DNA from: Clostridia bacterium | Lineage (GTDB): Bacteria > Bacillota > Clostridia > Lachnospirales > Anaerotignaceae | Assembly: GCA_022651385.1 (NCBI GenBank) | Contig: JALCQR010000002.1 | Location: forward strand, 124,001 to 188,000 | Direction: 5' to 3' | DNA length: 64,000 nt | Shown: positions 1 through 64,000 of the stretch, one piece after another | How positions within the stretch are numbered: the first letter of the stretch is position 1 | Layout of the letters: each line of letters begins with the position of its first letter | The notes under the pieces: model-generated | Database searches by the model: none | What the model was told of the DNA's origin: nothing | What the model saw: only the letters and a program-made list of their open reading frames with translations | Translations under genes and position numbers: made by a program

Positions 1-303
1 CATATAATCAAAGCGCCCGTCCTGTCCGCCTTTTCTTGTGCTTGCGCTGAAAAACCATGATATATAATCAAATTTTCCGAACATCTCAGGTTTTTCATAA
101 CATTTCCCCGGTGCCACAAAATTGCAGTTTTGAACTATATTGGTAATCTCGCCTTTCTCAACCCTATCGCCTATGGCATTTATAATATCAAGAGGTTCTC
201 CCATACACATAGGTGAAGCACATACATCTCCGGTTTTTACAAGAGAAGCAATGCCTTCCGCTGTAGTAAGTTTTTCTTTATAGCTATTCTCAAACTTTCC
301 CAT
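1..303 (-). CDS. acetyl-CoA hydrolase/transferase family protein, N-terminal fragment
   Basis: This is the first 101 codons of a gene that runs off the left edge. The ATG at 303 follows an AGGAGG site seven bases away. The translation begins MGKFENSYKEKLTTAEGIAS and continues with a VKTGD turn and GEPLDIINAI, which is the N-terminal pattern of the acetyl-CoA hydrolase / 4-hydroxybutyrate or butyrate CoA-transferase family. Such enzymes move CoA between acyl groups and acetate in anaerobic fermentation. The active-site glutamate lies in the missing C-terminal half, so the exact substrate cannot be judged. The family call is fairly sure; the specific reaction is not. Confidence 0.65.
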   Translation of the reverse strand, partial: MGKFENSYKEKLTTAEGIASLVKTGDVCASPMCMGEPLDIINAIGDRVEKGEITNIVQNCNFVAPGKCYEKPEMFGKFDYISWFFSASTRKGGQDGRFDYM

Positions 304-501
304 AAATCTGTCCTCCTCTGCATGTAATAACTTACTCTTTTAAGTAAACTATATCACAGATTCAGTATTTTTTGTGGACTTTTTTGTATACAATATTTTT
401 CGTACTAAAAAAGATACAATGTTTACATAATCAATCCTAAAATTTTTGTAAACTAATTCTTACTACATTAAAATTTTTTAAATAATAACTAAAATTTTTT
501 A

Positions 502-1257
502 TTAAAGTTCTATATCTAATTCTATTGGGCAATGGTCGGAACCAAAAATATCGGTATGTACTTTCGCGTCTGTCATTTTTTCGGCTATTCGTTTTGACAC
601 CAAAAAATAATCTATACGCCATCCGGCATTATGCTCACGAGCATGAAAACGGTAGCTCCACCATGAGTACACACCTGTCATATCCGGATAAAAATATCTG
701 AATGAATCGATAAATCCACTTTGCAAAAGCTCGGACATCTTGCCTCTTTCCTCATAAGTAAAGCCTGCCTTGCCAATATTAGGCTTAGGGTTTTTTAAGT
801 CTATTTCCTCATGTGCAACATTAAGGTCGCCGCAAAACACAACTGGTTTTTTATTGTCAAGCTCACAAAGATATTTACGTATATCGTCTTCCCATTTCAT
901 GCGGTATTCAAGTCTTGCGTTTTTTTCCTGAGAATTAGGTACATACGATGTTACATAATAAAAATTCTCAAACTCAAGAGTTATTAAACGGCCTTCTTTA
1001 TCATGTTCTTCAATTCCAAGTCCGTATGAGACATTAACAGGCTTGATTTTTGAAAATACGGCTGTTCCTGAATAGCCTTTCTTTTCGGCATAGTTCCAAT
1101 ACCTATAGTAACCTTCTGTTTCAATGTTTATCTGGCCTTCCTGAAGTTTCGTTTCCTGAACCGAAAACAAATCTGCGTCGGCGCTCTTAAAGTAATCCAT
1201 AAAGCCCTTGCCTACAGCGGCACGGAGACCGTTTACATTCCAAGAAATCATTTTCAC
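502..1257 (-). CDS. xthA: exodeoxyribonuclease III
   Basis: A 251-residue ExoIII/AP endonuclease of the EEP fold, acting in base-excision repair by cutting 5' to abasic sites and trimming 3' ends. The N-terminus reads [13 protein letters not shown], the classical start of the family, followed by the VQETKL glutamate motif, [13 protein letters not shown] with the catalytic Asp/Asn, and a C-terminal [11 protein letters not shown] with the catalytic Asp-His. I take the GTG at 1257 as start because it reproduces the family N-terminus and overlaps the TGA of the upstream dCMP deaminase gene by four bases, implying translational coupling. A GGGGGA site sits nine bases upstream. Length is normal. 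Confidence 0.95.
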
Positions 1258-1715
1258 TTATTTTCGTCCCCCTTATCCATAACTGTAAGCGTTACTCCTG
1301 CCTCATTTAACATCTCTATAGCAAATTTATCCGGATATACGCCTTTAAACACAATGCGCTTTATACCTGCGTTTATCGCCATTTTTGCACATATTACACA
1401 TGGCTGCAAAGTCACGTACATTGTGGCATCTTCAGTGCTTACACCAATTTTGGCAGCTTGTATTATAGCATTTTGCTCTGCATGAAGAGCACGGCACAGC
1501 TCATGGCGTTCACCGGAAGGTATATTAAGTTTTGTCCTAAGGCATTCCCCCGTCTCCGTACAGTGGCGAGTCCCTGTAGGCGCACCATTGTAGCCTGTAG
1601 TAATTATTCTGTTTTCTCTGACTATCACAGCGCCCACCTGACGTCTTAGACATGTGGAACGCGTTTTAACTATTTCAGCTATCTGCATGAAATATTCATC
1701 CCAGCTTGCACGCAT
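1254..1715 (-). CDS. comEB: dCMP deaminase family protein
   Basis: A 153-residue zinc-dependent deaminase that converts dCMP to dUMP, feeding dTMP synthesis; Bacillus relatives are called ComEB. The zinc site is visible as HAEQNAI (His plus catalytic Glu) and PCVICAKM (two Cys), preceded by the CxR-rich substrate loop ([12 protein letters not shown]). The ATG at 1715 has a GGGAGGG site. It is the first gene of a two-gene unit with xthA, whose start codon overlaps this stop. An extended -10 promoter lies in the short gap before it, so transcription probably starts after the preceding LysM gene rather than reading through. Confidence 0.93.
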
Positions 1716-1749
1716 AAAAAAATCCCTCCCGGAATAAAAATTTGCTTTG

Positions 1750-1755
1750 ATTATA
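1750..1755 (-). promoter_or_regulatory. extended -10 promoter of the comEB-xthA unit
   Basis: On the minus strand the sequence TGCTATAAT is a full extended -10 (TGn-TATAAT) 35 bases before the comEB start. No good -35 is present, as expected for extended -10 promoters. The flanking CGGAATAAA and TTTATTCCG arms could form a hairpin around it, placing the ribosome site just after the stem. Confidence 0.5.
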
Positions 1756-1784
1756 GCATATTTATTCCGAAAAGGGAAATTCGT

Positions 1785-2975
1785 TTAAGGTATTATTATT
1801 TTCTGGCCTACATATAATATATCGTTTTCGTTTAAATTATTTGCAGCTAAGATATCCTGAAGTCTGTTTTCAGAACCGTAAAACCTATGGCACAAATCCC
1901 ATAATGTATCGCCATACTGCAATGTATATTCTCCCAAAGGCTTCTTTTCATCTTCGTTTTTATTTTCGCTTTTATTCTGATTTTCAGTAGTATCTTTCTT
2001 GTCTTCTCCGTTTTTCTGACTGAAAACAGCTTTTGTAGCAATAACTTCATTTGCGGTATTTTCAACCTTCTTTGACATTTGGTTATACGAAACTTTCATT
2101 TGCCCAAGTTCTGACTCAAGAATATTTATCTTGTCCATATTCCGCACTAAATTTGTTCCCATAAACGCAAACGCGGCACAAACAACTGCCGATACAAAGG
2201 CAATAGTAGCATATTTCCCGTTCTTTAGCCGCTGCTTTGTTGCTTCTTTTTTGTTAAGCAAAGACCTAATTCTTTTGGCAGCATCAATTCTGTCAAAATT
2301 AGGCTTACTATCTTTATCATCCGTTTTATTATCTATTTCCTTATCTGTTTTTTTCTCCTTTATTTCTTTTGGCTTTGATATACAGTTGTCTATCATATAA
2401 TCCTGCATATTTTCATTTTTATCGTAATATATAAAATATCCTTTGGACGGAACAAGATTTTCCTTATCCTCATCATATATGTAAAAACAGTCAAGGCTTT
2501 CCGTCTGGTCTATAAGCAAAAGAACCTGAGAGCTGTTTTTAAAACATTTTTTGTGAAACGACTCGTCCTTTCTTGACATAAATATTCCCATTTCCGGCTG
2601 TATATGCACCCATCCTAAAACCGAAAGACCGTTGAAATACTTGCATGCCTGCTCATTTATATAAAGCCAAGCTTCATCATTAAACTGAGCCGGATTTTCA
2701 TCGTCGGTTTCAGTTCCCTCAGCTTTGACGGCACCCGAGATAATTAACACAGGCACCCCGTCACGCTCCTCATATCTTCCGAGCAGTACTGCCAGCTTTT
2801 CACATCCTCCTTCTGTATGGGCATATTGATAAAGGTATGTATGTACATAATCCTCCATGTATATTTTAAGCCTTTTATCTACATTTCCCATTTGTTTGAT
2901 ATAGGCCGGAAATTTGAAATCGGTATCATTTTCGCCGTCTGGTAATAGATTTTTATCTTTACATGTATCTTCCAT
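1785..2975 (-). CDS. membrane protein with N-terminal MPN/JAB-like domain and C-terminal LysM domain
   Basis: A 396-residue protein. Residues about 40-170 resemble an MPN (JAB/Mov34) domain: CEKLAVLLGRYEE carries the expected Glu (E59), FNDEAWLYIN matches the middle strand, and GWVHIQPEMGIFMSRKDESFH aligns with the JAMM motif. The second metal-binding His is replaced by Gln (H124-I-Q126-P), while S134 and D137 remain, so metalloprotease activity is doubtful. A charged linker follows, then one membrane segment (about 255-277), a coiled coil (about 280-311), an acidic linker and a LysM peptidoglycan-binding domain (about 349-394). The N-terminus should be cytoplasmic and LysM in the wall. ATG at 2975 has a GGGAGG site. 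It seems to be a single transcription unit; dnaB upstream ends in a terminator. The function is unknown. Confidence 0.8.
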   Translation of the reverse strand: MEDTCKDKNLLPDGENDTDFKFPAYIKQMGNVDKRLKIYMEDYVHTYLYQYAHTEGGCEKLAVLLGRYEERDGVPVLIISGAVKAEGTETDDENPAQFNDEAWLYINEQACKYFNGLSVLGWVHIQPEMGIFMSRKDESFHKKCFKNSSQVLLLIDQTESLDCFYIYDEDKENLVPSKGYFIYYDKNENMQDYMIDNCISKPKEIKEKKTDKEIDNKTDDKDSKPNFDRIDAAKRIRSLLNKKEATKQRLKNGKYATIAFVSAVVCAAFAFMGTNLVRNMDKINILESELGQMKVSYNQMSKKVENTANEVIATKAVFSQKNGEDKKDTTENQNKSENKNEDEKKPLGEYTLQYGDTLWDLCHRFYGSENRLQDILAANNLNENDILYVGQKIIIP

Positions 2976-3130
2976 ATTGTTTCCTCCCTTTACTGCACTT
3001 TCATATAAAAATATTTAAAATATTTAGTAGTATGCCGTCTTTAAGGAAAATATACCACTTAAAGTTGGGAATTTTTTGTAAAACGGTGGGAGGTAAACAT
3101 ATTTTTTTATACCTAAATATTGACAAAAAA

Positions 3131-3172
3131 AACGTATAGCTGAAATTTTTATTAAAATTTTGACTATACGTT
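3131..3172 (-). terminator. terminator after dnaB
   Basis: Nine-base arms AACGTATAG and CTATACGTT enclose an AT-rich loop. On the minus strand the hairpin is followed by a run of eight T. The arm overlaps the dnaB stop codon. It closes the pheA-gdpP-rplI-dnaB group. Confidence 0.8.
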
Positions 3173-4518
3173 CAAAAACTTTTCATAAGATTTGCAAATT
3201 TTGTATATTGTCCAAGCCATGCAAGGTTTACAGTTCCGGTAGGACCGTTTCTTTGTTTTGCTATTACAAGTTCAGCCTGATTTTTCGCATCCGTATCAGG
3301 GAAATAATATTCGTCTCTGTAAATAAAGGCAACAACATCGGCATCCTGCTCAATTGCTCCAGACTCTCTAAGGTCGGAAAGCATAGGATGGTGGTCACTT
3401 CTTGTTTCACAGGCACGGCTAAGCTGCGAAAGCGCTATAAGCGGTACATTAAGCTCACGTGCTATTGCTTTTAAAGAACGTGATATTTCGGAAATTTCCT
3501 GCTGACGCGAATCTATTTTTGAATCGGAGCTCATAAGCTGGAGATAATCCACAAGCACTAAATCCAAGCCTTTTTCAAGCTTTAGTTTTCTGCATTTAGA
3601 ACGAATCTCCATAGGCGATATTGCCGGAGTATCATCTATATATATATTGGCCTGTGAAAGCGGGCCCAAAGCCTGTATAAGTTTTGGCCAGTCGTCGTCT
3701 TCCAGTTCACCTGTACGCAGTTTTTGGGCATCTATCATAGCCTCGGAGCAAAGCATACGGTTTACAAGCTGTTCCCTGCTCATTTCCAATGAAAATATGG
3801 CAACAGATACATCATTGCGTATAGCGGCGTTTTGAGCAATATTTAAAGCAAATGCCGTTTTCCCCATTGACGGCCTTGCGGCTATAAGTATAAGGTCCGA
3901 AGGCTGAAGTCCGGCAGTCTTTGCATCAAAGTCCGTAAAGCCTGTAGGCACTCCCGTAAGATGGCCTTTATTTTTATATATGTCCTCTATTCTTTCAAAT
4001 GCAGATACAGCTATATCCTTAATATGGTATACTCCGCTGCTGTCTCGCCCCTGCATTATATTGAATATACCCTGTTCAGCTTTTTCAACAATGTAATTTA
4101 TGTTTTCTTTGCCTTCAAAACACTGCTGCGATATATCGCTTGATGTTTTAATAAGCTCTCTTAAAACGGATTTGTCTTTAACTATTTTAACATAGTTTTT
4201 TATATTCACCGAGCTTCCGACAGATGATGCAATCTGGGCAATTGCATTTATTCCGCCTATCTGCTCAAAAACACCTTTTTCCTCAAGTTTATTTTTGACA
4301 GTTATAATATCTATAGGTTCTCCGGAAGAATAAAGCTCAAGGGCAGCCTCAAATACCTGCTGGTTATCTGGACGGTAAAAATCATCTGCTTTAAGGCTTT
4401 CCATAGCTATTCCGGCTGCTTCTCTGTCAATAAACATTGAGCTTATAACAGCTTTCTCGGCCTCGGCATCATGCGGAGGCACTTTGGCAAAATAGTTTTG
4501 ATTTTCATTTTGTTCCAT
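3172..4518 (-). CDS. dnaB: replicative DNA helicase
   Basis: The 448-residue hexameric helicase that unwinds DNA at the replication fork (called DnaC in Bacillus subtilis). The N-terminal domain begins with PPHDAEAEKAVISSM, and the RecA-like C-terminal domain shows the Walker A ARPSMGKT (about 213-221), Walker B LVLVDYLQLM, and the ALSQLSR and QDADVVAFIYRDE motifs. Length is typical and no intein interrupts the Walker A. It is the last gene of the conserved Firmicutes gdpP-rplI-dnaB block, 18 bases after rplI. The ATG at 4518 has a GAGG site somewhat far upstream (10 bases). The loader genes (dnaI-like, dnaD-like) lie separately near 19-21 kb. Confidence 0.97.
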   Translation of the reverse strand: MEQNENQNYFAKVPPHDAEAEKAVISSMFIDREAAGIAMESLKADDFYRPDNQQVFEAALELYSSGEPIDIITVKNKLEEKGVFEQIGGINAIAQIASSVGSSVNIKNYVKIVKDKSVLRELIKTSSDISQQCFEGKENINYIVEKAEQGIFNIMQGRDSSGVYHIKDIAVSAFERIEDIYKNKGHLTGVPTGFTDFDAKTAGLQPSDLILIAARPSMGKTAFALNIAQNAAIRNDVSVAIFSLEMSREQLVNRMLCSEAMIDAQKLRTGELEDDDWPKLIQALGPLSQANIYIDDTPAISPMEIRSKCRKLKLEKGLDLVLVDYLQLMSSDSKIDSRQQEISEISRSLKAIARELNVPLIALSQLSRACETRSDHHPMLSDLRESGAIEQDADVVAFIYRDEYYFPDTDAKNQAELVIAKQRNGPTGTVNLAWLGQYTKFANLMKSF

Positions 4519-4536
4519 TACAAGGATACCTCATTT

Positions 4537-4983
4537 TCAGCCTTCTATAATTGCAACTTTTACTTTTGCCGTTACCTGCGGATGTATCTTTACGTCGACT
4601 TTTTTCTCGCCTGTCATTTTAATAGGCTCATCAAGCACTACTTTTTTCTTGTCAATTTTTATGCCGCTTTGCTCTTCCATTGCCTGAGCTATTTCTTTAT
4701 TTGTTACGGAGCCGAAAAGCTTACCGTTATCTCCTGTTTTAACTGTTACTTTTACTGTTATTGCTTCAAGCTTTTTAGCCATTTGCTGCGCTTTTGCAAG
4801 TTCTTCTGCTGTTTTTCTGTCTTCAGCCTTTTTCTGCTGTTTAAGGGCATTCAAATTTCCGTCTGTAGCCATAATAGCAAGTTTTCTTGGAATCAAGAAA
4901 TTAGCAGCATAACCATCACTTGCGTTTATAGTCTGTCCCTTTTTTCCTGAACCTTTAACATCCTGAAGCAGTATGACTTTCAT
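4537..4983 (-). CDS. rplI: 50S ribosomal protein L9
   Basis: A 148-residue bL9. The N-terminal domain begins [17 protein letters not shown] and contains the signature [13 protein letters not shown], followed by the long connecting helix rich in Lys, Ala and Gln, and a C-terminal domain with [13 protein letters not shown]. It binds 23S rRNA near the L1 stalk. The ATG at 4983 has AGGAGG. The stop codon of the upstream phosphodiesterase overlaps this start by four bases (ATGA), so the two are translationally coupled despite the frame break inside the upstream gene. Confidence 0.97.
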
Positions 4984-5690
4984 CTGTATTCCTCCTTATA
5001 AATATCGTTTACTATATTTTCGATTATCGTTTGGGCTTCATCTATATTCTCCGATTCAAACTGTGCTCCGGCCATTGTTGCATGTCCGCCGCCTCCAACA
5101 CGTGATAAAAGTTTATTCATGTCTATTTTCCCGCAGCTTCTGCCGCTAACATAAACTTTGCCGTTTACGGAATACAAAACAAATGAGGCTTCTATACCGT
5201 CAATATCCAAAAGATCGTTTGCCGCCTGTGACGCTGCAACATATGCTTCCTCACAATCACATTCACATTTTGATATTAAAATATCCGGCTTTAAATGTAT
5301 GGCACTTTCAACTGTTTTTGCCTTAAACTGCATTAGATTTTCGTCAACTCTAAACAAACTCCTGATTTTTTTAATATCCGCACCTTTATCTAAAAGATAC
5401 GCCGCCGCACGCATTGTTTTTCTGTCAGCATTTATTGAAAAATGATTTGTGTCAACTATTATACCTGAAAGAAGTGCTATAGCCTCAATTTTTGTTATAG
5501 GTACATCCTCGCTATTTTCTATCATCAATGTTACCATTTCACTTGTGGAAGAGGACGTTGTGTCAATATAAAGAAGCTTAGTTTTATCATTGATATCAGT
5601 TTGCGTAGCATGGTGGTCAATAACAGCTATATTGCTTGCGTTTTTAAGTATATTTTCATGCAAGCATTTTAGTGCAATTTGCATCGGCAA
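4980..5690 (-). pseudogene. gdpP: GdpP-like DHH/DHHA1 phosphodiesterase, C-terminal part (out of frame with its N-terminal part)
   Basis: This reading frame carries the second half of a DHH-DHHA1 phosphodiesterase of the GdpP family, which hydrolyses cyclic di-AMP. Visible are the DHH motif (VIDHHATQ, D25-H26-H27 of this frame), the later metal-binding Asp in GIIVDTNHFS, and the DHHA1 signature GGGGHATMAGA. Its first ten or so residues (MPMQIALKCL) are not family-like: homology begins at HENILKN. The missing first half is encoded one frame away, overlapping at 5656-5690. One extra base, or a +1 shift at the TGA ending the first frame, would join them. It overlaps rplI by four bases, as an intact gene would. 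A sequencing error, a real mutation or recoding are all possible. Confidence 0.75.
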
Positions 5691-6150
5691 TTATAACAAG
5701 TGACTTTTCATTTATACTCACTTCTGCCTTATTTATAGGCATAAAAACATCTTGGTCTTCAAACTCATTTTCCATTTCTGTATAAAGCTTCAGCAGAGCT
5801 TTTGGTTTTTTATTTGATACTATATAACACTCTTTATTCTCGGATTTAGCAATGGCAAAAAGCCCTGCCGCTGCTCCCAGTGAGTCAAAATCAGGTCTTT
5901 TATGTCCCATTATATATACTGTGTTGGCTTTTTTTATAAGCTTAATCAGCAATGATGTACATCTTGAAAGTTCATCATTTTTTTTAGTGAAAAAGCTAAA
6001 AACAACAAGTGTCCCCGCAATACTGATACAGCCCGAAAGTACCATAAATACAGCAGAATACGGAAACAACAGAAATGTGGCTATCAAAAGTATACATATT
6101 AATACCAATACTATTTTCCCCGAAAACCTTAAGTTTTTTACAAATTTCAT
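5656..6150 (-). pseudogene. gdpP: GdpP-like phosphodiesterase, N-terminal part with two membrane segments
   Basis: A 164-residue frame with two membrane helices (about 11-29 and 32-53), a short linker, and the first half of a DHH domain: MGHKRPDFDSLGAAAG (His83, Asp87, Asp89) and LVIIADAN (Asp156), both metal-binding motifs. The frame stops at TGA right after DANCTKMLA, where homologues continue toward the DHH motif; that continuation is in the neighbouring frame. Typical GdpP proteins are about 650 residues with PAS-like and GGDEF domains between the helices and the DHH domain. Here the helices lead straight into DHH, so even the repaired protein would be only about 390 residues. It begins 15 bases after pheA and has a weak AAAGG site. 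Confidence 0.75.
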
Positions 6151-6165
6151 ATCGAAAACTGCCTT

Positions 6166-6990
6166 TCACTTTAGTATGTTGTAAGTCCCCAAAAATTTAA
6201 AAAATTCGGTTTTCCTTTTTAACATTTTTATCGCATCGAGCCTGTTATTGGCGTTTTCACATTCAAAGTCTATATAAAATATATATTTACCAAGACAGTC
6301 TTTCATAGGACGTGACTCTATTTTTGTAAGATTTACATCCCAAATGGACAAAATATCAAGTATCTTATAAAGACTGCCGGGTTTATGCTCGGTTGAAAAT
6401 ACAAGGCTTGTTTTTCCGCTTAAGCTTGAAACTTCATTTTTTGTCACAACAAGAAATCTGGTTTCATTATGGTTTGAATCCTGTATTCCGCTTTCCACTA
6501 TATCCAAACCATAAATCTTAGAAGCAGGAAGCGTTGATATTGCAAAATAATCATCTTTGCTTTCTTTTACAATCTTAGCGGCTTCAGAGTTTGAAAGTAC
6601 CTGTATAGTTTCCACATCCGGAAAATGTGATGCAAGATATTTTCTGCACTGTGCCAACGACTGAGGATGTGAAAATATTTTTTTCGGTTTCTTGCCCACA
6701 CAAGTATGACGGGTCATAAGATTATGACATATAGGAATTACTATTTCCAGCTTGATATATAAATCTACGTCAAAAATAAGAGAATCCAATGTATAATTTA
6801 CAGTGCCCTCTATAGAGTTTTCAAACGGTACAACACCCTCATCAATAATACCATTGTTTATAGCTTCAAGCACATCACTTATTCTTCCCAGAGCAATAAG
6901 CTGATTATTAGCGTTTTTTAAGCTCTCAATATATTTAACAGCAGCTATTTGAGAAAAAGTACCTTCCGGACCAAGATATCCGATTTTCAT
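6166..6990 (-). CDS. pheA: prephenate dehydratase
   Basis: A 274-residue monofunctional prephenate dehydratase, making phenylpyruvate for phenylalanine synthesis. It starts MKIGYLGPEGTFSQIAA, the family signature. The catalytic TRF motif appears in NHNETRFLVV, and a C-terminal ACT domain carries LTKIESRPMK, the phenylalanine-binding ESRP motif, so feedback inhibition is expected. I place the start at the ATG at 6990, eight bases after GGAGG; an ATG 15 bases upstream merely contains the ribosome site. No chorismate mutase domain is fused. It is the first gene of the run toward dnaB and diverges from the CPBP gene. Confidence 0.95.
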   Translation of the reverse strand: MKIGYLGPEGTFSQIAAVKYIESLKNANNQLIALGRISDVLEAINNGIIDEGVVPFENSIEGTVNYTLDSLIFDVDLYIKLEIVIPICHNLMTRHTCVGKKPKKIFSHPQSLAQCRKYLASHFPDVETIQVLSNSEAAKIVKESKDDYFAISTLPASKIYGLDIVESGIQDSNHNETRFLVVTKNEVSSLSGKTSLVFSTEHKPGSLYKILDILSIWDVNLTKIESRPMKDCLGKYIFYIDFECENANNRLDAIKMLKRKTEFFKFLGTYNILK

Positions 6991-7068
6991 TTTATTATCC
7001 TCCATAAAAGAATTATCTTAATATTTTATCATAATCAGATGAATTTGGGAAGTATTTGTAATGGGTAT

Positions 7069-7097
7069 TTGTAAATAAGAATATTTTATGATAGAAT
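7069..7097 (+). promoter_or_regulatory. promoter of the CPBP protease gene
   Basis: TTGTAA (7069-7074), a 17-base spacer and TAGAAT (7092-7097) form a good sigma-A promoter 38 bases before the start codon. Confidence 0.5.
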
Positions 7098-7134
7098 AAG
7101 TTGCAAATAAATTACATTAATAAGGAGATAAAAT

Positions 7135-8046
7135 ATGAAACTTTCAGCGTTTACAGCTGCTTTTTTTTCGCTTATACTTATTTTGAGTATGTTTGTTTTC
7201 AGCTTTTTATTTGGTTTTTTTAAAATTGATAATATGCTTATATCTATTTTTTCAGAGGAAATATTCGTATTCGGAATACCGACGTTTTTGTTCTTTTATA
7301 TTACAAAAGCAAACCCGAAAGATGTTTTCTCTCTTCATCCTATAGGAGCTGCAAATATTATAATTATTTTTCTGATTTCAATAACCATGCAGCCCATTCT
7401 TATGTCGGTTTCGGCTTTTTCATCAATATTTTTTGAAAATGATGCAAGTGAATTTCTTCAGAGCATGGCATCATTTCCGGCCCTTCCCGCTCTTTTAATG
7501 GCAGCTCTTATGCCTGCGTTTTTTGAGGAAATGTATTTCAGGGGTATTATATTCTCAAATTACCGCCATGTGGAAATCAAAAAAGCTTGTCTTATGACAG
7601 GTCTGTTTTTTGGCCTTGCTCATATGAACCCACAGCAATTTTTATATGCTTTTATTATGGGGACTGTTTTCTGTTATTTTGTATATCGCACCGGTTCAAT
7701 ATTTTCATCAATGCTTTCCCACTTTACAATAAACGGGACTCAAACAATACTTTCGGCATACATGACAAGAAACTTTTCTCAAGGCGCTGTTTCCCAGGCT
7801 GCAGCAGAAAACTCAAATTTTTCAGATTTTATTCCGTTTTTTGTACTTTCTATTATATCACTTATACCGGTTATACTTCTTTTTATTGCTTTCGAACGCA
7901 TAAACAAACCAAAATACAGTGACATTGTATCTGAAAAAGCGCTTGATTTTAACTGCACATATTATGAACAGGAAAAAGTTCTGTACTGGCCTTTAATTGT
8001 AATTTTAATAATTTATGCTTTATATATTTTAAAAATATATATATAA
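7135..8046 (+). CDS. CPBP family intramembrane metalloprotease
   Basis: A 303-residue polytopic membrane protein of the CPBP (CAAX protease and bacteriocin-processing, Abi) family. The three motifs are visible: EEMYFRGIIFSNY (two Glu and Arg), FGLAHMNPQQ (His) and LSHFTINGTQ (His and Asn), and all lie in or near membrane segments. Homologues process prenylated proteins or bacteriocins or act in self-immunity; the substrate here is unknown. The ATG at 7135 has an AAGGAG site. It stands alone, divergent from pheA, and ends at a bidirectional terminator. No bacteriocin gene is visible beside it. Confidence 0.88.
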   Translation: MKLSAFTAAFFSLILILSMFVFSFLFGFFKIDNMLISIFSEEIFVFGIPTFLFFYITKANPKDVFSLHPIGAANIIIIFLISITMQPILMSVSAFSSIFFENDASEFLQSMASFPALPALLMAALMPAFFEEMYFRGIIFSNYRHVEIKKACLMTGLFFGLAHMNPQQFLYAFIMGTVFCYFVYRTGSIFSSMLSHFTINGTQTILSAYMTRNFSQGAVSQAAAENSNFSDFIPFFVLSIISLIPVILLFIAFERINKPKYSDIVSEKALDFNCTYYEQEKVLYWPLIVILIIYALYILKIYI

Positions 8047-8077
8047 AAAAAGAAGGATATTCTATCCTTCTTTTTAA
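8045..8077. terminator. bidirectional terminator between CPBP gene and ferredoxin
   Basis: A perfect stem AGAAGGATA / TATCCTTCT with a three-base loop, flanked by A on the left and T on the right, serves both convergent genes. Confidence 0.85.
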
Positions 8078-8096
8078 GTCTTATGTACAATTTTCA

Positions 8097-8267
8097 TTAT
8101 ACCTGCTTTGGAGCGCCAACTGGACAGTTGCCAGCACAAGCACCGCAATCGATACAAGCAGCTTCATCAATTACAAAAACACCGCCGTTATCTTTGATTG
8201 CGCCTACAGGACAATCAGCAGCACAAGCACCACAGCCGATGCAGCTTGAGTCAATTCTATATGCCAT
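8097..8267 (-). CDS. 2[4Fe-4S] ferredoxin
   Basis: A 56-residue clostridial-type ferredoxin with two CxxCxxCxxxCP cluster motifs (SCIGCGACAADCP and ACIDCGACAGNCP) related by internal symmetry. It carries electrons at low potential for enzymes such as pyruvate:ferredoxin oxidoreductase. The longer open frame upstream is not used: the ATG at 8267, giving MAYRIDSSC, lies ten bases after AGGAGGT and gives the expected family length. It is monocistronic. Confidence 0.95.
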   Translation of the reverse strand: MAYRIDSSCIGCGACAADCPVGAIKDNGGVFVIDEAACIDCGACAGNCPVGAPKQV

Positions 8268-8644
8268 TTGGATACACACCTCCTGCTCTTTATATTCGGC
8301 TTTTATTGTATCGCATTTCCCCAATTTATGCAACAAAATTTAAATAAATTTTAAAAAAACTTGTTAGAAGAACTGTAAAAATATGTATTAAATAAATTAT
8401 TCTTTGTATTATGTATTATTTAAGAAACATTAATTGAACACCAAACTATTTGTTTTTAAATGGTAAAATGATATAATATTGTATATAGTATATATGATGT
8501 GTTTAGTATTTATTAATTTATTTTATTTCTGCTTAATTATGTAAAAAATGAGCACCTAATTCCAAATCATAATAAAGATACAGTATAAAGCTTCTTTTTA
8601 ATATTTATATCTTTATAAATTTTTTACACGGGGAGTGTTTAAAA
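8268..8644. other. 377-bp AT-rich divergent intergenic region between ferredoxin and pgi
   Basis: No open frame is supported. It holds the promoters of both flanking genes. A pgi promoter candidate is listed separately; from there the pgi leader would be about 160 bases. I see no recognisable riboswitch in the leader. Confidence 0.5.
8450..8477 (+). promoter_or_regulatory. candidate promoter of pgi
   Basis: TTGTTT (8450-8455), a 16-base spacer and TATAAT (8472-8477). The -10 is perfect and the -35 moderate. Confidence 0.45.
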
Positions 8645-10048
8645 ATGGAAAAAATTAAATTTGATTTTAATAATATGATGTCTGAATTTGTAGGTGAAAA
8701 TGGCATAAGCGAAGCCGATATTGCTGCTCTTTCAGGTAAAATTGAAAAAGCGGAAAAAGCAATGAACGAAAAACGCAAATGCGGAAAAATGGATTGGCGT
8801 GATTTGCCGTATAATCAGGATAATGTTGTAAAAGACATAATTGAGTATGCATACAGCGTAAAAGATAAATTTGAGGCATTTATAGTGCTTGGAATAGGCG
8901 GCTCGGCTCTTGGCCCCATTGCCGTGCAGCAAGCAATTAATCACCCATTCTACAATGAACTTTCAAAAGAAAAAAGAGGCGGTTTTCCAAAACTTTATGT
9001 AGCCGATAATACTGACCCCGAAAGACTTTCATATTTATTTGAAACGGTTGATATAACAAAATGTCTTTTTAACTGCATATCAAAAAGCGGCTCCACATCA
9101 GAAACAATGAGTCAGTTTATGATAGTAAAAAAAATGCTGTCTGAAAAAATGAGCAAAGATGAGGCACGCAATCACATAGTATGCACAACAGACAAAGAAA
9201 ACGGCAATCTTATAAAGATTGCAAGAGAAGAAGGGTATAAAACATTTGTAATACCATCCGGAGTAGGTGGAAGGTTTTCGGAGCTTACGCCAGTAGGGCT
9301 TTTGCCGGCTGCAATGTGCGGCATTGATATTAAAAAAATGCTTGAAGGCGCCGCATTTATGGACAAAATTTCAAAAGAAAACGACATATATAAAAATCCT
9401 GCTTATATGTTTGCGGTTCTCAGTTATATTGCAATGAAAAAAGGAAAAAACATAATAGTAATGATGCCATATGCCGACTCTTTAAAGTTTATAGCAGATT
9501 GGTTTGCCCAGTTGTGGGCTGAAAGTCTCGGCAAAAGATTTGACAACAGCAAAAGAACAATAAATTCCGGTCAGACACCTGTAAAGTCTCTCGGTGTCAC
9601 TGACCAGCATTCACAGGTACAGCTCTATACAGAGGGACCATTTGACAAAATGATTGTATTTATAGGGGTTGAAAAATTTAAAAAAACAATGACCATTCCT
9701 AAAATATACGGTGATATACCTTCTCTCGGCTTTCTCGGCGGAATAACTCAAAACACACTAATCCACACAGAACAAATGGCAACGGAGTATGCTATTTTGA
9801 AATCCGGAAAAATGAATCTTACAATTACTCTGCCTGAAGTAAATGAGTTTATTATCGGACAGCTTCTTTATATGTTTGAAGTGGCAACTGGATTTGCTGG
9901 AGAGCTGCTTAATATAAATGCCTTTGACCAGCCCGGAGTTGAAGAGGGTAAAAACGCCACATATGCAATGTTCGGAAGGCCCGGATACGAAGAAAAGAAA
10001 AAAGAGCTGGAGTCAAGGCCAAATAAAAATCAAAAATATATAATTTAA
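8645..10048 (+). CDS. pgi: glucose-6-phosphate isomerase
   Basis: A 467-residue phosphoglucose isomerase interconverting glucose 6-phosphate and fructose 6-phosphate in glycolysis and gluconeogenesis. Family motifs are clear: VLGIGGSALGP, the sugar-phosphate loop SKSGSTSETMSQF, and SGVGGRFSELTPVGLLP. Length is that of the shorter bacterial type. The ATG at 8645 has GGGGAG nine bases upstream. It is a single gene with its own promoter region and terminator. Confidence 0.96.
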   Translation: MEKIKFDFNNMMSEFVGENGISEADIAALSGKIEKAEKAMNEKRKCGKMDWRDLPYNQDNVVKDIIEYAYSVKDKFEAFIVLGIGGSALGPIAVQQAINHPFYNELSKEKRGGFPKLYVADNTDPERLSYLFETVDITKCLFNCISKSGSTSETMSQFMIVKKMLSEKMSKDEARNHIVCTTDKENGNLIKIAREEGYKTFVIPSGVGGRFSELTPVGLLPAAMCGIDIKKMLEGAAFMDKISKENDIYKNPAYMFAVLSYIAMKKGKNIIVMMPYADSLKFIADWFAQLWAESLGKRFDNSKRTINSGQTPVKSLGVTDQHSQVQLYTEGPFDKMIVFIGVEKFKKTMTIPKIYGDIPSLGFLGGITQNTLIHTEQMATEYAILKSGKMNLTITLPEVNEFIIGQLLYMFEVATGFAGELLNINAFDQPGVEEGKNATYAMFGRPGYEEKKKELESRPNKNQKYII

Positions 10049-10054
10049 AAATAT

Positions 10055-10091
10055 AAAAGGTTCGGGGTAAAATAAATATCTCGGACCTTTT
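10055..10091 (+). terminator. terminator after pgi
   Basis: AAAAGGTTCGGG pairs with CTCGGACCTTTT across 12 positions (two G-U pairs). The U-rich 3' arm ends the pgi transcript; the A-rich left arm may also serve the convergent gene at 10146. Confidence 0.75.
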
Positions 10092-10145
10092 ACATTTTGT
10101 AAAAAATATATAGGAAAAGGGAATTACAAATTTATATTAATTATA

Positions 10146-11621
10146 CTATGGTTTACATACTTTACAGGCTGAATATCCAGCGTCCTCTGCATCACTTTTG
10201 CTTGCAAAATACACTATATTGCTTTCATTGATTTTTGCAGCATACGGGCATGTAAGTCTATGAAATTTTTTAGTGCTTAAATTTCCGATATACGCAGCTT
10301 CGCTTTTGCTGCAAAAATACGAATTAGTTGACGGAGAAGAATATGTATTTGGGTTTTTATATGAATCAGAATTGTTATAATTATTTTTGGCTCCGGCATC
10401 ATTTAATGTTAATTTATCATTAGTATTAAAATAATAACCGCCGCCGTCTGTTGTCATTTTCACAGTTGAGTCCTTAAATGTACCAAAAACCGTGGCTCCC
10501 TCATTAAAGAATCTCTCCAGCGCTTCCTTTGACGGATGCCCATAGCTGTTATCCTCACCTGCCGATACAACAACATATTCAGGCTTTATAACAGAAAGAA
10601 ATTCTTCCGAATTTGATTCCTTTGAGCCATGATGAGATGCTTTAAAAACATCAATGTCACTGAATTTTGAGAGACATTTTTTTTCAACATTTTTAGTCAT
10701 ATCTCCGGCAAAAAGAGCGCTTACATTTTTATATTTAAGCAGTGTGACTACGCTGTTGGCGTTTTCAGAACCGTTATTGTCTCCTGTCTCAATTATTTTA
10801 ATTTCAGCACCGTTTCCAATATTAAATGTCATATCGTCATCCGAAATTTCTTTGCAATTCGGCTCATTTTTTACAGCTGTTTCAAAATTTTTATAGGCAT
10901 TCGTATCGGCACTGTCGCCGTTATCAATCACTTCACCAACCTGAAAAGCCTTAAAAACAGCCGGAAGCCCGCCTATATGGTCAGCGTCTGTATGTGTCGC
11001 TATTACCAAATCAAGATTTCCGTCAACGTACGGCTTTATATCTTTTACAACCGTATCACCATGGTCTTTTGTACCCGCGTCAATAAGAATTTCATAATTA
11101 CCAAAATCTATAAATGTGCTGTCGCCTTGGCCTACATCTTCAAAATATACATTAAGAAGTTTTGCATTCGGCGAATCAATAATTACATTATGATTTACAC
11201 TGTCCCAATGCACATCAGCGCCAAACTCCTGAAGCACAGCCCTTATTGGCATGTAAATTCTTCCGCCGGATATCATAGCTTTAGTATCCGTTTCTTTTTT
11301 AGCGCCGCCTGATACAATATAATTTTTTCCTACAGGTACCTCAACACTTTTACCGGCTTTGCTTATATATGCCGTTTTGCTATCGCCGTCCCATTTTACA
11401 CTGCATCCATAGCTTTCGGCGGTCTGTCTTAAAGGGACCTGTGTTCTGCCGGCACCGTCTATAAACGGCGAATCAGTTTTGAATTGTGTGAATTTTCCGT
11501 CTATTTCAACATTTATACCGCTTTTTGCACTGGCAGCACAAGAAATTGATGATCCAACAACAAATACAGCAACAGATAATATTGTCACCATAAACAACTT
11601 TTTGAAATTTATTGTTTTCAT
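10146..11621 (-). CDS. secreted metallo-beta-lactamase protein with stalk domain and Ada-like zinc motif
   Basis: A 491-residue exported protein. It has a signal peptide (about 1-29), a copper-amine-oxidase-N-like stalk domain (about 36-150, with TQVPLRQTAESYGCSVKWDG and GRIYMPIRAVLQEFGADVHW), then a metallo-beta-lactamase domain of the ComEC C-terminal type (about 155-400) with VGQGDS, HTDADH (H210, D212, H215), LFAGDM and ASHHGS. After a Ser/Asn/Tyr-rich linker, the last 40 residues carry H-x3-C and C-x2-C (C458, C486, C489) in an Ada-like metal-binding pattern. Homologous MBL domains are hydrolases, likely nucleases or phosphodiesterases; the substrate is unknown. ATG at 11621 has GGGGGG, and a near-consensus promoter lies 27 bases upstream. 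Confidence 0.85.
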   Translation of the reverse strand: MKTINFKKLFMVTILSVAVFVVGSSISCAASAKSGINVEIDGKFTQFKTDSPFIDGAGRTQVPLRQTAESYGCSVKWDGDSKTAYISKAGKSVEVPVGKNYIVSGGAKKETDTKAMISGGRIYMPIRAVLQEFGADVHWDSVNHNVIIDSPNAKLLNVYFEDVGQGDSTFIDFGNYEILIDAGTKDHGDTVVKDIKPYVDGNLDLVIATHTDADHIGGLPAVFKAFQVGEVIDNGDSADTNAYKNFETAVKNEPNCKEISDDDMTFNIGNGAEIKIIETGDNNGSENANSVVTLLKYKNVSALFAGDMTKNVEKKCLSKFSDIDVFKASHHGSKESNSEEFLSVIKPEYVVVSAGEDNSYGHPSKEALERFFNEGATVFGTFKDSTVKMTTDGGGYYFNTNDKLTLNDAGAKNNYNNSDSYKNPNTYSSPSTNSYFCSKSEAAYIGNLSTKKFHRLTCPYAAKINESNIVYFASKSDAEDAGYSACKVCKP

Positions 11622-11647
11622 TACGTTCCCCCCTCACAGACAATTAA

Positions 11648-11676
11648 AATATATCACGTTTTATGACTAATGTCAA
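11648..11676 (-). promoter_or_regulatory. promoter of the secreted MBL gene
   Basis: On the minus strand TTGACA (11676-11671), exactly 17 bases, then TATATT (11653-11648). The -35 is perfect. Confidence 0.75.
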
Positions 11677-11715
11677 CTTAAACGAATCATTTTTTGCCAA
11701 AACAAAACATAGTCA

Positions 11716-11744
11716 TTGTCTTGGCAATTCAAATATGGTATACT
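11716..11744 (+). promoter_or_regulatory. promoter of the degV-family gene
   Basis: TTGTCT (11716-11721), 17 bases and TATACT (11739-11744), 33 bases before the start codon. It diverges from the MBL promoter, with 39 bases between the two -35 boxes. Confidence 0.6.
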
Positions 11745-11776
11745 GTCTTAAGTTATATGCATTACGGAGGTCACCT

Positions 11777-12661
11777 ATGTCAAAAACAGCTATTATGACA
11801 GACAGCAACAGCGGTATAACGCAGGCCGAGGCAAAAGAGCTGGGTATTGAAGTTATACCAATGCCATTTACTATAAATGAAAAAACATATTACGAGGATA
11901 TATCGCTTACTCAAGAACAGTTTTATAAATTTTTGTCTGAAGATGCCGACATATCCACATCTCAGCCTACTCCTGCTGATGTAATTGCTACATGGAACAG
12001 ACTGCTAAAAGATTATGACGAAATTGTACATATCCCTATGTCAAGCGGACTAAGCGGTTCATATCAAACAGCGTCGTTGCTTGCCCAAGATTTTGACGGA
12101 CGTGTTCAAGTAGTAAACAATCAGCGTATTTCAGTTACACAAAGACAATCCGTTCTTGATGCTATGGAGATGGCCGATAATGGTATTTCGGCAAAGCGTA
12201 TTAAAAAATATCTCGAAAAAACAAAATTTGACTCAAGCATATATATAACTGTCGAAACCCTTAAATATCTTAAAAAGGGAGGTCGAGTAACAGCAACCGG
12301 AGCTGCTTTGGCATCATTATTTAAAATTAAACCTATTCTTCAAATACAGGGTGAAAAACTTGACGCCTATTCAAAAGCAAGAACAAAAAAAACCGCAAAA
12401 AAAATAATGCTTAATGCTATAGAAAATGACATAGCAAAACGTTATAACGCTTCAGATGACAATAGTAAAGTACATATTCATCTTGCATTTAGCGGTACCG
12501 ATACCACTGATATTTTTGAATTCAGAGATGAGGTTAAAGAAATTTATCCAAATCATTCTCTTTTTGTTGCGCCTCTTTCACTAAGCATATCATGCCACAT
12601 AGGAAGTGGTTCCATTGCTATTACAGCAACAAAAAAACTTGACTTAAATGAAGTAGAATAA
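11777..12661 (+). CDS. DegV family fatty-acid-binding protein
   Basis: A 294-residue DegV protein. Family motifs are the N-terminal IMTDSNSGIT, MPFTINEKTYYED, the ligand-binding STSQPTP and HIPMSSGLSGSYQTA, and YLKKGGRVTATGA. DegV proteins bind fatty acids and in Firmicutes act as FakB subunits that present fatty acid to the kinase FakA. No fakA is next to it. The open frame extends upstream, but GGAGGTCACCT directly before the ATG at 11777 and the family N-terminus fix the start there. Single gene with promoter and terminator. Confidence 0.92.
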   Translation: MSKTAIMTDSNSGITQAEAKELGIEVIPMPFTINEKTYYEDISLTQEQFYKFLSEDADISTSQPTPADVIATWNRLLKDYDEIVHIPMSSGLSGSYQTASLLAQDFDGRVQVVNNQRISVTQRQSVLDAMEMADNGISAKRIKKYLEKTKFDSSIYITVETLKYLKKGGRVTATGAALASLFKIKPILQIQGEKLDAYSKARTKKTAKKIMLNAIENDIAKRYNASDDNSKVHIHLAFSGTDTTDIFEFRDEVKEIYPNHSLFVAPLSLSISCHIGSGSIAITATKKLDLNEVE

Positions 12662-12664
12662 ATA

Positions 12665-12702
12665 AAAAAACCGACATTTTCTAATTGAATAGTCGGTTTT
12701 TT
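12665..12702. terminator. bidirectional terminator between degV-family and FGGY kinase genes
   Basis: AAAAAACCGAC and GTCGGTTTTTT are perfectly complementary arms around an AT-rich loop, with A and T tracts suiting both convergent genes. Confidence 0.85.
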
Positions 12703-12714
12703 AGTGAAAAAGTA

Positions 12715-14268
12715 TTACCTTTGTATTTCCCTTATTTTATTAAGCGTATCAAAAGCACTTTTCATATCTGTGTTTACAAGTTTGCTTTTAAGTTCATAAA
12801 TTTTTCTATAGTATTCAGTGTTTTTAAGTTTCGGTTTATATACGTCCTTTATTATAAGATTGTTCTCAAATACAGCTTTAAGATTATCTATGTCACCTAC
12901 GGCATACGCTGCTGCTGCCGCGTCAGTCATTACGGCACCCTGAGCTGTTTTAAGCGTTACCACTGTACTGTTCATCATATCGGCTTTTATTTGGTTCCAA
13001 ATATTGCTTCTGCTGCCGCCCTCAGTGACAGTAATAATATTTAACTCAACACCGGCTTTTTTATATATGTCAGTTACACCTATGTAATCATAACCAATTG
13101 CCTCAAGCACAGCACGCCACATCACAGCCTGATTGGTATCCATTGTCAAATTTAAAAAGCACCCGCTTGCATTTGATATATCTCCAACCCCTCCTGTAAG
13201 ATATGGTAAAAAAATGACTCCGTTTGAGCCCGGTTCAACGCTTCTTGCTGCTTCATTAAGCATATCAAAATAATCATCGCTGCCTTCTTGGCCGCATACA
13301 TTATCTCTGTACCATCTTAAAGCAAGCCCGCCTGTTCTTATAAATCCCCAATAAAAATATGTATTTTCAAGAGTACCGCTGTTAAATATAAGGTCGGTGC
13401 CCGGTTTGCTAAGTTCCGGTTTTATACCGTCAACAGCTATGCAAAACATTGCACATGTTCCTGCCACGTCTGCAGCTTTATTTACATCCGTTACGCCACA
13501 GCCAATCATACTCTGCATTGTATCTCCAGTACCTGCACAAACTGGAATACCCTCCGGCAAACCTGTTTTTTCAGCATATTCTTTTGTTACTTTTCCAATA
13601 ATATCCCACGGCTTAACAATTTTAGGCATGTACTTTTTATCAAGCTCAAGTATTTTAAGCTGTTCATCAGACCATGTCTTCTTTATAACATCATATCCAA
13701 GTCCCCAGCCTGAAAGTGTTCCCCAATCTATAAAAGCATCATCAGCTTTTAGGCCTGCCAGATGCGACAAAATATACGGCGCATTATGCATAAATTTCTT
13801 ACCCGTTTGCTGAAATTTTTTGCTGTTTCTCAAAAACCACCTTGCAAATAATGCTGGAAACATGCAGCTTGGCACCGGATTTCCTGTTTCTTTGGCCCAA
13901 ATATCAAGATTCATTTCTTCAAAATATTTTGCGTCCTCTTTTGTTCTTGAATCAAGATAATTGATATACGGTGTAACAGCGTTGCAGTTTTCATCAACTC
14001 CAACTATACCAAGAATTACTCCGTCTCCAAACAATGCACGAATGCCATGTACATCAAGCTTTTTTCTTTTCATCTGCTTTACACAGTTTTTTATACTTTT
14101 TACTGCAGCCCTAAGATAATCATCGGCATCCATATCAACCCATCCGGGATACGGGTATTTAAGTGTTGTGGGATTACTGTTTTCTGCAATGCAGTTCATA
14201 TTCATATCATAAACAGCAGCTTTTACGCTCTGAGTTCCGGCGTCAAACCCAAGATAGTATTTTTCCAT
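12715..14268 (-). CDS. FGGY-family carbohydrate kinase (xylulokinase-like)
   Basis: A 517-residue sugar kinase of the FGGY family. The N-terminal ATPase fold starts YYLGFDAGTQSVKAAVYD, the middle holds INYLDSRT and VCAGTGDTMQSMIGCG, and the C-terminal half has ITVTEGGSRSNIWNQIKADMM, the FGGY signature 2 region. Members phosphorylate xylulose, gluconate, glycerol and similar polyols; the likely substrate is a ketopentose but cannot be fixed from sequence alone. No transporter or isomerase gene is adjacent, so the usual operon context is missing. The ATG at 14268 has AGAGGT. Confidence 0.88.
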   Translation of the reverse strand: MEKYYLGFDAGTQSVKAAVYDMNMNCIAENSNPTTLKYPYPGWVDMDADDYLRAAVKSIKNCVKQMKRKKLDVHGIRALFGDGVILGIVGVDENCNAVTPYINYLDSRTKEDAKYFEEMNLDIWAKETGNPVPSCMFPALFARWFLRNSKKFQQTGKKFMHNAPYILSHLAGLKADDAFIDWGTLSGWGLGYDVIKKTWSDEQLKILELDKKYMPKIVKPWDIIGKVTKEYAEKTGLPEGIPVCAGTGDTMQSMIGCGVTDVNKAADVAGTCAMFCIAVDGIKPELSKPGTDLIFNSGTLENTYFYWGFIRTGGLALRWYRDNVCGQEGSDDYFDMLNEAARSVEPGSNGVIFLPYLTGGVGDISNASGCFLNLTMDTNQAVMWRAVLEAIGYDYIGVTDIYKKAGVELNIITVTEGGSRSNIWNQIKADMMNSTVVTLKTAQGAVMTDAAAAAYAVGDIDNLKAVFENNLIIKDVYKPKLKNTEYYRKIYELKSKLVNTDMKSAFDTLNKIREIQR

Positions 14269-14422
14269 TCATTTACCTCTTTTCTGTTCTGTGCAAGCAT
14301 ATTTTCGTCATCAATTTACATAAATACCGCAATTTATTTAATCATTACTGCATATTATATCACCGAATGGCGTTTTGCACAACCGATTTGAAATTACTAT
14401 TAATCAGGTATGAAATCAAAAA

Positions 14423-14447
14423 AACACCGGATAAAAAATCCGATGTT
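14423..14447 (-). terminator. terminator after the MATE exporter gene
   Basis: On the minus strand AACATCGGAT and ATCCGGTGTT pair with one mismatch around a T-rich loop, followed by T7. Confidence 0.7.
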
Positions 14448-14465
14448 CTAATTCAACCATAAAAT

Positions 14466-15824
14466 TTATGCCATGTTCTTCTTGACTTTATACAGTGCCT
14501 TTTTAATGAATAATATGCTTAATAACATCGCCACTATTTCAGCAACCGGAAATGACAGCCACACAAGCTCAAGCCTGCCTAATTTTGAAAGAAGGTATGC
14601 TGCCGGTACAAGCACAACCAATTGGCGCCCAACTGATATTAAAAGGCTGTATATCCCAAATCCAAATGCCTGGCACACTGAACTTGTTATTACAGAAATG
14701 CCTGCAAAAATAAAACTTAGGCTTATAATCCTCAGTGCCGGTATTCCAATTTCAAGCATTGAATCAGATGCATTAAACAACAATAGAAGTTTATCCGGTA
14801 TAGCTTGAAAACACAACAAGCCCAGAAGCATAATACACACCGCATAAATTACAGAAAGTTTAATTGTCTTATGTATTCTTTCTTCCTTCTTGGCACCGTA
14901 GTTATAAGCGATAATCGGAACCATACCATTATTAAGTCCAAAAACTGGCATAAAAACAAAGCTTTGAAGTTTAAAGTAAACACCAAACACAGCAACAGCC
15001 GTTGAAGTAAATGCTATAAGTATCTTATTTAAAGCATACGTCATAAATGAACCTATTGAAATCATAAGTATTGAAGGAATACCAATTACCAATATGTTTT
15101 TTATTATATCCATATTTGGTTTAATATTTTTAGCCTTAAAATTTATATCTTTGTTTATCTTTAAATTAAGTATAAAAGCAACACATCCGGCAATAAACTG
15201 TCCCGTAACCGTTGCCGCTGCCGCTCCTGCAACACCCATTTTCGGTGCGCCAAGCAGTCCGAAAATTAAAATTGGGTCTAAAATAATATTTATAATAGCA
15301 CCGAGAGACTGCGTAAACATTGTACATAATGTCCTGCCTGTTGCCTGCAAAAGTCTTTCAAATGTAAGCTGTGCAAAAATTCCAAAAGACATTATAGAAC
15401 ATATACGAAGATATGCCGCACCGTTACTTACAATTTCAGGTATATTTGTTTGGGAACGTATAAAAGCCTCCGAACCAAACATACCAAATATTAAAAACAC
15501 CAAAAATCCAAAAGTGTTCAAAAGCACTCCCTGCATAGCTGTTATATCAGCAATATTCTGCTTTTTTTCACCAAGAGCACGCGATAAAAGCGCGTTTGTA
15601 CCGACTCCAATACCTGATGCAACAGCCATCATCAAATTTTGCATGGGAAATGCCAACGATACTGCCGTAAGAGCATTTTCACTAAGCATTGCAACATATA
15701 TACTGTCGACAACATTATAAACAGCCTGAACTATCATGGAAATCATCATTGGCACAGCCATACTAAGAAGAAGTTTATTTACAGGCATAGTACCCATTTT
15801 GTTTTCATGTACAATTTCTTCCAT
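14466..15824 (-). CDS. MATE family efflux transporter
   Basis: A 452-residue protein with about twelve membrane helices, arranged as two related halves. The N-terminus (VNKLLLSMAVPMMISMIVQAVYNVVDSIYVAML) and the glycine-rich GIGVGTNALLSRALGEKK are typical of the DinF/NorM-like MATE exporters, which expel cationic drugs or metabolites using a Na+ or H+ gradient. The substrate is unknown. The ATG at 15824 has GGGGGT. It has its own strong promoter and a terminator, and is not in an operon. Confidence 0.93.
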   Translation of the reverse strand: MEEIVHENKMGTMPVNKLLLSMAVPMMISMIVQAVYNVVDSIYVAMLSENALTAVSLAFPMQNLMMAVASGIGVGTNALLSRALGEKKQNIADITAMQGVLLNTFGFLVFLIFGMFGSEAFIRSQTNIPEIVSNGAAYLRICSIMSFGIFAQLTFERLLQATGRTLCTMFTQSLGAIINIILDPILIFGLLGAPKMGVAGAAAATVTGQFIAGCVAFILNLKINKDINFKAKNIKPNMDIIKNILVIGIPSILMISIGSFMTYALNKILIAFTSTAVAVFGVYFKLQSFVFMPVFGLNNGMVPIIAYNYGAKKEERIHKTIKLSVIYAVCIMLLGLLCFQAIPDKLLLLFNASDSMLEIGIPALRIISLSFIFAGISVITSSVCQAFGFGIYSLLISVGRQLVVLVPAAYLLSKLGRLELVWLSFPVAEIVAMLLSILFIKKALYKVKKNMA

Positions 15825-15853
15825 AATTTACCCCCATTTTCATATTGTTATAG

Positions 15854-15882
15854 ATTGTAACGTAAAGAAATATTATTGTCAA
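15854..15882 (-). promoter_or_regulatory. promoter of the MATE gene
   Basis: TTGACA (15882-15877), 17 bases, TACAAT (15859-15854) on the minus strand, 30 bases before the start. Confidence 0.7.
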
Positions 15883-16114
15883 CATAATACAGCTACTTTT
15901 AATTTAGCCAAATAAAAAAAATAGCTTATATTTTTTTATTTCTTTTCTCTCAAACAATAAATAAACTGCGTATTTATTTAATACTCTAAATTTTTCATGC
16001 GCCTAATATACAACAAACCTTTTTATTTTAAAACATTATATACACATTTAACAAAATTGGACAAACTGTGTTTTATACATATTCTTTCCAATTTCGTTAA
16101 ACAACAATAATAAA

Positions 16115-16140
16115 GAAGGAACCCCTTTCGGAGTTCCCTC
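16115..16140 (-). terminator. terminator after the surface-protein gene
   Basis: GGAACTCC pairs with GGGGTTCC around a GAAA tetraloop on the minus strand, followed by TTCTTTATTATT. The rest of 15883-16114 is AT-rich and I see nothing else in it. Confidence 0.7.
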
Positions 16141-16175
16141 TTGATAGCTATTTTAAATACTTATTCAATTAAGAA

Positions 16176-18539
16176 TTAGTTTAATGTAGCTGTCTTTGTA
16201 GCATCGTCCCAGTTAATCTTGCTGTCATTAAGTCCAAGAGCATATCCAAGATCTCTGAGTGGAATGAATGCTCTGCTGTCAGTGATTTCACACTGAGACT
16301 GCATTGCAACTCCAACACCGTTGATTGTCATTGTCTTTGAACCAACTGTCATGCTAACTACACGAGAACCAAATGCGATTGTAACTGTCTTTGTGGCGTC
16401 ATCCCATCTTACGATAGCTGAGTCAGAAAGAGCTTCTGTTACGGCACGTACTGGAAGCATTGTGTAACCATTGTTGATATATGCAGGAACATCAAGGTTG
16501 ATTGTCTTATTTCCTGCTGTAAGCTGGTTAGCACCGATTGTTACTTTAATCTGTGTTGTAAATGTATTGCCTACATCACTGCCTGCTGTTACAACGTTTA
16601 CATAATCTTTAACTACTGTTACGTTTCTTGTATCAAAGAGTGGTGTATGATCATATTTATCACCATCAGCTACAGCGTTCTTAAAGATTGCATCGTTATT
16701 TTCTGGAAGCTTCTGATTTTCATTTGGATCTTCATATGTGTACTGATAATCTTCGTCAGTCTTGCCGCTACCTACATTCTTATTTGTATCCATATCAACA
16801 TATTTTTCACTAATATCTGTATAAATAGGATCCATTGCTGTTAACTTAAGAGCATATGTTCCAGCTGGAACACTTCTGTCCATATAAAGTTCACAGTTTG
16901 TAAGTTTAATAACTGCAGGCTCTTTAGCTGATTCGCTCTTAATCTTAATCTTAACAATATTATCGTCTGTCTTTACACTGTCAATTTCAAGATCACCAGA
17001 TGTAACTTCTACCTTAGGGTCATCATCAAAACCAAGGTCTTCTATCTTAAGAGCAAGTGTTTTGTCTTTTTCAAGAATACCAGGTTCTGCTTCTGTAATT
17101 GTAATATCACCGATTGTTGTATGTCTGTAATCAATAATTGCATCTGTTGCATCAGCCTCTACTTTTAAAGGAGCAACTGCTGTACCAAGAACTGCTTCTA
17201 CTTCATCACCAACAGCAGCACCGCCAAGTGTAGCTGTGATATCGCCTGTGAAATCAGGAGCTATTGAAAGCTGGAACTTAAATGCAATCTTTGCTTTATT
17301 GGTTTTTCTGTCTGATGGGTTATCAGTAGATGTAAGCTTAACTTCACCATGATTGTCATCATTATCAATTGAATAGTCGATATTGCTAATGTTTTCTTTG
17401 TCTGAAGTAGTAACTCCAAGAACTTTAACGCCTTCTGGGAAAGTTATAGTTGTTTTTCTGTTATTTAACCATGCACCTGCAACTGCTTCTTTCATTGTTA
17501 CTTTAAGAGTATCTTTGTCGTCGTCAGCATCGCCTGAATAGAATGTAGGAACTGTTTTGTCTTCTGCTGTGAATGTTACATCATATGTTACTGCTGTAGC
17601 AACATCAAGAGTTGTTCTGTCAACTCCACAACCTGATACTGTCATTTCGCAAACATCGCCAGGATCTACATCGTCATCATCATACGTTACATAAGGAGTA
17701 AGTGTGATTGTCATAGCTGTCGTTGATTTTAAACCATCAGGAACTTCGATATCAAGTTCATTGTCATCAACTTTCCATTTTGTTTTGTCTGTAAAATAAG
17801 AAGCATAATCTGATGGATATACACTGATAGCTGTCTTTTCTTCATCAAAGTTCCAATTGCTTGAAAGCTTGAATTTAAGTGTACCAGAATCCATAGCACC
17901 AGAATTTGTTTCTTTGATTACAATACTCTTAAGCTTTCCGCCGTCTTCAGAAATATCTGCTTTCTTTTCAACTGTTACTGTAGCTGAACCTGAAGCAACT
18001 GTAGCGTATTTGTAAGTACCTGAAGAAATTACAGATTCCATTGGATCGATTGTGACTGTAGCGTCTCCCTCATCTGTAAGTTTTGTAAGCATCGTTACTG
18101 CAAAACCAGAGTGACTGCTAACTGGACTTATCAAGGTATCTACTGAAGCTTCAATAATAATGCTCTTGCTGCTAAGTCTTGTTACCTTAACATCTCTTGC
18201 ACCATCTATGAAATGAACGTCATTTTCTACTTTGCCATCCTCTAGTGTTATCTTACTAATAGTTCCGTCTGATTTTACATCGTCTACATTAATTTCATCA
18301 AGCCACTCAGCGTTTGCCAAGTCAAGCTCAAATGCCTGTCTTGTTGTTGCAGTATCTTTTGCAGCATCATCCATATCTTTGTCATAGATTTTGAGCTCTG
18401 GAGCATCTGAACCTAATTTTTTATCAGTTTCGCCTGAAACGACTTTGCTGATACGGTTAGTTGTTGTTGCGAAAGCTGTCATAGGAACCATGCCGATTAC
18501 CATGATAGCTGCTAACAATAAAGCTAATTTCTTTCTCAT
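16176..18539 (-). CDS. large surface (S-layer-like) protein with C-terminal stalk domain
   Basis: A 787-residue exported protein: signal peptide (about 1-25, cleaved after AFA), a long beta-rich, Asp/Thr/Lys-rich middle with no recognised catalytic motif, and a C-terminal copper-amine-oxidase-N-like domain (last 140 residues; NNGYTMLPVRAVTEAL and SRAFIPLRDLGYALGL). The same stalk domain occurs in the proteins at 10146 and 57836. Codon choice is more uniform than in neighbours (repeated GTT, ACT, AAG-type codons), suggesting high expression. Two consensus promoters and a leader of about 250 bases support this. An S-layer or wall-surface role is my inference; no SLH domain is present. ATG at 18539 has AAGGAGG. 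Confidence 0.75.
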   Translation of the reverse strand: MRKKLALLLAAIMVIGMVPMTAFATTTNRISKVVSGETDKKLGSDAPELKIYDKDMDDAAKDTATTRQAFELDLANAEWLDEINVDDVKSDGTISKITLEDGKVENDVHFIDGARDVKVTRLSSKSIIIEASVDTLISPVSSHSGFAVTMLTKLTDEGDATVTIDPMESVISSGTYKYATVASGSATVTVEKKADISEDGGKLKSIVIKETNSGAMDSGTLKFKLSSNWNFDEEKTAISVYPSDYASYFTDKTKWKVDDNELDIEVPDGLKSTTAMTITLTPYVTYDDDDVDPGDVCEMTVSGCGVDRTTLDVATAVTYDVTFTAEDKTVPTFYSGDADDDKDTLKVTMKEAVAGAWLNNRKTTITFPEGVKVLGVTTSDKENISNIDYSIDNDDNHGEVKLTSTDNPSDRKTNKAKIAFKFQLSIAPDFTGDITATLGGAAVGDEVEAVLGTAVAPLKVEADATDAIIDYRHTTIGDITITEAEPGILEKDKTLALKIEDLGFDDDPKVEVTSGDLEIDSVKTDDNIVKIKIKSESAKEPAVIKLTNCELYMDRSVPAGTYALKLTAMDPIYTDISEKYVDMDTNKNVGSGKTDEDYQYTYEDPNENQKLPENNDAIFKNAVADGDKYDHTPLFDTRNVTVVKDYVNVVTAGSDVGNTFTTQIKVTIGANQLTAGNKTINLDVPAYINNGYTMLPVRAVTEALSDSAIVRWDDATKTVTIAFGSRVVSMTVGSKTMTINGVGVAMQSQCEITDSRAFIPLRDLGYALGLNDSKINWDDATKTATLN

Positions 18540-18622
18540 GTCTTTTTTTCCTCCTTATAAAATTTTATTTAGTTTTGGATCTGCGCGGGTTGGTCGCTAC
18601 TACCTTCCCTGTTACAAATCGC

Positions 18623-18651
18623 ATTATAGCACCCCGTGGATACCCCGTCAA
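18623..18651 (-). promoter_or_regulatory. surface-protein promoter P2
   Basis: Minus strand TTGACG (18651-18646), exactly 17 bases, TATAAT (18628-18623). The start point would give a leader of about 75 bases. Confidence 0.75.
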
Positions 18652-18666
18652 TTGATTCGGCCCAAG

Positions 18667-18704
18667 TGTAATCTTAATGTAATATTGATGAAATACAGTG
18701 TAAT
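18667..18704 (-). promoter_or_regulatory. four helically phased ATTACA repeats upstream of P2 (WalR/PhoP-like operator)
   Basis: On the minus strand ATTACA (18704-18699), ATTTCA (18694-18689), ATTACA (18683-18678) and ATTACA (18672-18667) are spaced 10, 11 and 11 bases apart, ending 15 bases before the P2 -35. Direct 6-base repeats with 5-base gaps are how OmpR-family regulators bind. Read on the plus strand, TGTAAT-CTTAA-TGTAAT matches the published WalR consensus TGTWAH-N5-TGTWAH exactly. Confidence 0.55.
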
Positions 18705-18795
18705 GTTGTCCGCTACAAACAAACATCATTCCGCATATCGCGTACAGCAAGAACTTGTACCGCAAAATCGCAGACTATCCAAGAATACTTACGCT

Positions 18796-18824
18796 ATTAT
18801 ATCTCAAAGTATGCCATTTTTCAA
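18796..18824 (-). promoter_or_regulatory. surface-protein promoter P1
   Basis: Minus strand TTGAAA (18824-18819), exactly 17 bases, TATAAT (18801-18796). It lies about 170 bases upstream of P2. Confidence 0.75.
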
Positions 18825-18844
18825 GAAAAAATGTTCCTTAAAAT

Positions 18845-18861
18845 ATTACAAACATGTTACA
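18845..18861 (-). promoter_or_regulatory. WalR-box-like site upstream of P1
   Basis: Minus strand TGTAAC-ATGTT-TGTAAT fits TGTWAH-N5-TGTWAH in all defined positions, 20 bases before the P1 -35. A WalR homologue is encoded at 50652-51347. Confidence 0.5.
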
Positions 18862-18874
18862 AAATTGTTTAATT

Positions 18875-19873
18875 TCATTTAGACGAAAAGCGTTTTTCAA
18901 CTCTTATATCATCGCCAATGAATTTAAGAAACCTGTATACTCCTATTATTCTTGATGTAACACGGTCTGAATAATGTCCCTGTATGTCTGAAATTTCAAG
19001 GTTTGTCGATACTATCACAGGTTTTTTGCTTATCATTCTTGTGTTTAAAATATCAAACAGCTCCGAATTTGTAAATGCTGTCGGAAACTCAGTGCCAAGG
19101 TCATCTATTATAAGAAGGTCAACGCTCATCATGTCATCTAAAAATCCGCTTTTTTCATATTCGTCTTTTCGTGAAAATTTCTCATCTTCAAGCTGTCTGA
19201 ACATTTCGGGAGCTGTTAAATAAAGCACCGTAACTCCTTTATCAAGAAGTTCCTTTGCTATAGAACTGCATAAAAACGTTTTTCCAAGCCCCGGTTTTCC
19301 GTAAAACAAAAGATTTTCTTTTTTGCAGCCGAAGTTTTTTGTAAAATCAACGCAGACAGCCAAAATTCTTTGTATGTTTTCTCTTGGAGATATTCCTTCT
19401 TTCTCTTTTATCACAGGGGAATACAGATTAATGTTAAAATTATCAAAGTTTTCTTTCTTTGCTATTTCGCGTATATTTGAATTGCTGTAGGCCTTATCCA
19501 CCAACATCTGCGTAAAACAGCTGCATTCTTTGTTGCCTATAAATCCTGTATCTTTGCACTTTTCGCATCTGTAACGCATTTCAAGATAGTCTTTTGGGAA
19601 ATTGTTAGCCTTAAGCAGATTGTTTTTTTCTGTTTTCAGACTGTTCAGCTCATTTTTAAGCTCAATAACAAATTTTCCCGACTCATCCGGAGAAGACATA
19701 ATTTGTTTTGCAATTTTTATTCCCGTAAGATTTATTTCGTTATCTATTTCTTCTATCCTCGGTACAGCCTTATAAACTGTTTTGCGGCGCTTATTAAGGT
19801 CAGCCTTGTCTGATGTCCGCTGCATATCGAAATTTTTAATTACCTCTTTATAAATCGCGGTTTTGTTAAGCAT
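18875..19873 (-). CDS. DnaC/DnaI-like helicase-loader ATPase
   Basis: A 332-residue AAA+ protein of the DnaC/DnaI group, which loads DnaB onto DNA. The N-terminal part is helical; a zinc motif follows (C103-x2-C106 and C117-x-C119 in YRCEKCKDTG and KECSCF), as in DnaI; then the ATPase core with GKPGLGKTF (about 192-200), LLIIDDLGTE, and the sensor region PVIVSTN. The start is the ATG at 19873, seven bases after GGAGG; an upstream TTG overlaps that site and is unlikely. It is 15 bases downstream of the dnaD-like gene, forming the usual two-gene primosome unit of Clostridia. Confidence 0.9.
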   Translation of the reverse strand: MLNKTAIYKEVIKNFDMQRTSDKADLNKRRKTVYKAVPRIEEIDNEINLTGIKIAKQIMSSPDESGKFVIELKNELNSLKTEKNNLLKANNFPKDYLEMRYRCEKCKDTGFIGNKECSCFTQMLVDKAYSNSNIREIAKKENFDNFNINLYSPVIKEKEGISPRENIQRILAVCVDFTKNFGCKKENLLFYGKPGLGKTFLCSSIAKELLDKGVTVLYLTAPEMFRQLEDEKFSRKDEYEKSGFLDDMMSVDLLIIDDLGTEFPTAFTNSELFDILNTRMISKKPVIVSTNLEISDIQGHYSDRVTSRIIGVYRFLKFIGDDIRVEKRFSSK

Positions 19874-19888
19874 AGTTTCCTCCAAAAA

Positions 19889-20890
19889 TTATTTGTCCAT
19901 TTCTTCCCGCATCATCTTTTCAATTTTGCCATAATCATATTGTCTCTGATTGTAACTGTTGAATTTGTTCATTTTTGGCGGCTGTTTTTCAGCAGTTTTC
20001 TGGTCAGCCTGTTTTTGTTTAGACTGAGCAAATGCCTTCTCCGCAGCCTCAACATCAGCCTTTACTTTAAATCCTGAATCATGCCATTTTGTAATAATGC
20101 CGTCGGCATAGTTAAAAGATGCTTTCCCTGTATTCATAACTGTTTTTTCGCAAGCAAGAGTAATAAGATCCATAGGCATTTTATATGTATTTATCCATTT
20201 CATCATAAATTTTTCCTCTGCCGCAACAGGATTGCGTCCGCTTTGGCCAAATGCCTTCATTATAATCCTATAATATGTATTATAATTTTTAAGTTGTTCG
20301 CGTATATCGTCGGCGTCTGAAAAACCGCTTTCACACCAGTCTATGGCAACTCTTTCTATATAACGCATATTTTTATGTCCATTTGATACACAGTAATCAA
20401 AAAGCAGTTCTATAGTCTCAATTTTCATATTAAGCCAGTAATAAAGCGAAAAAATAGTATTCATATCCGACTGTGTAAGAAGCCTGCCAAGCTTTTGCTG
20501 TGACATTTCAAAAAGATTGCGCACGTCTTCATTTTTTTCTATGTACATAGCAATTTCCTGCGGATCATATTTGGGTTCAGTATCTGAAATATAATGACAT
20601 TTTGGTTTTTGTATTCCCTTCTGTGATAATTCAGTCTTTCCGCTAATAAATTCATTTTCAGAATTTAAATAAATGTTTCTGTTATTTATATTAAGCAAAT
20701 GCCTGTCCTGCCAGTACATAACTGCCGCAGTTACATCGCTTTCAGTTATATTAAGCATGTGCGAAATATCAGAAACATTGCTTTCTCCCATGCTAAGCAC
20801 ACATATATAAACAAGAGTATACATTGCCGGAGCTTTAGGCATTATATTTTTTATAAAATCAGAATTTAATTTAACATCGTTAAATTCCAC
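19889..20890 (-). CDS. DnaD domain protein (primosome component)
   Basis: A 333-residue protein of the DnaD/DnaB(Bsu) family. Residues about 1-90 look like the winged-helix DDBH1 region (MLNITESDVTAAVMYWQDRHLL), and two DDBH2 (DnaD C-terminal) repeats follow, including LTQSDMNTIFSLYYWLNMKIETIELLFDYC and YADGIITKWHDSGFK. The C-terminus is charged with poly-Lys/Gln. Such proteins remodel DNA and help load the helicase with the adjacent DnaI-like ATPase. The start is a GTG at 20890 with AAAGGA ten bases upstream. Confidence 0.88.
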   Translation of the reverse strand: MEFNDVKLNSDFIKNIMPKAPAMYTLVYICVLSMGESNVSDISHMLNITESDVTAAVMYWQDRHLLNINNRNIYLNSENEFISGKTELSQKGIQKPKCHYISDTEPKYDPQEIAMYIEKNEDVRNLFEMSQQKLGRLLTQSDMNTIFSLYYWLNMKIETIELLFDYCVSNGHKNMRYIERVAIDWCESGFSDADDIREQLKNYNTYYRIIMKAFGQSGRNPVAAEEKFMMKWINTYKMPMDLITLACEKTVMNTGKASFNYADGIITKWHDSGFKVKADVEAAEKAFAQSKQKQADQKTAEKQPPKMNKFNSYNQRQYDYGKIEKMMREEMDK

Positions 20891-20967
20891 ATCATCTCAT
20901 TCCTTTCTGACAGAATTATATCATAAAACATTCTTTTTGAAAATCCATGAGAAAATTATGCCATATA

Positions 20968-21017
20968 AAAAACCGATACTTTCAAAATCCTAAAATGGCA
21001 AGAACGTATCGGTTTTT
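20968..21017 (-). terminator. terminator after the amino-acid symporter gene
   Basis: AAAAACCGATAC and GTATCGGTTTTT are perfectly complementary 12-base arms with T5 on the minus-strand side. Confidence 0.85.
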
Positions 21018-21035
21018 AATTCAGTTTTTAGATTA

Positions 21036-22457
21036 TCAATCTTTAATAATTCCTTTGTTTCTTCTTTCAAAATAGTTCTTTGTTTCCTTAACAATAACAC
21101 CGTTAAGAGCTATAAGAGCTACAAGGTTTGGAAAAGCCATAAGTCCGTTCATAATATCCGCAAGATTCCAAACAGCAGCAACAGTCATATATGGTCCTAT
21201 AAAAACCGCCAAAATGTATATATATTTATAAATTTTAACGGCTTTTTTGTTGCCCCTTGTTAGATACTCAAGACATCTTTCGCTATAATAGTCCCAGCCA
21301 AGTATTGTTGTAAACGCAAAAAACACAAGACACATCATAAGCACAAAACTAATAACTGAAGGTGATATAAAAGAAAGACCGTCCTGAAAAGCTTTTGTTG
21401 TAACGGCTACACCCTCAAGGCCTTTGTTCCAAGCTTCTCCTATAACAATTGTAATGCCTGTAAGCGTACAGATTATTATAGTATCAATAAAAGTACCTGT
21501 CATTGTAACAAGAGCCTGTCTTGTAGGTTCATTTGTTCTTGCAGCTGCTGCCGCAATAGGTGCTGAGCCAAGGCCGGCTTCATTTGAGAATATGCCTCTG
21601 GCAATACCCTTTTGCATAGCAATAATTATACTTCCAACAGCGCCGCCTGTTACTGCCTTAGGATTGAACGCTCCTGTAATAATTGTAACAATCGCATCAG
21701 GAACTGCACTGTAATTTGTTATTATTACAAGCACACAAAAAGCAACATATATTACAGCCATAAAAGGCACAATTACCTGAGCAACTTTGGAAATCCTTTG
21801 CAACCCGCCTATTATAACAAGAGCTGCACAAATTGTAATAACAAGACCAGCAATAACAACCGAAATAGAATAATCTCTACCAAAAAGCGAAATCGTATTC
21901 AAATTTTGGGGGTCAAAGAAATTGTTAACTGCCGATGTAATACCGTTTATCTGCGTTATTGTACCAATGCCCATTAATCCGGCGCCAATACCAAAAATCG
22001 AGAAAAACACAGCCAGCCATTTCCACTGTTTGCCAAGACCTTTTTCTATGTAATAAAACGGTCCTCCGAGGGCATGTCCGTCACTGTCAATGCTTCTGTA
22101 TTTAACCGCAAGCAAGCCTTCGCTGAATTTTGTCGCCATTCCAAAAAAGGCTGCTATCCACATCCAGAAAAGAGCGCCAGGGCCGCCTGCCACAAGAGCA
22201 GTTGCCACTCCGACTATATTGCCGGTACCGATTGTAGCTGAAAGTGCCGTACACAAAGCACCGAAACTTGAAACCTCACCGCTTCCATCTTTTTCACTAT
22301 GAAACACATATTTAAGCGCCAGAGGCAGATTTTTAATCTGCACAAAAGCAAGCCTTGCAGAAAGAAATATACCTGTGGCAAGTATTATTAAAATAAGCGG
22401 CCTGCCCCATACAAGGTTATCAAAAGCTACTATAAAGTCATTAATCTGTGAAAACAT
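21036..22457 (-). CDS. sodium:alanine/glycine symporter (AGCS family)
   Basis: A 473-residue membrane protein with about eleven helices. The family signature is visible as GTGNIVGVATALVAGGPGALFWMW, along with GGPFYYIEKGLG, FSNEAGLGSAPIAAAAA and FAFTTILGWDYYSE. AGCS carriers import alanine or glycine with Na+. The ATG at 22457 has GGGGAGG. A glycine riboswitch with its own promoter precedes the gene, so glycine is the probable ligand and substrate. It is monocistronic, ending at a strong terminator. Confidence 0.95.
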   Translation of the reverse strand: MFSQINDFIVAFDNLVWGRPLILIILATGIFLSARLAFVQIKNLPLALKYVFHSEKDGSGEVSSFGALCTALSATIGTGNIVGVATALVAGGPGALFWMWIAAFFGMATKFSEGLLAVKYRSIDSDGHALGGPFYYIEKGLGKQWKWLAVFFSIFGIGAGLMGIGTITQINGITSAVNNFFDPQNLNTISLFGRDYSISVVIAGLVITICAALVIIGGLQRISKVAQVIVPFMAVIYVAFCVLVIITNYSAVPDAIVTIITGAFNPKAVTGGAVGSIIIAMQKGIARGIFSNEAGLGSAPIAAAAARTNEPTRQALVTMTGTFIDTIIICTLTGITIVIGEAWNKGLEGVAVTTKAFQDGLSFISPSVISFVLMMCLVFFAFTTILGWDYYSERCLEYLTRGNKKAVKIYKYIYILAVFIGPYMTVAAVWNLADIMNGLMAFPNLVALIALNGVIVKETKNYFERRNKGIIKD

Positions 22458-22499
22458 TTTTATTTTCCTCCCCTAAAAAATAAAAAAATAAATATAAAT

Positions 22500-22637
22500 A
22501 AAAAAAGCCGATTTATTCGGCTTCCGGAGAAAAGATTCAGGCTTTTTGCCTCTGTCCTTTTGCCTGAGAGATTAGCATTTTATGCCTTACACCTTCGGCT
22601 CTTGTTATTCAAGACTCTCCAGAGTTATTAACATCAC
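22500..22637 (-). promoter_or_regulatory. glycine riboswitch (single aptamer) with terminator
   Basis: On the minus strand the core glycine-aptamer blocks occur in order: CTCTGGAGAG, GCCGAAGGTGTAAGG, then ATCTCTCAGGCAAAAGGAC followed by AGAGGC. A hairpin with arms AGCCGAA and TTCGGCT and a T6 tract (22523-22500) follows before the AGCS start, so control is by transcription termination. Only one complete aptamer is seen. The following GCCTGAATCTTTTCTCC may form a ghost stem as in singleton glycine switches. Confidence 0.9.
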
Positions 22638-22643
22638 CTAAAA

Positions 22644-22672
22644 AATATAACATAAAAAATGTCCTCATACAA
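22644..22672 (-). promoter_or_regulatory. promoter of the glycine-riboswitch transcript
   Basis: Minus strand TTGTAT (22672-22667), 17 bases, TATATT (22649-22644); transcription would begin just before the aptamer. Confidence 0.65.
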
Positions 22673-22829
22673 CGAAAAAATGTATACAGTAAACTATTTC
22701 GGCAGTATATACAAATTTTTTCAGTAATGCACGCTGTTTTTCAGTAAAATACATATGTCTTCGGTTGATATCACCTTTAAATTATGTAATGTATACGTTT
22801 GATTTTATTAAATACTCAGCAAATAAAAA

Positions 22830-22854
22830 AGACTCCATACATAATACGGAGTCT
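22830..22854 (-). terminator. terminator after argH
   Basis: AGACTCC and GGAGTCT arms around an 11-base loop, followed on the minus strand by T6. Confidence 0.8.
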
Positions 22855-22892
22855 CATCTTATCTTTAGTTGTCTTACCTATGAAATTTTATA

Positions 22893-24224
22893 TCAAAGCA
22901 TTTCTTTTTTTATGCCTTTTTTCAATATATTGTCGTAATCAATAAAATCATAAATTGACTCATCAAAAACATCACTGAATTTTTTAAGCTCATCAAGGCT
23001 TAATTCTTCAATAGCTTTTTCGTTGTCTTCACAATATATAACTATACTTCCAACTATACCGTGGGCATCCCTGAAGGCAATACCTTTTTTAACAAGATAA
23101 TCGGCAACTTCGGTAGCGTTAAGGAATCCTTTTGAAACGGCCTTTCTCATTACATCCTTATGCACCTTTATTGTAGCTATCATTCTCTCCATTATCGTAA
23201 GACAGAAAATAACAGTCCTTAAACTATCATAAAAACACTCTTTGTCTTCCTGAAGGTCTTTATTATAGGCAAGAGGCGTACCCTTTATAACTGTAAGCAA
23301 GGCAAAAAGGTCACCAAATACACGTCCCGATTTTCCTCTTATAAGCTCGGCGCCGTCTGAGTTTTTCTTTTGAGGCATAATTGACGAACCTGTTGTATAC
23401 TTGTCATCAAGAGTAATAAACTTAAATTCCTGTGAACCCCAAAGTATAAGTTCCTCACTCATTCTTGAAAGATGTGCCATTATAATGGCAAAATCAGACA
23501 TTACCTCAAGCTGATAATCCCTGTCTGAAACTCCGTCAAGGAAGTTGTCATAAACCTTTGAAAAGCCAAGCTCTTTGGCTGTAAATTCTCTGTCAATCAT
23601 ATGAGTAGTGCCTGCAAGAGCACCGCAGCCGAGAGGTGACTGGTCCATAGTTGAAAGTGCGTTTACAAGTCTTTGGCGGTCACGGGTAAACATTCCGTGA
23701 TATGCCATAAGATAATGCTTAAAAGTTACAACCTGTGCTCTTTGAAGATGAGTATAGCCCGGCATAATATATGGGTTTTCATCAGCTACTTTTTTAAGTG
23801 TGGCAAGCATATTGTCAATAAGGCTTATAACATATTTGGTTTCGCTTCTTACATACAGCTTCATGTCGGTATTTACCTGGTCGTTTCTGCTTCTTGCCGT
23901 ATGCAGTTTTTTGCCAACTTCGCCAACGCGGTTTGTGAGATTTATTTCAACAAATGTGTGTACATCCTCGTAATCGCCCTCTGTCTTAAGCGCTCCGCTT
24001 TTTACGTCTGCAAGTATACCGTTAAGCCCATCAGTTATTATATCGCCTTCTTCTTTAGTAAGAAGTCCGCATTTTACCTGCATCTTAACATGAGCCAGAC
24101 TGCCTATAATATCAGGTTCAATAAGCCACAGTGTTTCTTTAAAGTTGTTGTTAAAACGTTCCATAAGTTCATCTTCGCTTTCGCGGAAACGTCCGCCCCA
24201 CAACTTTTGATTTTCTGCTGCCAT
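22893..24224 (-). CDS. argH: argininosuccinate lyase
   Basis: A 443-residue lyase of the fumarase/aspartase superfamily that splits argininosuccinate into arginine and fumarate. It starts MAAENQKLWGGRFRESEDEL and shows HTARSRNDQVNTD, PGYTHLQRAQ and the superfamily signature GSSIMPQKKNSD. The start at 24224 follows GGAGG by eight bases; the longer open frame includes that site and is not used. It stands alone here: argG is not beside it. A promoter (24272-24300) and terminator bracket it. Confidence 0.96.
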   Translation of the reverse strand: MAAENQKLWGGRFRESEDELMERFNNNFKETLWLIEPDIIGSLAHVKMQVKCGLLTKEEGDIITDGLNGILADVKSGALKTEGDYEDVHTFVEINLTNRVGEVGKKLHTARSRNDQVNTDMKLYVRSETKYVISLIDNMLATLKKVADENPYIMPGYTHLQRAQVVTFKHYLMAYHGMFTRDRQRLVNALSTMDQSPLGCGALAGTTHMIDREFTAKELGFSKVYDNFLDGVSDRDYQLEVMSDFAIIMAHLSRMSEELILWGSQEFKFITLDDKYTTGSSIMPQKKNSDGAELIRGKSGRVFGDLFALLTVIKGTPLAYNKDLQEDKECFYDSLRTVIFCLTIMERMIATIKVHKDVMRKAVSKGFLNATEVADYLVKKGIAFRDAHGIVGSIVIYCEDNEKAIEELSLDELKKFSDVFDESIYDFIDYDNILKKGIKKEML

Positions 24225-24271
24225 ATACGATTCCTCCATTTTCTCATACCAGTTTAAAAACAATTATGCAC

Positions 24272-24300
24272 ATTCTAACACATATAGACACGCAAAACAA
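24272..24300 (-). promoter_or_regulatory. promoter of argH
   Basis: Minus strand TTGTTT (24300-24295), 17 bases, TAGAAT (24277-24272), 47 bases before the start. No T-box or recognisable ARG operator was identified. Confidence 0.5.
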
Positions 24301-24350
24301 TTATTTTTTGCCGTACATCGCTTTTAAAGGGTTTCTTAAATTAAAAAAGT

Positions 24351-24375
24351 CCCTCCCACAATTTCTATGGGAGGG
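24351..24375 (-). terminator. terminator after the por operon
   Basis: CCCTCCCA and TGGGAGGG arms around a nine-base loop, followed on the minus strand by ACTTTTTT. Confidence 0.8.
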
Positions 24376-24400
24376 TGTGTGTGAGAAAAATATTTTTCAT

Positions 24401-24497
24401 CCATGCAGTTTAAAAAAGGGAAAACGCCGCATGGCAAGCAGATAGTGTGGATCTGCTTATTTAATTACAGGCACAATTAATCAGGGGGAGCTGATTA
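24401..24497 (-). other. cluster of three small hairpins in the por 3' region
   Basis: Between porB and its terminator lie CCATGC/GCATGG (24401-24434), AAGCAGAT/ATCTGCTT (24436-24458) and TAATCAG/CTGATTA (24478-24497). None has a strong T tract. They would form a structured 3' untranslated region of the por mRNA. Confidence 0.5.
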
Positions 24498-24568
24498 TTT
24501 CTGCTAAAACAATATATGTTAATCTATATGCGTTTATGAATTTATTTGGATTAATATTTGTTTTATAA

Positions 24569-25498
24569 TTATTCTTCACAGAATCTAAGAAGCTGTTCCC
24601 ATCTTTCATCTACTTCTTTTTGGAACTGAGCTATAAGATCTTCGTTGCCTTTTTTGAATAGATGTTTAAATCTTCCCTGTGGTTTAAGGAATTCCTCAAC
24701 AGGAAGTTTTGTTTTCGGTTTATAGTTAAGCACCCATTTTCCGTCTATTACTTCAAATAACGGCCAATAGCATGTCTCAACAGCCATTTTGCAGACATGC
24801 ATTATATCTTCTGTAGCATATCTCCAGCCACGAGGACATGGAGCCATTATATTAAGAAATGTTGCACCTTTTGTATAAATAGCTTTTTCAGCTTTTGAAT
24901 GAAGGTCGCTGAAGTTACCTATAAATGTTGTCTGTCCTACATACGGAACATGATGTGAAGCTATAATTTCAGCAAGATCTTTTCTGTTTTGCGGTTTACC
25001 GGTTGAGACAGAGCCGACAGGAGTTGTTGTTGTGTCAGCAAAATGAGGAGTTGCCGATGATCTCTGTATGCCTGTGTTCATGTAAGCGCCGTTATCGTAG
25101 CACACATAAACAAGGTCATGATTCCTTTCCATAGCACCTGAAAGAGACTGGAAACCAATATCATATGTACCGCCGTCGCCGCCGAATGCTATAAATTTGT
25201 ATGTGCTGTTTATTTTACCTTTTTTCTTAAGTACATTATAAGCAGTTTCAGCACCGGAAAGAGTAGCGCCCGCATTTTCAAATGCATTATGAATATATGA
25301 ATCTTTCCAAGCTGTATACGGATACATGAATGTTGAAACCTCAAGACATCCTGTTGCGTTTGCAATAACTGCTTTATCTTCAGGCTTTAAAGCTTTAAGT
25401 ACGTTTCTTGCTGCAATGGTTCCGCCGCAGCCTGCGCACATCCTGTGACCGCCTGTAAGTCTTTCAGGTCTGCTCATTATTTCTTTAAAGTTTGCCAC
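24569..25498 (-). CDS. porB: pyruvate:ferredoxin-type oxidoreductase, beta subunit
   Basis: A 309-residue TPP-binding subunit of a 2-oxoacid:ferredoxin oxidoreductase, most like pyruvate synthase PorB. The [4Fe-4S]/TPP region shows HRMCAGCGGTIAARN, and the TPP-Mg motif is GGDGGTYDIGFQSLSGAMER with a later DNGAYMNTG. The complex oxidises pyruvate and CoA to acetyl-CoA and CO2 with reduction of ferredoxin. It is the last of four genes (G, D, A, B). The start is a GTG at 25498, with GAGAGG ten bases upstream and 13 bases after porA. Pyruvate as substrate is likely but other 2-oxoacids are possible. Confidence 0.92.
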   Translation of the reverse strand: MANFKEIMSRPERLTGGHRMCAGCGGTIAARNVLKALKPEDKAVIANATGCLEVSTFMYPYTAWKDSYIHNAFENAGATLSGAETAYNVLKKKGKINSTYKFIAFGGDGGTYDIGFQSLSGAMERNHDLVYVCYDNGAYMNTGIQRSSATPHFADTTTTPVGSVSTGKPQNRKDLAEIIASHHVPYVGQTTFIGNFSDLHSKAEKAIYTKGATFLNIMAPCPRGWRYATEDIMHVCKMAVETCYWPLFEVIDGKWVLNYKPKTKLPVEEFLKPQGRFKHLFKKGNEDLIAQFQKEVDERWEQLLRFCEE

Positions 25499-25511
25499 TT
25501 TAAAACACCTC

Positions 25512-26693
25512 TCAATCTCTTAATGACAAATAACGATATGGTTCTTCAACTTTGCCTGCTGCAACAATTTCGTCAAGAGCTTTATATACTTCTTCGATAT
25601 TTTCAACTCTAACGTCTCTGCCGCCGATACCATAAACATAATTTACGGTCTTAGGTGTTGCGCCTGCCTCATAAAGTGCTGCTCTTACCTCTGCTCCGAG
25701 AGGTCCACCCTGTGAGTTGAAGCTTTCGCATCTGTCCATGATTGCTATAGCTTTGCATCCCTTAAGAGCCTGTGCGATTTCTTCTGCCGGGAACGGACGG
25801 AATACTCTTATTTTAAGAAGTCCGACTTTCTTTCCCTGTGCACGAAGCGCATCAACTGCATCCTTTGATGTTCCTGCTGCCGAGCCGATTATAACAATAG
25901 CTGTTTCGGCATCGTCAAGTTTATATTCTTCAAAAAGGCCATATTTTCTGCATGAAAGCTTTTCAAAATCTGCTGCAACTTCAAGTATAACTTTCTTAGC
26001 GTTCATCATTGCCTGAGCCTGCTGTCTCTTATGCTCCATGTAAAAAGCAGGTGTGTCATAAGGTCCAATTGCCATTGAATGGTCCTCGTTAAGAAGATAC
26101 TCTTTAGGATTAAACTCACCTACAAAATCTTTAACTTCTTTATCCTCAAGAAGAGTAATATTTTCTACAGCGTGGCTTGTGATAAAACCATCCTGGCATA
26201 TCATAATAGGAAGTCTTACATCTTTATGTTCAGATATTCTATAAGCCTGAACAAAGTTGTCATATGCTTCCTGATTGTTTTCTGCATAAATCTGAATCCA
26301 GCCTGTATCTCTTGCACCCATTGAATCGGAATGATCGCAGTTTATGTTTATAGGTCCCGAAAGTGCACGGTTTACACAAGCAAGAGCAATAGGAAGTCTG
26401 CATGATGCAGCTATGTAAAGTTCCTCCCACATAAGAGCAAGCCCACATGACGAAGTTGCTGTAAGTGTTCTTGCACCGGATGCCTCTGAACCGATACAAG
26501 CCGACATAGCACTGTGTTCACTCTCAACCGGAACAAATGCTGTGTCTACCTTTCCGTTGGCAACATATGCCGAGAAATACTGAGGTATCTCTGTTGACGG
26601 TGTTATAGGGAAGGCAGCCATAACATCCGGATTTATCTGGCGCATTGCATTTGCAACTGCCTCATTTCCTGATAATCTTTCTCTTATAGCCAT
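25512..26693 (-). CDS. porA: pyruvate:ferredoxin-type oxidoreductase, alpha subunit
   Basis: A 393-residue alpha subunit. It begins RLSGNEAVANAMRQINPDVMAAFPITPSTEIP, the pyrimidine-binding domain with the conserved PITPSTE loop, followed by VESEHSAMSACIGSEASGARTLTATSS and, in the C-terminal transketolase-like domain, DRCESFNSQGGPLGAEVRAAL. With PorB it builds the TPP active site. The ATG directly follows the porD stop (TAAATG), with GGAGG overlapping the end of porD. Confidence 0.94.
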   Translation of the reverse strand: MAIRERLSGNEAVANAMRQINPDVMAAFPITPSTEIPQYFSAYVANGKVDTAFVPVESEHSAMSACIGSEASGARTLTATSSCGLALMWEELYIAASCRLPIALACVNRALSGPININCDHSDSMGARDTGWIQIYAENNQEAYDNFVQAYRISEHKDVRLPIMICQDGFITSHAVENITLLEDKEVKDFVGEFNPKEYLLNEDHSMAIGPYDTPAFYMEHKRQQAQAMMNAKKVILEVAADFEKLSCRKYGLFEEYKLDDAETAIVIIGSAAGTSKDAVDALRAQGKKVGLLKIRVFRPFPAEEIAQALKGCKAIAIMDRCESFNSQGGPLGAEVRAALYEAGATPKTVNYVYGIGGRDVRVENIEEVYKALDEIVAAGKVEEPYRYLSLRD

Positions 26694-26996
26694 TTATTTT
26701 TCCTCCTTTTTCATAACTATTGCGCCAAACGGACATGCTTTTGCACATATTCCACAGCCTTTGCAGTGCTTAAAATCAAAATCAAGTCTCTTGCCGTCTT
26801 TTACTGGTATAGCAGCATCAGGACAAACAGGCGTGCAAAGAAGGCACTGTTTGCATTTTTCTGCTAAAAATTCAGGTACATCAACTCTCCAGTCACCTGT
26901 ACAAAATTCGTCGGCCGTACCGCCTTCGTAAATCTCTCCGCCAGGAGTGATATTTTTCCAATTTACATTTTCATTAATAAAATCTATTGATGACAT
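26694..26996 (-). CDS. porD: pyruvate:ferredoxin-type oxidoreductase, delta (ferredoxin-like) subunit
   Basis: A 100-residue subunit with two 4Fe-4S motifs in the C-terminal part: CKQCLLCTPVCPDAAIPV and CKGCGICAKACPFGAIVM. It passes electrons from the TPP centre to soluble ferredoxin such as the one at 8097. The start overlaps the porG stop by one base (TAATG), and its stop abuts porA, showing tight coupling. Confidence 0.94.
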   Translation of the reverse strand: MSSIDFINENVNWKNITPGGEIYEGGTADEFCTGDWRVDVPEFLAEKCKQCLLCTPVCPDAAIPVKDGKRLDFDFKHCKGCGICAKACPFGAIVMKKEEK

Positions 26997-27568
26997 TATC
27001 TTACCCCCTGTAAAGTCATTTTAAGCGCCTTCATATTGCCCTCGATAACTTCAGGCTTTGAAGCGAATTTGTGTTTGTAGCTGCCTTCCATCTCAGAAAG
27101 GAATGATTTATCATCCATAATTCCTGTTACCTTAACGATAGCTGCAAGCATAGGCGAATTAGGGAAGTATTTGCCAAGAGCAGCCATAGAAATTTTTCTT
27201 GCGTCTATAGTGTATACCTTTCCTTCATACCCCTTAAGAAGAGGACGAATTTCATCTGCGCTTTTAGCTGAGTTTATAACTATAGCGCCGTCTTTTTTAA
27301 GACCGTTTGTAACATCTACAGTTTCAAGAAGTGTTTCGTCAACAACTACTACATACTGAGGATCGTAAATATTTGAATGTACTCTTATAGGTTTATCGCT
27401 GATTCTGTTATATGCTGTTATAGGTGCTCCCATTCTTTCAGGGCCGTATTCAGGAAAGCCCTGTACATATTTACCTGTGTTGAATGCAACGTCGGCAAGA
27501 AGCAAAGAAGCAGTTTTCGCGCCTTGTCCGCCACGGCCATGCCATCTTATTTCCAATACATTTGCCAA
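26996..27568 (-). CDS. porG: pyruvate:ferredoxin-type oxidoreductase, gamma subunit
   Basis: A 190-residue gamma subunit beginning MANVLEIRWHGRGGQGAKTAS, the family signature, with FPEYGPERMGAPITAYNRIS after it. It is the first gene of the four-gene por operon. The start is a TTG at 27568, eight bases after GGGAGGT; no ATG fits the family N-terminus. A perfect sigma-54 promoter lies 57 bases upstream, and the divergent gene encodes a sigma-54 activator. Confidence 0.93.
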   Translation of the reverse strand: MANVLEIRWHGRGGQGAKTASLLLADVAFNTGKYVQGFPEYGPERMGAPITAYNRISDKPIRVHSNIYDPQYVVVVDETLLETVDVTNGLKKDGAIVINSAKSADEIRPLLKGYEGKVYTIDARKISMAALGKYFPNSPMLAAIVKVTGIMDDKSFLSEMEGSYKHKFASKPEVIEGNMKALKMTLQGVR

Positions 27569-27624
27569 AATTCATTACCTCCCAAAAAAAAGTCGATTTT
27601 TTTCATGTTACTGGATATATATGA

Positions 27625-27640
27625 AGCAAAAAGTGTGCCA
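27625..27640 (-). promoter_or_regulatory. sigma-54 (-24/-12) promoter of the por operon
   Basis: On the minus strand TGGCAC-ACTTT-TTGCT (27640 to 27625) fits the sigma-54 consensus TGGCAC-N5-TTGCW without mismatch. The predicted start point is near 27613, giving a leader of about 45 bases to the porG TTG codon. Confidence 0.85.
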
Positions 27641-27699
27641 AAAGCTGTCCATCAGTGAAAAACACGAATTTTGGGAGTTTTTTGTGTTTTCTGTATTTG

Positions 27700-27745
27700 T
27701 GTTATGTTGTAAAATATGTTATGATTGTTATAAAATAATGTTATA
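27700..27745. promoter_or_regulatory. TGTTAT repeats, candidate activator-binding sites
   Basis: Four TGTTATG/TGTTATA units start at 27700, 27717, 27726 and 27739, between the divergent por and regulator genes and 60-105 bases upstream of the sigma-54 promoter. This is the usual place for an enhancer element. The region must also contain the regulator's own promoter. Confidence 0.35.
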
Positions 27746-27777
27746 AACTTAAAATACAACAAAAAGAGGTGTGTAAC

Positions 27778-29193
27778 ATGTTAAATATATTAGATTTTTC
27801 AAAACTTCCTCCTGTTTACACTGAAATTTTAAACAAAGTGAATGACGGTATAAATATAGTTGACGAAAAAGGAATACTTTTGTTTTCAAATAAAGTGTCC
27901 GCGGAATATTGCAATTCCCGCCCTGAGGATATGATAGGCCAGCCCATAGAAAACTATTATCCAAATGCCGTGCTTTTGTACGTTTTAAGAAAACACGTTC
28001 CGGTTTTTAATGGAAGAATACATTATGTTGGTGCCAAAAAATATATGTGCTCGTCATTTCCAATATTTGACGGAAGCAAACTTATCGGTGCTTTTTCAAT
28101 ATTCAGAGATATTCAAGAAATAGAAGAACTTAATCGCCGAGTCAAATATCTTGAAATGCAGGTAAACCTCACAAAACCGGAAGTAGATATTGATTCGGTC
28201 GTAAAAAGCGGTGCTCTTGAAGCAATATTTAAAAAAGCAAAAAAAACAGTAGGTTCTTTGGGCGGTCCCCGTCACTCAATAATAACCGGAGAAAGCGGCA
28301 CAGGCAAAACAATGCTTGCAAATCTTATTTATAACTACGCAAAAAAAATAGGCGTTATAGCCAAAAATGCACCTTTTATAGAAGTAAACTGCGCGCAATT
28401 TACAAATCCAGATATAGCGGCAATGGAAATTTTCGGAAGCGAAGAAGGAGCATATACAGGCTCAAAAACAAAAAAAGGACTTTTTGAGCAAGCGCACGGC
28501 GGAATACTTTTTCTTGATGAGGCCCATGCTCTCGAAAATCACCAGACTTTACTTTTAAAAGCAATAGAAAGCGGCAAAATACGCCGTATAGGCGGAACAA
28601 AGGAAATTAGTATAAATGTAATAATAATCGCGGCCTCAACAAGAAATCTTAAAGAAGTTTTGCTTCCTGAACTTTATCAGAGGCTTGGACAATATGAAAT
28701 GTATCTTCCATCATTGCGCGAAAGAAGCCGAGAGGAAAAAGAAATGCTTTTCAGCTATTTTGTTAAAAAATATGAGAAAGCCGTAAAAAAAGCACATAAT
28801 ATAAATTATCATGTTAATTTCACACCTCAGGCAAAACTGGCTCTGTTAAATGCTGAGTATCCTCGAAACATAAGACAGTTCAGAGATGTTATAAACTGCA
28901 GCATAGACTCGTCTTCTCCCCTTTTGGAGGATGTGCACGGTCAGACTGATATAATTAATACAGTTACAATAAATGATATACCTTTTGATATAGCCGATAT
29001 AAAATCTGATATTCCTAACAAAAAATCTCAGGAAGAAAAAATAACGGGAACTGTAAAAGAGATGGTAGACAAAATGCTTGATGAAAACAAAGGACCGAGA
29101 AAAATATCAAAAGAGCTTATGGCTTTGGGATATAATATCGAGTATTATAAGGTAGCATATTATATCAAAAATATGAAAAAGAAAAAAGCATAA
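27778..29193 (+). CDS. PAS-AAA+ sigma-54-dependent transcriptional activator
   Basis: A 471-residue regulator. A PAS domain (about 12-118; NVNDGINIVDEKGILLFSN) is followed by a coiled linker, a sigma-54-interaction AAA+ domain with Walker A GESGTGKT (171-178), the sigma-54 contact loop as GAYTGS (224-229, usually GAFTGA) and Walker B GGILFLDE (241-248), and a C-terminal helix-turn-helix (GPRKISKELMALGYN). I choose the ATG at 27778, which follows AGAGG by eight bases, over a GTG nine bases upstream. Divergent to porGDAB and its sigma-54 promoter, it is most likely the activator of por. The PAS domain may sense a metabolite or redox state; no receiver domain is present. Confidence 0.92.
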   Translation: MLNILDFSKLPPVYTEILNKVNDGINIVDEKGILLFSNKVSAEYCNSRPEDMIGQPIENYYPNAVLLYVLRKHVPVFNGRIHYVGAKKYMCSSFPIFDGSKLIGAFSIFRDIQEIEELNRRVKYLEMQVNLTKPEVDIDSVVKSGALEAIFKKAKKTVGSLGGPRHSIITGESGTGKTMLANLIYNYAKKIGVIAKNAPFIEVNCAQFTNPDIAAMEIFGSEEGAYTGSKTKKGLFEQAHGGILFLDEAHALENHQTLLLKAIESGKIRRIGGTKEISINVIIIAASTRNLKEVLLPELYQRLGQYEMYLPSLRERSREEKEMLFSYFVKKYEKAVKKAHNINYHVNFTPQAKLALLNAEYPRNIRQFRDVINCSIDSSSPLLEDVHGQTDIINTVTINDIPFDIADIKSDIPNKKSQEEKITGTVKEMVDKMLDENKGPRKISKELMALGYNIEYYKVAYYIKNMKKKKA

Positions 29194-29255
29194 TGTTTAC
29201 AGCAAAATACAAATAAAGTATAATCAATAAAAAACAAAAAGGACGGTATATATAA

Positions 29256-30125
29256 ATGTGGTTAGCCGAAAACTGGAAAGATTATGAAGTAATAGACTGT
29301 TCTGATGGCGAAAAACTGGAACGCTGGGGAAAATACCTGCTTGTACGTCCGGACCCGCAGGTAATATGGTCAACACAGAAAAAAGAAAAGGGCTGGACAA
29401 AAATGAACGGCCATTATCACCGTTCATCAAAAGGCGGCGGAGACTGGGAATTTTTCAGCCTGCCTGAGCAGTGGAGCATTGAATATCAAAAACTTGGCCT
29501 TACATTTCAGCTAAAGCCTTTTAAGTTTAAACATACGGGAGTTTTTCCTGAGCAGGCCGTAAACTGGGATTGGTGCAGCGAAAAAATTAAAAACGCAGGC
29601 CGGCCTATAAAGGTGCTTAATCTTTTTGCATATACAGGCGGAGCCACAATAGCGGCTGCTAAAGCCGGCGCAAAAGTTACGCATGTCGACGCTTCAAAAG
29701 GCATGGTAAACTGGGCAAAAGAAAATGCCAGCTCATCATCTTTAAGTGAAGCACCTATCAGATGGCTTGTTGATGACTGTGTAAAATTTGTTGAAAGAGA
29801 AATAAGACGCGGTAATTTATACGACGCGGTAATAATGGACCCCCCGTCATACGGCAGAGGACCAAAAGGCGAGATATGGAAAATAGAAGAATCCGTATAT
29901 CCTCTTATAAAGCTATGCGCCGATGTATTAAATGACAATCCGCTTTTCTTCCTTATAAGTTCTTATACAACAGGACTTCAGCCGGCAGTGCTTACGTACA
30001 TGCTTTCAAGTGTACTGATTCCAAAATTCGGCGGAAATGTTGAGTCAAGCGAAATCGGGCTTCCCGTATCATCAAACGGACTTGTGCTTCCGTGCGGCGC
30101 AAGCGGCAGATGGTTTAAAGATTAA
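29256..30125 (+). CDS. RlmI-like class I SAM-dependent methyltransferase
   Basis: A 289-residue Rossmann methyltransferase. The SAM-binding strand reads VLNLFAYTGGATIAAAKAGA, the ribose-binding acid lies in VTHVDASKGMVNWAKEN, and the catalytic-type motif is VIMDPPSYGRGP, as in RlmI/RlmL-type rRNA methyltransferases, followed by FFLISSYTTG. There is no PUA domain at the N-terminus. The rRNA target is inferred from family only. The ATG at 29256 has an AAGGACGG site. It follows the PAS-AAA+ gene by 62 bases and may be cotranscribed with it. Confidence 0.85.
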   Translation: MWLAENWKDYEVIDCSDGEKLERWGKYLLVRPDPQVIWSTQKKEKGWTKMNGHYHRSSKGGGDWEFFSLPEQWSIEYQKLGLTFQLKPFKFKHTGVFPEQAVNWDWCSEKIKNAGRPIKVLNLFAYTGGATIAAAKAGAKVTHVDASKGMVNWAKENASSSSLSEAPIRWLVDDCVKFVEREIRRGNLYDAVIMDPPSYGRGPKGEIWKIEESVYPLIKLCADVLNDNPLFFLISSYTTGLQPAVLTYMLSSVLIPKFGGNVESSEIGLPVSSNGLVLPCGASGRWFKD

Positions 30126-30126
30126 G

Positions 30127-30230
30127 ACCTTGGGGACGCTGCCAATTCTCATTTTTTTAGGAAACGAAGTTTCCGTTATGGGTCAAGGGATGAAATCCCT
30201 TGCAGGTTTTGAGGGTAGCGCCCTCAAGGT
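30127..30230. repeat. 104-bp MITE-like inverted-repeat element with three internal hairpins
   Basis: The ends ACCTTGGGGACGC (30127-30139) and GCGCCCTCAAGGT (30218-30230) are inverted repeats matching at 11 of 13 positions. Inside are GGAAAC-GAA-GTTTCC (30160-30174), CAAGGGAT-GAA-ATCCCTTG (30184-30202) and TTGAGGG-TAGCG-CCCTCAA (30209-30227). It begins one base after the methyltransferase stop codon and has no coding capacity. The last hairpin is followed by TTTTG and may serve as a terminator. Confidence 0.6.
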
Positions 30231-30236
30231 TTTGTT

Positions 30237-30425
30237 TTACATTTGTTTCTTAGCAATTTTATATTCATCGTAAAGCTGGTAATACGGACAGTCGTCAAAG
30301 CTTGACGCCATAAATTTTCTCATTTCGTCTTCGTCCAAGTTTACAAGACATATATAATACCCGCATTCCTCATCATACATGTAATTCATGCAGGTTTCGC
30401 AGTTTGATTTTGTTTTCTTAGTCAA
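30237..30425 (-). CDS. small cysteine-rich protein, DUF6472-like
   Basis: A 62-residue protein, MTKKTKSNCETCMNYMYDEE and on, with C-x2-C near the start and further Cys at about 21, 26 and 46, and with an acidic middle. The pattern suggests a bound metal, zinc or iron-sulfur. It resembles a short clostridial family I recall as DUF6472, with no known function. The start is a TTG at 30425 preceded by AAGGTGA. It is downstream of proA but behind a terminator, so it may be expressed on its own. Confidence 0.65.
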   Translation of the reverse strand: MTKKTKSNCETCMNYMYDEECGYYICLVNLDEDEMRKFMASSFDDCPYYQLYDEYKIAKKQM

Positions 30426-30446
30426 TATAAATCACCTTTCAAAAAA

Positions 30447-30476
30447 TGGCACAGTCCTTTTTACTTGACTGTGCCA
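30447..30476 (-). terminator. terminator after proA
   Basis: TGGCACAGTC and GACTGTGCCA are perfect ten-base arms with T6 following on the minus strand. Confidence 0.85.
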
Positions 30477-30510
30477 CAAATTTTAAAAATATTATAATTT
30501 TAAATCAAAT

Positions 30511-31755
30511 TTACTCTCTTATCTGGCCGTTTCCGTAAATTATATATTTTGTGGTTGTAAGCTCTTTAAGTCCCATAGGCCCCCTTGCATGCAGTTTTTG
30601 CGTGCTTATGCCTATCTCGGCTCCAAACCCGAACTGTTCTCCGTCTGTAAACCTTGTTGAGGCATTTACATAAACGGCTGCGGCATCTACCTCATTTAAA
30701 AACTTTTGGGCATTTGAGTAATTTTCAGTAATAATGGCTTCCGAGTGCCCTGTGCCGTATTTTCTTATAAGCTCTATGGCCTCATCAACGTCTTTTACAA
30801 TCCTTGCCGATATTATGTAATCTTCGTATTCAGTGCCCCAGTCTTCTTCAGTAGCTTTTTTTGTACCCTTAACCATTGCATATATTTTTCCGTCTGCTCT
30901 TATTTCCACGTTTTTAGCCATAAGTTCTTTGCATATAACAGGTACAAACTCATCGGCTATTTTCTCGTTTATAAGCAGGCTTTCACAGGCATTGCATACC
31001 CCAGGGCGCTGTGTTTTTGCATTTATAACTATATCTATGGCTTTTTTCATATCAGCCGTTTCATCAACGTACACATGACAGTTGCCGATACCCGTTTTTA
31101 TAACCGGAACTGTGCTGTTTCGTACGACATTGTTTATAAGACCTGACCCGCCTCTTGGTATAAGCAAGTCAATAAGGCCGTTTAGCTTCATAAGCTTTTC
31201 AGCTGTTTCATGGGATGTATCGGTTATTATCTGAACTATGTCTTCAGGAAGTCCGTCTTCTTTTAACGACTCTCTAAATATATCAACAATTGCCTTGTTG
31301 CTTTTGAGAGCTTCTTTTCCGCCTCTTAAAATCACAGCGCTTCCGGCTTTAAGACAAAGTCCAAAGGCATCGCTTGTAACATTTGGCCTTGCCTCAAATA
31401 TAATACCTATTACACCCATAGGTACTCTTTTCTGTCCGATTATGAGACCGTTGTCAAGAGTGTTCATCATAACAAATTCTCCCACAGGGTCTTTTAGCGC
31501 AGCGACTTTTCTGAGGCCTGTGGCCATGCCCTCAATACGTTCCTTTGTAAGAGAAAGTCTGTCAATAAATGCACCTTTTATTCCGTTTTCCAAAGCGGAG
31601 TCAACGTCTGCTTTGTTTGCTTCAAGTATTTTGTCCATATTTTTAATCATATTTTCAGCAGCGTTTAAAAGTGCCTTGTTCTTCTCAGGTGCCGAAAGCC
31701 TCGCCGTAACAATTGACGCTTCTTTGGCCTTCATTCCCATCTCTTCAAGAATCAT
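30511..31755 (-). CDS. proA: glutamate-5-semialdehyde dehydrogenase (gamma-glutamyl phosphate reductase)
   Basis: A 414-residue ProA of the aldehyde dehydrogenase superfamily, reducing gamma-glutamyl phosphate to the semialdehyde in proline synthesis. Motifs include VPMGVIGIIFEARPNVTSDA, GSAVILRGGKEALKSN, DLLIPRGGSGLI, the catalytic-Cys segment RPGVCNACESLL and NASTRFTDG. The start is the ATG at 31755 (eight bases after GAGG); a GTG nine bases upstream lies within the ribosome site. It follows fthC by ten bases and completes the proB-zinc ribbon-fthC-proA group. Confidence 0.96.
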   Translation of the reverse strand: MILEEMGMKAKEASIVTARLSAPEKNKALLNAAENMIKNMDKILEANKADVDSALENGIKGAFIDRLSLTKERIEGMATGLRKVAALKDPVGEFVMMNTLDNGLIIGQKRVPMGVIGIIFEARPNVTSDAFGLCLKAGSAVILRGGKEALKSNKAIVDIFRESLKEDGLPEDIVQIITDTSHETAEKLMKLNGLIDLLIPRGGSGLINNVVRNSTVPVIKTGIGNCHVYVDETADMKKAIDIVINAKTQRPGVCNACESLLINEKIADEFVPVICKELMAKNVEIRADGKIYAMVKGTKKATEEDWGTEYEDYIISARIVKDVDEAIELIRKYGTGHSEAIITENYSNAQKFLNEVDAAAVYVNASTRFTDGEQFGFGAEIGISTQKLHARGPMGLKELTTTKYIIYGNGQIRE

Positions 31756-31765
31756 TTCATTCACC

Positions 31766-32320
31766 TCAATTCACAGTACGCTTTTCTGTTATTATCATGT
31801 TTAGTTTTCTGTCATATTTTTCCGTTGGTATATTATCCAAAAGCTGAAAATCAAAACATATTCCAACAGTTTTTTCAAGCTGGTATTTCTCACCGTATGT
31901 ATCGTAATAACCTCCGCCGTAGCCGCAGCGGTTTTTGCTTAAATCAAACATACTTCCCGGCACTATAACCAAATCATCTTTTTTAGGCTTGACCTCTTTT
32001 TCAATGCCTTCTTCAGGTTCCATTACACCAAGGTTTGACCTTTTCATTCCGTCAAAAGATGAAATCTCAACAAAATACATAAGTCTGTCTTTTTTTGCAA
32101 TAGGCACAAAAACTTTTTTGTTCTCATTCCATGCCTGTTTTATAAGTTCTGTTGTGTTTACCTCAGAGCCCATATTAACATAGGTAAATACTCTTTCGGC
32201 TTTTTTCCATTTATCAAGAGAAATCAATTTTTCTTTTATAATACGGCTTTTTTCATCTCTCTCATATTCGGGCATAGCGCTTCTTTTTTTGAGCATTTCC
32301 TTTCTTAGTTCATTTTTCAT
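31766..32320 (-). CDS. fthC: 5-formyltetrahydrofolate cyclo-ligase
   Basis: A 184-residue enzyme converting 5-formyl-THF to 5,10-methenyl-THF with ATP. The family pattern is seen in the basic N-terminus KNELRKEMLKKRSAM, the substrate segment VPGSMFDLSKNRCGYGGGYYD and the final VGICFDFQLL. The ATG at 32320 is seven bases after AAGGAGA; another ATG two codons earlier is too close to the site. It sits between the two proline genes with short gaps, an association that looks operonic rather than functional. Confidence 0.93.
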   Translation of the reverse strand: MKNELRKEMLKKRSAMPEYERDEKSRIIKEKLISLDKWKKAERVFTYVNMGSEVNTTELIKQAWNENKKVFVPIAKKDRLMYFVEISSFDGMKRSNLGVMEPEEGIEKEVKPKKDDLVIVPGSMFDLSKNRCGYGGGYYDTYGEKYQLEKTVGICFDFQLLDNIPTEKYDRKLNMIITEKRTVN

Positions 32321-32333
32321 TGACATTCTCCTT

Positions 32334-32756
32334 TTACATTGTTACCGAGTGAAGTCCAACAATAAAAAGCGATATAATGCCTCTTATTATACCAAAAACC
32401 AAAGATAAAATTAAAAGTATGATACTTAATATAAGAAGTTTAATTCCAAAACTTTTGTAAAATGGATATGGCCTTGTAATAAGAGCAATTGAACATATAA
32501 GTCCCAGCAGCGGAAAAACAATAGTCATTATTATAAGCAATATCTTTATCCATGAAGGAATGGCTCTTGTAAAATCAGTCCAATTATCATTTCTGTTTTC
32601 GTGTTTTTCTTTAAATTCATTTATTCCCAAATCGTTTATAACTTTGGATTCCTTCTCAACAGCATCACCGTCAATAATATTGTCATTCTGAACAAATCCG
32701 CAGTTTGGGCATCTTCCGTTTTCAAGCGGCGAACCGCAGTTTGGACAATAATTCAT
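32334..32756 (-). CDS. small membrane protein with N-terminal zinc ribbon
   Basis: A 140-residue protein. The first 22 residues form a zinc ribbon (YCPNCGSPLENGRCPNCGF, two CxxC pairs), then an acidic linker and two or three membrane helices (about 67-90 and 100-135). No catalytic motif is visible. Similar zinc-ribbon membrane proteins are widespread in Firmicutes without known function. The ATG at 32756 has GAGGTG. It lies 17 bases after proB and 13 before fthC, so it belongs to the same operon. Confidence 0.8.
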   Translation of the reverse strand: MNYCPNCGSPLENGRCPNCGFVQNDNIIDGDAVEKESKVINDLGINEFKEKHENRNDNWTDFTRAIPSWIKILLIIMTIVFPLLGLICSIALITRPYPFYKSFGIKLLILSIILLILSLVFGIIRGIISLFIVGLHSVTM

Positions 32757-32773
32757 ACACGCACCTCACAGTA

Positions 32774-33568
32774 TCATTTTCCAATAAACATAGTGCCTAT
32801 GTCTTCGCCATCAAAAGCTCTGAATATTATAGAAGGATTTTCACCCTTAAGTATCAGAACATCCGTATTTGTTTTCTCACACATTTTAGCCGCCATAAGT
32901 TTTGTTTTCATGCCACCTGATGAAAATTCACTGCCCTTTCCGCATGCCATTTCCATTACCTCGTCTGTTACCTTCTCAACAACAGATATACGTTTGGCGT
33001 TTTTGTTCACATTTGGATTGCTGTCGTAAAGAGCGTCAATGTCAGTAAGTATAATAAGAAGGTCGGCTTTTACAAGGTCACACACAATAGCGGAAAGCCT
33101 GTCGTTATCGGCAATCTCAATTTCATATGTTGTTATGGCGTCATTTGCATTTACTATAGGCACAACTCCTATTTCAAGCAATGTGTTAAATGTTCTGGCA
33201 ACAGTTTCTTTTCTTCCGCCTTCTTTTACATCTTCTTTTGTTAAAAGTATCTGCGCTACATTTTGATTATATTCATTAAAAAAATTCTTGTAAATCTGAA
33301 CAAGCGTGGCCTGCCCCATTGAGGCAGCCGCCTGTTTAAATCTTATATCCTTCGGCTTGCTTTTTAGTCCCATATAGCCAAAACCAATGCCCTGAGCTCC
33401 CGATGTGACAAGCACCACATCTTTGCCCTCGTTTCTAAGCTCGGCTATAACATACGCCAGCTGCTGTATACGTCTCAAATTGGTTCTTCCGTTTTTATGT
33501 GTTATAGTTGTTGTTCCTACCTTTATTACTATTGTTTTGCTGTCTTTAAGACGCTCTCTGTAATTCAT
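32774..33568 (-). CDS. proB: glutamate 5-kinase without PUA domain
   Basis: A 264-residue amino-acid kinase that phosphorylates glutamate, the first step of proline synthesis. Motifs are VIKVGTTTITHKNG, LVTSGAQGIGFGYMGL, the NANDAITTYEIEIADNDRLSA loop and GSEFSSGGMKTKLMAAKMC. The C-terminal PUA domain of the 367-residue E. coli enzyme is absent, as in many Clostridia. The ATG at 33568 has GGGGGA. First gene of the proline group, 49 bases after glnS. Confidence 0.95.
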   Translation of the reverse strand: MNYRERLKDSKTIVIKVGTTTITHKNGRTNLRRIQQLAYVIAELRNEGKDVVLVTSGAQGIGFGYMGLKSKPKDIRFKQAAASMGQATLVQIYKNFFNEYNQNVAQILLTKEDVKEGGRKETVARTFNTLLEIGVVPIVNANDAITTYEIEIADNDRLSAIVCDLVKADLLIILTDIDALYDSNPNVNKNAKRISVVEKVTDEVMEMACGKGSEFSSGGMKTKLMAAKMCEKTNTDVLILKGENPSIIFRAFDGEDIGTMFIGK

Positions 33569-33617
33569 TTTATAAATCCCCCGCTTATATATTTTTTTTC
33601 GTCTATATTAATCAAAT

Positions 33618-35291
33618 TTATTTTGCGGGCTTGAATGAACTTTTAAGCGGAACTATTCTGTTAAATACAAGTGCATCATCTCTGCTGTCTTTTGTATCAA
33701 CACAGTAATATCCGTTTCTCATAAACTGGAACTTTTCGCCTTTTTCACAGCCTTTTATTGATGGCTCGACAAGACATTTGCTTACTTTAAGGCTGTTTGG
33801 ATTCATTATCATCTCGCCGTCGGGGTCATCAGGATTGTCAAGCATCATATAATCGTAAAGTCTTGCCTCTGCTTCTATGCAGTCGGCGGCATTTACCCAA
33901 TGAAGCGTGCCTTTTACCTTTCTGCCGCTAAATCCGGAACCGCTTCTTGTTTCAGGGTCATATGTGCAGTGAACTGCTGTTATATTGCCGTTTTCATCTT
34001 TGTCAACACCCACACATTTTACAAAATATGTTCCCTTTAAACGCACTTCTTTATCAGGAGCAAGACGGAAAAACTTCTTAACAGGCACTTCCATAAAATC
34101 TTCTTTTTCTATATAAATTTCTCTTGAAAATTTAACTTTTCTTTTTCCGAGAGCTTCATTTTCAGGATTGTTGTCAATTTCAAATTCTTCAGTCATGCCC
34201 TCAGGGTAATTGTCAATTATTACTTTAAGCGGATTAAGAACTGCCATAACAACTTTTGCTTTTGGTTTAAGGTCTTCTCTAATGCAGTAGTCTAAAAGTG
34301 AGCTGTCAACCCTGCTGTTTGCCTTGCTTACTCCTATTTTTTCACAAAAAGCTCTTATAGCCTCGGGAGTGTAGCCTCTTCTTCTGAGGCCGCATATTGT
34401 CGGCATACGAGGGTCGTCCCAGCCGTCAACAAGACCTTTTTCAACAAGTGCTCTGAGTTTTCTTTTGCTCATTACGGTGTTTGTTACTCCAAGACGGGCA
34501 AATTCTATCTGACGCGGATGTGCTGCAAGTCCGCTGTTTTCAACAACCCAGTTATAAAGCGGCCTGTGGTCTTCAAATTCCATTGTACATATAGAATGTG
34601 TTATGCCTTCAATTGTGTCTTCAAGAGGATGCGCAAAATCGTACATAGGATATATGCACCATTTATCCCCTGTTCTGTGATGTGAAGCATGCGCTATACG
34701 ATATATTACAGGGTCCCTCATATTGATATTAGGAGATGACATATCTATTTTTGCTCTAAGTGTCCTTGTGCCGTCGGCAAACTCCCCGTTTTTCATTCTT
34801 GTAAAAAGGTCAAGATTTTCCTCAACGCTTCTGTTTCTGTAAGGGCTGTTTTTGCCCGGAGTGCTTAGTGTGCCTCTGTACTCTTTCATTTCCTCCGGCG
34901 TAAGGTCGCATACAAAAGCCTTGCCGTCTTTTATAAGCTTTACTGCTATTTCGTAAAATTTATCAAAATATGATGAGGCAAAATATAATCTGTCGCCCCA
35001 GTCAAAGCCAAGCCATTTTACATCTTCTTTTATTGATTCCACATATTCGGTATCTTCTTTTGTTGGATTTGTGTCGTCAAAACGAAGATTGCATTTTCCT
35101 CCATAATATTCGGCAAGTCCAAAATTAAGGCATATAGACTTTGCATGGCCTATATGAAGATATCCGTTGGGCTCAGGCGGAAAACGTGTATTAAGACGCG
35201 AAAGATTTTCGCCAAGATCTTGTTGTATATAATTATGTATAAAGTTGCCTGTATTTGCCAACTCATCCATTTCTTTGCTTTCCTCTGCCAT
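33618..35291 (-). CDS. glnS: glutaminyl-tRNA synthetase
   Basis: A 557-residue class I synthetase. The HIGH motif is in [18 protein letters not shown], the KMSKS equivalent is VMSKRKL, and the C-terminal beta-barrel anticodon domain is present. Two family inserts confirm GlnRS rather than Glu[18 protein letters not shown] and [14 protein letters not shown]. Many Firmicutes lack GlnS and use the GatCAB route, but it is common in Clostridia. ATG at 35291 has GGGAGG. No T-box leader is seen; an extended -10 promoter lies 44 bases upstream. Confidence 0.96.
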
Positions 35292-35334
35292 AATTTAAAA
35301 TCCTCCCAAATCAAGATTATCTATATTATTCTAT

Positions 35335-35340
35335 ATTATA
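35335..35340 (-). promoter_or_regulatory. extended -10 promoter of glnS
   Basis: Minus strand TGGTATAAT is a TGn-TATAAT extended -10 without a clear -35. Confidence 0.45.
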
Positions 35341-35415
35341 CCAACTATCAGTATTTTTATATCTAATCTTAAAAATAATTAATAATTAATAATATATCAA
35401 ATAGCAAAGCAAAAA

Positions 35416-36483
35416 TCAATTAATACAGTTATTTTCAAACCACTTTGAAAAATATTTGTCCGCAATTTCTACTCCGCTGTGATTAAGATGTGCGTCATCT
35501 CTGAAATTATCGTTTGTAAAAAGTTTCTCTTGCTTATTGACAATATTAAAATCCAAATACGGTATATTGTATTTTTTAGCAAAATCTGAAACTGTTTTAT
35601 TTATGTTTTCGTAATTTTTTATATAATCTATTGATACATTGGCAATAGGCGCCGTTACAAAAATAAGTTTTGAGCCCTCATCATTGCAAAGAGATATAAT
35701 CTTTTCGAGATATTTTTTCTGCGGTTTTGCCATTTCCCAGTCTTTGCCATCAAAATTTCTAAACTGATTTGTCTCGTTATATTCACTTTCAAGCATTTTT
35801 TGAGTGCTCAGTACATATCCTCTCTCGGCGTAATGTTCTTCACCTTCCTGCACCTGACCTGTTTTTTTTGTGACACCGTACTTTGATTCTAACTCTTTCT
35901 GCATTTCATTTGCGGCATAGGCAAAGTAATCCTGCTGAAAACGTATAGGCGAGAGAGAATATTTCACTTTGTCCGAAAGCGGAAACACTTCTTTTATGTA
36001 TTCTTTTTTAAGTTCATCATCATTTAACACCTGAAAAAAAGAATCAGCTTGCTTAAGCTCAAAATCATCGTCAAGCACATCCCAGTATACTTCCATAACA
36101 ACATATTTCGGATGCTGTGTTTTAAATATTTCCTTCAGCTCAAAATATGTTGTATCTGGATGCTGAAGCGGCGTACCCATCTGAAATGACGAAAGAGAAG
36201 TGTATTTTTCTATAACAGCCGGGTCAAAAGTACAGTAACAGTGGCTTGAACCTACAAAAACCATGTCAAGACTGTCCTTGTCAAGGGCATAAAAATCATC
36301 AAATCTCTGCTTTGTAAAGGCATTAATTGTGTTTTTTGCAGCAGCTTCACGGTATAGTTTCCCAAAATGAAAAAATACAGGCGCAGTTATAGCCAAAACA
36401 CATATTATTATTAAAAAACAAATTATTCCGTTTCTTTGTCTCTTTGTTTTTTTAGAACTGGAAGTATATAAATTCTCCCGCAT
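35416..36483 (-). CDS. SGNH-like membrane-anchored O-acetylation partner protein (DltD/AlgX-like)
   Basis: A 355-residue protein with one N-terminal membrane anchor (about 19-40) and an extracytoplasmic SGNH/GDSL-like domain: VFVGSSHCYCTFDP holds the nucleophile serine (S79 or S80), and RDDAHLNHSGVEIADKYF near the C-terminus holds the Asp-x2-His pair. Its start overlaps the end of the MBOAT gene by 32 bases, so the two work as a pair as in AlgI-AlgJ/X or DltB-DltD. It probably moves an acyl group delivered by the MBOAT onto a wall polymer. The polymer is unknown; no dltA or dltC is nearby. An AGGAG site is nine bases before the ATG. Confidence 0.8.
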   Translation of the reverse strand: MRENLYTSSSKKTKRQRNGIICFLIIICVLAITAPVFFHFGKLYREAAAKNTINAFTKQRFDDFYALDKDSLDMVFVGSSHCYCTFDPAVIEKYTSLSSFQMGTPLQHPDTTYFELKEIFKTQHPKYVVMEVYWDVLDDDFELKQADSFFQVLNDDELKKEYIKEVFPLSDKVKYSLSPIRFQQDYFAYAANEMQKELESKYGVTKKTGQVQEGEEHYAERGYVLSTQKMLESEYNETNQFRNFDGKDWEMAKPQKKYLEKIISLCNDEGSKLIFVTAPIANVSIDYIKNYENINKTVSDFAKKYNIPYLDFNIVNKQEKLFTNDNFRDDAHLNHSGVEIADKYFSKWFENNCIN

Positions 36484-37924
36484 TGTAGAACACTCCTGCC
36501 GTCAATATAAAAATAAGTATAAACGAGTAAAAAAGTACTTCAGGCACAAATCCCCATTTTTTCAGTGTCTCGTTTATATGCTTTCCTCCTAATATTTCCG
36601 CAACTATAAGCACTATTATAGCAAAAGCAGATATTTTTAGCTCAAATATATTTAGTCCGAAATTAGTAAACACCTCATACAAATACTGTGGTGTTATCCA
36701 TTTTCTGAAATCCCAAAACATGTGTGAAAAAATATAAAACGCGTCCTGAATAGTGTTTGCCCTGAAAAACACAAAAGCTACTGCCACAAGCATAAACGTT
36801 ATAAGTATGGAACAAACTGCCGAAACAAAACCGAAAAATCCCACATCAAAGTGCAGCGCATGAGATATCCTTTCTCTTATGCCTCTTGTCATGTCCCCTA
36901 TTATCTGGAATACTCCATGCAAAGCACCCCATATTATAAATGTCCAGCTTGCACCGTGCCACATACCGCTTACAAGAAATGTTATAAATAAATTACGGTA
37001 TTTTTTTATCCTCGAACAGCGGTTGCCTCCTAAAGGTATATATACATAATCCAAAAACCATGTGGAAAGGGATATGTGCCATCTGCGCCAAAACTCTTTT
37101 ATGCTTTTAGACATAAACGGCCTGTCAAAGTTTGTCATAAGGTCAAATCCAAGCACTCTTGCACTGCCCTTTGCAATATCCGAGTATCCGGAAAAGTCAC
37201 AGTATATCTGAAATGTAAAAAGTATCATTGCAATTACCAAATATAAACCGCTGTAGTATTCGCAGTTGTTAAAAACAGTATTTACGGCTACGGCTATCCT
37301 GTCGGCAATCACCACTTTTTTAAAATATCCCCAGAGCATTATTTCAAGCCCCGCCAGTACGTTTTCCATATAAAAACGGTGCTTTTTATAAAATTGCTTT
37401 ATAAGATTTTTGCTTCGTTCAATAGGCCCCGCCACAAGCTGAGGAAAAAACGTAATGAAAAGAGAAAAAACAACATAGTTTTTTACAGGCTTTACGTCTT
37501 CTCTGTAAACATCAATTGTGTATGCCGCCGCTTGAAAAGTATAAAACGAAATGCCCATAGGCAGTATTATATCAAATTCAGGAACATTATAATGAAGCCC
37601 CAAAAGTCCCAAAACTGAATATATGCTGTCCACAGCAAAGTTGAAATACTTAAATATAAAAAGCAGTCCGAAATTTATAATAAGACACACAATAAGAATG
37701 CTTTTCTTTTTTCTTTTTTCATGTGCCTTATAAATAAGCCATGACGCACAGTAATTTACAAACGTCAGAAAGACTATAAGTACAATAAGCGTCGGCTTCC
37801 AGCACATATAAAAATAATAGCTTGCTATAAGCAGCATCCATATTCGTGCCTTATGAGGCAGTATATAATAAATGATTGTTACCAATATAAAAAATAAAAT
37901 AAAATTGAAACTATTGAAAAGCAT
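36452..37924 (-). CDS. MBOAT family O-acyltransferase
   Basis: A 490-residue protein with about eleven membrane helices of the AlgI/DltB/PatA type. Family motifs are LPMGISFYTFQAAAYTIDVYR, FPQLVAGPIER, FWRRWHISLSTWFLDYVYIPLGG and SGMWHGASWTFIIWGALHG with the catalytic His. MBOATs transfer acyl groups (acetyl or alanyl) across the membrane to wall polymers. It pairs with the overlapping SGNH gene. ATG at 37924 has GAGGTG; a promoter at 37984-38012 is back to back with that of the next gene. Confidence 0.93.
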   Translation of the reverse strand: MLFNSFNFILFFILVTIIYYILPHKARIWMLLIASYYFYMCWKPTLIVLIVFLTFVNYCASWLIYKAHEKRKKKSILIVCLIINFGLLFIFKYFNFAVDSIYSVLGLLGLHYNVPEFDIILPMGISFYTFQAAAYTIDVYREDVKPVKNYVVFSLFITFFPQLVAGPIERSKNLIKQFYKKHRFYMENVLAGLEIMLWGYFKKVVIADRIAVAVNTVFNNCEYYSGLYLVIAMILFTFQIYCDFSGYSDIAKGSARVLGFDLMTNFDRPFMSKSIKEFWRRWHISLSTWFLDYVYIPLGGNRCSRIKKYRNLFITFLVSGMWHGASWTFIIWGALHGVFQIIGDMTRGIRERISHALHFDVGFFGFVSAVCSILITFMLVAVAFVFFRANTIQDAFYIFSHMFWDFRKWITPQYLYEVFTNFGLNIFELKISAFAIIVLIVAEILGGKHINETLKKWGFVPEVLFYSFILIFILTAGVFYNAGEFIYFQF

Positions 37925-37983
37925 ACCAGCACCTCAAAGACAAAATACAAATTTCTTTCCTTAATTTTTAAACCGCTGTTTCG

Positions 37984-38012
37984 ATAATACTATATAAATT
38001 GTTGTAATACAA
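37984..38012 (-). promoter_or_regulatory. promoter of the MBOAT-SGNH pair
   Basis: Minus strand TTGTAT (38012-38007), 17 bases, TATTAT (37989-37984). Its -35 shares one base with the -35 of the opposite promoter. Confidence 0.55.
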
Positions 38013-38030
38013 CCAAAAAAAAGTTAAAAT
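38002..38030 (+). promoter_or_regulatory. promoter of the DUF5721-like gene
   Basis: TTGTAA (38002-38007), 17 bases, TAAAAT (38025-38030), 40 bases before the start codon. Confidence 0.55.
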
Positions 38031-38069
38031 AGTATAAGTAAAGTAAAGATAATGAATATGGAGGTTATT

Positions 38070-38534
38070 ATGCTTGCCTTAAAAGTAAATGATATAAAGG
38101 AATTTATGTTCCAAATGCTTAAAAAAAACACTTTTGATTCTTTTCAGGTCCGTGATGTAATAATAACCACTTTCACCACATTTGAGATGAAATGTGATAT
38201 AAACAAAGATTTTTATGAAAATCCCGAAACCGCTAAAGAATATTGTCTTTGGAAAGATTTAAAGCCTTTTGTTTTCGAGATTGTAAAAGGCAAAAAACTT
38301 CCAAAACTAATGAAAATAGTATTTGCAGCCGATGATGCTCTTAAAGAAGAAATAAATAAAGATGCATCTGTCCTTTATATTAATGTTGTTTTTGAAAACA
38401 ATGAGCTATTCTTAACATCCGGCCTTGGAATGAAAACATTTACCCTTGATAAAAGCGCCGAATTTTTATGGGATGAGTACATTACATCATTTTTAAAGAA
38501 AAATGGCGTCTCTGTCAGCACTCGTATTGAATGA
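38070..38534 (+). CDS. conserved hypothetical protein, DUF5721-like
   Basis: A 154-residue soluble protein starting MLALKVNDIKEFMFQMLKKN. It has an alpha/beta appearance with no recognised catalytic residues; the C-terminal part reads INVVFENNELFLTSGLGMKT. I recall a clostridial family like this (DUF5721), without known function. The ATG at 38070 lies five bases after GGAGG, and the longer frame upstream is not needed. It precedes htpG in the same direction, and a CIRCE-like operator overlaps its stop codon. Confidence 0.7.
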   Translation: MLALKVNDIKEFMFQMLKKNTFDSFQVRDVIITTFTTFEMKCDINKDFYENPETAKEYCLWKDLKPFVFEIVKGKKLPKLMKIVFAADDALKEEINKDASVLYINVVFENNELFLTSGLGMKTFTLDKSAEFLWDEYITSFLKKNGVSVSTRIE

Positions 38535-38541
38535 GTGCTAA
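38515..38541 (+). promoter_or_regulatory. CIRCE-like element upstream of htpG
   Basis: TCAGCACTC-N9-GAGTGCTAA matches the HrcA operator TTAGCACTC-N9-GAGTGCTAA in 17 of 18 positions with the exact nine-base spacing. It overlaps the stop codon of the preceding gene and ends seven bases before the htpG -35. Confidence 0.8.
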
Positions 38542-38548
38542 TTTTTTC

Positions 38549-38576
38549 TTGACTTTTCCATATTGGGTGATAAAAT
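38549..38576 (+). promoter_or_regulatory. promoter of htpG
   Basis: TTGACT (38549-38554), 16 bases, TAAAAT (38571-38576), directly after the CIRCE element. Confidence 0.65.
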
Positions 38577-38612
38577 ATATACATAATTATTTTGTTTTGG
38601 AGGTAATGGAAA

Positions 38613-40646
38613 ATGGCTCAGGAAAAAGGCAATTTATCTATAAACAGTGAAAATTTTCTTCCTATAATAAAAAAATGGCTCTATACAGATAAAGATATAT
38701 TTTTAAGAGAGCTTGTATCAAATGGTTGCGATGCAGTAACAAAACTTCAAAAACTTGTAGGAATGGGTGAGGCCGATATACCTACCGATGAAAAATTTGC
38801 TGTTCATGTAGACGTAAGCAAAAAGGATAAAACAATAAAGATATCTGATAACGGTATAGGCATGACAGCCGATGAAGTAAAGAAATATATAAATCAGATA
38901 GCTTTTTCCGGCGCAAGTGACTTTCTTGCAAAATACAAAGACAAGACAGATGAAGGAAATGAAATTATAGGTCATTTCGGTCTTGGTTTTTATTCTGCAT
39001 TTATGGTAGCCGATAAGGTTGAAATAGATACGCTTTCATATCAGAAAGACGCAAAAAGTGCAAAATGGATATCAAACGGCGGCATAGACTATGAAATGAC
39101 CGACGGCACACGTACCGAAAGAGGTACCACAGTTACACTTTTTATAGGTGAGGACGGAAAAGAATTTTTGGAATACGGCCTTATGTACAATACGCTTAAA
39201 AAGTACTGTTCATTTATGCCTGTAGAAATATATTTCTCATATGAGTCTGAGGAAAAAGAAAAAGAGAAAAAGGCTGAGACTGAAAAAACGGAAACAAAAG
39301 CTGCTGAAACAAATACAGAAACCGCTAATGAAAAAACTGAGACTGCCGAAACTAAAGAAGAAAAATCTTCCGAAGAAGGTAAAGAGGAAAATACTGAGAA
39401 AAAAGCTGAGGAACCCGAGAAAAAAGAAGAGCCAAAACCTATTAATGAAACAACTCCTCTTTGGCTTAAAAACGCAAAAGATATAACCGACGATGACTAT
39501 AAAAAGTTTTATCATGACGTATTCCATGATTTTAACGATCCTCTTTTCTGGATACATCTAAACATGGATTATCCTTTTAAGCTCAAAGGTATACTGTATT
39601 TTCCTAAACTTACAGCCGATACAGACGTTCTTGAGGGCGAAATAAAGCTGTATTCAAATCAAGTATATATTGCGGACAACATTAAAGAAGTAGTGCCGGA
39701 ATTCTTGCTCATACTAAAAGGCGTAATGGATTGTCCTGACCTTCCGCTTAATGTATCAAGAAGTGCACTTCAAAATGACGGGTATGCCGCAAAGATGAGC
39801 ACGTATATAACTAAAAAAGTTGCGGACAAGCTCAACAGTATATTTAAAAACGACAGAACCGACTATGAAAAATTCTGGGATGACATCAGCATTTTTATTA
39901 AATACGGCTGCATAAAAGAAGAAAAATTCTATGATAAGGTAAAAGATTCACTTATTTATAAGACAACAAACGGCATATATAAAACGCTTTCACAATATCT
40001 TGAAGACAACAAAGACAAACAGACAGACAAGGCATTTTATGTATCAGACGAAAACCAGCAGGTACAGTATGTAAACATGCTTAAGGAACAAGGTATGGAA
40101 GCTCTTATACTGTCATCAAGAATAGATGTCAACTTCATATCGTTCCTTGAATATAAGCTTCAGGGCAAACCAAAGTTTGAACGAGTTGACGCTGATATTG
40201 CCGATACTCTTAAAGATTCATCTCAGGAAGCAGATGAAAATCTTTCAACCGAGCTTCAAAATCTTTTCAGAGGAATACTTAACAACGAAAAGCTTAATGT
40301 AAAGGCAGAAAGTCTTAAAAGCGAAAACGTATCAAGTATGATGCTTTTAGATGAACATTCAAGACGTATGCTTGATATGATGGAAATGTATAAAAACCAG
40401 CCTGAGCTTCTTAAAATGTTCGGTGATGTAAAACCGGAATATACTCTTGTACTTAACAGAAAAAACAGTCTTGTTAAAAAACTTATAGAACTTAAAAACA
40501 AGACTGAAGACAAAGAAAGCACAGACCTTATCTGCAATCAGCTTTATGACCTTGCACTTATGACTCAAAAATCGCTTGAGCCTGAGGAAATGTCTAAGTT
40601 TATAGAACGCAGCAACAAAATAATGGAGAAGATGCTTGAAAAATAA
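38613..40646 (+). CDS. htpG: molecular chaperone HtpG (Hsp90) with a long charged linker
   Basis: A 677-residue Hsp90. The GHKL ATPase domain shows FLRELVSNGCDA, ISDNGIGMTADE and IIGHFGLGFYSAFMVADKV; the middle domain has LPLNVSRSALQND; and the C-terminal dimerisation domain follows. Between the N-terminal and middle domains (about 211-277) lies an unusual stretch of some 65 residues made almost only of Glu, Lys, Thr and Ala. Such a charged linker is typical of eukaryotic Hsp90 and absent from E. coli HtpG (624 residues). It ends at PINETTPLWLKN, where normal homology resumes. The ATG at 38613 has GGAGG. The CIRCE site suggests HrcA control. Confidence 0.95.
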   Translation: MAQEKGNLSINSENFLPIIKKWLYTDKDIFLRELVSNGCDAVTKLQKLVGMGEADIPTDEKFAVHVDVSKKDKTIKISDNGIGMTADEVKKYINQIAFSGASDFLAKYKDKTDEGNEIIGHFGLGFYSAFMVADKVEIDTLSYQKDAKSAKWISNGGIDYEMTDGTRTERGTTVTLFIGEDGKEFLEYGLMYNTLKKYCSFMPVEIYFSYESEEKEKEKKAETEKTETKAAETNTETANEKTETAETKEEKSSEEGKEENTEKKAEEPEKKEEPKPINETTPLWLKNAKDITDDDYKKFYHDVFHDFNDPLFWIHLNMDYPFKLKGILYFPKLTADTDVLEGEIKLYSNQVYIADNIKEVVPEFLLILKGVMDCPDLPLNVSRSALQNDGYAAKMSTYITKKVADKLNSIFKNDRTDYEKFWDDISIFIKYGCIKEEKFYDKVKDSLIYKTTNGIYKTLSQYLEDNKDKQTDKAFYVSDENQQVQYVNMLKEQGMEALILSSRIDVNFISFLEYKLQGKPKFERVDADIADTLKDSSQEADENLSTELQNLFRGILNNEKLNVKAESLKSENVSSMMLLDEHSRRMLDMMEMYKNQPELLKMFGDVKPEYTLVLNRKNSLVKKLIELKNKTEDKESTDLICNQLYDLALMTQKSLEPEEMSKFIERSNKIMEKMLEK

Positions 40647-40658
40647 TAAGCATTAAAA

Positions 40659-40687
40659 AAAGCCGATATATTCAAAATATCGGCTTT
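40659..40687. terminator. bidirectional terminator between htpG and the radical SAM gene
   Basis: AAAGCCGATAT and ATATCGGCTTT are perfect 11-base arms around a seven-base loop. Confidence 0.85.
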
Positions 40688-40696
40688 CTTAATTAT

Positions 40697-41590
40697 TCAG
40701 TTATAACCATTTACTACGCCGTCAAGCAGCCTGAGGTCATATTTTTCAAATACTACTTTCCTGTAAGCATCAATATCAAGCTTTGTTCCGTCCCAGTCTG
40801 AATGTATTTCACCTGTCTGTTTTATAATAATATCATAAAGTATGTCATATGTGGTGCCGCCGTCTTTTTCAACTATAGTGCTGTATGGCAAAGTCTTATG
40901 ATATGTTATTTCAAGCCCCTTGTAATCAAAGTGATAGCCGCATCTCATACGGCATCCGTCAAGACCTTTATATGTGCTTATTTTGCAAAGGTCATTGTAT
41001 ATCATGTCATGTTTTGTTTCATATAAGTTTTCAGGTGTTGTATCGGTATAATCAAACCTGAATTGTATAGGTATATTGTACTTTCTGAATCTTTCTATAT
41101 AATCACATAGTTTGTCCTTCGGATAATCTTTAAAAAGAACACAATTTACCCTTACCGGAACAAGCTCTTTTACTTTGATAAGTACTTCGTCTCCGCTTTC
41201 CACAATGTATTTTACAAGATGTCTTGAACAATTGATATATGAAATTTTTTGTTTATTTTTATCAATAAAATCCAGTACATCCTCAACACTTTGGTTTTTG
41301 GTAATTGGAAGAGTTGTGTTGATATAAATCTTATGTGTAGCAGGTATATGATCAAGCATCACCTGCAGTGATTCAAGATTTGCAAAAGGCTCGCCTCCTG
41401 TAAAAACAAAATCACAGCGCGGAGTGATTTCATTCATAGTGTCTATGCTTTTGCAAATTTTCTCAACACTAAAGCCTTCCATGTTTGCGTATTCTTTTTT
41501 GTTTATACAAAACGGACAGTTGTTTCCGCAGTCGTATGGTACAAAAACGGTAACTGTGGCACCGCCTTCACGTGTCTTATACGGGTTCAT
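40697..41590 (-). CDS. radical SAM protein of unknown function
   Basis: A 297-residue radical SAM enzyme. The cluster motif is C21-x3-C25-x2-C28 in PYDCGNNCPFCINKK, followed by DFVFTGGEPFANLESLQ (the GGEP motif that binds SAM). A later RMRCGYHFDYKG may be a further Cys site. It most resembles activating or MoaA/NrdG-like small enzymes but has no SPASM domain. No obvious partner gene or precursor peptide is adjacent. The ATG at 41590 has AGGAGG and a good promoter lies upstream. The reaction is unknown. Confidence 0.85.
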   Translation of the reverse strand: MNPYKTREGGATVTVFVPYDCGNNCPFCINKKEYANMEGFSVEKICKSIDTMNEITPRCDFVFTGGEPFANLESLQVMLDHIPATHKIYINTTLPITKNQSVEDVLDFIDKNKQKISYINCSRHLVKYIVESGDEVLIKVKELVPVRVNCVLFKDYPKDKLCDYIERFRKYNIPIQFRFDYTDTTPENLYETKHDMIYNDLCKISTYKGLDGCRMRCGYHFDYKGLEITYHKTLPYSTIVEKDGGTTYDILYDIIIKQTGEIHSDWDGTKLDIDAYRKVVFEKYDLRLLDGVVNGYN

Positions 41591-41624
41591 AATCTTGGTT
41601 TACCTCCTATTTTAACCTCTATAT

Positions 41625-41652
41625 TTTATATCTAAATGCAAGTAAAAGTCAA
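41625..41652 (-). promoter_or_regulatory. promoter of the radical SAM gene
   Basis: Minus strand TTGACT (41652-41647), 16 bases, TATAAA (41630-41625). Confidence 0.5.
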
Positions 41653-41691
41653 GATTTTGTGAAAATTATCACTATAGAATAATTATAAACA

Positions 41692-42486
41692 TTATTCTAC
41701 AGTAAGTTTTTCATAAAACTCTTTTACTGACCTAAAAACATATGTAGGTTTATAATCTGAGGCTGAAATTTCATTTATGTCTGTTTCCCCTGTAAGCACA
41801 GCAGCAGTATCAATTTTTGCATTAACACCTATAAGTATATCCGTATATAGTCTGTCACCAACAATAATTGTTTCATCTTTGCTATAACCCGTTGCTTCAA
41901 GACACATATCCGCCATTAAAACCGAAGGTTTGCCAATAAATAAAGGCTCTTTTTTAACTGCAGCCGAAATCATAGAGCAAATCGAGCCGCAGTCCGGAAT
42001 AAAACCAAATGGTGCCGGACATGCCAAATCCGGATTGGTTGCGATATAATCCGCTTTTGTTTCAGATAATATACGGCAGGCATTATATATTTTCCCATAA
42101 CTTAACTCACTGTCAAAAGCAATAAGCACTGCTGAAATATCCGTTTCAAACTTTTCCGTAAAATTTATCCCGTTCTTTTCAAGTTCAGTAAGAAACGATT
42201 TCGTTCCGCATACAAAAATTTTTTTGCCGCAATAATTTTTTTTTAAATATTTAATTGAGGCGTTTACAGCTGTTATAAAGTTTGAGGCATCTGTTTTAAG
42301 GCCCATTTTACTAAATTTTTCTATATAATCATGAGTACCCTTAGTTGAGTTATTAGTTATAAATATATATTTCCCTACAGAAGATATATATTTAAGAAAA
42401 TCTATGGCACCGTCAATAAATTTGTCGCCTATTGAAACTGTGCCGTCTATATCCAATAAAAACAACTTTTTTTCTTTTAAATTCAT
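41692..42486 (-). CDS. NagD-like HAD-IIA family hydrolase
   Basis: A 264-residue phosphatase of the HAD superfamily, subfamily IIA. Motif I is LLDIDGTV (D12, D14), motif II ITNNSTKG, motif III around the conserved Lys in FIGKPSVLM, and motif IV IIVGDRLYTDILIGVNA. NagD-type enzymes dephosphorylate nucleotides or sugar phosphates such as p-nitrophenyl phosphate in vitro; the natural substrate is unclear. I place the start at the ATG at 42486, after GGAGAT; the upstream extension lacks family character. It is downstream of nrdG. Confidence 0.92.
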   Translation of the reverse strand: MNLKEKKLFLLDIDGTVSIGDKFIDGAIDFLKYISSVGKYIFITNNSTKGTHDYIEKFSKMGLKTDASNFITAVNASIKYLKKNYCGKKIFVCGTKSFLTELEKNGINFTEKFETDISAVLIAFDSELSYGKIYNACRILSETKADYIATNPDLACPAPFGFIPDCGSICSMISAAVKKEPLFIGKPSVLMADMCLEATGYSKDETIIVGDRLYTDILIGVNAKIDTAAVLTGETDINEISASDYKPTYVFRSVKEFYEKLTVE

Positions 42487-42578
42487 ATTTATCTCCATTA
42501 GTATAGTATGATTTGATAAGCGGAGATACCATACTCGGTTAAAGTATATCATAAAAATATACAGACGCCAAAAATAAT

Positions 42579-43103
42579 TTACAGCTCATCTTTCCAAAGT
42601 ACAATATTTCCGCTCTTGCATGTTTTTTTAATATCTATTATCCTTTGATTTGACGAACCGCAAAATTTAAGACGTATATCTTTCTTTTCTTCTACAAACT
42701 CGCCGTCAACAAGCACATCTATCATAGAAAGCATTTCATCTGTATATTCACACACCGCCCTGCTCTTTCCGGTAAGCTCTTCATATGTATACCCGCTGTA
42801 GCACCACACAGTTTTATCAGGCATTTCATCACGAACTTTTTTTAAAAGCTTTATAAGTTCTCTTTGGTTTGACGGCTCAAAAGGTTCTCCGCCAAGAAGC
42901 GTAAGTCCTGTTATATATGTAGGCTTAAGAGCGGCCAATATCTCTTTTTCCGTTTCTCTTGTATATGGTTTCCCATAATTAAAATCCCACGTGGATTCAT
43001 TAAAGCAGTTTTTGCAGTGATGTGTACATCCGGAAACAAAAAGCGAAACCCTTACTCCAATGCCATCAGCTATATCTGTTTTCTTTATCTCGCCGTAATT
43101 CAT
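42579..43103 (-). CDS. nrdG: anaerobic ribonucleotide reductase activating protein
   Basis: A 174-residue radical SAM activase that installs the glycyl radical on NrdD. The cluster motif is C26-x3-C30-x2-C33 (SGCTHHCKNCFN), followed by LTLLGGEPFEPSN. The start at 43103 (MNYGEIKK) follows AGGAGAAGGAGA; the longer frame upstream is not family-like. It lies 94 bases after nrdD, separated by a hairpin that may lower its expression relative to nrdD. Confidence 0.95.
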   Translation of the reverse strand: MNYGEIKKTDIADGIGVRVSLFVSGCTHHCKNCFNESTWDFNYGKPYTRETEKEILAALKPTYITGLTLLGGEPFEPSNQRELIKLLKKVRDEMPDKTVWCYSGYTYEELTGKSRAVCEYTDEMLSMIDVLVDGEFVEEKKDIRLKFCGSSNQRIIDIKKTCKSGNIVLWKDEL

Positions 43104-43142
43104 ATAAATGTTCTCCTTCTCCTGTATGGTATATAACAGAAA

Positions 43143-43169
43143 ACCGCCGCTGTATTTTACAGTGACGGT
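43143..43169 (-). terminator. hairpin between nrdD and nrdG (possible attenuator)
   Basis: On the minus strand ACCGTCACTGT and ACAGCGGCGGT pair with two mismatches, followed by TTTTC. The weak T tract suggests partial termination or an mRNA-processing structure. Confidence 0.45.
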
Positions 43170-43197
43170 CATACCGTTCTTTTTTCGGATTTTTAAA

Positions 43198-45375
43198 TCA
43201 AAGGTGCATTACCCTGTCTTTTATCTCCTGTGTACGTCCCTGATTCCAGAACTGAGTGCCTATATATCCGCATGTTCTTCTTGCAACATTCATTTTGCTT
43301 TGGTCATGGTTTTTACAATGCGGACATTCCCATATAAGCTTGCCGTCGTCGTCGGTAACTATCTGTATCTCTCCGTCGTATCCGCATACCTGGCAATAGT
43401 CGCTCTTTGTATTAAGTTCGGCATATACAATATTGTCATATATAAACTTAATTACCGCAAGCACTGCTTCAATATTATTCTGCATATTTGGCACTTCAAC
43501 ATAACTTATAGCTCCGCCCGGAGAAAGAGCTTGGAATTTTGCTTCAAAGGCTAATTTTGAAAAAGCGTCAATAGGTTCCATTACATGCACATGATAGCTG
43601 TTTGTTATATAGTTCTTGTCTGTAACACCCTCTATTATGCCGAAACGTTTCTGAAGACATTTGGCAAATTCATATGTTGTACTCTCAAGCGGTGTGCCGT
43701 AAAGGCTGAAATCAATATTTTCTTTAGCCTTCCATCTGCGGCATGCTGCGTTCATATATTCCATTACATCAATAGCAAAAGGCGTAGCCTCGGAATCCGT
43801 ATGTGATTTGCCAGTCATATATTTTACACACTCATAAAGTCCGGCATAACCCAATGAAATAGTAGAATAACCGCCGTATAGCAGTTTATCTATCTTCTCG
43901 CCTTTTTTAAGTCTTGCAATTGCTCCGTTCTGCCAAAGTATAGGTGCTGCGTCAGACAACGTACCTTTAAGACGGTTATGTCTGCACATAAGAGCTCTGT
44001 AGCAAAGCTCAAGTCTCTCATCAAATATCTTCCAGAATTTTTTAATATCCTTGCCGGATGACAAAGCAACATCTACAAGATTAATTGTAACTACACCCTG
44101 ATTAAATCTTCCGTAATACTTAGGTTTGCCGTTTTCGTCAACATACGGTGTAAGGAAGCTGCGGCAGCCCATACATGTATAGCAGTGTCCTTCGCCGTTT
44201 TTATCAACTTTAAGCTCAAGCATTTTCTTTTCCGATATATAATCAGGAACCATTCTCTTTGCGGTACATTTAGCGGCAAGTTCTGTAAGGTAGTAATATG
44301 GCGTACCTTCTGATATATTATCCTCCTCAAGGACATATATAAGCTTAGGAAAAGCCGGTGTTATCCAAACACCTTCTTCGTTTTTAACACCCTGATGACG
44401 CTGTTTTAAAACTTCTTCTATTATTAAAGCAAGGTCTTTTTTCTCCTGCTCATTTTTAGCTTCATTAAGATACATGAAAACAGTTACAAACGGAGCCTGA
44501 CCATTTGTTGTCATAAGTGTAACTACCTGATACTGTATAGTTTGAACACCTTTGTTTATCTCATCATGCAGGCGTTTTTCAACTATGCTGTTTACATTAT
44601 CATCGCTTATGTCAACACCGATACACTTAAGTTCCTCTTCAACTGATTTTTTTATTCTTTCACGGCTTATCTGAACAAAAGGCGCAAGATGAGTAAGGCT
44701 TATGCTCTGTCCGCCATACTGTGAGCTTGCAACCTGTGCTATTATCTGAGTTGCTATATTGCAGGCTGTTGAAAAACTGTGAGGCTTTTCAATAAGCGTA
44801 CCGCTTATTACCGTACCGTTTTGAAGCATATCCTCAAGGTTTACAAGGTCGCAGTTATGCATATGCTGTGCGAAATAATCGGCATCATGAAAATGTATTA
44901 TTCCCTGTTCATGAGCCTCTACTATATCCTTAGGAAGAAGCATACGTTTTGTTATATCCTTGCTTACCTCTCCAGCCATATAATCTCTCTGAACGCTGTT
45001 TACAGTAGGATTTTTATTGCTGTTTTCTTGTTTTACTTCCTCGTTGCTGCACTCTATAAGACTCATTATCTTTCCGTCTGTTGAGTTTGACTTTCTTACA
45101 AGCGCTCTTTGATATCTGTATGTTATATACTTTCTTGCAACTTCAAAAGCACGCATACCCATTATTTGGTTTTCAACAAGATCCTGTATTTCTTCCACGT
45201 TTAGTGACCTATTCATTTCCGCACATATATGTTCAATATTTTCGGATATCTTCATTATTTGCTCATTTGTCAGCCTGTTTTTTTCGGATACCTCGGCATT
45301 GGCCTTGCTCACTGCTATAACAATTTTACTTGAGTCAAATATAACTTCGGCGCCGCTTCTTTTTATAATTTTCAT
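43198..45375 (-). CDS. nrdD: anaerobic (class III) ribonucleoside-triphosphate reductase
   Basis: A 725-residue glycyl-radical enzyme that makes deoxynucleotides without oxygen. An N-terminal ATP-cone (about 1-95; KIIKRSGAEVIFDSSKI) gives allosteric control. The core contains the zinc-binding CQVCGYDGEI and CPHCKNHD pairs near the C-terminus, and the radical site RRTCGYIG (Gly about 703) lies 23 residues from the end. Length is normal. ATG at 45375 has AAGGGG. A promoter overlapped by an NrdR-like box lies about 90 bases upstream. Confidence 0.97.
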   Translation of the reverse strand: MKIIKRSGAEVIFDSSKIVIAVSKANAEVSEKNRLTNEQIMKISENIEHICAEMNRSLNVEEIQDLVENQIMGMRAFEVARKYITYRYQRALVRKSNSTDGKIMSLIECSNEEVKQENSNKNPTVNSVQRDYMAGEVSKDITKRMLLPKDIVEAHEQGIIHFHDADYFAQHMHNCDLVNLEDMLQNGTVISGTLIEKPHSFSTACNIATQIIAQVASSQYGGQSISLTHLAPFVQISRERIKKSVEEELKCIGVDISDDNVNSIVEKRLHDEINKGVQTIQYQVVTLMTTNGQAPFVTVFMYLNEAKNEQEKKDLALIIEEVLKQRHQGVKNEEGVWITPAFPKLIYVLEEDNISEGTPYYYLTELAAKCTAKRMVPDYISEKKMLELKVDKNGEGHCYTCMGCRSFLTPYVDENGKPKYYGRFNQGVVTINLVDVALSSGKDIKKFWKIFDERLELCYRALMCRHNRLKGTLSDAAPILWQNGAIARLKKGEKIDKLLYGGYSTISLGYAGLYECVKYMTGKSHTDSEATPFAIDVMEYMNAACRRWKAKENIDFSLYGTPLESTTYEFAKCLQKRFGIIEGVTDKNYITNSYHVHVMEPIDAFSKLAFEAKFQALSPGGAISYVEVPNMQNNIEAVLAVIKFIYDNIVYAELNTKSDYCQVCGYDGEIQIVTDDDGKLIWECPHCKNHDQSKMNVARRTCGYIGTQFWNQGRTQEIKDRVMHL

Positions 45376-45460
45376 ATATTCTACCCCTTAATTCTTCTGC
45401 TCTAATATGTCTTTTATATACTTTAACTCGCAATCTATTCAATTACTGGTTGCATGATTA

Positions 45461-45488
45461 ATTATACTATATATTGTGCTAAATGCAA
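45461..45488 (-). promoter_or_regulatory. promoter of nrdD
   Basis: Minus strand TTGCAT (45488-45483), 16 bases, TATAAT (45466-45461). NrdR box 1 covers the spacer. Confidence 0.6.
45464..45479. promoter_or_regulatory. NrdR box 1
   Basis: ATACTATATATTGTGC matches the palindromic 16-base NrdR consensus (acaCwAtATatwGwgt) in 14 positions and lies over the nrdD promoter. Confidence 0.6.
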
Positions 45489-45497
45489 GATGTTTCT

Positions 45498-45513
45498 ACA
45501 ACATATATACAGT
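45498..45513. promoter_or_regulatory. NrdR box 2
   Basis: ACAACATATATACAGT matches 13 of 16 consensus positions and starts 34 bases from box 1, close to the three-helix-turn spacing usual for NrdR pairs. Confidence 0.45.
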
Positions 45514-45899
45514 TGTCCAAATTTATAATCATAACTAATGGAAACCTCAGATACGTATTATTGTGAATAATACTGAAAATATTTTCAAAAGTTTACGTAT
45601 AAAAGACTTGGCAAATGTATTTTTTTATATAAAAACTATATTATAATTTTAAAAAAATTGCCGAAAATTAAAGCATTTAAATTTATAAATAAAAAAAAAG
45701 TCGAAAAGACAAACAAATAGTCGAAAATAAAAATGTATAAAACTCAAAAAAATTTTGTAAAAATCATAATTTTTTTCATCTAATTTATGTTAACAAGTAA
45801 AATATTACATGCTGAAAGTACACAAATTGGAAATTTTTTATTTCCCGTTCGTGTACTTAAAAACACTACATATTGTAACAATTGGCGTCAGCAAATCAA
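45514..45899. other. 386-bp AT-rich intergenic region between nrdD and yycI
   Basis: No gene is supported. It contains two copies of AGTCGAAAA 20 bases apart (starting at 45699 and 45719) and a long imperfect hairpin at 45816-45858 (outer arms AAGTACAC/GTGTACTT, inner arms GGAAAT/ATTTCC), which ends the yycI transcript region although it lacks a T tract. Confidence 0.5.
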
Positions 45900-46766
45900 T
45901 TAATGGCCTATAATTGAATTTGTATAGGCATTTATTATAAAAGGATATTCAATACCTGAAACATATATCCTATAGCATGGAACAAGTCTAATTCCTGTTA
46001 TATCAGTAGATTCAAGACTGTCTTCAAAATCATAACCAAGTTCTATATTTTCAACATACATTCCTTCTTTGGCACTGCCGCTTTTTTTGATTTCATGAAG
46101 CATTGTCAAAAGAGCCTCGTCACAAGAACATATATCCTGCTTTAAACCCCAAAATCCAATAGCCGTATAATATTTTGCCTCCGCGTTTACAATCCCTGTT
46201 TTTGCTACAGTTACACTTTTGTTGCTGCAAAACAGCTTGTTCGATTTAAAACTCTCACTGTAAACAAATGTGTAATTTTCATTGTCGGAAGTTATTTTTT
46301 CAAGAGTAATTTCGTTGCCCTTGTCTAAAACAAGTTTTTGTATAAAGTCATTAGCTGCTTTCTCCGCTGTTTTTTTGCTGAAATCTTCAATTTCACCTGT
46401 TCCATCAGGACAGGAAAAATACAGTGAGTTACCCTTAAGTGTAATATTTTTCTTATCACTTACAAGCATAGTTCTATCAAACTCAAGGGAAATTTTAACA
46501 TCTTCTCCGGAATCAAAAAAACGTTTTTTCAGCATATCATTATCAAATGACGGTATACTTACAGAAAGCTGACGCATAGGATAACTGTGTTTAATTATGT
46601 CTGTATACATTCCTATTCCGTTTTCGCTAAGCACCTGATACACTGCTTTTTCATTGGCTGATGACAATATATACTTTTGTCTGTTTTGATAGTTTAAATA
46701 AAACAGACCGATATTTACCGCTATAAGCATATAAATGAATATTTTTTTTATTCTTTCCGAGTTCAT
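45900..46766 (-). CDS. yycI: YycI-like regulator of the WalK kinase
   Basis: A 288-residue protein with one N-terminal membrane helix (about 8-24; IFIYMLIAVNIGLFYLNY) and an extracytoplasmic beta-rich domain. Sequence is weakly conserved, but length, topology and position behind yycH in the wal region support YycI, which with YycH modulates the WalK sensor in the membrane. ATG at 46766 follows GGAG. Last gene of the unit; spacing to yycH is 19 bases. Confidence 0.8.
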   Translation of the reverse strand: MNSERIKKIFIYMLIAVNIGLFYLNYQNRQKYILSSANEKAVYQVLSENGIGMYTDIIKHSYPMRQLSVSIPSFDNDMLKKRFFDSGEDVKISLEFDRTMLVSDKKNITLKGNSLYFSCPDGTGEIEDFSKKTAEKAANDFIQKLVLDKGNEITLEKITSDNENYTFVYSESFKSNKLFCSNKSVTVAKTGIVNAEAKYYTAIGFWGLKQDICSCDEALLTMLHEIKKSGSAKEGMYVENIELGYDFEDSLESTDITGIRLVPCYRIYVSGIEYPFIINAYTNSIIGH

Positions 46767-46785
46767 ATACGCACTCCATATACAA

Positions 46786-48129
46786 TCAATTTACTGCTTT
46801 TGAACAAAAAACAGTATCCGGCGTTTTAACAAACCAGTTACATTCCATGTTATCAACATTTTCATCCATATAACCAAAAACCATATCGTCTATCATATTA
46901 GCATTAATACCGCCGGCCATAGCATCATTCATGGCACTTAAAAAATCTCTGTCGGCATAAGCTTTTTTACTGCCAAGTGAGTAATTATAAGCATATTTTT
47001 TAAATTTCTTTACCGTATTGCCCTTTACAACTATTTCCATAGCATGGTCCATATCCGTTCTTATCGAAAGATCTTTAGCTAAAACAACAGGCATATTGTT
47101 TACATAATAATCAAATAAAAATATAAGTCCGTCTCCGGTCATTTTAACATCTGAAAGATAGTAATTTGTCTTAATAGAGCTGTCGTTTTTAAGAAATTGT
47201 ACACAGGCAAAATAGGCTGATGACAAAGTCTGCTTAGAATTTGTATTAGAATCATTATAGTTAAAATATTCAAGAACACCATCGTCATAATATTTCAAAA
47301 CCGTTGTATTGTTGCTTTCAGTATATGTGTTGTTGGAGTCAACGCTTGTGCGCCTTCCAGAATAATCCTTAAAATATTCGTCGGTTTCGCTTTCAAATTC
47401 ATTCTTATTTGAAACTTTTATAGCCGGTGTTTTAACAAGAGTATTATACTGAAACTTATCCTGTGTCCACTGAGCTACGAATATATTTGAGTTAAAAATA
47501 TTAAACCCGCTTTGAGATGTAGAAATATATTTTATGCCATTATCGCTTTTTGATATATTTTCAATGGCATTTATCAATTTGTTTGTATACTGGCTTTTTC
47601 CCCGAAGCATTAACGATTTATTTTCGTCGTCTGACGAAACGAAGTAAACAGTTGAGTTTTCATTGTCGTCAGAAGGCACAACAACTATATTCTGAAAATT
47701 ATTTACGTCCACATCGGATAAGTTTGCTTTCTTGTTAAAGCTGGATGTATACTCGTTTAGCGGCACCGAAAACGAAAAAACAAGCACTGTACATCTGTAC
47801 TTTAACACATCGCTCCACATAAATTTGCTGTTTTCAAAATCAGACGAGGATACTAAATCGGATATTATATTCCCGCTGTATTCGACGGCATCGTTTTCCC
47901 CGCCATAAAGCAGGCTGAATGTGCTGTCTCCGTCTCCCACAGCAGTTTTTGCAGGCGAAACAGCAAGTATGTTGCTGGACTCATTTGTGTTTCTGAAAAT
48001 TCCCGACACATAATAAAAAAAGTTATGACTTGAGTTTCCGTTAAGCCATAACATTCCTGTCTGGAATACAGCCGCAGCCACAAGAATACACACTATGATT
48101 GTTCTTATGCTTCCCTTTCTGCTATCCAT
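46786..48129 (-). CDS. yycH: YycH-like regulator of the WalK kinase
   Basis: A 447-residue protein with one N-terminal membrane helix (about 7-27; TIIVCILVAAAVFQTGMLWLNG) and a long extracytoplasmic region rich in Asn, Ser and Asp. The LNG after the helix, the total length and the gene order fit YycH. It probably forms a complex with YycI and WalK. ATG at 48129 has GGAGAGG. It lies 22 bases after the small secreted-protein gene. Confidence 0.82.
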   Translation of the reverse strand: MDSRKGSIRTIIVCILVAAAVFQTGMLWLNGNSSHNFFYYVSGIFRNTNESSNILAVSPAKTAVGDGDSTFSLLYGGENDAVEYSGNIISDLVSSSDFENSKFMWSDVLKYRCTVLVFSFSVPLNEYTSSFNKKANLSDVDVNNFQNIVVVPSDDNENSTVYFVSSDDENKSLMLRGKSQYTNKLINAIENISKSDNGIKYISTSQSGFNIFNSNIFVAQWTQDKFQYNTLVKTPAIKVSNKNEFESETDEYFKDYSGRRTSVDSNNTYTESNNTTVLKYYDDGVLEYFNYNDSNTNSKQTLSSAYFACVQFLKNDSSIKTNYYLSDVKMTGDGLIFLFDYYVNNMPVVLAKDLSIRTDMDHAMEIVVKGNTVKKFKKYAYNYSLGSKKAYADRDFLSAMNDAMAGGINANMIDDMVFGYMDENVDNMECNWFVKTPDTVFCSKAVN

Positions 48130-48151
48130 AATACCTCTCCAAAACGACTAT

Positions 48152-48583
48152 TTAAGGAAGATATATTCCGTTTTCAAGTTTATTTTTTATTTCATCCGCT
48201 TTTCTTTTAACGGTTACTTCCTCTCCGGCCGTTTTTCCATCTTTTTCAGCATTTATACATATAAGATTCTCACCTATATTAAGTGATACTGTTTGACTGA
48301 AAAGACCAGATAATCCCACATTAAGTTTATAATTGTACTTTTCTCTATAATTTCCCGCAAAACTTTTTGTATATACACTTATATCTATATCTGTACCATT
48401 ATTTGCTTTGCCGGAGATTGTTCTCGTATCATCAAATGTGACTATGCTGTCTTTTGTTGTATCAATGCCACCTGTAATTCCAAAACCTATGTTGTTTTCA
48501 GCAGCAAAGGCATAAATTGAAAAACATGGTAGGCTTACACAAAAAATAATTGCCGAAATCAAAAAAGTCCTGAATTTTTTCAC
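48152..48583 (-). CDS. small secreted protein in the wal region
   Basis: A 143-residue protein with a signal peptide (about 1-28, MKKFRTFLISAIIFCVSLPC onward, cleaved near AFA) and a beta-rich domain resembling an Ig-like fold (SGKANNGTDIDISVYTKS, NIGENLICINAEKDG). No catalytic motif is seen. It starts at a GTG (48583) nine bases after AGGAGGT and heads a unit with yycH and yycI. A WalR-like box precedes it. It could be a wall-exposed ligand or sensor part of the Wal system; that is inference from position only. Confidence 0.7.
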   Translation of the reverse strand: MKKFRTFLISAIIFCVSLPCFSIYAFAAENNIGFGITGGIDTTKDSIVTFDDTRTISGKANNGTDIDISVYTKSFAGNYREKYNYKLNVGLSGLFSQTVSLNIGENLICINAEKDGKTAGEEVTVKRKADEIKNKLENGIYLP

Positions 48584-48625
48584 TGCTGATACACCTCCTA
48601 CATAATATAATTACAGTATTATTAT

Positions 48626-48653
48626 ATTATATATATGTTACAGTTGTGTTACG
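48626..48653 (-). promoter_or_regulatory. WalR-box-like site and -10 upstream of the secreted protein-yycH-yycI unit
   Basis: Minus strand CGTAAC-ACAAC-TGTAAC (48653-48637) matches TGTWAH-N5-TGTWAH except for the first base. Five bases later is TATAAT (48631-48626). There is no -35, and the box occupies that region, as expected if a bound activator replaces it. Confidence 0.45.
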
Positions 48654-48679
48654 GCCACCTTAATTTTAGATAACATTAC

Positions 48680-48740
48680 GACAGCCCCTTATCAAAATCA
48701 GGAGACAAGTACTGTACGTAAAAACTATAAGTTCCAACGG
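48680..48740. repeat. dispersed intergenic repeat, copy 1
   Basis: Shares with 60864-60927 the blocks GACAGCC, TCAAAATCAG, CAAGTACTGTA-GTAAAA and AGTTCCA-CGG in the same order and spacing. It lies between walK and the secreted-protein gene. Confidence 0.55.
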
Positions 48741-48866
48741 CATAAATGCCTTAAAACTCACTGTTTTTCTCGGCTGAAATAAATTTCGTCTGCTGATATA
48801 AGTTTAAGAAACTCTTCGTTTTCCAAACCTTTCAGTTATCAAAAATAGCTTTTCGGCAAACTGATT

Positions 48867-50633
48867 CTAATTTTTCTTTTTTAAGTTTGTTTTTTTAGGA
48901 AACCATAAAGTCATTTTAGTTCCATGGTGCATTTCACTTTCTGCAGTTATCTTTCCTCCATGTTTTTCCATTATTTCTTTTGCTATGGCAAGTCCGAGCC
49001 CTGTACCGCCCATGGCACGGCTTCTTGCTTTATCAACGCGGTAAAATCTTTCAAATATCCTCGGCAAATCCTCTTTTGAAATACCCATGCCATTATCTTT
49101 TACACAAATGCGCACGTAATCTTCATCTTCTTCAGCCCAAACATTTATTTTGCTGCCCTCAGGAGAGTATTTTATTGCATTGGTAATTATATTATTCAGT
49201 ACCTGCGTAATCCTGTCACGGTCTGCATTAACAAAAAGCGGAGTATCTGTCTGCGTGAATGACAATTCCTGATTTTTGTTTTCAGCATGTATGCGGCTTT
49301 GGCGTATGTTTTCAGATATAAACTCGTTTACGTTTACACATGAATAATTAAATTCTATCTGGCCGTTATCAAATCTGGAAAGCTGAAGCAAATCCCTTAC
49401 AAGAAAGCTCATCCTGTCAGCTTCATTATTTATAATATCCAAAAATTCCTTGGCCGTTTTACTGTCTTCAAGAGCACCCTCAAGAAGTGTCTCAGTATAG
49501 CTTTTTACCGTTGTAAGTGGGGTTCTTAGCTCATGCGATACATTTGCAACAAATTCTTTTCTCATATCATCAAGACGTTTCATCTCAGTGTTATCCTGCA
49601 AAACAACTACCACGCCTTCATAATCGTGTTTTTCTCCAAGATATGGTGAAAAACTGGCGTTTATAAATTTTCCGTCAAGCCAAAAATCTACTTTTTTTGT
49701 GTTTTCATTCTCCATTATATCTATATATACGCCGCTGTTTATACCGTAATTTTCGATAAAATCATTTAGATTGCCGTTTACTTTGTCTATTCCCAGCATA
49801 TCCAAAGCAGCGTCATTACAGTGTATAACATTTCCCTCTTTGTCAAAAAGGAAAACACCGTCTGTCATGTTATGGAGTATTATCTCCATTTTCTTTTTTT
49901 CTCTTGAAATTTCACCAAGGGTGTTGCTCAGTTCTTTTGCCATAAAATTGAAACTTTCGGAAAGTTGGCCTATTTCATCATTGGAAAGCACATTTACCAT
50001 CTGGTCAAGCTTTCCTTTGGCAAGCTCTTTTGCCTTGCTTGAAAGCGAAAGTATAGGCCCAGTAATTGTATTTGCAAATATATATCCCATTATTGCCGCC
50101 ATTACAAAAGCAATAAGCACTGAAAAAACAATCGTTCTTTTTGTCTGGCTTATACTGTTATATATTCCCGATGCATCCATACGTGTAAAAATAACGAACT
50201 TAACAACACCGTTTATAAAAACAGGTGATGCATACTCCAGATACTTGGACGTAACCGAGTCGATTTCTTTTGAAAAAGCCTTCGTTCCGGCAAGAGCACT
50301 TATAACAACCGAGTCTTTGTACTGCTCAAAAGGCTCTTTAGATGATACTGTTGTGGCTATTGTGTCTCCGTCAGTATTTATTATACTTCCCTGAATCTGC
50401 GATGTATCGGACCCGCTTTTTCCAAACTGTTCAAGGCCCTTTTGAAAATCGCTTTCATCATAGCTTTCCACAACCTGTTCACTTATTTTTTCAGTATAAA
50501 GCTCCATCTGCTGTCTTGCCCTGCCAAGTTCGATGTTCTGCAGACTGACAAGGATATAAGTTCCGCAGACTATCATTACTATCAAAACAAGGCCCATATA
50601 CATAGCCATGAGCTTGCCTTTGATGCTTTTCAT
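48867..50633 (-). CDS. walK: WalK sensor histidine kinase
   Basis: A 588-residue membrane kinase: TM1 (about 9-31), an extracytoplasmic domain (about 32-165), TM2 (about 167-188), HAMP (about 190-242), a PAS domain (about 250-350), HisKA with the phospho-accepting H367 in FVANVSHELRTPL, and a HATPase domain with NAIKYSPEG and GTGLGLAIAKEIMEKHGG. It controls WalR and thus wall hydrolases and envelope homeostasis. ATG at 50633 has AAGGAG, 18 bases after walR. Confidence 0.95.
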   Translation of the reverse strand: MKSIKGKLMAMYMGLVLIVMIVCGTYILVSLQNIELGRARQQMELYTEKISEQVVESYDESDFQKGLEQFGKSGSDTSQIQGSIINTDGDTIATTVSSKEPFEQYKDSVVISALAGTKAFSKEIDSVTSKYLEYASPVFINGVVKFVIFTRMDASGIYNSISQTKRTIVFSVLIAFVMAAIMGYIFANTITGPILSLSSKAKELAKGKLDQMVNVLSNDEIGQLSESFNFMAKELSNTLGEISREKKKMEIILHNMTDGVFLFDKEGNVIHCNDAALDMLGIDKVNGNLNDFIENYGINSGVYIDIMENENTKKVDFWLDGKFINASFSPYLGEKHDYEGVVVVLQDNTEMKRLDDMRKEFVANVSHELRTPLTTVKSYTETLLEGALEDSKTAKEFLDIINNEADRMSFLVRDLLQLSRFDNGQIEFNYSCVNVNEFISENIRQSRIHAENKNQELSFTQTDTPLFVNADRDRITQVLNNIITNAIKYSPEGSKINVWAEEDEDYVRICVKDNGMGISKEDLPRIFERFYRVDKARSRAMGGTGLGLAIAKEIMEKHGGKITAESEMHHGTKMTLWFPKKTNLKKKN

Positions 50634-50651
50634 AATTATCTCCTTTGCTTA

Positions 50652-51347
50652 TCAGCCGCAGAAATAATATCCCACGCCTCTTTTTGTAACTATAAATGTA
50701 GGTTTCCCCGGATCATACTCAATTTTTTCCCTAAGCCTTCTTACCGTTACATCCACAGTTCTTACATCTCCGAAATATTCATAGCCCCAAACCTTTTCGA
50801 GCAATGTTTCTCTTGAAAAAACCTGATTTTTTTGAGATGCAAGGAATTTTAAAAGTTCAAATTCTCTAAGTGTCAAATCTATAGGTTTTCCGTCCTTTTT
50901 AACTTCAAAAAGCTTAATATCAATAGACAGATTTCTGAAAACAAGCAAATTTTTATTTTTATTTTCTTTAACATTGTCCAACTGAGTGCTTCTTCTTAAA
51001 TTTGCTTTAACTCTTGCCATAAGCTCACGTGTGCCGAAAGGTTTTGTAACGTAATCATCGGCTCCAAGCTCAAGGCCAAGCACTTTATCTACTTCCTCTG
51101 CTCTTGCTGTAAGCATTATTATAGGTGTATTATATTTTTCCCTTATTTTTCGGCATACGGCATAGCCGTCAAGCTTAGGCATCATAATATCAAGCAATAT
51201 AAGATCCGGCTTTTCCTTTTCGTTTATTTCTATGGCTTCCTCGCCGTCCAAAGCCGTAAGCACATTATATCCTTCTTTTTTCAAATTATATTTTATAATA
51301 TCAACAATGTTTTTCTCATCATCAACTACAAGGATTTTTTCGTTCAT
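50652..51347 (-). CDS. walR: WalR response regulator
   Basis: A 231-residue OmpR-family regulator. The receiver domain holds the phospho-accepting D53 (LILLDIMMPKLDGYAVC) and the conserved Lys in DDYVTKPF; the winged-helix domain has REFELLKFLASQKNQVFSRETLLEKVWGYEYFGD and VDVTVRRLREKIE, which are typical of WalR/YycF. It binds direct repeats TGTWAH-N5-TGTWAH in Bacillus and Staphylococcus. ATG at 51347 has GGAGG. Confidence 0.95.
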   Translation of the reverse strand: MNEKILVVDDEKNIVDIIKYNLKKEGYNVLTALDGEEAIEINEKEKPDLILLDIMMPKLDGYAVCRKIREKYNTPIIMLTARAEEVDKVLGLELGADDYVTKPFGTRELMARVKANLRRSTQLDNVKENKNKNLLVFRNLSIDIKLFEVKKDGKPIDLTLREFELLKFLASQKNQVFSRETLLEKVWGYEYFGDVRTVDVTVRRLREKIEYDPGKPTFIVTKRGVGYYFCG

Positions 51348-51361
51348 CTTTATCCTCCGTT

Positions 51362-52189
51362 TTACTCTGCGCTGCCTATATACTCAACCTCAAGAAACGG
51401 TATCTGGTCAGTTACATTTAAAGAATCGCCTATATGAAGCACGCTTTTTTCATCAAGCTCCGGATTTGCTGTAAAAAATTCAGCAAGTGACATTGAATAC
51501 TTTGAAGCTATACCATATACCGTATCCCCGCTTTTAACCGTATATTTTAATTTTTTTGCGGTTGTCTGCGTTAGCTTTTTATATGCTTCATCATAAGACG
51601 TAATATCCTGCGAGTCTACAAATTCAGCTGAAGTCTGAACATGCAGTTTAAATTTATAATTCGACACTGTCTGTCCATTTTTAATATATGACTTTAATAT
51701 ATCATTTAAAAGCTTATCAGCCAAATCTTTGTTTTTAAGCACAAGCACTTTATCGCCGTTTACTCGTATTACCCCAGCCTCAATGTTATATGATACAGCT
51801 TTTTTTACCTGTGTAACGGCATATTCCGCCGTAACTATCTTTTTTCTTGATGCATGTACAGGTTCAAGAGTAATATTATCTTTTATCTCTATTTTAGTTT
51901 CAAGTTCTTTTATCATTATAGCCTGAACCGTATTTTTTAAGTCTTCAGCCGTAACGCTGCCTTTTGGCACAGTACATACTACTGTGTCATTTAGTTTAAC
52001 ATTTAAAGCATTTTTACCAAAAACAATATTAACTACTGCTAAAATAAGCAGTAAAATAATTACTAAAACAGTAATTATTCTAACCCTTTTTGCTTTACGC
52101 TCTCGTTTTCTGCGCATAACAAGCCGTCTTTGGCTGGGTGAAGCATAAGGTCTTTTATGTATATTGTTTTTTTCTTTATTTGATCTCAT
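51362..52189 (-). CDS. LysM membrane protein, apparently lacking the G5-M23 peptidase part
   Basis: A 275-residue protein: a basic N-terminus, one membrane helix (about 38-57), an extracytoplasmic helical domain (about 60-210) and a LysM domain (about 216-259, YTVKSGDTVYGIASKYSMSL). Clostridial relatives continue after LysM into a G5 domain and an M23 zinc endopeptidase. Here the protein stops 16 residues after LysM, at IPFLEVEYIGSAE, just where G5 would begin, and walR starts 14 bases later. The ATG at 52189 lies eight bases after GGAGG. It could be a scaffold or a decoy for the wall sensor. No peptidase remnant is found downstream. Confidence 0.8.
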   Translation of the reverse strand: MRSNKEKNNIHKRPYASPSQRRLVMRRKRERKAKRVRIITVLVIILLLILAVVNIVFGKNALNVKLNDTVVCTVPKGSVTAEDLKNTVQAIMIKELETKIEIKDNITLEPVHASRKKIVTAEYAVTQVKKAVSYNIEAGVIRVNGDKVLVLKNKDLADKLLNDILKSYIKNGQTVSNYKFKLHVQTSAEFVDSQDITSYDEAYKKLTQTTAKKLKYTVKSGDTVYGIASKYSMSLAEFFTANPELDEKSVLHIGDSLNVTDQIPFLEVEYIGSAE

Positions 52190-52217
52190 GCACGTCACCT
52201 CCAAAAAAACAAAACAT

Positions 52218-52886
52218 TTATTTTTTAAGTGATTTAAGTATAACCTGAGTTTGGTGTTCTATGTGTTCCGTCATTATCCTTACTCCAGCTTCAGCATCTT
52301 TGTTTTCTATTGCTGCAACAATGCCCCTGTGATGATTTATAATAGCGGTTTTTGTTTCATATACCTTAAGGTATGCCATTCTGTACCTGTATACTTGAGC
52401 ACGCATATTACTTATTATTGCTGTAAGTTTGGCGTTTCCGGCAGAATAAAAAATAACGTCATGGAATTTTTCGTCCATGGTAGCTACTCTTTCATAGTCT
52501 TTATCCTCAAACGCACGTTCAAATTCCGCATTACATCTTTTAAGCTCTTTTAGACTCTCTTCCGACATTGCTTTGCATGCGTGACGTACCCCCACACATT
52601 CGAGAGCACATCTTATCTCCAATACATTTTTAATGTCTTCGGCACTTATATCAAGCACCTGTGCTCCTCTTCTCGGTATAAGCTCCACAAGATTTTCCTG
52701 TTCAAGCATTCTAAGAGCTTCTCTTACAGGAGTACGGCTTACTCCAAGCTTGTCCGCAAGGTGATTTTCAAGAAGTCTTTCACCGGGCTTAAGCTGGCCT
52801 TTTAATATAGCATCTCTCAAATTATTAAAAACAACTTCTCTTAAAGGAAGGTATTCGTTTGAGCTCACATCAAATTTATATTCCAT
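52218..52886 (-). CDS. GntR family transcriptional regulator with FCD domain
   Basis: A 222-residue regulator. The winged helix (about 12-78) reads VVFNNLRDAILKGQLKPGERL and DKLGVSRTPVREALRMLEQE, a typical GntR signature. The FCD ligand-binding domain follows, with metal-type residues in EKFHDVIFYSAGN and a late His in IINHHRGIVAAI. FCD domains usually bind small organic acids. The target is unknown; ispE directly upstream and the LysM gene downstream are candidates. ATG at 52886 has AGGAGG. Confidence 0.92.
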   Translation of the reverse strand: MEYKFDVSSNEYLPLREVVFNNLRDAILKGQLKPGERLLENHLADKLGVSRTPVREALRMLEQENLVELIPRRGAQVLDISAEDIKNVLEIRCALECVGVRHACKAMSEESLKELKRCNAEFERAFEDKDYERVATMDEKFHDVIFYSAGNAKLTAIISNMRAQVYRYRMAYLKVYETKTAIINHHRGIVAAIENKDAEAGVRIMTEHIEHQTQVILKSLKK

Positions 52887-52911
52887 AAAAAAATCCTCCT
52901 AAAAATATTGT

Positions 52912-53775
52912 TTATAATGTAATAATAGAAAATACTTCTTTTACACCAAAATTTTTTTTGAGTTTCTCAGCGGCCATGTCAGCATTGCTTTTATTAATAA
53001 ACATGCCAAACACCGAAGGTCCGCTTCCACTCATTGCTGCAGCTCTGGCTCCGTTTTCAATAAGAAAATCTTCATATTCTTTTATTATAGGATATTTTTT
53101 TGCTGTAACATACTCAAGAACATTTAAAATTCTGCTTTCTATTCCCAATCTATTTTTAATTTTAATGGCATCTATAATGCCCCTTGTATCAGGATGTACT
53201 TTTGTTTCGGAGACATCAAACATTTTATATGCCCATGCTGTTGAAACATTTATATTGGGTTTTGCCAAAACTATATTGTACTGCGGAAGAGAATTTATAA
53301 CACTAAGTTCATCGCCAAGGCCATACGAAAACATAGTAGCATTTTCAAAAATACAAAACGGTACATCTTTACCTAAATCGGCACCGACTTTTATAAGTTC
53401 ATCATCGTTTATAAAAATTCCAAAAAGTTTTTTTAAACCTTTTAGCACAGCCGCACAGTCGGAACTGCCTCCTGCAAGTCCGGCCGCTACAGGAATCCTT
53501 TTTATTATATTTATATGTATTCCATCTTTTATATTAAATTTTCGCAAAAGTACTTCAGCCGCTTTAAAAGCGATATTATTTTCATCATTAGGAAGATCAT
53601 CACGGCCCGATGAGAGAGTTATTTTGCCGCTGTTATTTTTTTCGATAAATATATCATCATACAGATTTATTTTCTGCATTACCATTTTCACATCATGGTA
53701 ACCGTTTTCACGTCTGCCTGTTATGTCTAAAGTTAGATTTATCTTGGCATATGCCTTTATATGAATGTTATTCAT
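52912..53775 (-). CDS. ispE: 4-diphosphocytidyl-2-C-methyl-D-erythritol kinase
   Basis: A 287-residue GHMP kinase of the MEP isoprenoid pathway. The N-terminus AYAKINLTLDITGRRENGYHDV carries the substrate Lys; the ATP loop is IPVAAGLAGGSSDCAAVLKG; and the C-terminal GHMP motif is AAAMSGSGPSVFGMF. ATG at 53775 has AGAGG. It is the promoter-proximal gene of the run ispE-gntR-LysM-walR-walK, whose gaps are all below 30 bases, so isoprenoid supply for undecaprenol is transcriptionally tied to wall sensing. Confidence 0.95.
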   Translation of the reverse strand: MNNIHIKAYAKINLTLDITGRRENGYHDVKMVMQKINLYDDIFIEKNNSGKITLSSGRDDLPNDENNIAFKAAEVLLRKFNIKDGIHINIIKRIPVAAGLAGGSSDCAAVLKGLKKLFGIFINDDELIKVGADLGKDVPFCIFENATMFSYGLGDELSVINSLPQYNIVLAKPNINVSTAWAYKMFDVSETKVHPDTRGIIDAIKIKNRLGIESRILNVLEYVTAKKYPIIKEYEDFLIENGARAAAMSGSGPSVFGMFINKSNADMAAEKLKKNFGVKEVFSIITL

Positions 53776-53820
53776 TTAGTACCTCTTGTTCTTAAAAAAG
53801 TGCTATATACTGTATACACT

Positions 53821-53849
53821 ATTATACATATTTCGCGTCAATAAAGCAA
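53821..53849 (-). promoter_or_regulatory. promoter of the ispE-walRK operon
   Basis: Minus strand TTGCTT (53849-53844), 17 bases, TATAAT (53826-53821), 45 bases before ispE. Confidence 0.6.
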
Positions 53850-53942
53850 CAACAAAGTACTAAAATAAATACAATATTTCAAAACAGAAAAAAACTTATC
53901 AAAATTATAAATTTTCTTGATGTTTAAAAAATAATAAAAAAA

Positions 53943-54025
53943 GAAAAGCCTATTGAGGGTAAGCAACAGGCTTTTCAGGAAGTTTTTGATGGGCGTTTAA
54001 AACGCATCATCTGAAAAAGAGAGTT
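53943..54025 (-). ncRNA. structured 3' RNA element of dctP copy 1 (two hairpins, second a terminator)
   Basis: Transcribed on the minus strand after dctP: AACTCTCTTTTTC, hairpin A (54011-53988), CTTCCT, then hairpin B (53976-53943) with arms GAAAAGCCTGTTG and CAATAGGCTTTTC and the C-rich loop CTTACCCT. The same arrangement occurs at 55844-55916, with different stem sequences that still pair. Confidence 0.55.
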
Positions 54026-54117
54026 CACTTTAAAATTTAAAAGTGAAATATTAAATTATACATACCCGTTCTTGCTGCCAGACAAAAACGGGATATGCTA
54101 ATTTTAGAAATTAAAAT

Positions 54118-55275
54118 TTATTTTGCGCTGCTTGTAGCTGCACCTGCTGAAGATGTATCAGCTGAAGATGAACTACTTGTAACTGGATGAGCTTTTACAA
54201 TTTCTTCTACCTTATTATAGATGTCAGGAGATACCATTCCTGAACCATCTTTTACATATTCATCATAGATAGATGCTGTAGCTTTCTTAAATGGAGCTTT
54301 TTCAGGCTCATTTGCCTGCATACCGTCTGATTTAAGATCTTCAAGACCTGATACGTTCTGTTCATCTATCTGCTGTCTCTCATAAGGAGCTGCTTCTGTT
54401 GCTGCTTCCTGAACTGCTTTCTGGTAATCTTCAGGCATTGAATCATAGTAATCTTTTGCAATAAATACTGGAGCCGGGCTGAAGAGATGTCCTGTTAAAG
54501 AAATATATTTCTGAACTTCTGCAAACTTGTTTGTATTTACAATAGGAATAGGATTTTCCTCACCGTCTATTGTACCCTGCTGTAAAGCTGTGAAAACATC
54601 GCCCATTGCCATAGGTGTAGGATCAGCGCCCATTGCCTGGAATGCAGCCATGTGCATCTGGTTTTCCATTGTTCTTATCTTCATGCCTTTAAGGTCATCC
54701 GGTGTATTAATAGGTTGTTTATTGTTTGTTACGTTTCTGAATCCGTTTTCAAACCATGCAAGGCCAACCATGCCCTGGTCATCAACTGAGTGAAGTATCT
54801 CACTACCTACATCACTGTCCATTACAGCTCTTGCCTGTTCCGTTGTTTCAAATATGAACGGAAGGTCAAATACGAGGAAAGAATCTGTAAATCCTGCAAG
54901 TGGAGCAGTTGAAACACATGTTACCTGAACTGATCCAAGCTGAAGACCTTCAAGAAGGTCACGTTCACTTCCGAGCTGTGAGTTTCCGAATACGTCAAGA
55001 GTTACAGCTCCGTTTGTTTTTTGCTTAACAAGTTCACCCATTTTCTTAAGACCTAAGTTATATGGATGAGCATCTGGTGTTGTTGTTCCTGAAATCATAG
55101 CAAATTCTGCTTTGCCTGAAGCGGCTGTTGAACCTGCTGCTGAACCTGAGGCTGCTGTTGAGCCTGCTGCAGAACCTGGTGTTTTTGATTGTGTTGATGA
55201 TGTGCTGCCGCAGCCTGTAAGTGATAATGCTAATACAGTTGCTGCCATAACTGCTGCTAAAACTTTCTTTTTCAT
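54118..55275 (-). CDS. TRAP transporter solute-binding lipoprotein (DctP family), copy 1
   Basis: A 385-residue lipoprotein: signal peptide with lipobox LTGC, a Gly/Ser/Ala linker containing two exact copies of SAAGSTAASG, and a DctP domain (about 55-355; KMGELVKQKTNGAVTLDVFG, LLEGLQLGSVQV, the ligand-binding Arg in DLKGMKIRTMEN, FSPAPVFIAKDYYDSM). DctP proteins bind carboxylates and hand them to a DctQ/DctM permease, but no dctQ or dctM is in this window. The start is the ATG at 55275 after GGGAGG. The mature domain differs from copy 2 only at scattered positions, so this is a recent tandem duplication. Confidence 0.93.
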   Translation of the reverse strand: MKKKVLAAVMAATVLALSLTGCGSTSSTQSKTPGSAAGSTAASGSAAGSTAASGKAEFAMISGTTTPDAHPYNLGLKKMGELVKQKTNGAVTLDVFGNSQLGSERDLLEGLQLGSVQVTCVSTAPLAGFTDSFLVFDLPFIFETTEQARAVMDSDVGSEILHSVDDQGMVGLAWFENGFRNVTNNKQPINTPDDLKGMKIRTMENQMHMAAFQAMGADPTPMAMGDVFTALQQGTIDGEENPIPIVNTNKFAEVQKYISLTGHLFSPAPVFIAKDYYDSMPEDYQKAVQEAATEAAPYERQQIDEQNVSGLEDLKSDGMQANEPEKAPFKKATASIYDEYVKDGSGMVSPDIYNKVEEIVKAHPVTSSSSSADTSSAGAATSSAK

Positions 55276-55843
55276 TTTAATCCTCCCTTGGACAACTTTT
55301 ATTGTTTTAAAAATGTTATTAATTAACATTTATTAACAAAGTTAAAAAAACTATCCATTTTTAATATAGTATAGAGTACGTCAAAATAAAATATACAAAA
55401 ATTGGCGTGGCCACCATACCATTCTGCCCTAAAAAAACATTTGAAAAATATTATTTAAATCTTTCAAACATTTAAAGATATTAAAAATCATTTATTATTT
55501 TACCAAAAAAACATACAATTATGCTTTTAATTTTACAAAATACTATTAATTTCAAACAAGGGTAATATTATCATTTATGTTTTGAATTGTCAATATTTTA
55601 GCAAACATGAAAAAAAATCCGATATTTTGTATAAAGCATCCAATTGATTTTAGTAATATGTAATATATTTATAAATTATTTACATTACTTTTTCATTTAT
55701 TCGGCTTTATCGAATTAAATAACACAATAATTAAGAATTAAAATAAAAAAAAGTGAATAAAAGTCTTGAATTTTAGTAAGAATCACAAATTTGGTATAAT
55801 CATCATATGATTAAACATCACATGATTCGTTTTATCTTTAGTA
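55276..55843. other. 568-bp AT-rich region upstream of dctP copy 1
   Basis: No gene. It contains the dctP leader with a perfect inverted repeat AAATGTTA/TAACATTT (55311-55331), a possible operator. Around 55795-55830 lie AATCATCATATGATT-like dyads. No strong sigma-A promoter was found; TATACT near 55370 is a possible -10 on the minus strand. Confidence 0.4.
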
Positions 55844-55916
55844 AAAACCCGCTGAGGGTAGGCAGCGGGTTTTAGGAAGGCTTTTATGACATTAGTCATA
55901 AAAGAAAAAGAGAGTT
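55844..55916 (-). ncRNA. structured 3' RNA element of dctP copy 2 (two hairpins, second a terminator)
   Basis: Minus strand: AACTCTCTTTTTC, hairpin A with perfect ten-base arms CTTTTATGAC/GTCATAAAAG (55904-55881), CTTCCT, then hairpin B (55873-55844) with arms AAAACCCGCTG/CAGCGGGTTTT and loop CCTACCCT, followed by TTTTTA. Loop and linkers match copy 1, stems do not. Confidence 0.55.
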
Positions 55917-56004
55917 ACTAAATAATAAATTTATTGAACAACAAACGTGATATTAAAAAATACCGCGAATGATTATTCCTAATTAGGTTGTCTTAATAAT
56001 ACAA

Positions 56005-57132
56005 TTATTCTGCAGTTGAACTGCTTGCGCTTGATGAGCTGCCTGTGCTTGATGAACTGTCTGTAGCAGGATGTGCTTTTACAATTTCTTCTACCTTATT
56101 ATAGATGTCAGGAGATACCATTCCCGAACCATCTTTTACATATTCATCATAGATAGACGCTGTAGCTTTCTTAAACGGAGCTTTTTCAGGCTCATTTACC
56201 TGCATGCCGGCTGCTTTAAGATCATCAAGACCGGTTGCATTTTGCTTATCTATCTGGTCTCTTTCGTAAGGGGCAGCCTCTGTTGCTGCTTCCTGAACTG
56301 CTTTCTGATAATCTTCAGACATTGAATCATAGTAATCTTTTGCCATAAATACTGGAGCCGGGCTGAAGAGATGTCCTGTTAAAGAAATATATTTCTGAAC
56401 TTCTGAAAATTTATTTGTGTCAACAATAGGTACAGGATTTTCCTCGCCGTCTATTGTGCCCTGCTGTAAAGCTGTGAAAACATCGCCCATTGCCATAGGT
56501 GTAGGATCAGCGCCCATTGCCTGGAATGCAGCCATGTGCATCTGGTTTTCCATTGTTCTTATCTTCATGCCTTTAAGGTCATCCGGCGTATTAATAGGTT
56601 TCTTATTGTTTGTTACGTTTCTGAATCCGTTTTCAAACCATGCAAGACCGACAATTCCTTGATCATCAACCGAGTGAAGTATCTCGTTTCCAACATCGCT
56701 GTCCATTACAGCCCTTGCCTGTTCTGTTGTTTCGAATATGAACGGAAGGTCAAATACAAGGAAAGAATCCGTAAATCCTGCAAGTGGAGCAGTTGAAACG
56801 CATGTTACCTGAACTGATCCAAGCTGAAGACCCTCAATAAGGTCACGTTCACTGCCGAGCTGCGAGTTTCCAAATACATCAAGAGTTACAGCTCCGTTTG
56901 TTTTTTGGTCTACAAGTTCACCCATCTTTTTAAGTCCTAAGTTATATGGATGAGCATCCGGAAGTGTTGTACCTGCAATCATTGCAAATTCAGCCTTTCC
57001 CGATGCCTGCGATGATGCGCCTGACTTAGCAGCTGCCGCATTTGATGATGCTGCTGATGAACTTCCGCATCCTGCAAGTGATGCTGCTAATAAAGCCGAC
57101 GCTATAATTACTCCTAAAACTTTCTTCTTCAT
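56005..57132 (-). CDS. TRAP transporter solute-binding lipoprotein (DctP family), copy 2
   Basis: A 375-residue lipoprotein with lipobox LAGC, a shorter Ala/Ser linker (without the repeated decapeptide of copy 1) and a DctP domain almost identical to copy 1, including the Arg in DLKGMKIRTMEN. Differences cluster in the signal peptide, linker and C-terminal Ser tail, with conservative changes elsewhere (VDQK for VKQK, DTNKF for NTNKF). The ATG at 57132 has GGGGGA. It has its own leader and terminator. Which carboxylate is bound is not evident, and the permease genes are not here. Confidence 0.93.
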   Translation of the reverse strand: MKKKVLGVIIASALLAASLAGCGSSSAASSNAAAAKSGASSQASGKAEFAMIAGTTLPDAHPYNLGLKKMGELVDQKTNGAVTLDVFGNSQLGSERDLIEGLQLGSVQVTCVSTAPLAGFTDSFLVFDLPFIFETTEQARAVMDSDVGNEILHSVDDQGIVGLAWFENGFRNVTNNKKPINTPDDLKGMKIRTMENQMHMAAFQAMGADPTPMAMGDVFTALQQGTIDGEENPVPIVDTNKFSEVQKYISLTGHLFSPAPVFMAKDYYDSMSEDYQKAVQEAATEAAPYERDQIDKQNATGLDDLKAAGMQVNEPEKAPFKKATASIYDEYVKDGSGMVSPDIYNKVEEIVKAHPATDSSSSTGSSSSASSSTAE

Positions 57133-57835
57133 TGTAAATCCCCCATTGCATGCATAGAAATCATAATATATGATATTTATTTAACATTGTTTTGTATAAA
57201 AACATTGTAATGTTTAATAATTTTATTTTTTGTATAACCTTAATACCAGAAATATAAATAGGCAATTATTAAATTTGCAATATTATGTTAAGTTTAATAT
57301 CAAATATCACATTTACTATTTAGTTATCTAACATTTAAGTTATCGTATGTTAGATTTTTCAACATTTTGTGTTATTTTGTTTAAACAAGTGCCATGTTAG
57401 CATCATCAGCAGCATTTGTCAATGTTTTGGCAATTTTAAAAATAGTCATGAAAAATGGCAGAATATTATGAAAAATATATAATTGATTGAATTTAACTTA
57501 ATATTATTTATTAAAAATCAACACACCAAAAGCATTTACATATAAAAATACTGTATTATGAATTTTTGTATTAAGTATACAATTAATGCTATATATGGGT
57601 TTAAAATAACGTATTTCCAGCAACATCTCTGTACTTTCGCGTTCAAAATGGTAGCACCAACATTTATATGATTAAAATTCAAATTCGTTAAATTTTACAA
57701 TATCAGCGAACATACCTTAAAGGTCGGACATCTCTAATAAATTATTATGAACATTAAATTAATAGTCGCCAAAATATGTAAAGTGTGTTAGAATAAATTT
57801 GTATCTTTATAAAATAAAATTTTGGAGGCGTTTTT
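57133..57835. other. 703-bp AT-rich region between dctP copy 2 and the surface stalk gene
   Basis: No gene is supported. It holds the divergent promoters of both neighbours. Visible structures are AACATT-GT-AATGTT (57201-57214) in the dctP leader and a perfect inverted repeat with nine-base arms ATCTAACAT/ATGTTAGAT (57326-57355). I could not assign convincing -35/-10 pairs. Confidence 0.45.
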
Positions 57836-59323
57836 ATGAAATTCAAGAAAATGGCTGCAGCACTTTTAGTAGCATCAAGTCTTGCATTCCCGTGTATGTC
57901 TTATGCTCAAAGTGGTGCACAAGTTCAGCCGACTGCTAAAAATGACACAACCACAGTTATTCTTAACGGTCCAAATGTTACCGCACCAAATGCTACCGCT
58001 GTACAGTCAAACACTACAAGCGATACCATTCAAATTCAGCTAAACGGCAAAAACATTACTTTTACGGACGCACAGCCTGTTATTGAGGCCGGTCATGTGT
58101 ATGTTCCTTTCAGAACAGTGTTTGAGGCATTAAATTCTCAGGTTGATTATGATGAACCAACAGGAGCAATCACCGCTAAAAGAGGTGATAAAACAATATC
58201 ATTAAAATCCGGAAGCAGCGAAATATCCGTTGATGATAATGGTAAGGGAAGCAAATTTAAAGTTGGTAATCCTGTTTTCGTAAAATCGGGACGTACATAT
58301 GTGCCGGTAAGAACAATAGCTGAAGCTTTCGGATGCCGTGTAGGCTGGGACAGCAATAACAAAACGGCAATAGTAGTAGACAAAGACCTTTTCAGCAACG
58401 GTCTTTCAGGCAGTTATACTTATGCCGACAAGCTTTTCTCATTCCTTTCCGATGTAAATGCAAAGGATAAGGCAATCGACTGCAAGCTCAATTTACTTAC
58501 AGGTTTTAAAAATGAAGACGGCACAGACGCATCTGTTTCCATTAATATGAAAATAACAGGAAGCCAGACAAAAGACGCAACACAGATTGACATTGCAATT
58601 TCATCAACAGGCAACAATATAGATAAGCTTATGGATGACATTGGAGAAGAAAATCAAGATATTGTAAATGCTCTTAAAAGCTCAAATATTACTTTAGTGC
58701 TTGATTCTAAAAACAGTGTATTTTATGCAAAAGGCGAACTTATTTCAGCTCTTTTGAAAGTACCTGACGATACTTGGGTTACACTTAGCAAAGATGATTT
58801 AGAGTCTCTTGGATTTATGGGAGGCGAAGGACTTTCATATCTGTTCTCACCTGTAAGCCAAACAAGCTTTAAAAACACAATAGACACTACTCTTGATATA
58901 GTACCTATAAATGATGTTGTAACTTCAAAGGCTATATTTGATGCTCTTGATTCAGAGCTTACTCTTTATAAAGACTCATCATTCAAAAAGACAGCTAACG
59001 GATATACTTCAACAAGCAAATCTAATATTGCTGAGGGCTCAACAACGACAAATACTTTGAACATAAACACAGATAACAAAGATAGTGTTACAGGATATAG
59101 CATTAATTCTGATACAGACCTTTCAGGAATATCAACTGTCAACGCAAATATAACATGTACAGCGGATTCAGCAACTGCAACAATGACAATGGACGTTCCT
59201 AATACAATCAATTTAAAACTTGACCTCACTGCTAACTATACTTACGGCGAACAGCCTGCTGTTACAATTCCAAGCGGAAACACAGTTTCTCTTAAAGATA
59301 AATTAAGCAACCTTTTTAATTAA
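57836..59323 (+). CDS. exported protein with copper-amine-oxidase-N-like stalk domain
   Basis: A 495-residue secreted protein. A signal peptide (about 1-25, cleaved near SYA), a Thr/Asn-rich linker, a stalk domain (about 62-185; GHVYVPFRTVFEALNSQVDYD and GRTYVPVRTIAEAFGCRVGWD) and a long C-terminal beta-rich domain without catalytic motifs, rich in Ser, Thr and Asp, of the DUF6612-like lipoprotein type (tentative). It is likely a wall-associated surface protein related in architecture to those at 10146 and 16176. The ATG at 57836 has GGAGG. It is monocistronic. Confidence 0.75.
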   Translation: MKFKKMAAALLVASSLAFPCMSYAQSGAQVQPTAKNDTTTVILNGPNVTAPNATAVQSNTTSDTIQIQLNGKNITFTDAQPVIEAGHVYVPFRTVFEALNSQVDYDEPTGAITAKRGDKTISLKSGSSEISVDDNGKGSKFKVGNPVFVKSGRTYVPVRTIAEAFGCRVGWDSNNKTAIVVDKDLFSNGLSGSYTYADKLFSFLSDVNAKDKAIDCKLNLLTGFKNEDGTDASVSINMKITGSQTKDATQIDIAISSTGNNIDKLMDDIGEENQDIVNALKSSNITLVLDSKNSVFYAKGELISALLKVPDDTWVTLSKDDLESLGFMGGEGLSYLFSPVSQTSFKNTIDTTLDIVPINDVVTSKAIFDALDSELTLYKDSSFKKTANGYTSTSKSNIAEGSTTTNTLNINTDNKDSVTGYSINSDTDLSGISTVNANITCTADSATATMTMDVPNTINLKLDLTANYTYGEQPAVTIPSGNTVSLKDKLSNLFN

Positions 59324-59331
59324 TAAAAATA

Positions 59332-59360
59332 AGCGGACAGCAATTGCATTGCTGTCCGCT
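59332..59360. terminator. bidirectional terminator after the stalk protein and M18 peptidase
   Basis: AGCGGACAGCAAT and ATTGCTGTCCGCT are perfect 13-base arms around TGC, followed by ATTTTTTT on the plus strand and TTATTTTTA on the other. Confidence 0.9.
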
Positions 59361-59371
59361 ATTTTTTTAAT

Positions 59372-60754
59372 TTAATTTTTACCGGCGTTTTTTATAAATG
59401 CTTCGTATCCTCTTTCGGTCTCGTATAAATCCGCCTTGCTTGTTACCTCCCAAGGAGCATGCATGTTCAGTACAGCTATGCCGCTGTCTATTACTTCCAT
59501 GCCGTAAAGAGCCAATATGTAAGCTATTGTGCCTCCCCCTCCAAGGTCTACTCTGCCAAGCTCAGCCGTCTGAAATTTTACGTTTTCATCATCCATTATC
59601 TTTCTCAGCTCAGCTATATACTCGGCATTGGCATCGTTTGAGCCGCTCTTTCCTCTTGCGCCTGTAAACTTGTTAAACACCATGCCATGGGAAATATAGG
59701 CTACGTTGTTTTTCTCAAATGCAGCTGCATATATAGGGTCAAATGCGGAGCTAACATCGGAAGAAAGCATTTTTGATTTCTGCAAAGCCATTCTTAAATC
59801 AAATTCACTGTATTTTCTGCACATGTTCATTATTCTCGCTACTGCATTTTCAAAAAACCTGCTCTGCATACCTGTTGCGCCTACAGAACCTATTTCCTCT
59901 TTGTCAACGAGTATACATGCGGATGTCCTTTCTGTTTTCTCAACATTAAGCATTGCCTCAAGAGATGTGTATGCACATACTCTGTCATCCTGTCCGTAAG
60001 ACATTATCATGCTTCTGTCAAGGCCGCAGTCTCTTGCTTTTCCGGCTGGAACAATTTCAAGTTCAGCCGATATAAAATCTTGCTCACTTATTCCGTAGCG
60101 TTCTTTAAGCAGTTTAAGTATATTTGCTTTTACGGCGTCTTTTTCATCTCCTTTAAGGGGAATGTTTCCTATGGTTACATTTAAGTCCTCACCCTCAATA
60201 ACAGTTGCGGCTTTCTTCTCAAGCTGTTTTTGCGAAAGATGTATAAGCAGGTCCGACACAAACAGAACCGGTTCATCATCCTTTTCACCGATTGAAATTT
60301 CGCATATGCCGTCTTTTTTAGCTACAACTCCATGTATAGCAAGAGGCAAAGCCACCCACTGATATTTTTTTATTCCGCCATAGTAATGAGTATCAAAATA
60401 TGCTATTTCACTGTCTTCATAAAGAGGGTTTTGCTTTACGTCAAGGCGCGGTGAATCTATATGTGCTCCTAAGATGTTCATTCCTTCTTTCAGCGGCCTG
60501 CTGCCTATGTTAAAAAGAGCAACAGCCTTTTTCATCATAACAGAATAAACCTTGTCTCCTGGTTTAAGCACATTATTTTTTTCAACATCGTCAATGTTCT
60601 TGTAGCCTCTTTTTTCAGCCAGCTTAATTATTTCCTTTACACATTCCCTTTCTGTTTTGCCATTATTTAAAAATTTTTTATATCTTTGGCTTAAAGCCTC
60701 TATATCATTTTTTTGTGTATCAGAATATGTATTCCACGAATTTTCCGTTTTCAA
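59372..60754 (-). CDS. M18 family aminopeptidase (aminopeptidase I zinc metalloprotease)
   Basis: A 460-residue cytoplasmic metallo-aminopeptidase. Motifs include ILGAHIDSPRLDVK (first zinc ligands), YYGGIKKYQWVALPLAIHG, LVDKEEIGSVGATGMQSRF (catalytic Glu pair) and VAYISHGMVFNKFTGARGKSGSND. The C-terminal LNMHAPWEVTSKADLYETERGYEAF is family-typical. M18 enzymes remove N-terminal acidic or hydrophobic residues from peptides. The start is a TTG at 60754, eight bases after GGAGG. Promoter at 60786-60814. Confidence 0.95.
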   Translation of the reverse strand: MKTENSWNTYSDTQKNDIEALSQRYKKFLNNGKTERECVKEIIKLAEKRGYKNIDDVEKNNVLKPGDKVYSVMMKKAVALFNIGSRPLKEGMNILGAHIDSPRLDVKQNPLYEDSEIAYFDTHYYGGIKKYQWVALPLAIHGVVAKKDGICEISIGEKDDEPVLFVSDLLIHLSQKQLEKKAATVIEGEDLNVTIGNIPLKGDEKDAVKANILKLLKERYGISEQDFISAELEIVPAGKARDCGLDRSMIMSYGQDDRVCAYTSLEAMLNVEKTERTSACILVDKEEIGSVGATGMQSRFFENAVARIMNMCRKYSEFDLRMALQKSKMLSSDVSSAFDPIYAAAFEKNNVAYISHGMVFNKFTGARGKSGSNDANAEYIAELRKIMDDENVKFQTAELGRVDLGGGGTIAYILALYGMEVIDSGIAVLNMHAPWEVTSKADLYETERGYEAFIKNAGKN

Positions 60755-60785
60755 ATTGTATTCCTCCTTTTTTAATTACGTAAAC

Positions 60786-60814
60786 ATTATAATGCAGAAC
60801 ATTATAAAAAGCAA
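60786..60814 (-). promoter_or_regulatory. promoter of the M18 aminopeptidase gene
   Basis: Minus strand TTGCTT (60814-60809), 17 bases, TATAAT (60791-60786). Confidence 0.65.
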
Positions 60815-60821
60815 AAAATGA

Positions 60822-60870
60822 GCTCTGATATATTTATCAGAGCCAGAGGCTGTCGATAAAATCGACAGCC
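60822..60870 (-). terminator. two tandem hairpins after lrgB
   Basis: GGCTGTCGAT/ATCGACAGCC with a three-base loop (60848-60870) and GCTCTGATA/TATCAGAGC (60822-60843). The second is followed on the minus strand by TCATTTTTT, so it should be the functional terminator. The first overlaps the dispersed repeat copy 2. Confidence 0.75.
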
Positions 60871-60927
60871 TTTTGTCAAAATCAGTATTTTATCAAGTAC
60901 TGTATGTAAAACAGTGAGTTCCAGCGG
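60864..60927. repeat. dispersed intergenic repeat, copy 2
   Basis: Contains the same ordered blocks as 48680-48740: GACAGCC, TCAAAATCAG, CAAGTACTGTA-GTAAAA and AGTTCCA-CGG. It is flanked by an imperfect direct repeat of about 17 bases (60826-60842 and 60943-60959 region, ATATAT-TATCAGA-CC). Confidence 0.55.
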
Positions 60928-61008
60928 TGCAAACTGAAATATTAATATATCTATCAGAACCGGAATATGTAAAAATTAAATGCTTTAGCGGTTTATTAAA
61001 AAGTCAAA

Positions 61009-61701
61009 CTAATACAATTGTGCAAAAAACGATGCCGCAATAACAGTGAATATTCCTGAAACAACAACCGAAAGAGAGCTCATTGCGCCTTCAAGCTCAC
61101 CTATTTCAAGAGCCTTGCTTGTTCCAAGCACATGTGATGATGAACCGAAAGCCAACCCAACCGATATCCTGTTTCTTATTTTAAACAGTCTGCAAAGATA
61201 CGGACCAAATATGTTGCCCACAACCCCTGTAAGTATAATTACAGGCACAGTTATTGTTGTAATGCCGCCAAGCTCTTCAGCTACGCCGTATCCAAACGGA
61301 CTTGTTATTGATTTCGGAAGCAGCGTAACATATTGTTCATGAGTTAAGCCAAATAATAAAGCTATAGCAAGCACACTTGTCATGCTTGACAGAGCACCTG
61401 CAATTATACCGATAAGTATAGCGCATTTATTTTCTTTTAACTTATTCATTTCCTGATGAAGCGGTATAGCAAAGCATACTGTTGCAGGTGTAAGAAAATA
61501 GCTTATATACTTTGCACCTTCATAATAAATATCATATTTTGTTTTTGTTATGCAAAGATACGCTACTATAATTAAAACTGATATGAGAAGCGGATTAAAA
61601 ATAGGTGATTTGAACTTTTCTTTTATTAAAATTCCTATGTAGTAAGAAATAATTGTAAGAAAAACACCGAAATATGTGGTATTAGCTATAACAGAACTCA
61701 T
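61009..61701 (-). CDS. lrgB: LrgB family membrane protein
   Basis: A 230-residue protein with about seven membrane helices. Family motifs are FLTPATVCFAIPLHQE, LPKSITSPFGYGVAEELGG and GLAFGSSSHVLGTSKALEIGELEGAMSSL. With LrgA it forms a complex first linked to murein-hydrolase control and shown in Bacillus (PftAB) to import pyruvate. The ATG overlaps the lrgA stop by four bases. Together with the FadR-type regulator upstream, an organic acid role is plausible. Confidence 0.93.
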   Translation of the reverse strand: MSSVIANTTYFGVFLTIISYYIGILIKEKFKSPIFNPLLISVLIIVAYLCITKTKYDIYYEGAKYISYFLTPATVCFAIPLHQEMNKLKENKCAILIGIIAGALSSMTSVLAIALLFGLTHEQYVTLLPKSITSPFGYGVAEELGGITTITVPVIILTGVVGNIFGPYLCRLFKIRNRISVGLAFGSSSHVLGTSKALEIGELEGAMSSLSVVVSGIFTVIAASFFAQLY

Positions 61702-62051
61702 AATTTATGCTTCCTTTCGAGAAAAAACTGCGAAACCCTGCCGGTAATCCCAAAAACAATAAATGTTACAACAAACAGCGCCAGCAATATTGGTATAAGA
61801 AACTGCTTCAAATCATCAGACGCCGTCACTATTCCTACTGTAGAAGGCACAAATGTTATTGCAAGTATATCAAGGAGAAATTCTCCTACATCTTTTATTT
61901 CATCAAACTTCAGTATTCCTGTTTGAAGAAACAGAAGCAGTATTACAAGTCCATATATTCCAGCCGGAATTGGAAAGTCAAGAAGTTTATAAATCACCTC
62001 ACCTAAAAATGTTATTCCAAATATTATCATGAACTGTTTTATGTATTTCAT
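61698..62051 (-). CDS. lrgA: LrgA/CidA family holin-like protein
   Basis: A 117-residue protein with four membrane helices (FMIIFGITFLGEVIYKLLDFPIPAGIYGLVILLLFLQTG is the family N-terminus) and a basic C-terminal tail (FLERKHKL). Partner of LrgB. Its ATG overlaps the stop codon of the gntR gene by four bases, with GGAGGG inside the gntR end, so all three genes are translationally coupled. Confidence 0.93.
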   Translation of the reverse strand: MKYIKQFMIIFGITFLGEVIYKLLDFPIPAGIYGLVILLLFLQTGILKFDEIKDVGEFLLDILAITFVPSTVGIVTASDDLKQFLIPILLALFVVTFIVFGITGRVSQFFLERKHKL

Positions 62052-62746
62052 TTTCTGTATCCCTCCTTTCCTATTATTTCGTCTACCAAATCATAATGTT
62101 TGTTTACCACATCCTCAACTTTTGTTTTATCTCTTTTAATAAGACATTCCGCTATTTTTATATGACAGTTAACAAGTCTGAATTTTTCCTCATTATCCGT
62201 TATTTTCCATACATTCCCTATAAGAGACGAAGTTATTTCCGAAAGAGCTTCCAATACAGTAGTTATAAGAGTATTGTCGGCCGAATCATAAATATACCTG
62301 TGAAATTGCGAATCAAACTCGGTACATTCTTCAACATTATCCGTTCTCATGCTTTCCGCAAATTTCATGAGTATACCGCAGTCTATATTTTCAGAATCAA
62401 TACATAAAAGCATGGCTTGTTTTTCAAGACCTCGTCTGAAATCATCTATTTCTGTACAATTAATTTTTTTAAGCAATACTATCATAGTTACTACTCTTGC
62501 CAAACCCTCTTCAAAATGGTCAGATATGTAATTTCCTCCGCCTTGTATACATTCCGCTATTCCAAGGCTTTCAAGCACACGTATTCCCTCTCTTACAGAA
62601 TAGCGTCCAATATTAAGCATATCGGCTAAATATCTCTCTGTAGGCAGTTTGTCACCTTGTTTTATACTGCCGCTCACTATTCCGTTTTTCACATATTCCA
62701 AAACTTTTTCATAGGATTTAATACTTTTTTCAATCTCATTATTCAT
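62048..62746 (-). CDS. FadR-subfamily GntR transcriptional regulator
   Basis: A 232-residue regulator with an N-terminal winged helix (VLEYVKNGIVSGSIKQGDKLPTERYLADMLNIGRYSVREGIRVLESLG, FadR-like) and an FCD domain with metal-type residues in FDSQFHRYIYDSADN and a late His in LVNCHIKIAECL. It heads the gntR-lrgA-lrgB operon and faces a perfect FadR-type operator at its own promoter. The effector is probably a small carboxylate. ATG at 62746 has GGAGG. Confidence 0.92.
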   Translation of the reverse strand: MNNEIEKSIKSYEKVLEYVKNGIVSGSIKQGDKLPTERYLADMLNIGRYSVREGIRVLESLGIAECIQGGGNYISDHFEEGLARVVTMIVLLKKINCTEIDDFRRGLEKQAMLLCIDSENIDCGILMKFAESMRTDNVEECTEFDSQFHRYIYDSADNTLITTVLEALSEITSSLIGNVWKITDNEEKFRLVNCHIKIAECLIKRDKTKVEDVVNKHYDLVDEIIGKEGYRK

Positions 62747-62767
62747 AATCAGTCCTCCGTAGTATAA

Positions 62768-62782
62768 ATTGGTGTTACCAAT
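62768..62782. promoter_or_regulatory. GntR (FadR-type) operator at the gntR-lrgAB promoter
   Basis: ATTGGT-GTT-ACCAAT is a perfect palindrome containing TGGT-N3-ACCA, the FadR-subfamily site. It lies just downstream of the -10, over the predicted start point, a repressing position. Confidence 0.75.
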
Positions 62783-62790
62783 GATATTTT

Positions 62791-62819
62791 AATATACCAT
62801 TCATGTCCAAATATGTCAA
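62791..62819 (-). promoter_or_regulatory. promoter of the gntR-lrgA-lrgB operon
   Basis: Minus strand TTGACA (62819-62814), 17 bases, TATATT (62796-62791). Confidence 0.75.
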
Positions 62820-62859
62820 TAAAAATTAAGCCGAAAATTAAAATTAATCTTTTAAGCTT

Positions 62860-62888
62860 TTGCATAATATGATATATTGAGGTACAAT
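62860..62888 (+). promoter_or_regulatory. promoter of the LtaS-like gene
   Basis: TTGCAT (62860-62865), 17 bases, TACAAT (62883-62888), 38 bases before the start codon. Confidence 0.55.
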
Positions 62889-62926
62889 AAGATGTCGAAA
62901 AAAAGAAGAAAAAGAGGGTTCAATTT

Positions 62927-64000
62927 ATGGATAATAACAATTTTGATACCGGCGGTATGGTAACGCCGCAGAATACACCTATTAGCGATGTAGGGCATTT
63001 CAAAAAAATACGTACTATAATACATAAAACAAGAAATGTTAATTTAAAAGAACATATATATACATCAAAAACGCAGCTGTTGATATCGTCAATTATATTT
63101 GTAGCAGTTTATATGATATTTAATTTTATATTAAAAACACAAATGTACGAAACCGCATTCATATCAGCAGCAGCAGCTGTTTCAATAGGCGCTCCTGTAA
63201 AAATAAAAACAGGAGAATTAGGACGGATAATAGCATCACTGATTGTATGCTTGTTAAGTATACCGCTTTCTTTTTTAATAGTTGAAACTTTAAACGGAAA
63301 TGTAATATGGTATGACCTTACACATATACAAATAATACTTAATTTGGCATGGTACACCTTAATTGCGCTGTTTTGGCTTTTTATTTTAAGAAAGCCTTAT
63401 TATGCTGCAGTTGTTTCATCGGCCGTATTTTTAGGAATAGGCATAGCAAATCACTATGTACTTTCGTTTCGCGGTACAATAATATTTCCCGGTGATTTAA
63501 TGTCATTTGGTACAGCTTTTAGCGTAGCGGACAACTTTAATTTTACTCCCGACAAAGCAATTATATTTTCTGCATGTGCTTTTGTGGCTTATTTTATACT
63601 GAGCAGAAAAGTTTGCAAAGGCATAACTCTTAAGCGAAGAAAATTTATTTCTTTAGCATATATAATTGTGTCTTGTGTGTTTTTGTATGGTTTTTTCAAT
63701 ACAGATATTCTTCCTTCCTTGGGCATATACGCCCAGCAGTGGAAAACACAGGCAAACGGATATGTACTTAATTTTACAACAGCTCTAAGATACAGCCATA
63801 TGGAAAAACCAGTTGATTACAGCGCTCAAGCCACAAAAGACATAATGTCGTCAATTACTCCGGACGCGGCACCTATAGGCACAAAGCCTACTAATATAAT
63901 TGTAATAATGAATGAGTCATTTGCTGATTTTTCAGATTTTGACGATTTAAGCCTTTCGGATGATCCTTGTCCGTTTTATCATTCTCTTACAAAAAACACT
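62927..64000 (+). CDS. LTA synthase-like sulfatase family membrane protein, N-terminal part
   Basis: The first 358 codons of a gene running off the right edge. A cytoplasmic N-terminus of about 45 residues is followed by five or six membrane helices, then the extracytoplasmic part begins. FRGTIIFPGDLMSFGTA between helices and KPTNIIVIMNESFADFSDFDDL at the start of the sulfatase-fold domain are typical of LtaS-like polyglycerol-phosphate or related transferases (the Glu in NESF is the first metal ligand). The catalytic Thr lies beyond the edge. ATG at 62927 has GAGGG. It probably works in teichoic acid or other wall-polymer synthesis; substrate open. Confidence 0.85.
   Translation, partial: MDNNNFDTGGMVTPQNTPISDVGHFKKIRTIIHKTRNVNLKEHIYTSKTQLLISSIIFVAVYMIFNFILKTQMYETAFISAAAAVSIGAPVKIKTGELGRIIASLIVCLLSIPLSFLIVETLNGNVIWYDLTHIQIILNLAWYTLIALFWLFILRKPYYAAVVSSAVFLGIGIANHYVLSFRGTIIFPGDLMSFGTAFSVADNFNFTPDKAIIFSACAFVAYFILSRKVCKGITLKRRKFISLAYIIVSCVFLYGFFNTDILPSLGIYAQQWKTQANGYVLNFTTALRYSHMEKPVDYSAQATKDIMSSITPDAAPIGTKPTNIIVIMNESFADFSDFDDLSLSDDPCPFYHSLTKNT

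Follow-up and report, generated by a model that had tools for sequence, protein, structure and literature searches.

The window, as the whole stretch of 64,000 nucleotides analysed is called here, contains two tandem dctP genes on its minus strand, each followed by a structured element (Table 1). Read directly on that strand, the sequence after either gene runs through AACTCTCTTTTTC, hairpin A and CTTCCT to hairpin B, whose loop is CYTACCCT, which is the architecture that the sequence-only reading had described. All energies given here are predictions for isolated fragments. The copy 1 region folds at -30.3 kcal/mol (z -8.4) and the copy 2 region at -25.8 kcal/mol (z -5.8), and in both cases none of 200 dinucleotide shuffles is as good. 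A search for hairpins with TACCC in a loop of 7 to 15 nt and a stem of 8 bp or more gives seven in 448,000 strand-bases, comprising the window and eight 20-kb stretches of the same genome, and only the two window elements show stems longer than 8 bp (11 and 13 bp). Both sides of several stem pairs differ between the two copies; the MAFFT alignment of these with one homologue, in genome G004, is poor, and three sequences are too few for a covariation test. The terminator scan lists hairpin B of copy 2 only; that of copy 1 is missed because its T run is taken up by the stem. The elements also look terminator-like, and the roles of terminator and of regulatory RNA are not mutually exclusive.

Table 1. 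Tandem dctP genes of the window, their 3' elements and an upstream palindrome (window coordinates).
Feature	Position	Strand	Basis
First tandem dctP, class A, for an orphan TRAP substrate-binding lipoprotein	56005..57132	-	ORF; Pfam DctP, E 9.2e-98; tree
dctP class A, second of tandem pair	54118..55275	-	ORF; tree
Copy 1 segment 1, AACTCTCTTTTTC	55904..55916	-	13 bp perfect complement to codons 1-5 of class B dctP
Copy 1 hairpin A, 10 bp, loop TAAT	55881..55904	-	RNA folding
Copy 1 segment 2, CTTCCT	55874..55879	-	Pairing with AGGAGG possible, one G-U
Copy 1 hairpin B, 11 bp, 8-nt loop CCTACCCT (55862-55855), terminator-like	55844..55873	-	Folding; hairpin search
Copy 2 segment 1, AACTCTCTTTTTC	54013..54025	-	14 bp with class B start, counting the next A
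Copy 2 hairpin A	53988..54011	-	RNA folding
Copy 2 segment 2, CTTCCT	53977..53982	-	Sequence
Copy 2 hairpin B, 13 bp, loop CTTACCCT (53963-53956), then T run, intrinsic-terminator-like	53943..53976	-	Folding; terminator scan
Palindromic AATGTTAATTAATAACATT before the second class A dctP, possible regulator site	55312..55330	-	Sequence

The interval from stop codon to element gave no promoter-like match, and the closest ones further upstream are intragenic (56174-56146 and 54290-54262); the region shows 22 promoter-like matches, compared with 16.0 (sd 3.8) in shuffles. Rfam gives no family at gathering score at the elements or in the six relatives' loci searched; only sub-threshold matches appear. 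An additional hairpin, CATATCCCG..CGGGTATG followed by TATAATTTAAT (54055-54097, minus strand), is located between dctP 2 and its element and was not seen after dctP 1. Elsewhere in the window, positions 22542-22632 (minus strand) contain a glycine riboswitch aptamer (68.5 bits). A stretch of 17 nt is common to hairpin A of copy 1 (55884-55901) and the promoter-like region 11661-11678 of the gene at 10146-11621 (minus strand), and was set aside as probably a chance match (seven matches in the palindrome search, 5.06 expected).

The tree of 41 DctP proteins from the family, in which several deep forks are open, separates the genes used below. Class A contains 11 rows: the window pair, the dctP genes of four genomes of the sister genus g13, and the tandem pair of G004, with a support of 84/99, short of what the tree program counts as firm. 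The two window genes are each other's closest relatives (100/100). Class B contains the gene on contig C10 of this genome (G000) and its counterparts; it lies outside class A and forms no single firm clade, six rows being grouped at 82/92 and that of G040 standing apart. This class is present in seven genomes, six of them belonging to one genus. Class B genes head a dctPQM operon: dctQ and dctM are downstream in this genome (Pfam), and also in G034, G012, G048 and G040 by sequence likeness. The nearest DctM in the six g13 genomes is 81-86% identical. Between class B dctP and dctQ there is a terminator-like hairpin (L062, L063, L064, L065 and L057) with a common block around GAAGTGTGC before dctQ, a combination that might control the level of permease.

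No dctQM genes adjoin the class A genes in the inspected loci of G012, G034, G052 and G004, and none of the four DctM matches of this genome lies on the contig of the window. In G004, dctQM is on another contig than the tandem dctP genes and is not accompanied by a dctP, and a class B gene was not found in the assembly. A class A gene was not found in G048, though the class B leader is present, and in G040 the class A 3' end is beyond the contig end; G004, G040 and G048 thus cannot show a source-target pair. Hfq (PF17209) was not detected in any of the eight genomes searched (G000, G004, G012, G025, G034, G040, G048 and G052), and the same search is positive in five of 14 control genomes. By this search, these genomes do not fit an Hfq-dependent small RNA, for which an encoded Hfq is expected.

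In the 2.6-Mb genome, AACTCTCTTTTTC has three exact sites: the two window copies and one antisense to a dctP start codon. This third site is the antisense of ATGAAAAAGAGAGTT, the start of the class B dctP on contig C10. Alone, the 13-mer match is weak and not far from chance level, because 25 sites with up to one mismatch (the three exact ones included) compare with 22 for the reversed control. By inspection, the three unpaired segments of the element are collinear antisense to the class B leader, in the same antiparallel order: the 13-mer fits codons 1-5, CTTCCT fits the Shine-Dalgarno (SD) sequence AGGAGG, and TTACCCT fits AGGGTAA, the AAGGGTAA box upstream of the SD. None of 185 background starts of the same genome matches 8 nt or more of segment 1 together with 6 nt or more of the loop; the class B start matches 13 and 7 nt. 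One-mismatch complements of the 13-mer also lie at other start codons (L004 and L008), which are possible side targets.

The class B leader is itself a distinctive sequence. The pattern AAGGGTAA..TAGGAGG..ATGAAA is found once each in seven of the 58 family genomes, always at the class B dctP start; among 392 genomes of the taxonomic order (the 58 included), five of the other 334 have a further match, before unrelated genes. In the sister genus the leader reads AATAAGGGTAAAAAATTTTAGGAGG. In the leaders of G012, G025, G034 and G052, the SD GGAGG is predicted to be 94-97% paired (3-6% unpaired) within a hairpin, the loop of which exposes AAGGGUAA at 93-95% unpaired. The target box is predicted to be unpaired at 0.93-0.98 in five of the seven leaders, including G040 (98%), at 66% in G048 and at only 0.36 in this genome. 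A conserved promoter-like block, TTGCAA-17-TAAAAT, precedes the class B start by about 295 nt in this genome (L057/L240 and counterparts) and is aligned in seven genomes; the class B leader that it implies would measure roughly 260 nt and contain other conserved stretches.

The four sister-genus genomes, which are not independent of each other, have dctP 3'UTRs that differ from those of the window but contain a hairpin displaying 16-17 nt perfectly complementary to the class B leader. The first class A gene of G012, G034 and G052 is followed by CTCCTAAAAGGATTTTTTACCCTTATTTAATCCTTTT, a hairpin with ACCCTTA in its loop, and then by a separate terminator, and in G025 the CTCCTAAAAGGATTTTTTACCCTTATTTAATCCTTTT block shows two T runs changed by one. 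This antisense hairpin of 37 nt is thus identical in three species and differs in the fourth only in two T-run lengths, and the flanks and terminator stems diverge. Next to the loop, CTCCTAAAA is complementary to TTTTAGGAG, the SD region; the predicted duplex runs over CTCCTAAAA in G025, and in the other three first-gene UTRs the optimum stops before the SD. The second class A gene of G034 carries TTTCCT..CTACCCTTA in its 3'UTR, and that of G012 (L060) carries several ACCCTTA-like repeats in an A/T-rich 3'UTR, weaker in G025 (L059). The G012 repeats look as if the antisense motif had been multiplied. The dctP on contig C4 of G034, outside class A in the tree, also has a 3'UTR with a 14-nt perfect complement.

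The architecture of the window was seen in one other genome, G004. After one of its two tandem dctP genes there is AACTCTCTTTTC, a hairpin and then a hairpin with a CTTACCC loop, without a clear CTTCCT linker; the other tandem gene has no element. The pattern AACTCTCTTTT..TTACCC was found in the 58 genomes only in this element and on the antisense strand of five class B leaders, with a spacing limit of 10-40 nt that excludes the two window copies. No clear target emerged in G004: ATGAAAAGAGAGTT has no exact site there, 83 sites with up to two mismatches compare with 35 for the reversed control, and inspection showed none of the four one-mismatch sites to be a start codon. The G004 dctQ leader, with only a 6-bp match by eye, was also rejected as a target. 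The element search in G040 returned the class B leader itself only, and in G048 one site with three mismatches. Sites of TTTTTTACCCTTA in the family beyond class A 3'UTRs and class B leaders look unrelated by eye. The sequence-only reading had looked to further homologues with the same loop and linkers, and this expectation held in part: complementarity to the same target is found in four more genomes, in another architecture, but the same architecture in G004 only, and there without a clear CTTCCT linker, a count based on the 3' regions of the compared dctP loci and on the single 58-genome pattern search, whose spacing limit would miss even the window's own copies.

Pairing was evaluated for ten UTRs, with ends cut by eye after the terminator: two of G000, two of G012, two of G025, three of G034 and one of G052, including the UTR of G034 contig C4 that the tree places outside class A. 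Both G004 UTRs, G040 (3' end missing) and G048 (no class A gene found) were left out of this duplex test. With pairing corrected for accessibility, nine of the ten UTRs, from five genomes, pair best with the class B start, against 89-185 background leaders each, the G012 leaders serving as background for G025 and G052. The exception is the first gene of G034, for which one of 91 background leaders is better than class B. Energies with the class B start range from -9.9 to -15.1 kcal/mol for the ten UTRs, and from 0 to -4.0 kcal/mol for control 3'UTRs of eight dctP genes (four of class B and four of class C). Of 200 shuffles per UTR, the number that equal the observed energy is 2, 2, 0, 11, 6, 1, 0, 0, 8 and 3, and some UTRs are marginal alone because shuffles match them in up to 11 of 200. 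One G004 UTR, paired with the class B leader of this genome, gives -10.1 kcal/mol, reached by none of 200 shuffles.

Plain duplex energies without accessibility are dominated by terminator stems and do not single out class B, which ranks 1, 2, 1, 14, 3, 16 and 10 for seven UTRs; the accessibility-corrected method was used instead. Perfect runs measure 16-17 nt in the four sister first-gene UTRs and 13-14 nt in this genome, and by run length alone the background is equal or better for four UTRs (1/185, 2/89, 32/91 and 3/89). On the side of the source, ACCCT is predicted to be unpaired at 0.84-1.0 in both window copies, G004 and the four first-gene UTRs, and at 0.51-0.83 in three others; segment 1 of this genome is at 0.75-0.82. 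The idea that a 3'-derived RNA might pair with a ribosome site through its C-rich loop is supported by these results, which give it a candidate target, the translation-initiation region of a paralogous dctP.

We consider it quite probable, from this pairing and its genomic setting, that the class A dctP 3'UTR is an antisense module that pairs in trans with the class B dctP leader and blocks its translation, the class A proteins replacing class B on a shared DctQM. The module, ending at the terminator-like hairpin, would act within the mRNA or as a released small RNA, and its partner would be the leader of the first gene of dctPQM. In this genome, the three unpaired segments would mask codons 1-5, the SD sequence and the upstream AAGGGTAA box. 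In the sister genus, the hairpin loop UUUUACCCUUAUUU could form a kissing contact with the loop AAUAAGGGUAAAAAA of the leader hairpin that occludes the SD, and the adjoining CUCCUAAAA is complementary to the SD region. Either a loop-loop contact extended over the SD, or pairing with the SD and codons 1-5, should prevent initiation. The likely logic is that a regulator releases the class A genes, class A proteins rise, their 3'UTRs lower class B, and DctQM is left to the new binding proteins. G004, with its tandem dctP genes and dctQM on separate contigs and no class B gene found in the assembly, is consistent with the putative use of DctQM by class A proteins, which this logic would require.

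Ordinary duplicated terminators are an unlikely explanation for the window elements. A tandem duplication would have copied a two-hairpin terminator, leaving the common linkers as remnants, and it agrees with the terminator score of hairpin B of copy 2 and with the closest relationship of the two window genes (100/100). It does not account for linkers and a loop that are kept while the stems are replaced, nor does it predict that the 3'UTRs of five genomes, in two architectures, are complementary to one leader, and the eight control dctP 3'UTRs show nothing of the kind. Quite unlikely, too, is an opposite effect of the same contact, in which pairing with the leader loop would open the SD-occluding hairpin of class B and raise its translation. 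The predicted pairing of the SD GGAGG (94-97% in four of the seven leaders, with the box exposed) would suit such activation, as would the best duplex, which covers the loop and ends short of the SD in several UTRs, including three of the four sister first-gene UTRs; but the antisense of this genome extends over the first codons and, as judged by inspection, over the SD, and the CTCCTAAAA of the sister genus, which can pair with the SD region, lies within the predicted duplex in G025; both contacts should block ribosomes. The least likely alternative is an autoregulation in cis of the icaR type, in which the 3'UTR would pair with the ribosome site of the class A mRNA that carries it: dctP 2 does begin with GAAAAAGAAAGTT, which differs at one position from the complement of the 13-mer, and its SD region is AAGGGAGG, but pairing with the class A leader (-60..+30 only) is weaker for all ten UTRs, from 0 to -7.4 compared with -9.9 to -15.1 kcal/mol.

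Repression of class B by class A 3'UTRs would place the switch under whatever controls class A, and palindromic sites are found in front of at least one class A gene per genome in this genome and the four sister genomes. In addition to AATGTTAATTAATAACATT before the second window gene, AATGTTAATTNAATAACATT, one base longer, is found exactly only before the first class A dctP of G012, G025 and G052 among the 58 genomes, and with one mismatch before the first class A gene of G034 and at one G030 site. No palindrome was seen before the first dctP of the window. The palindrome AATGTTAATTAATAACATT/AATGTTAATTNAATAACATT is a possible operator. The window also contains two GntR/FCD regulator genes, at 52218-52886 and 62048-62746.

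A wider reading is offered more tentatively, as a possibility that we would put somewhat below even: a family-wide RNA switch free of Hfq, by which orphan TRAP dctP genes would take over a shared DctQM permease, their 3'UTRs each acquiring antisense hairpins directed at the start of the operon dctP, the pairing site having moved from the leader loop to the first codons between genera, and the module being maybe an inverted copy of the target leader. In the dctP case, pairing appears to be kept while sequence and structure change. A 3'UTR RNA and its target can here be predicted together from sequence alone, in gut-type Lachnospirales relatives in which no Hfq was detected, and the predicted RNA would connect the duplicated binding proteins with the operon encoding the permease that they probably use. 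The model gives a testable answer to the question of how orphan substrate-binding proteins avoid competing for one permease.

Among known systems, porin switching by MicF and MicC also involves an RNA linked to one paralogous outer-membrane gene that represses another. MicF and MicC are independent, Hfq-dependent small RNA genes, whereas the module here sits in a dctP 3'UTR. In the open-licence literature, no report was found of a UTR-derived small RNA tied to a TRAP transporter; for TRAP transporters or dctP with small RNAs, a Ruegeria survey alone was found, and for UTR-derived small RNAs in Lachnospiraceae a Bacteroides study alone came up, both judged on the portions of text available. Few 3'UTR-derived RNAs are described in Gram-positive bacteria, where RNase J has been argued to hinder their evolution, according to the available portion of the source (PMC8406224). 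The icaR mRNA of Staphylococcus aureus, as the accessible part of its report presents it, shows a 3'UTR-5'UTR interaction in which a C-rich UCCCC motif masks the ribosome site of its own mRNA (PMC7821165); the C-rich 3'UTR motif in a Gram-positive bacterium is shared, but the best partner here is the mRNA of another gene. OppZ of Vibrio cholerae, a small RNA derived from the 3'UTR of the peptide-transporter operon oppABCDF, adjusts binding protein versus permease, relies on Hfq and RNase E and targets its own operon, on the available account (PMC9438474). It resembles the present case as a 3'UTR RNA concerned with a transporter binding protein versus its permease, and differs in that no Hfq was detected in the genomes here.

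The nearest system, as far as the excerpted text of its report goes, is s-SodF of Streptomyces coelicolor, in which the sodF 3'UTR silences sodN through a 19-nt perfect match to the sodN leader; a sequence search brought this match to light, and its action was demonstrated afterwards (PMC3919588). Both cases show a 3'UTR complementary to the leader and ribosome site of the gene for an alternative protein, a source gene under its own transcription factor (putative here) and, as the outcome, an exchange of isoforms (predicted here). In line with an s-SodF-type RNA, both window elements are downstream of a stop codon and show a terminator-like 3' end, judged by sequence only; they are complementary to the ribosome site and start of an mRNA encoded elsewhere; and complementarity to class B is kept across five genomes and two genera. 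Compared with s-SodF, as described in the same excerpt, source and target here are close paralogues of a transporter binding protein with several source genes, hairpin loops would take part in the pairing, the paired register differs between genera, and the case is known from genome sequences alone. The complementarity suggests that making one version of a transporter protein may shut off the other, as s-SodF does for sodN.
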